Virus record (IMG/VR): IMGVR_UViG_3300045538_000349
Location: 1 to 26,289 of that record
DNA: 26,289 nt
Strand: one strand, 5' to 3'
Source of the DNA: a virus
Shown here: piece after piece, positions 1-26,289 of the stretch
How positions within the stretch are numbered: the first letter of the stretch is position 1
How the letters are laid out: each line of letters begins with the position of its first letter
Notes under the pieces: model-generated
The model's database searches: none
The model's input: the letters and a program-made list of their open reading frames with translations, nothing else
What the model was told of the DNA's origin: nothing
Program-made: the position numbers and the translations under genes

Positions 1-1124
1 TAGTTGAACCATTCATCACCAACACCCTTTGGTTGGTACTGGACAACCGCAAGACCTTGTTGCCAATTTTCTGCACCTTGCATTAATGGGCGGCCAAACT
101 CGTCTGCTCCGGATTTTGTTGATGGCACAGCGCCGTCGATTCTGCAGAGACAGCCTGGACTCGCTGCCATGATAGTTCTTGGACCGTGGTCAGTAATCCG
201 AGTCCTATAAGCGACCTCAACACGATGAATGTGTCCGTAGATAACAGACCTGTGGGCATCATTCAAATACTTTGTAGTCGTAGAGCCATTTGATGTAACC
301 CTGTCTCCGTGACGAATTATTAAATTTTCATTAAGGGCTAGAAAGGATTCCGGGTATCCAGATAGATACTCAACCCCAAATTCATCCATTCTGCAAAGAT
401 TTGGTACTGAAAGAACTGGCCAATTTTCTCGCAGTTCCTCATCTAGCCTTCCCCGTGTTAAGCCAAATGCCGCCTCTGCATTTGTTTGGATATAGCGAGC
501 GAGCCTTGCCTCATGGTTCCCAGCAATCCAGGTTATTTTGGCATTTGGTGCAGCACTTCTGACCTGTGCACACAAAAGCGTTGCCCTGTCTATCGTTGCT
601 TGAGTAAGTTGTTTAAAAGTCGGAGCAGTTAAAAACTTTCCAAATTCTGCAAAATCTAAATTATCTCCAAGCATCACAATACGGTCTGGTTTTATTTCTT
701 CAATAAGTTTTAAAGAAACAGATATAGCCGACTCGTCATGTATGGGTTCAAGTTCAGCATTTAACTCTAAAGATTTTTTGTAATAACCCATCTGCATGTC
801 TGGCAGAATTACCGCGGTTTCCCAGTCCTTTGATTTGCGTAATTTGGTTTTGTTTTTTGGTATTGAATATTTTGGCCCTTGCTGAACAACTGGCCACTCC
901 GGACCACTGTCCCACTTCGGACTCAGTATAAGACTTGCGCCTTTCAGGTCGTGAATTATTGCTTCGCCAGATTCATCTTTTGTAACGGTCTGCCATTTGC
1001 CAACCTTCATTGACCTAACAGAACCAACCTCATTGGGCTTTATGTTGTGCTCTTTTAGTAATCTAGCGACTGCTTCTATTGCTACCTTTTCATTAACTTT
1101 TTCAAAATCATCGGACACTGGCAT
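1..1124 (-). CDS. Calcineurin-like metallophosphoesterase, 3' end outside the window
   Basis: The frame is open from an ATG at 1124 to the window edge (374 codons seen, no stop), so the C-terminus is missing. The metallophosphoesterase motifs appear in order: PDMQMG (Asp109, with Gln where many members have His), LGDNLD (Asp154), AGNHEAR (His204) and YGHIHR (His298 and His300). These residues hold a two-metal centre that hydrolyses phosphate esters or nucleic acid. Residues 1-100 form an extra N-terminal region of unknown role. A GAGGG-like ribosome site lies about 12 bases upstream, and the gene starts 2 bases after the small gene before it, so the two are probably co-transcribed. Substrate cannot be told from sequence: a DNA nuclease of Mre11/SbcD type, a nucleotidase or a protein phosphatase are all possible. 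Confidence 0.85.
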   Translation of the reverse strand, partial: MPVSDDFEKVNEKVAIEAVARLLKEHNIKPNEVGSVRSMKVGKWQTVTKDESGEAIIHDLKGASLILSPKWDSGPEWPVVQQGPKYSIPKNKTKLRKSKDWETAVILPDMQMGYYKKSLELNAELEPIHDESAISVSLKLIEEIKPDRIVMLGDNLDFAEFGKFLTAPTFKQLTQATIDRATLLCAQVRSAAPNAKITWIAGNHEARLARYIQTNAEAAFGLTRGRLDEELRENWPVLSVPNLCRMDEFGVEYLSGYPESFLALNENLIIRHGDRVTSNGSTTTKYLNDAHRSVIYGHIHRVEVAYRTRITDHGPRTIMAASPGCLCRIDGAVPSTKSGADEFGRPLMQGAENWQQGLAVVQYQPKGVGDEWFN

Positions 1125-1126
1125 GA

Positions 1127-1384
1127 TTATTTTTTTCCCTCTATGGCGGCTGTTGATACTAGTTTTACCCCGTTTGTTTTTCTCCACTTATTAATTGCCC
1201 ATACCCCGCAACCAACATTATTGTCTCCCAATACACGCTCAATTGTTCTGGTTGATATAGACGGGTCTAACAAAGCCTTGCGCAGACTTTCGGCGTCTTT
1301 TTTGTCTAAAGTCTTAAGGACAACATCAACTTTAGAAAGTTGGTGTTGTTTGGGGTCCGATTTGCACTGCTCGTATATGTCCAT
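1127..1384 (-). CDS. Small basic protein, possible helix-turn-helix
   Basis: An 85-residue protein that I do not recognise by family. It is rich in Lys and Arg. The central part (about residues 30-65, with SLRKALLDPSISTRTIERVL followed by a turn and then VWAINKWRKT) reads like two or three helices of a small DNA-binding fold, in which WAINKWRK could be a recognition helix. The start is supported by GGAGG seven bases before the ATG. It sits directly upstream of the metallophosphoesterase with a 2-base gap, so they likely act together or at least share a transcript. A role in DNA binding is inference. Confidence 0.7.
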   Translation of the reverse strand: MDIYEQCKSDPKQHQLSKVDVVLKTLDKKDAESLRKALLDPSISTRTIERVLGDNNVGCGVWAINKWRKTNGVKLVSTAAIEGKK

Positions 1385-1433
1385 GGTCCTCCGCTTTGGT
1401 TCCGCGTATGGACAAATCTAGCACATAGTTGGT

Positions 1434-1472
1434 GCCTGATTGGGGACCTGCTTGACGCCAATCAGGCGTCAA
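1434..1472. repeat. Two overlapping, mutually exclusive inverted repeats
   Basis: GCCTGATTGG (1434-1443) is repeated as CCAATCAGGC (1458-1467), a perfect 10-bp stem with a 14-base loop. Overlapping it, TTGACGCC (1452-1459) and GGCGTCAA (1465-1472) form a perfect 8-bp stem with a 5-base loop. Because they share bases, only one can form at a time. The element lies in the only sizeable gap of the left-end module, between the acidic head protein and the small basic protein. No U-run follows on either strand, so a plain intrinsic terminator is unlikely. An attenuator, RNA processing site or protein operator would fit. Confidence 0.55.
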
Positions 1473-1479
1473 TGAGTTG

Positions 1480-2535
1480 TTAGTTGCTAATATCTTTTAA
1501 AAGGTTATGGAATTCTTTAAGGTCATCGAATGTCAGTTCGCCCTTTAATTCAATTGTCGAAGTTTCTTCGGCAACAACTTCTTCAATGACGGTCTCTAGT
1601 TTTTCCTCAAGCGCTTCAACAACCAATTCCTCGGTCTTAACTTCTTCGATAGGCTCTTCGGTCTTAAGCTCTTCAGTCGCTGGCTCTTGTGTCGTGGCAA
1701 CTTCTTGCTCCAACTTCACCTCATCGACAACAACCTCCGCAATGACGGTGTCATCGACAACTACTTCCGATTTTTCTTCGGTGTCAAATTCAGCAAGACG
1801 TTCGAGAATCACTGAGTTAGCTTTAATGAGTTCCTCAACTTGTGCGCGGAACTCTTTGTCGATACTCTTCATTGCTGGCTCCTCATCATCGTCCCCGTAA
1901 TTGTAGTCATCTTCTTCAGTCCCAGTGGGCAAGGCTTCCTCTACCGTCAAACCGTCCCCTCGGGCGACCACGGTTACGTTGGTTGCGTGCCAACCCTCGT
2001 GCTCTCCCTTTTCGTCCTCGTCGGCGTCGCTACCGTCATAATCTTCAGGCTTTTCGGTCATATTTGGGTTGTGCCAAACTCGGATAACGTAAGCCGGATT
2101 GTCTTCAGAACCCTCAATTTCAAGGCCTTGCGGCTCACCTCTGGCCATACCCTTGGTTACAACCTCGACAATATCGCCATAAAACTTGCCCTTCGAGGTA
2201 CCCCAGGAGACAATTGCCCCCCCTTCAATCATCTCATCTGCTTTTTCCGTGACCACAAATGTTCGTAGTTTTGCTTCGGCATATTCAATCTCATAAAACT
2301 CACCGGTTCGTTCCCCGACTTCGTCAACTTCTTCGACAAGTGCAATATCGTCATTTATATCAATAACGATTCCCTTAATTTCCTGTTCTTCCTCAAACCA
2401 AGAGATATTACTTTCGACGTCAATACTGCTGTTCATATCTTGAAGTCCTTCTTCGATTGGCTCGAGTATTTGCGTAAGCATGGTTCCACTATTTGCGCCA
2501 GAGTTTTTTAATTCGTTGTTAGCAATTCTACTCAT
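1480..2535 (-). CDS. Acidic head-module protein with Tudor-like domain, possible scaffold
   Basis: About 351 residues from the ATG at 2535, which overlaps the protease stop codon by 8 bases (ATGAGTAG) and has AAAGG upstream; a start at 2574 is possible but less well placed. The middle part (IVSWGTSKGKFYGDIVEVV, then EDNPAYVIRVW and WHATNVTVV) matches the small beta-barrel seen in DUF2945/HVA1-type proteins and in some phage prohead proteases. The final 120 residues are low complexity, built of repeated VEEV, TEEL and KTEE blocks, strongly acidic and probably helical or coiled-coil, ending in FDDLKEFHNLLKDISN. Position right after the protease, acidity and a helical tail are what one expects of a scaffolding or capsid-assembly protein. 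This is inference; no scaffold family is recognised. Confidence 0.8.
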   Translation of the reverse strand: MSRIANNELKNSGANSGTMLTQILEPIEEGLQDMNSSIDVESNISWFEEEQEIKGIVIDINDDIALVEEVDEVGERTGEFYEIEYAEAKLRTFVVTEKADEMIEGGAIVSWGTSKGKFYGDIVEVVTKGMARGEPQGLEIEGSEDNPAYVIRVWHNPNMTEKPEDYDGSDADEDEKGEHEGWHATNVTVVARGDGLTVEEALPTGTEEDDYNYGDDDEEPAMKSIDKEFRAQVEELIKANSVILERLAEFDTEEKSEVVVDDTVIAEVVVDEVKLEQEVATTQEPATEELKTEEPIEEVKTEELVVEALEEKLETVIEEVVAEETSTIELKGELTFDDLKEFHNLLKDISN

Positions 2536-4852
2536 TGATATCTGCCTTTGTAAGCGGCTGTTTGAGAAAGCCATTCTTAATCATAAGACTATCCACATCA
2601 TTGTCAGACTTAAGAGAAGGTACTTCAAAACCACCGTCCCGGTAATGTTTAGCAAGATGATTATAAACTGCTTTTCTATCGGCCCCACGCAAAACAGTTC
2701 CGCCGCGAGCTCCGTTCAATACTGACATTTGGATTCTTAACTCCCCCATCGCCGCGGCGCCTGCCTGTCCGTCCTTTGAGATGTGGTGGTGAATGAACGT
2801 GTAGTGAGTTTTACGCGTTCCATCAGTATTTGGTAACTGATACGCAAAAATGTTTTTGTAGTAAGATGGTTTTTCTGGCGAACGAACAGCAAGAATTGCA
2901 CTTCTGTTAATAGGCGTATCGTCTCTTACTGCCGTTGAGTGACTACGGATTGGTCCACCGGCTTTTGATTCAATTGCTTCCCAGTCGGCTCCCTCTTCGC
3001 TTTCTTCCCACTCAGTGATTGCTTCGGCGTAAGACTTGGTCCCGTCCAACTGAACGACGCCATCAGGTATTACGGCGAACCTGCATTTGCCTTCCTCTTG
3101 CACTGTTTGTTTGATGATAGAGCAGACCCCATCACCCTTGTACAGGGTGCAGTTTGAGCACTTGACCCCAATGTCTTTCACATCATTTTCTGCTGGAGAA
3201 TCATATGCAGCGTAAATTCCACTACCGTCTTCATCGAATTTTCCGTAGACAGTTGCAATCTGTAGAAGAGATTCGTGCAGCGCCGCTTCTTCTGCAGAAA
3301 GAAGAAATCTGTGTCCGATATGTTTTTGCTCAAGAGTCTCAAATTCTGCTTTTTCTGCTGCGTAAAGAGCAGACATGTGGCGTCGTGCTTCGGCCAAGGT
3401 CTCATGGCAACCGCCCGGGACTGGACTGTCTTCACCCTCTTTCACAACTGCGTATCCGCTACAACCAGACATGTTGCTAGAGATGCGATACGGCTTACCT
3501 TCGGCTGGGCGACGACGACGAGGGCGACGACCAACAACGCCTGGACGATACGGCGTACCAAAGGAACCAGGGTTTCCTTCTGGCATATCGGTATAAACAT
3601 CTTTGCGGCTGCTCAGTGGATGCTCGGATGGAAGAAGGTCGGTATCGTATGCCGCGCGACGAAAGCGTCCTGTTCGGAGAGCAAACAAAAGACCGTTGAC
3701 TCTTGCCATCGCCCATTGTTCGGGTGATGAAACATTCGGACGCACCGAACTTGGATTTGTGCGATAAGCCCCGACCCCTCGTCGATAGCAAGCAGCAAGC
3801 ATTGAGTAAGTGGCTCGCTTTCCTGCGGAATCTCCGTACTTCTCGTTATGGTCTGCAACTTTTTTACGCAATGCTTTTTCTACACGAGCAGACATCGCAG
3901 GTGCTTTTTCTTCAAGATTTTTGATGTTTGTATTTTTTTCGTCTCGACGATTCATTGCCTCAACGAGTTTTGTAGACCATGTTCTTCCAGCATCTCCACC
4001 CCAAAGTTTCCATGCGATAAGACCAGCGCCCGGATAACCATCAGCACCGGGTCGACTATTTGCAGGGGTACCAAGGTCTACTTCGTGACGCGGAAAATAC
4101 TTTGCGATATGTCGTACTTTGCGTGGCGCAGCAATATTGTTGTTAGTTAAATAATTGGCAGTGTTTTTGCCGACCGATGTCCCACCGCGATTATATTCGC
4201 GAGACCACTTTAAGCCAATTTCTGCTTGCTTTTTGACCCCGTCTGGAATTGAAAAATTTAAATCGGAATAATCTCCAGCCTTTGATTCGTTGAAATCATC
4301 GAACTCGTCATAAAGTTCTTCTTCGTTTGTTTCGATATCAACATCATCTTTTACGCTAAGCGTACGGGTGCTTGGCGCTGCTCCAAAAATAACTGGTGAA
4401 TATTCATAAAGTTCAAGTGCTTTAATAAAGCGAACACCCGTCTTTTCGTCTGTTATTGACTTACCCTCTGGTACTGAGTAACCAATTGACCACTCTTGTT
4501 CGTCTGCAAAAAACTGAACATCGTAGAAAGCATCGCGACCACGTGTCGTATTTAGATTGAATTGCATTTTGACAAGAAGCGCTCCAGCGTTTTGTACGCG
4601 AAGGTCTGCTGGCAATCTTTCGTCGTTTGGCAGCAACTCCTCAACTTTAAGGGTCTTGGCTACGGGAATATTTGTATCGTGAGACCAAACCCCTTTAGGG
4701 TTTCGCTTACGAAGGGTGTTTTTGTATGCGCCGGGTTCAATAACGTCGTTGACCGAGTCCACGATATTTGTTACAGAAACAATTGCTTCAACTATCCCGT
4801 CTGCACTACTGAGGGCGTTGACCGCTGAAACAGGAACATTCTTTCGGTCCAT
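2528..4852 (-). CDS. Prohead (HK97-type, U35) protease in a 774-residue multidomain protein
   Basis: Start chosen at ATG 4852 because AGGAGG lies four bases upstream; the longer frame begins at a TTG. Residues 1-170 are a capsid maturation protease: His58 in VWSHD and Ser122 in EWSIGYS are the likely catalytic pair, and EYSPVIFGA ends the fold. Further segments follow: about 198-300 (IPDGVKKQAEIGLKW, GGTSVG, YFPRHEVD, AWKLWGGDAGRTW), a domain common in large phage proteins; 320-415 (ARVNGLLFALRTGRF, YDTDLLPSEHPLSS); 455-500 (SGCSGYAVVKEG); a four-cysteine segment (Cys565, 568, 577, 590) that could bind zinc or iron-sulfur; and 650-750 ending with DRKAVYNHLAKHYRDGGFEV. HK97 protease has about 225 residues, so this protein is more than three times larger. 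It follows the portal by 64 bases and overlaps the next gene. Confidence 0.9.
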   Translation of the reverse strand: MDRKNVPVSAVNALSSADGIVEAIVSVTNIVDSVNDVIEPGAYKNTLRKRNPKGVWSHDTNIPVAKTLKVEELLPNDERLPADLRVQNAGALLVKMQFNLNTTRGRDAFYDVQFFADEQEWSIGYSVPEGKSITDEKTGVRFIKALELYEYSPVIFGAAPSTRTLSVKDDVDIETNEEELYDEFDDFNESKAGDYSDLNFSIPDGVKKQAEIGLKWSREYNRGGTSVGKNTANYLTNNNIAAPRKVRHIAKYFPRHEVDLGTPANSRPGADGYPGAGLIAWKLWGGDAGRTWSTKLVEAMNRRDEKNTNIKNLEEKAPAMSARVEKALRKKVADHNEKYGDSAGKRATYSMLAACYRRGVGAYRTNPSSVRPNVSSPEQWAMARVNGLLFALRTGRFRRAAYDTDLLPSEHPLSSRKDVYTDMPEGNPGSFGTPYRPGVVGRRPRRRRPAEGKPYRISSNMSGCSGYAVVKEGEDSPVPGGCHETLAEARRHMSALYAAEKAEFETLEQKHIGHRFLLSAEEAALHESLLQIATVYGKFDEDGSGIYAAYDSPAENDVKDIGVKCSNCTLYKGDGVCSIIKQTVQEEGKCRFAVIPDGVVQLDGTKSYAEAITEWEESEEGADWEAIESKAGGPIRSHSTAVRDDTPINRSAILAVRSPEKPSYYKNIFAYQLPNTDGTRKTHYTFIHHHISKDGQAGAAAMGELRIQMSVLNGARGGTVLRGADRKAVYNHLAKHYRDGGFEVPSLKSDNDVDSLMIKNGFLKQPLTKADINE

Positions 4853-4916
4853 CTGGCCTCCTAGGCACAACCTAACACTATGCGAGCGTCCAGACTAACT
4901 TAACTAGGCGTATAGG

Positions 4917-7079
4917 TTAAGCAAACGATAATGTACATCGACAATTAATGACCGAGGTTCCGTCGCCCTCAAAGTCTCCGGGAAAACGAACTGATTTTCC
5001 TTCGACGTTAAAGTTTTCGTCAATCCCAATAGTCGCGTTTGAGACATGAAGGTGTTCGGTTCGGCCATCTTCGCCGGCTGCGTGAACCCAGGTCTTTTTA
5101 GTGAATCCCAGTTGCCGTGCGGCCCACAGCAATCCAGCATTAAATGCGCCAGATACTTCCGTTTTGACAATGGTCTTTATTCTTTTGGTAAAAGAGTCAC
5201 CCATCCACTTTTGTAGTTCGGAGACAAAAGACGCGTGTGGACGCCCTTTATAGGCCTCAAGCATCTTTTGTAAATTGATATTTGTCGTGGTGTTTACAAG
5301 CAACAGGTTACTAATCCTGTCTTGTATAAGCTCCTGAATCTGCTTACCTTCCATATCTAGGGTGTCAAAGCGGCTCTCAGCAACATCAATCGCGCCGTCA
5401 AGGAATACTGCAGAAATCCAAGTGTTGCCATCTGTTTTGAGTTGTCGATTCCAAACATCGATATCAAAGAAATCTTCTACGGCAACTTCCTCCGATGAGT
5501 CCCAGCGCTCTTTGAGTTTCTTTGAGTTGGCTTTTTCCATAACCACACGCTGTTGTCGTTTAAAAAATGAAGCCACCTGCAATGTCACACTTGCCTCAAG
5601 TCGGTCTAGCTGTCTAGACCTTCTTTGTGTGTTGCTTGAATCTTTTATATCGTCTCCCATTGGGTGAGCCAGTGGCACCATCGTTGGCTCATACACCGGC
5701 CTTGGTGATGGGTCATTTGTACTGTCTGTCATGTCGTTTCTAGGAGAGGTTGGGGTGTTCCCAGAAGACGGTACGGGTTTGTCTGGCTCATCATCCGGGC
5801 GCCTGCCAGGACGTTGATTTGGATTGACTCGGTCTCCAATTTGAAGTCCGCTTCCATCCGTTGACATAACCACTGGTGAAAGATTTGTCGGAACAAGAAG
5901 GTCGTTAATACCTACACCCTCGCGCCCTGTTAGTCCTCGGTACTCGTCGATACTAATTGCACCCTGCTTCAATTCTTCAAGATGAAAGCGCGAACGCTCC
6001 CTTTCGTCGCGTGAAAGAATCGCAACGGTAGATAGGTCATAAGCAAAGTAGGTTGTGTTGTCGTCGTCTAAAATGTCAAACGCTCGCTCCAGCAACGTTA
6101 AGTGCGGCAACATTGTCTCTCGCCAGAACACTTCTAGTTCAACATCGGCGTTTGCAAATGTACGTCCAGACGCATTGCCAATCACTGATTCTGGGACTCC
6201 AAAAGAAAGAAGAATTTCTTGCTTGTTTAGTTCCCGCGCTTCCGTGTACTGAGCATCTCGCTGGTTTACGGAAGTGTCAATAAACTCCGCGTCTTCTGCC
6301 GAAAGAATAGTGATTCGTCCGGCGCCGCCGATATTTGAACCGGTGCTTCCACGGAAACGCCTCGCTATTTCTTCGCTTTGCTCTTCTTCCATGTCCCCTT
6401 TGATAATCAGCATTCCGCCAGGTCGACCATCGTTAATAACAAAGTTTCGATTGTAAACGCGCGAATAGTAATCAAACTCAATGGCGAGACCAGCAGACTC
6501 AAGTGGGGTCTGACCTTTGTATGGGTCAACTGGATGTGGGACACGAATCCACATCATGTTTTGAGGGTCAATAATTTTTTTGGGGGTGTTTGGATATTCA
6601 ACCGAATAACCAGAAACAAAATTTACTGGGTCTGGAATTGGGAATACATGTTGAGGTTGATGCAAAAACAACGAGACCACATCGCCCAGTCGGTTACGTG
6701 TAAGTTCTACGTACGCGCCTTTTCTGGAAAGGAGGAGTTGCGACGAGAGCATAAATCTAAAGGAAAAAGCGTCAATATTTTTGTTTGGTTTCCTGTTGAG
6801 TAGTTCAAGTATTGGGGCGTCATATTTCATGGCTCCAACTCGCCAATCACCGACTCGTTGCCCTACTGGTAATGACGCCGCGTTAGAGGCGATTGCGTAA
6901 ACGGCTTTATAAACCCAGACAACCCTGTCTAATGCTTGATTAATTCCGCGCTCTACATCCCAGCCATCCTTATATGGTTCCCCAGGCCGACTGTAGCCAG
7001 TCGTGGCGTAACGTTTTTTTTCAGTCAGATTAGTGAAGCCATCTCCGGTGGCTTGAGTGAAGCTTCTAAGGTAGGCCAT
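4917..7079 (-). CDS. Portal protein fused to a MuF-type head morphogenesis domain
   Basis: 720 residues. Residues 1 to about 430 are an HK97-family portal: the N-terminal NQALDRVVWVYKAVYAIASN, the LLLSRKGAYVEL segment, NRNFVINDGRPGGMLIIKG and the SFGVPESVIGN region are typical. Portals form the dodecameric channel at one capsid vertex, dock terminase and later carry the tail. A Pro/Asp-rich linker follows (about 430-480), then a helical region and a C-terminal Mu gpF-like domain with KTEVSGAFNAG, a conserved HLHVSN His block, FPGDF and the closing INCRCTLSF. In many phages these are two adjacent genes; here they are one frame without a break. The start lies 2 bases after the small membrane protein stop. 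Confidence 0.93.
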   Translation of the reverse strand: MAYLRSFTQATGDGFTNLTEKKRYATTGYSRPGEPYKDGWDVERGINQALDRVVWVYKAVYAIASNAASLPVGQRVGDWRVGAMKYDAPILELLNRKPNKNIDAFSFRFMLSSQLLLSRKGAYVELTRNRLGDVVSLFLHQPQHVFPIPDPVNFVSGYSVEYPNTPKKIIDPQNMMWIRVPHPVDPYKGQTPLESAGLAIEFDYYSRVYNRNFVINDGRPGGMLIIKGDMEEEQSEEIARRFRGSTGSNIGGAGRITILSAEDAEFIDTSVNQRDAQYTEARELNKQEILLSFGVPESVIGNASGRTFANADVELEVFWRETMLPHLTLLERAFDILDDDNTTYFAYDLSTVAILSRDERERSRFHLEELKQGAISIDEYRGLTGREGVGINDLLVPTNLSPVVMSTDGSGLQIGDRVNPNQRPGRRPDDEPDKPVPSSGNTPTSPRNDMTDSTNDPSPRPVYEPTMVPLAHPMGDDIKDSSNTQRRSRQLDRLEASVTLQVASFFKRQQRVVMEKANSKKLKERWDSSEEVAVEDFFDIDVWNRQLKTDGNTWISAVFLDGAIDVAESRFDTLDMEGKQIQELIQDRISNLLLVNTTTNINLQKMLEAYKGRPHASFVSELQKWMGDSFTKRIKTIVKTEVSGAFNAGLLWAARQLGFTKKTWVHAAGEDGRTEHLHVSNATIGIDENFNVEGKSVRFPGDFEGDGTSVINCRCTLSFA

Positions 7080-7081
7080 AA

Positions 7082-7309
7082 CTACTCGCTCTGCTCATAG
7101 CCGAGAAGAAGGCTTATTGCCACGAGGTTCAATCCAACCGCTAAAAACCCAAGGGCGGAATCAACTAAAAACCCGGCGGTGGAAATACATACTGCGCCAG
7201 AAACAATCGCCGACGCAGCAATGCGTTCCCTTTGCGTATTAATCAACAATTTGCTGGCAAAATATACTGCGAGCGCTAAAAAACCAGCAATTACTGCTCC
7301 TGTAATCAT
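7082..7309 (-). CDS. Small membrane protein of the head operon
   Basis: 75 residues, almost entirely hydrophobic: TM1 at about residues 3-23, a short polar turn with NTQRERIA, TM2 at about 30-50 and a further hydrophobic stretch at 52-69, ending in YEQSE. The start is supported by AAGGAAATTAA before the ATG. It ends 2 bases before the portal start, so it is translated from the same message. Family not recognised. A holin-like or virion-membrane role is possible, but nothing in the sequence decides it. Confidence 0.75.
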   Translation of the reverse strand: MITGAVIAGFLALAVYFASKLLINTQRERIAASAIVSGAVCISTAGFLVDSALGFLAVGLNLVAISLLLGYEQSE

Positions 7310-7362
7310 TTAATTTCCTTTGATGCTCAGACAGAAAAAATCGACCATATACAAAACTACAC

Positions 7363-7406
7363 CAATGGTAGCGCTCACGTAGCTTAAGGTGTTTGCGCCA
7401 CCATTG
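7363..7406 (-). terminator. Hairpin downstream of ssb, possible terminator
   Basis: CAATGGT-A-GCGC (7363-7374) faces GCGC-C-ACCATTG (7395-7406). In a plus-strand transcript the middle position is an A-C mismatch, but in a minus-strand transcript it is a G-U pair, giving an unbroken 12-bp helix with a 20-base loop. That asymmetry points to function in the minus-strand RNA that comes from ssb. The following bases (TGTAGTTTTG) are only weakly U-rich, so it may be a weak terminator or a processing or stability element before the head operon. Confidence 0.4.
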
Positions 7407-7420
7407 ATGAGATGGCTTGG

Positions 7421-7843
7421 CTAGAAAGCTTCTTCGTCCCAATTATTGGAGTTTTTGGAAGTTGCTGTTGATTTCTGTTGTTGAGCAGCTGACAAGGTCT
7501 TAGTGATTGAACCGACCTTGGCCTTGCGTAGGGATGGACCGATATCATCGGCAACCAAGACAACCTTGGACTGCTTTTGACCTTCTTTTTCCCAGCTCTG
7601 CTGTTCTAGGCGGCCAGAGACTATTACGCGCGAGCCTTTTGAAAGACTTGATGCCACGTTGTCCGCTAGTTCGCCCCATGCATTGACGTCAAAAAAAGAG
7701 GTTTCCTCTTCCCATTCGTCTTGCTTGTTTTTCCAACGACGGTTGACCGCGACGCCAACCCTTAGAACACTGCTTCCTGTCTTTGTGGTTTTTAATTCGG
7801 GGTCTGCAGTGAGATTCCCTACCACCGTTACTTGTGCTGTCAT
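7421..7843 (-). CDS. ssb: Single-stranded DNA-binding protein
   Basis: 140 residues. The OB-fold is typical of bacterial SSB: VTVVGNLTADPELK at the start, VAVNRRWKN, then ETSFFDVNAWGELADNVA, KGSRVIVSGRLEQQSW and VVLVADDIGPSL. Residues 108-135 are a disordered Gln/Ser/Asn-rich linker, and the chain ends in WDEEAF, an acidic tip of the kind SSBs use to recruit repair and replication partners. It coats single-stranded DNA as a tetramer during replication and recombination. A good AGGAGA site precedes the ATG. It follows the Nmad1 and nuclease genes after a 30-base gap. Length is slightly shorter than in host SSBs, as usual for phages. Confidence 0.95.
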   Translation of the reverse strand: MTAQVTVVGNLTADPELKTTKTGSSVLRVGVAVNRRWKNKQDEWEEETSFFDVNAWGELADNVASSLSKGSRVIVSGRLEQQSWEKEGQKQSKVVLVADDIGPSLRKAKVGSITKTLSAAQQQKSTATSKNSNNWDEEAF

Positions 7844-7873
7844 GTATTTCTCCTATGTACCTGATGTTTGTTG

Positions 7874-8434
7874 TTAAATGGCATCCAGTTCAAGCATGAA
7901 CCAACCATTGAGCCACATAATTGCTATTACTGAATATCCGCAGATATCAAGCCATGTGTCATTGAGTGGTTCAAACAAGACAGGACCATCATGCTTTTGA
8001 ATGTTCTTTAGTCTCTCTAATTTGTCGTTTAGACGAATTACGAGCCCTGGAACCCCAAAGCGTGAAATATTGCCATGTCCATACATCCGCTGTTTACCGA
8101 TAACGGTTTTCAACAGATGCATTCCCGCCTCATCGACGGAAACCTTTGTTTCGTTTGCGTAGCCGATAAGACCGCTCCACGCAATTGCTGTCCACATAAA
8201 ATGAATACTTTGTTCGTCCTGCGGTGTTTTATTTTGAAAAACTTGCTCGACGACATTCTCAAATGTCTCAAGAATAAATTCTTGTCGTTTTTCGGTTGAC
8301 GTAAACCCAATCACGTCAGTTTTGCCCGAAAATGCTTTCACTACACTATTCATCTTTGCATTTAACATCATTTCTGAAATAACAATCTCGGCCGCTTCAT
8401 TCCATGTTTGTGGGATGTTTTTAGTAATTGTCAT
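7874..8434 (-). CDS. DUF1599 / nucleotide modification-associated domain 1 protein
   Basis: About 186 residues from ATG 8434, which shares ATGA with the upstream stop; the longer frame to 8494 would overlap the neighbour by 64 bases. The C-terminal half carries the DUF1599 (Nmad1) signature: QRMYGHGNISRFG, GLVIRLNDKLERLKN, then EPLNDTWLDICGYSVIA. The family is known from phage loci linked to modified bases or nucleotide metabolism and resembles all-alpha NTP pyrophosphatase-like folds; the exact reaction is not established. It is translationally coupled to the Cas4-like nuclease and precedes ssb, which puts it in a DNA-metabolism operon. The first 60 residues are not recognised. Confidence 0.82.
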   Translation of the reverse strand: MTITKNIPQTWNEAAEIVISEMMLNAKMNSVVKAFSGKTDVIGFTSTEKRQEFILETFENVVEQVFQNKTPQDEQSIHFMWTAIAWSGLIGYANETKVSVDEAGMHLLKTVIGKQRMYGHGNISRFGVPGLVIRLNDKLERLKNIQKHDGPVLFEPLNDTWLDICGYSVIAIMWLNGWFMLELDAI

Positions 8435-9204
8435 TGTTGCCTTCCGTGTGTCATTGGTGCGAGCATTGCTGTTTTGGACTGTCGTGCTTCCCATTCAAAT
8501 ATTCTACGTAGGCCAAGAAATGTTTCAAAGATGTCATCATCTATACGAAGAGGAAACCAGCCCCAATTGTCTGGTCGCAACCAAAGCGCGGCGGCTTGCT
8601 CAACTTGAGGCATGGGAACTTCCGTGTCTCCCTCAAACATCACATCCGCTCTGGCGTAAGCAGCTAACTGTAAAGCAACTTTGGCGCTAATCCCAGAACG
8701 GGTTGTCTTGAAGTCGAGAAGAGTTACTTTGTTTCTGATGCGAGCAATTGCGTCAAACGAACCGGCGTACAAATGCGTAACTGAAAATACCGACTTCTCA
8801 ACGTGTATCCATTCGGGCTCGTACTCAGCACAAAACTTGTCGAAGTGCTGAATGAATGGCTCTAGGTCTTTGTCATACTGCGTAGATGGGTCGTAAATTC
8901 TTTGTTCAATCGCTTCATGAACTCTTGTCCCCATGTCCGCAGAAATTGCAAGTTCGCGTTCTGGTGCAGCCTTAAGCCAGAGTTTTGCCTTGTCCTGTTT
9001 GTTGGCCAAAATGAGTTCGTTGACATATTGAATATTGTCAACCGCGGCATTAGCGGTCATCTTGCTATTCCACTGACGCAGAAATGGCGCTGGAAGCATG
9101 TCGATTATTGATGTAACAGAAGGCGCCGACAAGTTTTTAATATTTGGATGCTTGTAGTGGCGATATCCGTTGACCGTGGTGGTCTGAATTTTTGGATTAG
9201 TCAT
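8431..9204 (-). CDS. Cas4/RecB-like PD-(D/E)XK exonuclease
   Basis: 257 residues. Motifs of the RecB/Cas4-type nuclease fold appear in order: ADMGTRVHEAIEQ (metal-binding His at about residue 93), VEKSVFS..LYAGSFDAIA (Asp), TLLDFKTTRSG (the D-x-K core) and KVALQLAAYARA (the QxxxY motif). There is no cluster of four cysteines, so this is not the iron-sulfur form of Cas4. The N-terminal SAPSVTSIIDMLPAPFLRQW segment is typical of phage exonucleases, which resect ends for recombination or degrade host DNA. Four-base ATGA overlaps link it to genes on both sides. Confidence 0.9.
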   Translation of the reverse strand: MTNPKIQTTTVNGYRHYKHPNIKNLSAPSVTSIIDMLPAPFLRQWNSKMTANAAVDNIQYVNELILANKQDKAKLWLKAAPERELAISADMGTRVHEAIEQRIYDPSTQYDKDLEPFIQHFDKFCAEYEPEWIHVEKSVFSVTHLYAGSFDAIARIRNKVTLLDFKTTRSGISAKVALQLAAYARADVMFEGDTEVPMPQVEQAAALWLRPDNWGWFPLRIDDDIFETFLGLRRIFEWEARQSKTAMLAPMTHGRQQ

Positions 9205-9464
9205 TGGTTCTTATGTGCCCGTTCCTCAAGATGCTTTTTATAGCCATCCCAATTGTTTGTGTACCTGTATGTTGCTTCCATCACCATATCAGGGTCTTGG
9301 CGCTCATACAACTCCGTACCCATAGATAAAACAATATATTTTGGCGTCGGAAACACCATCCCTAGGGTTTTGCCGTCGTAATTTCCCCCAACAAAATCAA
9401 TCTCACACCTTGTTTCTACTTTGCTTTTAGAGGATGTTTTGCGTGACTTTACATCCTTTTTCAC
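9201..9464 (-). CDS. Hypothetical protein, recombination operon
   Basis: 87 residues, not recognised. The first 15 residues are Lys/Ser/Arg-rich and probably disordered; the rest (CEIDFVGGNYDGKTLGMVF, YIVLSMGTELYERQ, EATYRYTNN) reads as a small beta-rich fold. FVGGNYDGKTLGM is similar to short proteins found in many actinophages, where a beta-strand with GGxxDG opens the domain. It overlaps genes on both sides by 4 bases, so it belongs to the operon that starts at 10519. Function unknown. Confidence 0.75.
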   Translation of the reverse strand: MKKDVKSRKTSSKSKVETRCEIDFVGGNYDGKTLGMVFPTPKYIVLSMGTELYERQDPDMVMEATYRYTNNWDGYKKHLEERAHKNQ

Positions 9465-9799
9465 TGACTGCTTGCCAACCGCACAAAATCGGTGAACTTT
9501 ATTTTTAGATTTTTAACATTTTGCGAATAGTCACTGACAAACTTTTTGTCAAGGATAATCGAATCTGTGTCCTCATCCAGCGTCATCATTTCTTGCATAA
9601 CCTCAAGAACCTCAACTAGTTTCCAAATTTCTTCTATGTATGCATTCAGGTTCTTAACTAAATTATCTACCCGATGTCTGTTGATGTCGGCGGTTGGACG
9701 AGAAATGACAATGGGTTCGTCGCGTCCACCAAATTGTGTGCCCTGAATTTTAAAGGGCTCATTAGGGTTGCCTAGGTCTATCCCCGAGATTTTTGACAT
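9461..9799 (-). CDS. Hypothetical helical protein, recombination operon
   Basis: 112 residues, not recognised. Residues 1-35 are Gly/Pro/Asn-rich; from about 38 to the end the chain is helical with heptad-like hydrophobics (LVKNLNAYIEEIWKLVEVLE, then NVKNLKIKFTDFVRLA), suggesting a coiled-coil or a helical bundle that binds a partner. AGGAG lies 6 bases before the ATG. The start lies 22 bases inside the previous gene, and the end overlaps the next start by 4 bases. Confidence 0.75.
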   Translation of the reverse strand: MSKISGIDLGNPNEPFKIQGTQFGGRDEPIVISRPTADINRHRVDNLVKNLNAYIEEIWKLVEVLEVMQEMMTLDEDTDSIILDKKFVSDYSQNVKNLKIKFTDFVRLASSQ

Positions 9800-10269
9800 T
9801 GTGTCTCCTGTTGGTCGTAGGTCTCACTATACAGCATTTGCATAACTTGGTCGGGCTGAAGTAAAAACCCTAGCGCGGGATTGTCGCTTGCCTCTGCGAA
9901 AGTCCGCTTTGTGTTTTCGTTGAATAGGTCTTTATGCGCGCGTAAAAATCGCTTAAGTCTTGCAACAGAAACAACGACGAACGATTGCTCTAGTGAATAT
10001 ACATATATCCACCAGTCCGCTTTTGTTACATTAATGCCACTAAGTTGCCATATTGCAGAACCAAATTTGTCTTTTTCTTTTCTTGGGTTCTGATTGGTTT
10101 CAACAACCATTCGCCCGTTTCTATATCTGTCGGTTTTTATCTCCGCTGACCCTTGTATGACTGAATTGTAAAATCGTTTAACAAAATCTTCTCCGTCGTG
10201 CCCAAAGGCGAGGTCGGATGCGAAGTCAAATGATTTTTTGTCAATATCAAATTCTTTATTGTATGTCAT
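9778..10269 (-). CDS. PD-(D/E)XK-like endonuclease
   Basis: 163 residues. GEDFVKRFYN (Glu27) is followed by AEIKTDRYRNGRMVVE, whose E-x-K (Glu43, Lys45), Asp47 and Glu57 have the spacing seen in small restriction-like and Holliday-junction-resolvase-like nucleases. SGINVTKADWWIYVYS and SFVVVSVARLKRFLR, a strand-helix pair after the core, are also common in this group of phage nucleases. It may cut branched or host DNA. The N-terminal DxDKKSFDFASDLAFGHDG is not recognised. The start overlaps the upstream gene by 14 bases. Family assignment is from motif reading only. Confidence 0.65.
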   Translation of the reverse strand: MTYNKEFDIDKKSFDFASDLAFGHDGEDFVKRFYNSVIQGSAEIKTDRYRNGRMVVETNQNPRKEKDKFGSAIWQLSGINVTKADWWIYVYSLEQSFVVVSVARLKRFLRAHKDLFNENTKRTFAEASDNPALGFLLQPDQVMQMLYSETYDQQETQCQKSRG

Positions 10270-10519
10270 CGGATGCCAATTTGTGATTGTGTTGAGTTTC
10301 TAAAAATTTTTCAATATCTACATTAATGCGAGGTTTAAATTCCCCCGGAGTAATAACTATACTCTCTGCGAACCCATCAGCGAGGTCTTTCCACTTATCT
10401 ATTTCCGCTATTGCGTCTTCTAGAAGTTTTGGCAGTACCTCCACCTTGGCGTTAATGCTGTCTTGACGAATTAGCTCCATCGCATCAAGGATTATTTTAA
10501 TTGTGTCTCGTATCGTCAT
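10256..10519 (-). CDS. Hypothetical protein, first gene of the recombination operon
   Basis: 87 residues, not recognised. It is mostly helical (IRDTIKIILDAMELIRQDSI, then LPKLLEDAIAEIDKWKDLAD) with a more extended C-terminal part. It is the first gene of the leftward operon 10519-7421, since the next gene to the right points the other way. No clear Shine-Dalgarno site precedes the ATG, which fits a very short leader from the nearby promoter candidate. Confidence 0.7.
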   Translation of the reverse strand: MTIRDTIKIILDAMELIRQDSINAKVEVLPKLLEDAIAEIDKWKDLADGFAESIVITPGEFKPRINVDIEKFLETQHNHKLASDDIQ

Positions 10520-10530
10520 TATATTGTCCA

Positions 10531-10558
10531 GTTATTTTTGTAAAATTCATACAGTCAA
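10531..10558 (-). promoter_or_regulatory. Candidate promoter of the recombination operon
   Basis: On the minus strand TTGACT (10553-10558) and AATAAC (10531-10536) are separated by 16 bases. The -35 box matches the sigma-70/HrdB consensus at 5 of 6 positions and the -10 box at 4 of 6. Transcription would begin about 5 bases before the ATG at 10519, giving an almost leaderless message. The plus-strand promoter of the reductase must lie in the same 138-base gap but shows no clear boxes. Confidence 0.35.
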
Positions 10559-10657
10559 CATATTTATATTATCACTCAAGAATACTCTGCTTGAACGCTT
10601 CTTGGCGCGTAGTGTGCACTAACCTACTCAGTTCAATTAAATATCGGAAGGCACCCT

Positions 10658-12583
10658 ATGTCATTGCTAGACCAATCTTTTGTGGATTCCTATTCTCAAA
10701 AACTACCGCCGTGGGGTTTTAACGGCATGGGAGAAATTGTATTTTTGCGTACCTACAGTCGCAAAAAAGATGATGGAAACAATGAAACTTGGGTTGAGAC
10801 TCTTAAGAGAGTTGTCAATGGCGCGCATGAGATTGGTGTTGAATATACAAAAAAAGAAGCGGAAGCACTATTCGACCATATGTTTAATTTGCGGTGCTCA
10901 TTTTCTGGCAGAGCACTTTGGCAACTCGGAACACCGCTTGTTCAAAAATATAATGGCTCGTCGCTAAACAACTGCTACTTCACCAACATTGAGAGAATTG
11001 AGGATTTTGAGCTTCTATTTGAGTATTTAATGCTAGGTGGAGGAGTTGGTTTTTCTGTAGAACGGTCGAAGATACATGACCTTCCAAAAGTAAAATCCGG
11101 AGTATCCATTACCCAAGAACGCAGCAATGATGCCGACATTATTGTCCCTGACTCGCGACATGGATGGAAGCGCCTTCTGCACGCTGTACTCAAATCGTAT
11201 TTTGAAACTGGTAAGTCATTTTCCTACTCAACAATTTTGATTCGAGAGTACGGTGCACCTCTCAAGACTTTTGGTGGCACTGCTTCTGGTCCAGGTGCGC
11301 TCATTGACGGGATTGCAGATATTTGTAAAGTTTTGGATGGTCGCGTTGGTAAAAAATTGCGCTCGATTGATGTGTTGGATATATGCAATATCATTGGTCG
11401 TGTCGTTGTGTCTGGCTCGTCACGTCGGTCAGCGCAGATTGCTATGGGCGACCCCGATGATGTTTTGTTCCTTCGTGCTAAGAATTGGGCAACAGGGACC
11501 ATTCCAGCCTGGCGTGCAAACTCAAACAACAGCATCTACGCGGACTCCTACGAGGAAATCATGCCTGAGCTATGGAAAGGATATGACGGCACCGGCGAGC
11601 CTTATGGTTTACTCAACCGGAAGTTAGCTCGCACCGTCGGTCGACTAGGAGAAAAAAATAGTGACCCTTCCATTGAGGGTTTTAACCCTTGTGCCGAGAT
11701 TGCTCTTGCCGACGGGGAATCGTGCAATCTTTCGACCATTTATCTTCCAAACGTAGAAAGCAAAAAACAACTCAAAGAAATATCTATCCTTTTGTATAAG
11801 ACGCAAAAACAAATAACCCGTCTTAGTTACCCATATGAAAAGACAACTAACGCTGTGAAAAAGAACGCTCGCCTAGGGCTGAGCGTTACTGGAATCCTTC
11901 AGGTGGCGCACGAAAAGATTGACTGGCTCGATGATGCCTACAGGTGTCTTGTCGACTTTGACAAGGAGTACTCAAAAGAAAAAGGCTGGTCGCCTTCGGT
12001 TCGTCTAACTACTGTTCAGCCGTCTGGCACGCTGTCCCTACTCCCTGGCGTTACACCTGGAGTACACCCGGCTTTTGCTCAGTACTACATTCGTCGCGTT
12101 CGCTTTGGTTCATCTGACCCACTTGTTGATGCCTGCCGTAAGCGTGGGCATAAAGTGCAATGGGATATTGGTCTTGATGGACGAGAGGACCACACTCGCT
12201 ATGTCGTGGACTTCCCTTGTATGTCGCCGGAAGGCTCGGTTCTTGCTAAGTCAATGACTGCCGTAGACCAGCTTGAGTGGGTTAAGAAGATGCAAACCAT
12301 CTGGGCAGACAACGCCGTATCCGTCACGGTTTACTACCGCAAAGAGGAGCTTCCTTTAATAAAAAACTGGCTTGAATCCAATTATACCGATGGGGTTAAG
12401 TCAGTGTCTTTTCTCCTTCACGCAGACCACAACTTCCCACTACCCCCATATGAAGAGTGCACAAAAGAAGAGTACGAAAAGACGCTGGCGGCTATTAATT
12501 TTACTGTGCCTTTGCAACATCAAGCTTTCGCTGGAGAATTACAGTTTGATGATTGCTCAACTGGTGCCTGCCCAGTCAAATAA
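10658..12583 (+). CDS. Adenosylcobalamin-dependent ribonucleoside-triphosphate reductase (class II, monomeric)
   Basis: 641 residues. It reduces ribonucleoside triphosphates to deoxynucleotides for phage DNA synthesis, using a radical made from vitamin B12 coenzyme, so it works without oxygen or iron. The catalytic set of the Lactobacillus leichmannii enzyme is complete: Cys106 (NNCYF) and Cys356 (ESCNLS) are the redox pair; Asn343, Cys345 and Glu347 (NPCAEIAL) form the radical site; Cys633 and Cys638 (CSTGACPVK) are the C-terminal shuttle. The 11-residue spacing between radical Cys and second redox Cys, and the 5-residue spacing of the tail, equal those of the reference enzyme. The chain is about 100 residues shorter than the reference (739). 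GGAAGG lies 6 bases before the ATG. It stands alone on the plus strand and ends flush against the convergent subtilase gene. Confidence 0.96.
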   Translation: MSLLDQSFVDSYSQKLPPWGFNGMGEIVFLRTYSRKKDDGNNETWVETLKRVVNGAHEIGVEYTKKEAEALFDHMFNLRCSFSGRALWQLGTPLVQKYNGSSLNNCYFTNIERIEDFELLFEYLMLGGGVGFSVERSKIHDLPKVKSGVSITQERSNDADIIVPDSRHGWKRLLHAVLKSYFETGKSFSYSTILIREYGAPLKTFGGTASGPGALIDGIADICKVLDGRVGKKLRSIDVLDICNIIGRVVVSGSSRRSAQIAMGDPDDVLFLRAKNWATGTIPAWRANSNNSIYADSYEEIMPELWKGYDGTGEPYGLLNRKLARTVGRLGEKNSDPSIEGFNPCAEIALADGESCNLSTIYLPNVESKKQLKEISILLYKTQKQITRLSYPYEKTTNAVKKNARLGLSVTGILQVAHEKIDWLDDAYRCLVDFDKEYSKEKGWSPSVRLTTVQPSGTLSLLPGVTPGVHPAFAQYYIRRVRFGSSDPLVDACRKRGHKVQWDIGLDGREDHTRYVVDFPCMSPEGSVLAKSMTAVDQLEWVKKMQTIWADNAVSVTVYYRKEELPLIKNWLESNYTDGVKSVSFLLHADHNFPLPPYEECTKEEYEKTLAAINFTVPLQHQAFAGELQFDDCSTGACPVK

Positions 12584-13762
12584 TTAAGGACGTCCTGGCG
12601 AATAACGCTTAGAAATCCACATCAGCTGATTGCCGGTGTTAACACAGACATATGGAACTCCATAAAATACAGTTCGAGTTGCTGGAGTTGAACAGACCGA
12701 ACCATTGACCGTGTCAGGGACGGTTGTTTGTACTGGCTGAACCGTAGTTGTTGTTGGCGACACATACGGAATAGTTGTGGTCGTTACCGGGACCGTTGGA
12801 GTCGTTACTGGGACCGTTGTGGTTGTAGTAGGTGTGGGATTTTGACCCACGTCAAATAATGAATACGCCAATAGGTTAGAGCTTCCTTCTCCTAAATTCT
12901 TAATAGCGTCCATAGTTGCAATGTTTTTAAGTTTTTCCTCAACTTGCACTTGGGTCATTTGTGGACTTTGTTCCAACATAAGGGCAACAATTCCGCTAAC
13001 AATAGGTGCGGCATTTGATGTTCCACTACTCGACCTGTAGGTGTTCGGTGCGCCAACCCACGCTCCAACAATGTCTGAACCTGGCGCAAGAATGTCAACG
13101 CAGGGACCATAGTTCGAATAATGTGCACGAGACTCCGACATATCAATCGCGCCTACTGCTATCACTGGGGTCTGCGAAGCGGGAGAATATAAGCAGGCGT
13201 CGCGATTTTGATTCCCTGAAGCAGCCACAACAATCAGGCCATCGTCAATAAGTCTTTGAGTCGCCTCGTTGAACGCAATAGACTTACTGGTGCCGACACT
13301 CATATTTACGATTGCTGGGACACCCTCTTTGTGGTGTTCGATAATCCAATCAAAAGCTGGATATAGGCTTGCCATAGAGGAATTACTGTTGTTGCAATTC
13401 AAAACACGAACAGACACAAGTTTTACTTGTTTGGCTACGCCATATTTTGTGCCGCCGATGAGACTTGCGGAATGAGTTCCATGTCCGGCGCAATCTTCTG
13501 CGCCTAGACCATCAGTAATAACCCCAAATCCAGCCTCAACACGTCCGCCAAAGTCTTCGTGACCAGAATAGATTCCGGAGTCAAAGACGTACACGGTAAC
13601 GCCAGCACCGGTAAGCGAATAGTTGTATGTATCGTTCAACGTCGCCTCGCGTTGGTCAATTCTGTCGAGACCCCATGCGGGTCGCCATCCGTCTTGGTTT
13701 TCTAGCGGCTGAGAAATAAGTGACGTTGTTGCAAAGAGGAGCAGAAAAATAAAGTTAAACAT
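12584..13762 (-). CDS. Secreted subtilisin-like serine protease (S8, proteinase K type)
   Basis: 392 residues. Residues 1-18 are a signal peptide. The catalytic triad is Asp61 (VYVFDSGI), His93 (DCAGHGTHSA) and Ser248 (SSGTSNAAP), with oxyanion Asn183 (ASGNQN). The catalytic domain begins straight after the signal peptide (WGLDRIDQRE), so there is no inhibitor-I9 propeptide, which most secreted subtilases need for folding. After about residue 310 comes a Thr/Pro/Val linker of some 45 residues and a small C-terminal segment with two cysteines (SVCSTPATRTVFYG and YVCVNTGNQLMWISKR). AAAGG precedes the ATG. Its stop codon directly abuts the stop of the convergent reductase. The protein would act outside the cell or at its surface. 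It could help entry or exit, remove surface receptors or process virion proteins. Confidence 0.93.
   Translation of the reverse strand: MFNFIFLLLFATTSLISQPLENQDGWRPAWGLDRIDQREATLNDTYNYSLTGAGVTVYVFDSGIYSGHEDFGGRVEAGFGVITDGLGAEDCAGHGTHSASLIGGTKYGVAKQVKLVSVRVLNCNNSNSSMASLYPAFDWIIEHHKEGVPAIVNMSVGTSKSIAFNEATQRLIDDGLIVVAASGNQNRDACLYSPASQTPVIAVGAIDMSESRAHYSNYGPCVDILAPGSDIVGAWVGAPNTYRSSSGTSNAAPIVSGIVALMLEQSPQMTQVQVEEKLKNIATMDAIKNLGEGSSNLLAYSLFDVGQNPTPTTTTTVPVTTPTVPVTTTTIPYVSPTTTTVQPVQTTVPDTVNGSVCSTPATRTVFYGVPYVCVNTGNQLMWISKRYSPGRP
12780..12821. repeat. 21-bp tandem duplication in the protease linker
   Basis: Two adjacent 21-base units (12780-12800 and 12801-12821) both begin GTCGTTAC and contain GGGACCGTTG; they differ at only a few positions. 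They encode the repeated TVPVTT units of the Thr/Pro linker. Such in-frame repeats can expand or contract by slippage and so vary linker length. Confidence 0.7.
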
Positions 13763-13838
13763 TGTTATTGCCTTTCATTGAGTTATAGACCATTTTAGCC
13801 CTTACGGGGGAATCTTGCTACTTTTTTTACCTTAAAAC

Positions 13839-13894
13839 GGTGTACTTTGTGTATTAGCATATTATCGCATATTATCCGATACACAAAGTACACC
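13839..13894. repeat. 16-bp perfect inverted repeat enclosing a 10-bp tandem repeat
   Basis: GGTGTACTTTGTGTAT (13839-13854) is repeated exactly in inverse orientation at 13879-13894. The 24-base spacer contains GCATATTATC twice in tandem (13857-13866 and 13867-13876). The element lies in the 152-bp gap between the divergent subtilase and oxygenase genes. Its right arm falls between the -35 and -10 positions of the probable oxygenase promoter, so a protein bound here would block that promoter. The tandem units read GATAAT on the minus strand and TATTAT on the plus strand and could themselves be -10 boxes. A dimeric or tetrameric repressor operator is the simplest reading; a large RNA hairpin is possible too. 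Confidence 0.8.
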
Positions 13895-13906
13895 AAGCAC
13901 TATGAT
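13878..13906 (+). promoter_or_regulatory. Candidate leaderless promoter of the oxygenase gene
   Basis: TATGAT at 13901-13906 matches the -10 consensus at 5 of 6 positions and lies 8 bases before the ATG at 13915, as in leaderless actinobacterial genes; there is no Shine-Dalgarno site. A weak -35 (GATACA, 13878-13883) is 17 bases upstream. The right arm of the inverted repeat covers the spacer. Confidence 0.4.
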
Positions 13907-13914
13907 TACCAGTC

Positions 13915-14703
13915 ATGGACCGGCAAATCACCTTAGTAAAAGGAATCAGTGTTGGGCATATTCCGCCAACCCCACGCTCAATAAATTTCCAAAACTTTCG
14001 GCTTACGGGCATTCGTGATTTCTTGGTTGCTCAAGCCTGCAGTTATGGGTTCCCTATTGCATACGTTCAAGAACAAAACGGCAACTTGGTGCAAAATATT
14101 TTTCCCATACAAAAAACAGAAACACAACAAATTTCAACATCATCAAAAATTGAATTGGGACTACACACCGAAACGGCTTTTCATCCATATAAACCATCCG
14201 CGGTATTGCTTTTGTGTCTTCGGGGTGACCCTGAAGCGGTAACTACATATGCCTACGTCGACGAAATCGTTAAGCATATTACGCCGATGATGTTAAATAC
14301 CTTGACTCAGCCTTGGTTTACTACTTCGATTGACGAAAGTTTCCGCACTAAAGGTCAGCCAGACATGGAAATGACTTGTTCAATTCTTAGAGAAGAGGTT
14401 TATGGACTCAATCCACTCTATGAAATCACGTACGACGAGGCGTTGATGAAGGCTACGAATGCTCAGGCGGAAGAAGCCTTAAACGAACTTAAAGAAGCAA
14501 TTAAAAAATGCACCCGCGAAATAGTTTTAGAGTCTGGCGACTTACTAGTATTCAACAACAAAACAACAATTCACGGACGGCGCCCATTTCAAGCAAGGTA
14601 CGACGGAACCGATAGATGGGTGCAACGAATTCTTGCTATCGATACATTACCTCCCGCATCTCATCGGGACAAACATGTGATTGTAACCAAATTCGGCAAT
14701 TAA
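13915..14703 (+). CDS. Clavaminate-synthase-like 2-oxoglutarate/Fe(II) oxygenase
   Basis: 262 residues of the TauD/clavaminate synthase superfamily. The iron ligands are His84 and Glu86 (LGLHTETAFH) and His220 (NNKTTIHGRR); Arg234 (GTDRWVQR), 14 residues after the last His, should bind 2-oxoglutarate, the same spacing as in the arginine hydroxylase VioC. HxE instead of HxD, AVLLLCLRGD and GDLLVFNN are typical of the branch that hydroxylates free amino acids such as Arg, Asn or Lys. Members are usually 310-360 residues, so this is a compact form, shortened mainly at the N-terminus. It probably hydroxylates an amino acid or related small molecule; the substrate is unknown. It is divergent from the subtilase and convergent with the ferredoxin gene. 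Confidence 0.88.
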   Translation: MDRQITLVKGISVGHIPPTPRSINFQNFRLTGIRDFLVAQACSYGFPIAYVQEQNGNLVQNIFPIQKTETQQISTSSKIELGLHTETAFHPYKPSAVLLLCLRGDPEAVTTYAYVDEIVKHITPMMLNTLTQPWFTTSIDESFRTKGQPDMEMTCSILREEVYGLNPLYEITYDEALMKATNAQAEEALNELKEAIKKCTREIVLESGDLLVFNNKTTIHGRRPFQARYDGTDRWVQRILAIDTLPPASHRDKHVIVTKFGN

Positions 14704-14722
14704 TTTTTTAATAAATTTTAAT

Positions 14723-14968
14723 TTAGGGTTCTATAAAAATACATTCCCCAGGGCAGTCCTCAGCCGCATCTATCACATCTTGAAGCCTGTCTTCGCCAAA
14801 AGAAGCCAAACCTGCGGCGCCTTCGGGGTTCCCTCGCGCTTTTGAAAATACTTTCCCATTCTCTTGGACGTACGCCAATCCATCCTCCAGCATGATGAAT
14901 ACATCTGGGGCTATTTCCGCGCACAGGCCATCTCCAGTACATAAGTCTTGGTCAATCCAAACCTTCAT
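14723..14968 (-). CDS. Ferredoxin, single-cluster
   Basis: 81 residues. Cluster ligands are Cys10 and Cys16 in DLCTGDGLC, with Asp13 where 4Fe-4S ferredoxins have the second Cys, and Cys72 in EDCPGEC. This C-x2-D-x2-C...C-P pattern is that of actinobacterial [3Fe-4S] ferredoxins and of Asp-liganded [4Fe-4S] ones; a further Cys76 is present. It carries single electrons to a redox partner in the cytoplasm. Its ATG overlaps the thermonuclease stop by one base (TAATG). No partner oxidoreductase is visible nearby; the oxygenase next door does not normally need a ferredoxin, so a host enzyme may be the acceptor. Confidence 0.92.
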   Translation of the reverse strand: MKVWIDQDLCTGDGLCAEIAPDVFIMLEDGLAYVQENGKVFSKARGNPEGAAGLASFGEDRLQDVIDAAEDCPGECIFIEP

Positions 14969-15372
14969 TATTTTTTTTCATTTCTCTTCTTTAAAAGTGC
15001 AGCAAAGTCTTTAACTTTGGTTTCGCCCATATAGCCCCATGCATAACCTTCGTCAATCAGCGTTTGATTGATGGACACTTTATTGTCATCAAGAAACACC
15101 CAACCCAAAATACGACCATACTTTTCTGAACTGTCTGGCTTTTCTGTTCTAATAACAATATTTGTTGCTGCGTCAATTGCTTTCTTTAGTTTATCTTTGA
15201 CTTCTAAGCCTAAAACTTTTTCGGCTTTATCTGTTGTGCGAGATTCGGGGGTATCAATGCCGGCAAGACGAACACGCTGCATATAAGAAATATCAAAACC
15301 TAAATCGATGTCGACATCAATCGTGTCTCCGTCAACAATCTTGATAACTTTTTTTACGCGATACTCGTACAT
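14968..15372 (-). CDS. Thermonuclease (staphylococcal nuclease family)
   Basis: 134 residues, one SNase domain. KIVDGDTIDVDID opens the OB-fold, and RLAGIDTPESR and KYGRILGWVF carry the active site. Arg35, Asp40, Glu43 and Arg87 fall at the same numbers as in the mature Staphylococcus enzyme, so the protein should be an active calcium-dependent nuclease for DNA and RNA. No signal peptide is seen, which suggests action inside the cell, for example on host DNA, or packaging in the virion. The gene ends in A8 followed at once by the stop. The strong terminator of the structural protein stands between it and the gene upstream, so it needs its own promoter or read-through. Confidence 0.94.
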   Translation of the reverse strand: MYEYRVKKVIKIVDGDTIDVDIDLGFDISYMQRVRLAGIDTPESRTTDKAEKVLGLEVKDKLKKAIDAATNIVIRTEKPDSSEKYGRILGWVFLDDNKVSINQTLIDEGYAWGYMGETKVKDFAALLKKRNEKK

Positions 15373-15393
15373 TATTTTATAATTAACTTAAAG

Positions 15394-15425
15394 TTAAAGC
15401 ACCCCGCCGAAGCGGGGTGCTTTAA
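15394..15425 (-). terminator. Strong intrinsic terminator with UUCG tetraloop
   Basis: A perfect 14-bp stem (15394-15407 with 15412-15425) has the loop TTCG closed by a C-G pair when read on the minus strand, the classic extra-stable tetraloop. The stem is G+C-rich at its top and ends in TTTAA. It lies 15 bases after the stop of the small structural protein, whose transcript it should end. The same stem in the plus direction has loop CGAA, so the UUCG loop marks minus-strand use. Confidence 0.88.
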
Positions 15426-15440
15426 AAAGTTTTACTAAAC

Positions 15441-15794
15441 TTAGTTACTCTCAGTAACTGTGAACGCAACCGTGAGACCCGAACCAGCGGTGCCAGAACC
15501 AACAGCTGATACGTCAAGGCTGACAAGAGAACCTGCTACGAAGTCGCAGTTGGCGGCAGTAAGTGTTCCTTCGTCCGAAGTTCCTGCTGCTGCAATCGAG
15601 AATGCCGCTGCAACATCAGAGCCGACTTTAAGGTCTGCGACAAGTGCTGAACCTACAGGTGCTGTGGTGCAAGCAACCCAAGCGCTAGTGATTCTGCCAG
15701 AAAACGGCATCGCCATTGTGGCAATGCTGCTTGTTGAAAGACCACCATCAATGGTGAGAGTGATAGTTGTTGGTGCGAGGATTACTGTTGACAT
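15441..15794 (-). CDS. Small beta-sandwich structural protein (decoration or fibre type)
   Basis: 117 residues, rich in Ala, Thr, Ser, Gly and Val with almost no charged residues. The pattern MPFSGRITSAWVACTTAPVG, ALVADLKVGSD, TLTAANCDFVAGSLVSLDVS and GSGLTVAFTV is that of the small beta-sandwich modules found on phage capsids and tail fibres: an FxGxIT start, an APxG turn, a D-x-x-x-G hairpin and a final AGSGLTV strand. It should sit on the virion surface as a decoration or fibre-head protein. A strong AGGAGA site, a separate promoter candidate, a leader hairpin and the UUCG terminator make it a one-gene unit, as expected for an abundant protein. No exact family is assigned. Confidence 0.82.
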   Translation of the reverse strand: MSTVILAPTTITLTIDGGLSTSSIATMAMPFSGRITSAWVACTTAPVGSALVADLKVGSDVAAAFSIAAAGTSDEGTLTAANCDFVAGSLVSLDVSAVGSGTAGSGLTVAFTVTESN

Positions 15795-15814
15795 ATTTTC
15801 TCCTATGTTGGTTG

Positions 15815-15834
15815 ATGAAATGTTATCATTTCAT
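15815..15834 (-). promoter_or_regulatory. Leader hairpin of the structural protein gene
   Basis: ATGAAATG (15815-15822) and CATTTCAT (15827-15834) form a perfect 8-bp stem with a 4-base loop. It lies in the leader about 10 bases upstream of the AGGAGA site (15799-15804). It would leave the ribosome site free and could protect the 5' end of the message from decay. Confidence 0.5.
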
Positions 15835-15850
15835 AAAAAATCGTATAGTT

Positions 15851-15878
15851 AGTATAACTGTTTATCTTTTTTTGGCGA
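15851..15878 (-). promoter_or_regulatory. Candidate promoter of the structural protein gene
   Basis: On the minus strand TCGCCA (15873-15878) and TATACT (15851-15856) are 16 bases apart, with 4 of 6 and 5 of 6 matches to the sigma-70 consensus. The -35 box overlaps the end of the upstream membrane-protein gene. Transcription would start near 15844 and give a leader of about 50 bases that includes the 8-bp hairpin. Confidence 0.4.
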
Positions 15879-16140
15879 CGCGCTTTATGGGTGTAGTTTT
15901 TCTAGCTATAGGTGCGTGCCAATGCGTTTCGTGTTGGGAAATTATCTCGCGAACCGAGTCAATCTTGTCTTCTAGTTTTTTAATGGACTGTGTCACCTTA
16001 TCTAGTGAGGCGTCAACCTTGTCGCCTAGTTTCTCGTGCTCTTGCTGATTCTTTTTATAAGCAAAACCAGCAACAATCCAAGTAGCAACGAAAGCCAGAG
16101 TGGCACCAACCTCCATACCTAAGAACTCTGAAATTGACAT
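15862..16140 (-). CDS. Membrane-anchored coiled-coil protein, possible lysis role
   Basis: 92 residues. One membrane segment (about 10-28, GATLAFVATWIVAGFAY) is followed by a long charged helix with a heptad pattern (LGDKVDASLDKVTQSIKKLEDKIDSVREII, here about residues 38-68) and a basic tail ending KRVAKKR. This layout, one membrane helix plus a cytoplasmic or periplasmic coiled-coil, occurs in phage holin-like and spanin-like proteins. It follows the two-helix membrane protein by 2 bases. The lysis role is inferred from topology and position only. Confidence 0.72.
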   Translation of the reverse strand: MSISEFLGMEVGATLAFVATWIVAGFAYKKNQQEHEKLGDKVDASLDKVTQSIKKLEDKIDSVREIISQHETHWHAPIARKTTPIKRVAKKR

Positions 16141-16142
16141 GC

Positions 16143-16424
16143 CTACTCCTCGTCGTCCGGGATTCCATTGCCATTTTTATCTTCGGTATTTCTGCCTGTG
16201 GATATCATAAGACCTGCAAGCGTTCCAGTAATGAATGTCGCTACAGATGAAAGAACGGTGAAAAACATTTTATCGTTCTCTGCTTGAGCGCCGATTGGTT
16301 GAGCAACAAACACTAATGCGTACAACACCCCCGTTGTCGTTAACAGCAGGACGCCTCCGAGCACGCATCCAATTACAAACTTAAGCCGAGCCTCAAGGTC
16401 CTCTGGGGTGTATTTATTATTCAT
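16143..16424 (-). CDS. Two-helix membrane protein, holin candidate
   Basis: 93 residues: a polar N-terminus (YTPEDLEARLK), TM1 at about 15-40 (FVIGCVLGGVLLLTTTGVLY), a short polar loop (GAQAENDKM) and TM2 at about 53-73 (FFTVLSSVATFITGTLAGLM), then a charged tail. The tail ends in DKNGNGIPDDEE, an acidic D-x-N-x-N-x-x-D motif of the kind that binds calcium. Two membrane helices and a charged tail are typical of class II holins, which open the membrane to let the muralytic enzyme act. The start shares ATGA with the lipoprotein stop. Confidence 0.75.
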   Translation of the reverse strand: MNNKYTPEDLEARLKFVIGCVLGGVLLLTTTGVLYALVFVAQPIGAQAENDKMFFTVLSSVATFITGTLAGLMISTGRNTEDKNGNGIPDDEE

Positions 16425-16633
16425 GGTTGCTCCTCGGCTGGGTCAAACCCAAGTACATCTTTTGTACAAGTCCCGCTTGCGATACAGACGGGTTCTTTGC
16501 ATTCTTTTTTGTCCCAATTTTCTGGGTCTTGACATTCATAACGATAACCGCCTTGATAGGCGCACGCAGAAAGGGCAAAAACGCTCAGAGTGGCCAATAA
16601 GAAGCCTTTAGTCTTTCTTTTCATGGTGGTCAT
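16421..16633 (-). CDS. Small lipoprotein
   Basis: 70 residues. A basic N-terminus (MKRKTKG), a hydrophobic stretch (FLLATLSVFA) and the lipobox LSAC (Cys24) mark a signal-peptidase II lipoprotein, which would be anchored on the outer face of the membrane. The mature part has four more cysteines (YECQDPENWDKKECKEPVC, SGTCTKD), likely two disulfides. Similar YECQDPENW lipoproteins occur in many environmental phages without known function; exclusion of other phages or a lysis-related role are guesses. The start could be 16633 or the ATG nine bases on; both overlap the upstream gene. Confidence 0.8.
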   Translation of the reverse strand: MTTMKRKTKGFLLATLSVFALSACAYQGGYRYECQDPENWDKKECKEPVCIASGTCTKDVLGFDPAEEQP

Positions 16634-17270
16634 TCTGGCTGGACGAGACCGAATAGAAGTAGTTCTCGCTGTCTTCAGTTACCCACCTGTCAGCATCCTC
16701 TACGGCAAACATGTGCTCATTAATGATTCTTTGAATAACCGGCTTGCCTAGTTTTGTGGTAAATGACGGGTCCTTCAATATGACTCTGTTGTTTGGCTGA
16801 ATTGCAAAATTACCATCGTCGAGTTTTATCAGATGACCGCACTTATGTTGTCCCGGATTCTCTGACCATCCTGGATTAACAATGTTCGGTTCGGGGGAAT
16901 GCCAGTCAAAGGTCATCATGTATTCACCCTGATGTTTCTTTCTATGTCTATCTAGGTACTCCATGCGCATGCCGCGAAGCGAGTGAAAGACTGTCACTGT
17001 CACATAGGGAGAAAATGAGTTCCATAGAACCTGGTCGTGAATGTCTAGTTCGGGAGCATCCTCTTTCCAGCAGAAGGCATTAATTGGCATCCGCCACCAG
17101 ATTGCACCATCCTCCATCAGGAAGTGGAACATTGGCACTCTGTCGGACAGCGAAGCGACGCCAAAGATATTGCAGGGGAACTTCAGGTCGTGAGAGTCCT
17201 GTTGATTGCGCAGAAAGTTGCCGCGAACCAAGCATTCAATTGCTGGAATATTGGCATTTAGTTCAGGCAT
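16608..17270 (-). CDS. Conserved phage protein of unknown function
   Basis: 220 residues, rich in Trp, His and Pro. The segments WWRMPINAFCWKEDAP, LDIHDQVLWNSFSPYVTVTV, GEYMMTFDWHSPEPN, HKCGHLIKLDDGNFAIQPNN and KDPSFTTKLGKP are of a type I know from many cyanophage and other aquatic phage genomes, always without an assigned role. No membrane segment or enzyme motif is visible. The protein is probably beta-rich. It lies 9 bases after the SGNH-like gene and overlaps the lipoprotein gene, so it is part of that operon. No strong ribosome site is seen, which suggests coupling. Confidence 0.8.
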   Translation of the reverse strand: MPELNANIPAIECLVRGNFLRNQQDSHDLKFPCNIFGVASLSDRVPMFHFLMEDGAIWWRMPINAFCWKEDAPELDIHDQVLWNSFSPYVTVTVFHSLRGMRMEYLDRHRKKHQGEYMMTFDWHSPEPNIVNPGWSENPGQHKCGHLIKLDDGNFAIQPNNRVILKDPSFTTKLGKPVIQRIINEHMFAVEDADRWVTEDSENYFYSVSSSQNDHHEKKD

Positions 17271-17279
17271 GGGCGCATA

Positions 17280-18254
17280 CTAAATTGAGTCAACTAAATT
17301 TTTTGCCCAATGCCAGTGAGCATGAGAACCTAGGTGAGCAATCGGTTTACCGTCTAGGCGGGCCATTGGCTTACCGTAATGAAGTGAGAAAGTAGATTTT
17401 TTTAATTCATCTCGTTCTTTTTGTCCGATTATTAAGTTTGGACTTTGATATTTTTTTGGCACCGCATATCTGTCGTGACCGTAGTTGAAACAACCATTAG
17501 ACCTTTTCTTCAAATCACTACAGCAATCTTCTGGGATTTCTCCAAGAATGTTTTTTCCTAATACTTCATTTGTCTCTGCATCAACATATGCGTCTTTAAT
17601 CGACAGATATTTCTCAGTAAACCTATTTGGTACAAAGTGATTAAAGTTCTCGGAGAATTTGTATTCGATGTAATCTTCGCTGTCGTGACTGGACCAAGTT
17701 TGCCAACGTAGCACTATTTGATTTGCGCTACAAATTGCTTCGAGGGTAGCAAGCGCTAAGATTGATTGAGTTGCTGCCTGTTCTTTTGTATATGAGTTGT
17801 CCTTCATTCCCCTATACGTACTACCGTCAACTATTTCGCCAGATTCTGTTATGTGTTGATATCTGAGAATATCGGGGAAGTTACAAAGAACCATTTTGGG
17901 TGGACCAAAAGTACGTATGTAAGTCGTCAGATGTCCAACCTGACAGGCTATTGAAGCTCCTGTTTTCCCAAGATTTACAACATCATCAATCCCGGTTAAC
18001 TCCTTAACGAACGACGGCCAGGTGAGGTTTTCCGGAACTCCAACTCCCAGGGTGTGTGAACACCCAAGAGCCAAAATATTTGTACCTTCATGGAATTCTT
18101 TTGACCGGAAGTTGTATGAGTTAAAAGAGTAATTAAGCAATTCTGGCGCTGCATACTCCCTATCAGCAAATACTACATAGGAAACGTACGGAATAGGACG
18201 GTCAATGTCAAATGAGAGATGCCGAAAACCAACTCTCTCCCATTGTTTTGGCAC
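17280..18254 (-). CDS. SGNH/GDSL-hydrolase-like protein
   Basis: 324 residues from a GTG at 18254. ILALGCSHTLGVGVPENLTW has the block I layout of SGNH hydrolases with GCS in place of GDS (Ser at about residue 66), VVNLGKTGASIACQVGHL resembles block II with its Gly, and AHLGSHAHWHWA near the end can supply the catalytic His. Such enzymes remove or transfer acyl groups on sugars or lipids. It directly follows the carbamoyltransferase, so a shared pathway modifying a glycan or nucleotide is plausible. The start is doubtful: no Shine-Dalgarno site precedes the GTG, and the frame stays open upstream to a TAG at 18288, beyond which the same frame continues to an ATG at 18368. Confidence 0.72.
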   Translation of the reverse strand: MPKQWERVGFRHLSFDIDRPIPYVSYVVFADREYAAPELLNYSFNSYNFRSKEFHEGTNILALGCSHTLGVGVPENLTWPSFVKELTGIDDVVNLGKTGASIACQVGHLTTYIRTFGPPKMVLCNFPDILRYQHITESGEIVDGSTYRGMKDNSYTKEQAATQSILALATLEAICSANQIVLRWQTWSSHDSEDYIEYKFSENFNHFVPNRFTEKYLSIKDAYVDAETNEVLGKNILGEIPEDCCSDLKKRSNGCFNYGHDRYAVPKKYQSPNLIIGQKERDELKKSTFSLHYGKPMARLDGKPIAHLGSHAHWHWAKNLVDSI

Positions 18255-18287
18255 TGAGGTGTAAGAGTCGGAATTGATAAATATTTC

Positions 18288-18368
18288 CTAATAAATGAAC
18301 GGGGACTTTTTGCCAAAGGCTCTTCTCCATGTAACCCGAACAAATTTGCAAAATTTTCTAAATTTCAT
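18288..18368 (-). CDS. 26-residue basic ORF, in frame with the SGNH-like gene across an amber codon
   Basis: An ATG at 18368, 9 bases after the carbamoyltransferase stop, opens a 26-codon frame rich in Lys, Arg and Phe (MKFRKFCKFVRVTWRRAF...) that ends in TAG at 18288-18290. The same frame then runs on without stop into the SGNH-like gene. It may be a small independent peptide, a leader peptide, or the true N-terminus of the SGNH-like protein interrupted by an amber mutation or read-through codon. No strong ribosome site is seen. Confidence 0.35.
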   Translation of the reverse strand: MKFRKFCKFVRVTWRRAFGKKSPFIY

Positions 18369-18377
18369 ATCAGCATC

Positions 18378-19811
18378 TTATACGCAAATTCTTATATCAG
18401 AATGCATTGAATTCCAATTTTTAATGTCGTCTAGGTCATTCAATAATGGCTGGCCTTTTATATTTAGGCTCGTATTAAGCAGGACTGGAACCCCAGAATA
18501 CTTTTTCCATTTCTTTAAAAGCTCGTACAAACCTGGGTGCTGCTCTTTATTTACGGTCTGAACGCGTGATGTTCCATCTTTGTGAACAACGGATGGAATG
18601 AGTTCTGGCTTTTTACACTTAACTGCATACTGCATATATGGGCTAGGACGGTCAATTTCAAACCATTCTGATGCATGTTCTTCCATTACTACAGGGGCGA
18701 ACGGACGAAACATCTCCCTTTCCTTAACCGTGTTAACTAGGTCCTTACATAATGGGTCTCTCGGGTCGGCAAGGATACTTCGATTGCCCAAAGCTCTCGG
18801 GCCGTATTCTGCCCTACCGTTTGCTACTGCGGCAATCTTTTTCTCTACAAGCTCGGCAAATACCGAGTCGACTGGATATTCTTCTCCAATATTTTCACCT
18901 AGATAAGGACCGTTCCAGCTCAGGTGCTTCTCAAACACGGCTGCCGCTGCACCCAGGCTGCTACCTGCATCACCGGGGCTAGGCATTATCCATACTTGAT
19001 TATACAAATCTAGTAGTTTTGTATTAGCAGAGCAGTTGAGTGCACAACCACCCATGAATACAAGATTTTTCTTTCCAGTCTTCTTTTTTGCAAAATTCAT
19101 AAATTCAATTAATCTTTTTTCGTATACAGCCTGAACTGCTGCTGCAATATTAAACTTGTTCTGCTCAGTTGGTTTAACGTTAAATTCGCCAACACCGTAA
19201 TGAAAAAATTCTGTTTGTTTACTGATTGATGGAAATAGTTTGTCAATTTTGGAGAAGTATATGTTGGGGTCGCCGTATGCTGCCATCCCCATCATTATGT
19301 ACTCTTCCTCGTTTGGCTTTAATCCGATGTACTCGGTAAAAGCAGAATAAAAAAGACCGAAGCTAAATGGATAATTCTTAGAGTAAACCTGCTTTACCTT
19401 TTCCCCTTTGCCTACCCATATGCTGGTTGTCTCAAATTCTCCAATAGCATCAAGAACAACAATTACGGCATCATCAAAATTGCTTGTGTAGTAACCAGCG
19501 CATGCATGTGAATAATGGTGTTTGAAAGTTACTATCTTTGAGTCTGGGAAGCATTCTTTTATTTGAGAGTAGGAAGTTCCATGTCCGCCAAACAAACCAA
19601 CCCTTGCTTGCTTTAGCCACGGTTTTTCGTAATACCCAATAACGTCTGGCTTCCCGTACCGGAGGGCCGCCGTGACTATCTCATTGTTTAGATGCCAGTC
19701 ATTTTTTACTTTGCTATACCTTTCGGAGTGTGCGGCAAAAAGAATCTTTTCGTTTTCTATTACCGAAATTGAAGCATCATGAGAGCATGCGTTTATTCCT
19801 AAAATAATCAT
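18378..19811 (-). CDS. Carbamoyltransferase, NodU/CmcH/TobZ family
   Basis: 477 residues. These enzymes transfer a carbamoyl group from carbamoyl phosphate, through carbamoyl-AMP, to a hydroxyl of a sugar, antibiotic or nucleotide. The N-terminal Kae1-like domain shows ILGINACSHDASISVIEN, the metal-binding FKHHYSHACAGYY (about residues 97-108), VVLDAIGEFETTSIW and NLVFMGGCALNCSANTKL; the C-terminal part has GRAEYGPRALGNRSIL and VPVLLNTSLNIKGQPL. All expected blocks are present, and the short end after NTSLNIKG is usual for phage forms, so the gene looks intact. The substrate is unknown: surface glycan, virion protein glycan or a hydroxymethylated base are all possible. The gene has a tRNA-half-like inverted repeat in its leader and is followed by the SGNH-like gene. 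Confidence 0.93.
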   Translation of the reverse strand: MIILGINACSHDASISVIENEKILFAAHSERYSKVKNDWHLNNEIVTAALRYGKPDVIGYYEKPWLKQARVGLFGGHGTSYSQIKECFPDSKIVTFKHHYSHACAGYYTSNFDDAVIVVLDAIGEFETTSIWVGKGEKVKQVYSKNYPFSFGLFYSAFTEYIGLKPNEEEYIMMGMAAYGDPNIYFSKIDKLFPSISKQTEFFHYGVGEFNVKPTEQNKFNIAAAVQAVYEKRLIEFMNFAKKKTGKKNLVFMGGCALNCSANTKLLDLYNQVWIMPSPGDAGSSLGAAAAVFEKHLSWNGPYLGENIGEEYPVDSVFAELVEKKIAAVANGRAEYGPRALGNRSILADPRDPLCKDLVNTVKEREMFRPFAPVVMEEHASEWFEIDRPSPYMQYAVKCKKPELIPSVVHKDGTSRVQTVNKEQHPGLYELLKKWKKYSGVPVLLNTSLNIKGQPLLNDLDDIKNWNSMHSDIRICV

Positions 19812-19814
19812 CGC

Positions 19815-19853
19815 CCTGCCCCTTATAAGAGTGTTACTCTTAACGCTGAGTTG
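19815..19853 (-). repeat. tRNA-half-like sequence with inverted repeat in the carbamoyltransferase leader
   Basis: Read on the minus strand this 39-base stretch aligns without gaps to positions 8-46 of the tRNA-Ile(UAU) at 25886-25958, with 28 of 39 identities including an unbroken CACTCTTATAAGG over the anticodon arm. A D-arm-like ACTC/GAGT stem is kept, but there is no T-arm or acceptor partner. It includes the perfect repeat TAAGAGT-GTT-ACTCTTA (19826-19842). It ends only 3 bases before the ATG at 19811. It may be a tRNA relic, a regulatory mimic, or chance. Confidence 0.4.
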
Positions 19854-19864
19854 CTGGCTCTATT

Positions 19865-20611
19865 TTACTTGCTCCAAACGTTCCAGTTCCCCAGACCGCT
19901 CTTTGAGTTGTCCATGATGTACTTGGCAACCTTGAGGTTGCAGTGCACATCAAATAAGCCTTCTAACCCCGTGCCACAGACATTCTTGGTGACCGTTTTC
20001 CAACAGGAGTTAATTTGAATGAGACCCCTGTCAACCGAACCATTCTTATTCAAAGTCCAGGTGATGTTGCCTTTTGAGTCAAATTTGGCATTGACCGCGG
20101 CTGGGTTGCACCTTGACTCGCGATAGGCGATATAAGAAAAAACCTCTACTGGCTCAAGTCCATACTCTGCAAACAAAGGCTCAAACTGAGGGCATCGATG
20201 AGTTGGGTCTTGCGAGATTTCATATTTACGTTTATTACCATCGGTAATCGGGTTGGGAAGGGCCGGAACAAAGGCTGTCTCTAAATCGGCGTTTTGAAGC
20301 GTTGTCAAATGAGCTGACCGAGTCGCCGCTCCATAATGACCGTCCACAAATATCTTGATATAGGCCTGGAGTTGACTAACTCGCTCGCTTCGCTCGTTGA
20401 ACGTAAAGACTTCTTGAAGAATTGCCTCTGGTCTGAGGGCTTCTGGAATCACATTGGGTTTATTGGGTTGAGTTACTTGCCTAACTATTGAAGTCTGTGA
20501 GTCTCGCCGATTCTCGGCGGCCTCGGGTCTGGTTACTCCGCTTGTGGCGCCCACTCCGATAGCCGTTGCCAGCCACAGGGTAAAGCCTATTAACGCTTCT
20601 CGACTAATCAT
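19865..20611 (-). CDS. Lytic transglycosylase (SLT-type) with peptidoglycan-binding region
   Basis: 248 residues. An N-terminal hydrophobic segment (about 7-24) is a signal peptide or membrane anchor. Residues 78-108 (LQAYIKIFVDGHYGAATRSA) match a peptidoglycan-binding type 1 repeat with its VDG-x-YG-x-x-T motif. The catalytic domain follows: YIAYRESRCNPAAVN with Glu165, then VDRGLIQINSCW and a C-terminal GLEGLFDVHCNLKVAKYI. These enzymes cut the glycan strands of the cell wall. It may be the endolysin, exported by its own signal, or a virion enzyme used at entry. AGGAGA lies 6 bases before the ATG. The holin candidates lie about 3.4 kb downstream. Confidence 0.9.
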   Translation of the reverse strand: MISREALIGFTLWLATAIGVGATSGVTRPEAAENRRDSQTSIVRQVTQPNKPNVIPEALRPEAILQEVFTFNERSERVSQLQAYIKIFVDGHYGAATRSAHLTTLQNADLETAFVPALPNPITDGNKRKYEISQDPTHRCPQFEPLFAEYGLEPVEVFSYIAYRESRCNPAAVNAKFDSKGNITWTLNKNGSVDRGLIQINSCWKTVTKNVCGTGLEGLFDVHCNLKVAKYIMDNSKSGLGNWNVWSK

Positions 20612-20628
20612 GGGTATCTCCTAACGGT

Positions 20629-21099
20629 TCAGGCCGACGGCGGGAGAGACTTAGTAAGTCCTAACCTTTCAGCCTCGGCGGGATGGTCGTGCTTCCAACG
20701 GTGGTGCGCTCGGCACAGCACTTGGCAGTTTTCCGGGTCTAAGTAGTTTCCTCCTCGACCCCTAGGGATAATTTCATCTACGTCCAGTGGTCCTGAACAT
20801 GTAATCGACCCTATCAGGAACTTCGCCTGACACAACCCCATGTCGCGTTGCATGACTATACGCCGAACCTCTGCTCTTTTGGGTGCATTGTTTTTAGTTT
20901 TATTGGAAGCAGACTTGAGCCGTGTTGACTTAGGTTTGCTTTTAGGTAAACAAAAAGGCTTGTCTAAGCAGTGTTTGAGCCTTGCGCGAGCATCAATCTG
21001 CCCAACAATTAAATATAAATTGCCAAATACCCCGCACTTTTCGTGTTTACAGTTCTTCTTTACCCCTTCACAGTGCCCCTTGTGTGAAAAGTTTTTCAT
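20629..21099 (-). CDS. HNH endonuclease next to terminase
   Basis: 156 residues. The HNH core is at the C-terminus: RDMGLCQAKF, a Cys pair (TCSGP), LDVDEIIPRGRGGNYLDPENCQVLC and RAHHRWKHDHP, with His-type metal ligands and zinc-binding cysteines; Asp-Glu replaces the more usual Asp-His at the first H position, so activity is not certain. The first 45 residues contain another four cysteines (CEGVKKNCKHEKCG, HCLDKPFC), a possible second zinc site, followed by a basic linker. HNH proteins beside terminase help cut concatemers at packaging sites in many phages. The start shares ATGA with the large terminase stop. Confidence 0.88.
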   Translation of the reverse strand: MKNFSHKGHCEGVKKNCKHEKCGVFGNLYLIVGQIDARARLKHCLDKPFCLPKSKPKSTRLKSASNKTKNNAPKRAEVRRIVMQRDMGLCQAKFLIGSITCSGPLDVDEIIPRGRGGNYLDPENCQVLCRAHHRWKHDHPAEAERLGLTKSLPPSA

Positions 21100-22427
21100 A
21101 CAATAATTCTAACCTGCTTTGATTTTCGTGAAACAAGAGCCTGAATAGCGCCCGATATTGCATCGACTTGGTCATCATGAGCACCGTAAGGAAACACTTC
21201 ACACTCATCTAAAAATGGAGTATTCCATACACCGCGAGCCATCGTAATATTTCCCGCTTCGGCAGCAGCCGAAAAAACTCCCGCTCTATCTTTTTTAGCG
21301 GCGTTGGACTTGACGCCTTTAAAGTTAAAACCCGGAACGACTGTTCTGGCGTAATGGTCAATGACGTTGACCCCAGAAGAGCCGGGTTCTTGTTCCATAA
21401 TTATTCGTGTGCCAATCCCGTCTTCTTCGGCCGTAATCCGAATTAGTTTTTCTACTTCGTATGGAGTGCCCCTCATTCGACGGATATCAAGGATGAAATA
21501 CTTTCCTTCCTTAAATCCAACCAGCGCACCTACTGTCCAGTCTGGGTCTGTTCCGTGTCGCGGGGCTGTCGCGGCAAGGTCCCAATAGCGAACTTTTTGA
21601 GTATCTTCGGGGAATACTCCGGTGATGTTGAACCACTCTCGTTTAAACATTCCGCCTTCTTCGCGAATCTCCCAGTTTCCGTCAAGGAGTCGTGCTCGTT
21701 CAATCGCGTCAAGTTCATCAAGAGATTTGATGTATGTGGTCGAGTCGAGAGAAGGGTTATCTAAGATTTTTGCCGGCATGAATTTTCTTTCATCACCTTT
21801 ATCAAGAATAAATCTTTCGTACACCCAGTTATTCCCAGGGCCTCCAGGGTTTGTAGCCGCCCTTACTCGGAGTGGTATGTCTGCTGCTGACATTCCACAC
21901 GTTGGACAACGTAAAAGCGATTCGTTGCTGCCCGGTTTTCTAACTCGTGAAAAGCCAACATATCGATAGACACGGTCCGTCTTCCATTGTGTTAATTCAT
22001 CTACCCCAACAAAGTGGTACGCAAACGATTGAAACTTGTACCTGTCGTCATCTCTTTCGCAGTGGTCAAAAGAAAGGATTGCGCCGGAGGGAAATGTCCA
22101 TCGCTTGTTTGTGCCTATATAAGTAGCGTCTGTTCCAGATAGCCACGCATTGCATCTGTCAATAAATCCATCTGGACCCGCCAGCTGTGGGTAAGTCTGA
22201 CGTAAAAGAAGAGCCGAGTACCCCGGAACACACACATACTGCAACGCAGCCATTAGGAGGGCGTCTGACTTTCCTCCACCTGCTGCCCCGCCATAGAGAG
22301 CTTCTCTTGTTGTGCCCCATGTTAGGAATGCTGCTTGTTTTGGGTGCATTCTGTGTGGGACGTTTATCCCACATGGGGTCTTGTAGTCGGTTAGCGAGGC
22401 AAGTTGTTGGCGAATCTTTTGATTCAT
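21096..22427 (-). CDS. terL: Terminase large subunit
   Basis: About 443 residues from ATG 22427. The packaging ATPase has the Walker A motif GGAAGGGKS, a Walker B-like FVGVDELTQW and the coupling motif AATNPGG; a CPTCG zinc-like pair lies between them. The nuclease domain has RYWDLAAT, IIMEQEPGSSG and the final HDDQVDAISG with its aspartates. It packs DNA through the portal and cuts it to length. Alternative starts are a TTG at 22454 with a perfectly spaced AGGAG, and a GTG at 22481; the ATG has only a weak AGGA, so the TTG is a serious rival. It lies downstream of the small subunit gene and overlaps the HNH gene. Confidence 0.95.
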   Translation of the reverse strand: MNQKIRQQLASLTDYKTPCGINVPHRMHPKQAAFLTWGTTREALYGGAAGGGKSDALLMAALQYVCVPGYSALLLRQTYPQLAGPDGFIDRCNAWLSGTDATYIGTNKRWTFPSGAILSFDHCERDDDRYKFQSFAYHFVGVDELTQWKTDRVYRYVGFSRVRKPGSNESLLRCPTCGMSAADIPLRVRAATNPGGPGNNWVYERFILDKGDERKFMPAKILDNPSLDSTTYIKSLDELDAIERARLLDGNWEIREEGGMFKREWFNITGVFPEDTQKVRYWDLAATAPRHGTDPDWTVGALVGFKEGKYFILDIRRMRGTPYEVEKLIRITAEEDGIGTRIIMEQEPGSSGVNVIDHYARTVVPGFNFKGVKSNAAKKDRAGVFSAAAEAGNITMARGVWNTPFLDECEVFPYGAHDDQVDAISGAIQALVSRKSKQVRIIV

Positions 22428-22514
22428 TAGTCGTCGTCGTCCTGCGGTTCGCAAAAAGGACTCCTGTTTAAGAAGCCACACGGGCAGTTGTTGCCTGATG
22501 GTATCAAGTTGGTA

Positions 22515-23102
22515 TCACTCTTCATTTTCAACCACCTCTACATCTATGACTTCATCTTTGTCCCACGCTGTCAAGACGTTGTCTGGTAGGTCTCCAGCTT
22601 CGACCAACGCTGCGAGGACTGCTCTTTTTCTTGCTTCATCGTCTTCAATTTGTATATTTTGAGAAGTATCCGAGTGGATACCCATTGCTGAAACTTCTAA
22701 CTTAACGGTATTGTTGTCGCCCCATTCTTGCGGCCATCGTTTAGCCAAGAACCGTTCTGCGGCTTTCCAGTCTCCCTGTCTTGCTTCCCTAAACCACGAC
22801 AACACAAGACCTGCTTGCGCCTCCGACTCTGCCTTTATTGCCCCGAGAGAAAAGTCTAGGTATGGTTTTTCCTGTGGGTCGGCTTCCTCACCGCGCTCTA
22901 TGCGATTCTGTTCTAGCATCCCGCGCTTCATCCAACCCATAACCGTGTTTCGCGAAATCTCTGAGGCTTCCGCGGCTCTTGCCGGAGACATCCCAGCCTT
23001 CATCAATTCAATAATCGTCGCACCTTTCCGTACGACCAAAGAAAGACGCGCATCAGACGACTCTAGATTTTTTTGATAGAAGGCGGAATTGATATCACTC
23101 AT
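22515..23102 (-). CDS. terS: Terminase small subunit-like protein
   Basis: 195 residues. Residues 25-58 contain a helix-turn-helix (GATIIELMKAGMSPARAAEA, then SEISRNTVMGWMKRG) that would bind the packaging site. SEAQAGLVLSWFREARQGDW and KAAERFLAKRWPQEWG follow, an arrangement typical of phage small terminases in this position. The C-terminal 60 residues are acidic and end in IDVEVVENEE, possibly the part that touches the large subunit. The gene precedes terL. The assignment rests on the HTH, position and WPQEWG block. Confidence 0.8.
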   Translation of the reverse strand: MSDINSAFYQKNLESSDARLSLVVRKGATIIELMKAGMSPARAAEASEISRNTVMGWMKRGMLEQNRIERGEEADPQEKPYLDFSLGAIKAESEAQAGLVLSWFREARQGDWKAAERFLAKRWPQEWGDNNTVKLEVSAMGIHSDTSQNIQIEDDEARKRAVLAALVEAGDLPDNVLTAWDKDEVIDVEVVENEE

Positions 23103-23383
23103 TTGGTTGCCTGAACGTACACGCAGTCACCAACAATTGGAACATGGGTCTTTACTTTAAGTTTTCGCCTTCGAGCCGCCATATACAAAGCAGACCTCAT
23201 CGAATCGGACGCAACAAAGTAATCTTCGAACTGCTTGAGTCTCCATACATCGCCGTCGAACCATTCATCAAACGGATACTTTTCTTCTCCGTTATAAGGT
23301 ATCGGTGGGAAGGTCAACCTCTCGCGTAGCGGGATTTTGTGTTCCTCTGTTTCTTGAGGCGTGTCAAATTCAGAGTGTTGCAC
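23099..23383 (-). CDS. Hypothetical protein upstream of terminase
   Basis: 94 residues, not recognised. It begins with a GTG that has AGGAG seven bases upstream. It is rich in Pro and aromatic residues in the middle (FPPIPYNGEEKYPFDEWFDG, DVWRLKQFEDYF), followed by a helix (SMRSALYMAARRRKLK) and a strand (VGDCVYVQ). SMRSALYMAARRRKLKVKTHV resembles the end of small phage DNA-binding proteins. Its end overlaps the small terminase start by 4 bases and its start overlaps the previous gene by 14. Confidence 0.75.
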   Translation of the reverse strand: MQHSEFDTPQETEEHKIPLRERLTFPPIPYNGEEKYPFDEWFDGDVWRLKQFEDYFVASDSMRSALYMAARRRKLKVKTHVPIVGDCVYVQATK

Positions 23384-23687
23384 CCGGATTCTCCTTCAGG
23401 AATTCATCAATCGCCATTTCTAATAATTTGTCGTTGTTTCTAATTCTTTCAATCAATATGCCAACCCAGTCAGCTGAGTAGTTAGATGCTTTGGCAATCG
23501 CTTCCATTGTCCCGGCGCCAGTCCTCCATGTATTGAAAATATCAAAGCGGAGTCGATTCTCGGCCAACTTTGTTTGTTTGCGCAACTGTTCAAGTGCGTC
23601 CCTGCGACGACGCAGACGCGCTGCATCACCGTCATTCATTTGCCTAGCGTTCTGAGACACCGGCATAATACGAACTTTTTCAGCCAT
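23370..23687 (-). CDS. Small basic protein with helix-turn-helix-like end
   Basis: 105 residues from the ATG at 23687, which overlaps the upstream stop by 8 bases; a longer frame to 23834 would lie mostly inside the neighbour. Residues 20-50 are a very basic helix (AARLRRRRDALEQLRKQTKL), and GTMEAIAKASNYSADWVGIL reads like a helix-turn-helix. The end (EMAIDEFLKENPGATL) is helical. A regulator or a DNA-binding packaging helper are both possible; I do not recognise the family. Confidence 0.72.
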   Translation of the reverse strand: MAEKVRIMPVSQNARQMNDGDAARLRRRRDALEQLRKQTKLAENRLRFDIFNTWRTGAGTMEAIAKASNYSADWVGILIERIRNNDKLLEMAIDEFLKENPGATL

Positions 23688-24159
23688 TATCTTCCCACTC
23701 AATATGTCCGGGACTGTCATCCCACTCCAGGTCTGAAAATATTTGGTCTTCTTTGTCCAGGTACTGCGAAAGGCCGCTTGAGTCTCCGGTGTCGAACCTA
23801 GACATCTGTAGGGCCAACTCGACAAACGAATCATCCATATTGATGTCTTTGCTGTTCAATAGTTTGACAAATGGGCACATGTCTATATATGTCTTTTGTT
23901 TGTATACCCCGGCTGGAGTTTCTTTTTCGTGAATCTTTCGCCCACCATATTTTCTAAGATTTTCCGACCATAAGTAATTTCCTACTATCGTGAGGTTCGC
24001 AGCAATGGTCTCATATCTCTTTAGCCGTGTAATAGCATCTTCAATAACATATATAGGGACCTCCACCTTGTGTCCCAGCGCTGCGCCACCGTCTTCTTTC
24101 CACTGCTGAGCCAATAGCTCTAGTTCGTATTCAGGACTGTGTTCGTTCATATTCCGCAT
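23680..24159 (-). CDS. Hypothetical protein
   Basis: 159 residues (or 156 from a second ATG at 24150), not recognised. The first part is helical (SPEYELELLAQQWKEDGG, VIEDAITRLKRYETIAANL), the middle is basic and aromatic (YLWSENLRKYGGRKIHEKET), and the last 30 residues are very acidic (FSDLEWDDSPGHIEWEDNG). No enzyme motif is seen. It overlaps both neighbours, so it belongs to the operon that leads from 24325 to the terminase. Confidence 0.72.
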   Translation of the reverse strand: MRNMNEHSPEYELELLAQQWKEDGGAALGHKVEVPIYVIEDAITRLKRYETIAANLTIVGNYLWSENLRKYGGRKIHEKETPAGVYKQKTYIDMCPFVKLLNSKDINMDDSFVELALQMSRFDTGDSSGLSQYLDKEDQIFSDLEWDDSPGHIEWEDNG

Positions 24160-24325
24160 CTAAATTCTCAGCATGAACAACTTCAACAAGCTTTTTCAAA
24201 ATGAGTTGCTTTTCCGTAAGCAACGAGGAGACATTCGCCCAACCGATAGTCATCTCGGCTTCCATTTGCTCTAGAAAATCTCGGTGCTGCGCGAATATCG
24301 GCAAACGCAAATTTTTTGAATTCAT
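24131..24325 (-). CDS. Small helical protein, first gene of the terminase operon
   Basis: 64 residues, not recognised. The chain is almost all helical (AQHRDFLEQMEAEMTIGW, SLLTEKQLILKKLVEVVHAE) and may dimerise as a coiled-coil. AGGAG lies 12 bases before the ATG. It is the first gene after the divergent promoter region shared with WhiB, and its 3' end overlaps the next gene by about 29 bases. Confidence 0.68.
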   Translation of the reverse strand: MNSKNLRLPIFAQHRDFLEQMEAEMTIGWANVSSLLTEKQLILKKLVEVVHAENLDAEYERTQS

Positions 24326-24355
24326 AACTGTATACGTCTCCTATTCAAGAGAATT

Positions 24356-24384
24356 GTTATATTCTCCCGCTCGGCAGTTTGCGA
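24356..24384 (-). promoter_or_regulatory. Candidate promoter of the terminase operon
   Basis: On the minus strand TATAAC (24356-24361, 5 of 6 matches to -10) is preceded after 17 bases by TCGCAA (24379-24384), a weak -35. Transcription would start about 25 bases before the ATG at 24325 and include the AGGAG site. The same 166-bp gap must hold the WhiB promoter; TACAGT (24475-24480), 11 bases before that ATG, is the best -10 there but is weak. Confidence 0.4.
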
Positions 24385-24491
24385 TTCGCTTTTGATTCCG
24401 TTGCAAAATTTCATGCCGACACAGTATCACGCCACGACTTTACAACGTCGCATTACCGCATGATTACATTCTGTTACAGTATCGCACACCC

Positions 24492-24800
24492 ATGCCATAC
24501 TGGAACGAACACGATTTAGATTTTCCATCTATTGACTTACACGTGGGCAGACCTAAGTGGATAAGAGACAGAAACTGTCTTGATGAGCCTGTGGATACCT
24601 TCTACCCCGCACCCGGAGATGTGGAGAGACTGCGCAGAGCTAAAAGTATTTGCAAAGAATGCGTAGTGCGTCATCAATGCTTGGAGCACGCACTAACCAC
24701 TAACGAACGATTTGGTATCTGGGGTGGCAAGAGCGCTCGTGAGCGCAGTCTTATCTTGCGTGCAGCGCGCCTAGTGGCTCGTCCTCGTAATGAAGATTGA
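24492..24800 (+). CDS. WhiB-family iron-sulfur transcriptional regulator
   Basis: 102 residues. The four cluster ligands of the family are present: Cys29, then Cys54, Cys57 and Cys63 (ICKECVVRHQC), followed by the GIWGG turn and a basic C-terminal helix (KSARERSLILRAARLVARPR) that contacts DNA. WhiB-like proteins bind a [4Fe-4S] cluster and the main sigma factor and steer host promoters; phage members can repress host whiB2 and block superinfection. The family is confined to actinobacteria and their phages, so it identifies the host phylum. The gene is alone on the plus strand, has no Shine-Dalgarno site and may be leaderless. Its last 50 bases overlap the convergent gene. Confidence 0.96.
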   Translation: MPYWNEHDLDFPSIDLHVGRPKWIRDRNCLDEPVDTFYPAPGDVERLRRAKSICKECVVRHQCLEHALTTNERFGIWGGKSARERSLILRAARLVARPRNED

Positions 24801-25029
24801 ACTCTTTAGCGACCTTGTCTTCGTCTTCTAGTCTGTTAGGAATATAGAAGTCTTCGTAGGTGCGTTTGACATCCGGGTTGCGTAACGCGCTGAAAGTACA
24901 GCGCATCCCTCGAGGTTGACGCTTCTTCCACGCAATTGCAGTAGGTCCGTCTTTGAACGGCCCATACATCTTTGCCTCACGTCCGTCTGAGATGACGGCT
25001 ATTACTGGGGTATCAATTGATTCCAACAT
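24751..25029 (-). CDS. Hypothetical protein
   Basis: 92 residues, not recognised. VIAVISDGREAKMYGPFKDG looks like a small alpha/beta fold with a beta-hairpin, and PTAIAWKKRQPRGMRCTFSA continues it; this GPFxxxxxAxxW pattern is frequent in short actinophage proteins. The end is acidic (EDEDKVAKEFN). AAGGAA lies before the ATG. The gene converges on whiB and overlaps its 3' end by 50 bases, so the two transcripts are antisense to each other there. Confidence 0.72.
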   Translation of the reverse strand: MLESIDTPVIAVISDGREAKMYGPFKDGPTAIAWKKRQPRGMRCTFSALRNPDVKRTYEDFYIPNRLEDEDKVAKEFNLHYEDEPLGALHAR

Positions 25030-25041
25030 TGTGTTCCTTTT

Positions 25042-25236
25042 CTAAGCAAGTTTTTCGTATGCCTCTAACGCTTCTGCAATCATCTCTGCGTCACAGTACT
25101 TGACACCTCGATGTCTCTTTTCGACAACCAGTGCTCTGTACAGTTTCTCAGCAACGAATTGCCATTCTTCGCACTCCGCTTGAACGGCGCGCTCACTATA
25201 TATAAGGTTTGTTGCGTCCCTTAATGTAAAGGTCAT
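25042..25236 (-). CDS. Small helical protein with leaderless promoter
   Basis: 64 residues from ATG 25236, not recognised. The chain is nearly all helical (FTLRDATNLIYSERAVQAEC, EEWQFVAEKLYRALVVEK, DAEMIAEALEAYEKLA) and may form a small bundle. A longer frame begins with TTG at 25275, but a good promoter lies inside that extension and puts transcription start at the ATG itself, so the ATG is preferred. Confidence 0.68.
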   Translation of the reverse strand: MTFTLRDATNLIYSERAVQAECEEWQFVAEKLYRALVVEKRHRGVKYCDAEMIAEALEAYEKLA

Positions 25237-25243
25237 ATTGGGA

Positions 25244-25271
25244 ATAATAGAAATTTTTCCCGGATAGTCAA
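25244..25271 (-). promoter_or_regulatory. Leaderless promoter
   Basis: TTGACT (25266-25271) and TATTAT (25244-25249) on the minus strand are 16 bases apart; each matches the consensus at 5 of 6 positions. The -10 box ends 7 bases before the ATG at 25236, so the A of the ATG should be the first base of the message, as in many actinobacterial leaderless genes. Confidence 0.55.
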
Positions 25272-25290
25272 GCAATGGCAGAGATGAGCC

Positions 25291-25380
25291 TTATTGGCGG
25301 TGTTTACCCCATGCAATACCGGCGAAAAAGCCTATGGCAGCCCCGACAATCACTCCGTATATATAACCGAGATACATCAT
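25291..25380 (-). CDS. 29-residue single-span membrane peptide
   Basis: Two adjacent ATG codons (25380 and 25377) open a frame of 29 residues: MMYLGYIYGVIVGAAIGFFA followed by GIAWGKHRQ. Residues 4-24 form one membrane helix with small-residue spacing (G-x3-GA-x2-G-x3-G) that favours helix packing, and a basic end follows. It starts 6 bases after the stop of the upstream gene and so is probably coupled to it. It could be a small accessory membrane peptide; function unknown. Confidence 0.5.
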   Translation of the reverse strand: MMYLGYIYGVIVGAAIGFFAGIAWGKHRQ

Positions 25381-25386
25381 GCTTTA

Positions 25387-25584
25387 TTAAATCAACTGAC
25401 TAGTACTTATCGTAAAGATATCTGTACCTAATCGGATATTAGCCAAACCTTCTGACGTGTATTCTAAAAAGATTGCATCAACGAACCCGGTTGTGTAGCG
25501 CCTACTATTGCCTTTTACAAAAATGCCAAAGGACACTGGGACCTTTACTGCTTCATTTTTTTGCCAAACTTTTTTAGCGGTCAT
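25387..25584 (-). CDS. Hypothetical small beta protein
   Basis: 65 residues, not recognised. Alternating strands (AVKVPVSFGIFVKGNSRRYT, GFVDAIFLEYTSEGLANIRL, DIFTISTSQLI) suggest an SH3-like or other small barrel, as found in many adaptor proteins. The start overlaps the upstream gene by 11 bases, which supports translational coupling. Confidence 0.68.
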   Translation of the reverse strand: MTAKKVWQKNEAVKVPVSFGIFVKGNSRRYTTGFVDAIFLEYTSEGLANIRLGTDIFTISTSQLI

Positions 25585-25843
25585 GGTCGTATGGTGTCAG
25601 GTTGTTGAGGTGTGAATCACATATCGGGATATCCAACTTGTCACTATGTTTGACGGGCATAAGTGTCGCAGTTCCCTTACCGAATAGTTCGGGCTCGGTC
25701 TGGGCGATGGCGTCAATGACTTCACCAATTTGAAGATTACGCGACTCCATGGTTACTACTACACGACCTCTTTCTAAAGTTTCTTTGTCAAGAAGTTTGT
25801 TCATATCTAAATGACTCATTAACGAATCTGCGCCTACGCTCAT
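25574..25843 (-). CDS. Hypothetical protein
   Basis: 89 residues, not recognised. A helical N-terminus (MSHLDMNKLLDKETLERGR) is followed by strands (VVVTMESRNLQIGEVIDAI, GTATLMPVKHSD) and an Asp/Asn-rich end. GAGGAA precedes the ATG with good spacing. It is the first gene after the tRNA and heads a run of three coupled small genes. Confidence 0.7.
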   Translation of the reverse strand: MSVGADSLMSHLDMNKLLDKETLERGRVVVTMESRNLQIGEVIDAIAQTEPELFGKGTATLMPVKHSDKLDIPICDSHLNNLTPYDHDR

Positions 25844-25885
25844 AATGTTCCTCAGTTCCTTGTTGTGTTGTCTATTAATCTAGCG

Positions 25886-25958
25886 TGGGCCCGGCAGGGT
25901 TCGAACCCGCGACCGTCACCTTATAAGAGTGATGCTCTAACCACTAAGCTACCGGCCC
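25886..25958 (-). tRNA. tRNA-Ile, anticodon UAU
   Basis: 73 bases fold as a tRNA: D-arm GCTT/GAGC, anticodon arm TCACT/GGTGA with loop CTTATAA (anticodon UAU at 25923-25925), 5-base variable region, and T-arm GCGGG/CCTGC with loop TTCGAAC. The acceptor stem GGGCCGG/CGGGCCC pairs except for G6-G67. The discriminator is A and CCA is not encoded. UAU reads the isoleucine codon AUA directly; most bacteria use a lysidine-modified CAU tRNA instead. The gene sits between two protein genes on the same strand. Confidence 0.9.
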
Positions 25959-25963
25959 CTGGC

Positions 25964-26269
25964 TCATCCGTTTATCTTTTCATATGCTGAAAGAGTCACG
26001 GTTATTAGGTTTAACAAAGTTTCAGCGCCGAGCTGGTCTCCGGTGTATGGCTCTGGGTCCCACGGGTTAAAAGAAGATTCAAGTTGAATGGTCTTGCCTC
26101 CATAATAGCCATAAAAATCATGGGTGTCATAATAGGCACCCGTTGGACCGTTCTGGTCGCCTGGTTGATATTGGGCTATTTTTCCATCATCCCACCATGC
26201 TTTTTCATCAATAAAAACTTGAGTGTTGTAGTCTGGGTGCCGAAGCCTCCACTCATCGCGTAGCCCCAT
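25964..26269 (-). CDS. Hypothetical protein, possibly incomplete at the N-terminus
   Basis: 101 residues from ATG 26269, but the frame stays open to the window edge (upstream residues DDLTER), so the true start may lie outside. It is rich in Asp, Gly and Tyr (GAYYDTHDFYGYYGGKTIQL, SSFNPWDPEPYTGDQ) and ends in a helix (ETLLNLITVTLSAYEKING). No motif is recognised. Its stop codon lies 5 bases before the tRNA, so the tRNA may be cut out of this transcript. Confidence 0.7.
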   Translation of the reverse strand: MGLRDEWRLRHPDYNTQVFIDEKAWWDDGKIAQYQPGDQNGPTGAYYDTHDFYGYYGGKTIQLESSFNPWDPEPYTGDQLGAETLLNLITVTLSAYEKING

Positions 26270-26289
26270 TCGCTCTGTTAGGTCGTCAC

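Follow-up and report, generated by a model that had tools for sequence, protein, structure and literature searches.

Short repeated elements in the intergenic regions of actinophages are of several kinds. The L5-type stoperator, with the consensus GGTGGMTGTCAAG, is an asymmetric short operator of 13 bp that is present in many copies. The ESAS of Cluster K phages consist of imperfect inverted arms of ~17 bp around a spacer of 4–13 bp; they occur many times per genome and are mostly linked to the 13-bp SAS (PMC3203893). Cluster O phages carry 17-bp dyad repeats in more than 30 copies (PMC4351075) and the Microbacterium phages of cluster EG 18-bp repeats (PMC7302621), both being compact palindromes (7-3-7 or 8-2-8) found 8 to over 30 times per genome (PMC4351075, PMC7302621). 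The function of all three is given as unknown in the papers that describe them, those of Cluster O and EG being presumed regulatory (PMC3203893, PMC4351075, PMC7302621). An operator system between divergent genes is known from pLS20, where RcoLS20 acts at overlapping divergent promoters through multi-site, looping operators and is itself encoded by one of the two divergent genes (PMC4207663).

The locus described here lies in the 26,289-base virus record IMGVR_UViG_3300045538_000349, a tailed-phage fragment that was analyzed over its whole length and is referred to as the window. Its genes encode a terminase, a portal, a head protease, a ribonucleotide reductase of class II (nrdJ) and, at 24492–24800, a regulator of the WhiB type, and this content, WhiB included, suggests an actinobacterial host for the uncultured phage. 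An initial annotation of the sequence had pointed to a large inverted repeat between genes for a secreted protease and an amino-acid oxygenase, and both gene calls proved right. The former encodes a secreted S8 subtilisin-like protease (12584–13762, minus strand), the latter a TauD-family enzyme, more precisely a TauD/VioC/AsnO-type Fe(II)/2-oxoglutarate amino-acid hydroxylase (13915–14703, plus strand; hereafter oxygenase), to which, among solved structures, the asparagine oxygenase AsnO, lysine 3-hydroxylase and arginine hydroxylases including VioC come closest. An alignment that begins at residue 1 backs the start of the oxygenase at 13915; no Shine-Dalgarno sequence is visible upstream of this start. 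The two genes are divergent, and the 152-bp gap between them is AT-rich, with 36% G+C versus 45% in the whole window. At its far end the protease gene is convergent with nrdJ (plus strand), the stop codons abutting at 12583–12584 with zero gap; the same convergent arrangement, with a few bases in between, is seen in the related contigs L100–L105.

The gap holds a 56-bp element. Its left arm, GGTGTACTTTGTGTAT (13839–13854, plus strand), is matched by a right arm, ATACACAAAGTACACC (13879–13894, minus strand), that is its exact reverse complement, and between the arms lie two abutting copies of GCATATTATC (13857–13866 and 13867–13876, both plus strand), identical in 10/10 positions. The arms are complementary in 16/16 positions and spaced by 24 nt, which puts their centers 40 bp apart (about four helical turns), and their dyad axis falls exactly between the two tandem units. 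To this description, which the initial annotation already contained in outline, we add a direct repeat inside each arm, GTGTA-N4-GTGTA, which has no other occurrence in the window; in the left arm GTGTA stands at 13840–13844 and 13849–13853, and in the right arm TACAC at 13880–13884 and 13889–13893.

The inverted repeat is beyond chance. With spacers limited to 60 bp, its 16-bp arms form the longest perfect inverted repeat of the window; among 300 simulated windows (first-order Markov), none contained arms of at least 16 bp and about one contained arms of at least 14 bp. The perfect 16-bp repeat around two exact tandem 10-mers, reported earlier for this divergent gap, is thus confirmed. Folded as a single strand, the element is clearly more stable than its shuffles (z = −6.6) and reaches −26.1 kcal/mol as RNA; these values are for the plus strand, and the minus strand forms an identical stem.

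In its general appearance, an inverted-repeat pair of about 17 bp within a short intergenic gap, just upstream of an actinophage start codon, the element resembles the Cluster K ESAS (PMC3203893), but it differs from them in having perfect arms that stand 24 bp apart, in its single copy and in the missing SAS (PMC3203893). The SAS, GGGATAGGAGCCC, has no match in the window at up to two mismatches, its best alignment within the gap having six, and where ESAS are multi-copy, the element is present once in the 26-kb fragment. The repeats of Cluster O and EG are likewise inverted repeats within actinophage gaps (PMC4351075, PMC7302621), but they are built without internal tandem units and their sequences are unrelated to that of the window's element; a search with the EG palindrome gave no match. 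We do not file the element under any of these three groups. Compared to the L5 stoperator, it has the GGTG at the start in common but mismatches at 6 of the 13 positions; the window contains no stoperator site at up to two mismatches, and no repressor gene was seen. The likeness to pLS20 consists in operator elements placed at the promoters of divergent genes (PMC4207663), yet the operators there are farther apart, and the window has no adjacent regulator and a separate protease promoter (PMC4207663). The initial annotation knew of no described actinophage operator of this form. Repeated inverted-repeat elements are known from Cluster K (ESAS), Cluster O and Microbacterium EG phages, none of them in this form. 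What sets the element apart from these actinophage repeats is that its arms are perfect, that a long spacer with tandem units separates them, that the fragment has it only once and that its sequence is unrelated to theirs.

Several further element classes were considered and rejected. An intrinsic terminator is not apparent, as the loop has 24 nt, there is no T run on the plus side and only GTTTT on the minus side, and a terminator scan finds none here. For a MITE or other mobile element, no further copies were found in the sequences searched, and a target duplication beside the arms is not apparent by eye. The best alignment to the E. coli dif site, as a test for a dif/Xer site, has 13 mismatches in 28 positions; the Fur box, GATAATGATAATCATTATC, mismatches the element at 9/19 positions, and other parts of the window match it better by chance. 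No Rfam family of structured RNA reaches its gathering cut-off, and the sub-threshold matches are to microRNA hairpin models only.

Searches of the window, of 150 loci and of the sequence collections found no second copy of the element, and with a single copy in the 26-kb fragment no regulon is visible. A single 16-mer arm had 18 exact matches in viral contigs, all of them lone arms in unrelated contigs; we did not take these for true relatives, as 18 is about the number expected by chance, in an estimate that uses an assumed collection size. In 1.5 Mb of fetched loci, arms with up to three mismatches were found 33 times, compared to 21 for shuffled motifs, which is not an excess because 18 of the 33 are loci that had been chosen for the exact 16-mer. 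Loosely paired arms (five mismatches each) gave 49 pairs, within the range of 10–69 obtained with five shuffled motifs. The tandem 20-mer, GCATATTATCGCATATTATC, had one match in the search (L149:8421–8440). This match belongs to an unrelated phage, is flanked by a stop codon and a terminator-like hairpin and lacks the arms; we read it as a coincidence. The 11+11-bp core pattern had no match in viral contigs and one in the genome collection (L150, Acidobacteria); the latter falls within a gene, a reading frame of 488 aa, and looks like chance. With blastn, the gap had no match in phages and only short matches in plasmids (E = 4).

The relatives of the window fall into two groups, one for each side of the gap. 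The backbone, formed by the protease and the class II ribonucleotide reductase, matches contigs L100–L105, and the oxygenase together with the ferredoxin gene that follows it (14723–14968, minus strand) matches contigs L001–L004. In L001, L003 and L004, the oxygenase has 67–69% protein identity to ours and is convergent with the ferredoxin, as in the window, the two adjacent ferredoxins being 94–98% identical; the protease is absent from the stretch examined. Conversely, the protease lies beside nrdJ, as in the window, in L100–L105, L106, L109, L111, L113 and L114, where the gene upstream of it varies and the oxygenase is missing; in L104, for example, a nuclease (94% identical to the window's) and a different ferredoxin are immediately upstream. 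DNA similarity to the protease-bearing relatives stops at about 13784, and that to L001, L003 and L004 spans about 14065–14975. The stretch between the end of the protease-side homology and the oxygenase, 13785–13914, is free of homologues in all relatives. From this two-sided split of homology we conclude that the conserved protease-nrdJ backbone of one phage group most likely had the oxygenase-ferredoxin module of another spliced into it, with 13785–13914 as the presumed joint, which holds the entire repeat; the oxygenase would thus be a recent import.

The inverted repeat itself was not found in any relative. The initial annotation had regarded arms that are not conserved in close relatives as evidence against its proposal. 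Formally, this is the situation among the relatives found, but they are not close at this locus, and we do not consider it a true refutation. Upstream of the oxygenase genes of 62 relatives, strong inverted repeats are absent; the values average 7.4, compared to 6.4 in controls, with a best of 12, and are thus slightly above control but not comparable to the window. L001 (upstream of 5001), L003, L004 and L005 have a reading frame of ~70 residues with a CxxC-like motif that ends shortly before the oxygenase start and is missing in the window. Cargo at 14723–15372, in the interval that separates the protease from the terminase region, is swapped among phages as well, the ferredoxin being like that of L001, L003 and L004 (94–98%) and the adjoining nuclease like that of L104 (94%).

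Two candidate promoters for the oxygenase, both recognized by consensus match only, overlap the element. The top-scoring sigma-70-like pair in the gap, P1 (13847–13875, plus strand), comprises TTGTGT (13847–13852) and TATTAT (13870–13875) at a distance of 17 bp, with the −35 box in the left arm and the −10 box in the second 10-mer, directed toward the oxygenase. Its predicted start is near 13882, inside the right arm, so that in this layout one arm lies over the −35 box and the other over the start site. In the alternative, P2 (13878–13906, plus strand), GATACA (13878–13883) and TATGAT (13901–13906) are separated by 17 bp, with the right arm in the spacer, and the transcript, predicted to begin near 13913, would be nearly leaderless. 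The proposed location of the right arm in the spacer of the oxygenase promoter is thus correct only with TATGAT (13901–13906) as the −10 box, whereas the better-scoring TTGTGT-N17-TATTAT begins within the left arm. A stricter scan found no promoter with 9/12 consensus bases in the gap.

On the minus strand, a promoter-like pair for the protease (13792–13820), TAGCAA (13820–13815) and TAAAAT (13797–13792) with 17 bp in between and a predicted start near 13785, aligns with boxes of the TTGCAA/TAGACT type that relatives have at this position. In the aligned upstream regions, read by eye, these are TAGCAA-17-TAGAAT (L104), TTGCAA-17-TAGACT (L101), TTGTAA-17-TAGACT (L100) and TTGCGA-17-TAAACT (L111). 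The pair is located 18 bp outside the left arm and is conserved in relatives without any repeat. Because these relatives keep the protease promoter in the absence of the repeat, basal expression of the protease is probably independent of it, to judge from the alignments, and this weakens the proposal of the initial annotation that the element jointly controls protease and oxygenase.

We tentatively interpret the 56-bp element as a candidate regulated promoter, made of an operator and a promoter core, that would serve the imported oxygenase and might also act on the protease; we consider this the best reading, at a likelihood a little short of even. It retains the operator-like character proposed at the outset, the element being non-random, AT-rich, intergenic, unlike a terminator and placed over plausible oxygenase promoter boxes, and gives up much of the joint protease control. 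An operator is supported by the perfection of the arms and tandem units, by their location in a non-coding, AT-rich gap, by the sigma-70-like boxes in and between the arms, by the GTGTA-N4-GTGTA in each arm and by the conserved protease promoter outside the element. The uniqueness of the element among the sequences searched and its single copy in the window count against one, as do the stricter promoter scan and the comparison with the oxygenase genes of 62 relatives; no cognate regulator was identified, and such sites are not known as targets of WhiB proteins.

Both 16-bp arms could be bound by a dimer or oligomer of a DNA-binding protein, encoded by the phage or its host, through two GTGTA half-sites in each. 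If P1 is the promoter, the arms would cover its −35 box and start site and binding would exclude RNA polymerase, as with promoter-bracketing operators; if it is P2 (TATGAT at 13901), the right arm would lie between the −35 and −10 boxes, also a repressor position. Since with both candidates the oxygenase promoter is bracketed or entered by the arms, we favor an operator of the repressor type, and promoter use, protein binding and repression are what we infer for the element. For the protease, whose own promoter lies 18 bp farther out than the left arm, only an indirect effect would be expected. Direct control of both genes by one regulator on the two arms, for instance through DNA bending or looping, would agree with the symmetry of the element and with a left-arm center that precedes the inferred protease start by ~61 bp, a frequent activator position, but the protease promoters of relatives have the same boxes without the element, and we consider such control distinctly improbable.

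The strongest rival to the operator is a neutral scar of the joint: when illegitimate recombination imported the oxygenase, template switching would have made an inverted copy of 16 bp and slippage would have doubled 10 bp, with no function beyond that which the sequence provides incidentally. The element sits exactly in the homologue-free stretch of the mosaic joint and is unique to this phage, and perfect arms and tandem units are the expected trace of a recent mutational event; its uniqueness and perfection are, however, compatible with both readings. A scar would require two separate events within 56 bp whose products are symmetric, with the dyad axis exactly between the units, and which happen to be placed on plausible promoter boxes; moreover, the vicinity shows no copy that could have been the source of the arm. 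We regard a scar as unlikely, though worth serious consideration. The two readings would merge if the inverted and tandem copies arising during the import had themselves made a new, symmetric and repressible cargo promoter, a combination that seems rather improbable to us. To about the same degree improbable is a role in RNA: as most genes here point left, read-through from the ferredoxin gene, antisense to the oxygenase, could cross the repeat before the protease, where the stem would slow, end or process the transcript. Gene orientation and the stable fold would suit this, but the 24-nt loop, the mere GTTTT 3' of the minus-strand stem, the negative terminator scan and the lack of an Rfam family at cut-off would not, nor would the comparison with an ordinary terminator-like hairpin of the window (15394–15425), which has a 4-nt loop. 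Finally, we consider it very improbable that the repeat is what remains of a small mobile element, or a site at which cargo is exchanged by site-specific recombination (MITE, REP, dif- or lox-like). Terminal inverted repeats at a cargo joint might suggest this, but the searches for a second copy, the inspection for a target duplication and the comparison with E. coli dif all argue against it, and no such site was noticed where the module ends on its far side.

If functional, the candidate operator-promoter would be a compact regulated promoter with which an uncultured phage drives a cargo gene, and would show in a concrete instance how a newly imported metabolic gene comes under control in a mosaic genome. 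As a joint scar, the element would cleanly illustrate how illegitimate recombination can leave inverted and tandem copies at a joint, and if it was a promoter-operator born there, phages could bring new genes under control in one step. In either reading it is a single case, of an ordinary kind.

Other hairpins were seen in the course of the analysis. The terminator-like hairpin at 15394–15425 lies between two leftward genes and has a perfect 14-bp stem (TTAAAGCACCCCGC-CGAA-GCGGGGTGCTTTAA). A G+C-rich hairpin, with arms like ACGGCGCGCCACTCTC, recurs a few kb before the terminase genes of many related phages (L106:5958–5998, L109:1700–1734, L111:653–689, L113:3323–3359, L114:4997–5030 and L122:5718–5756), a position outside the range of the window.
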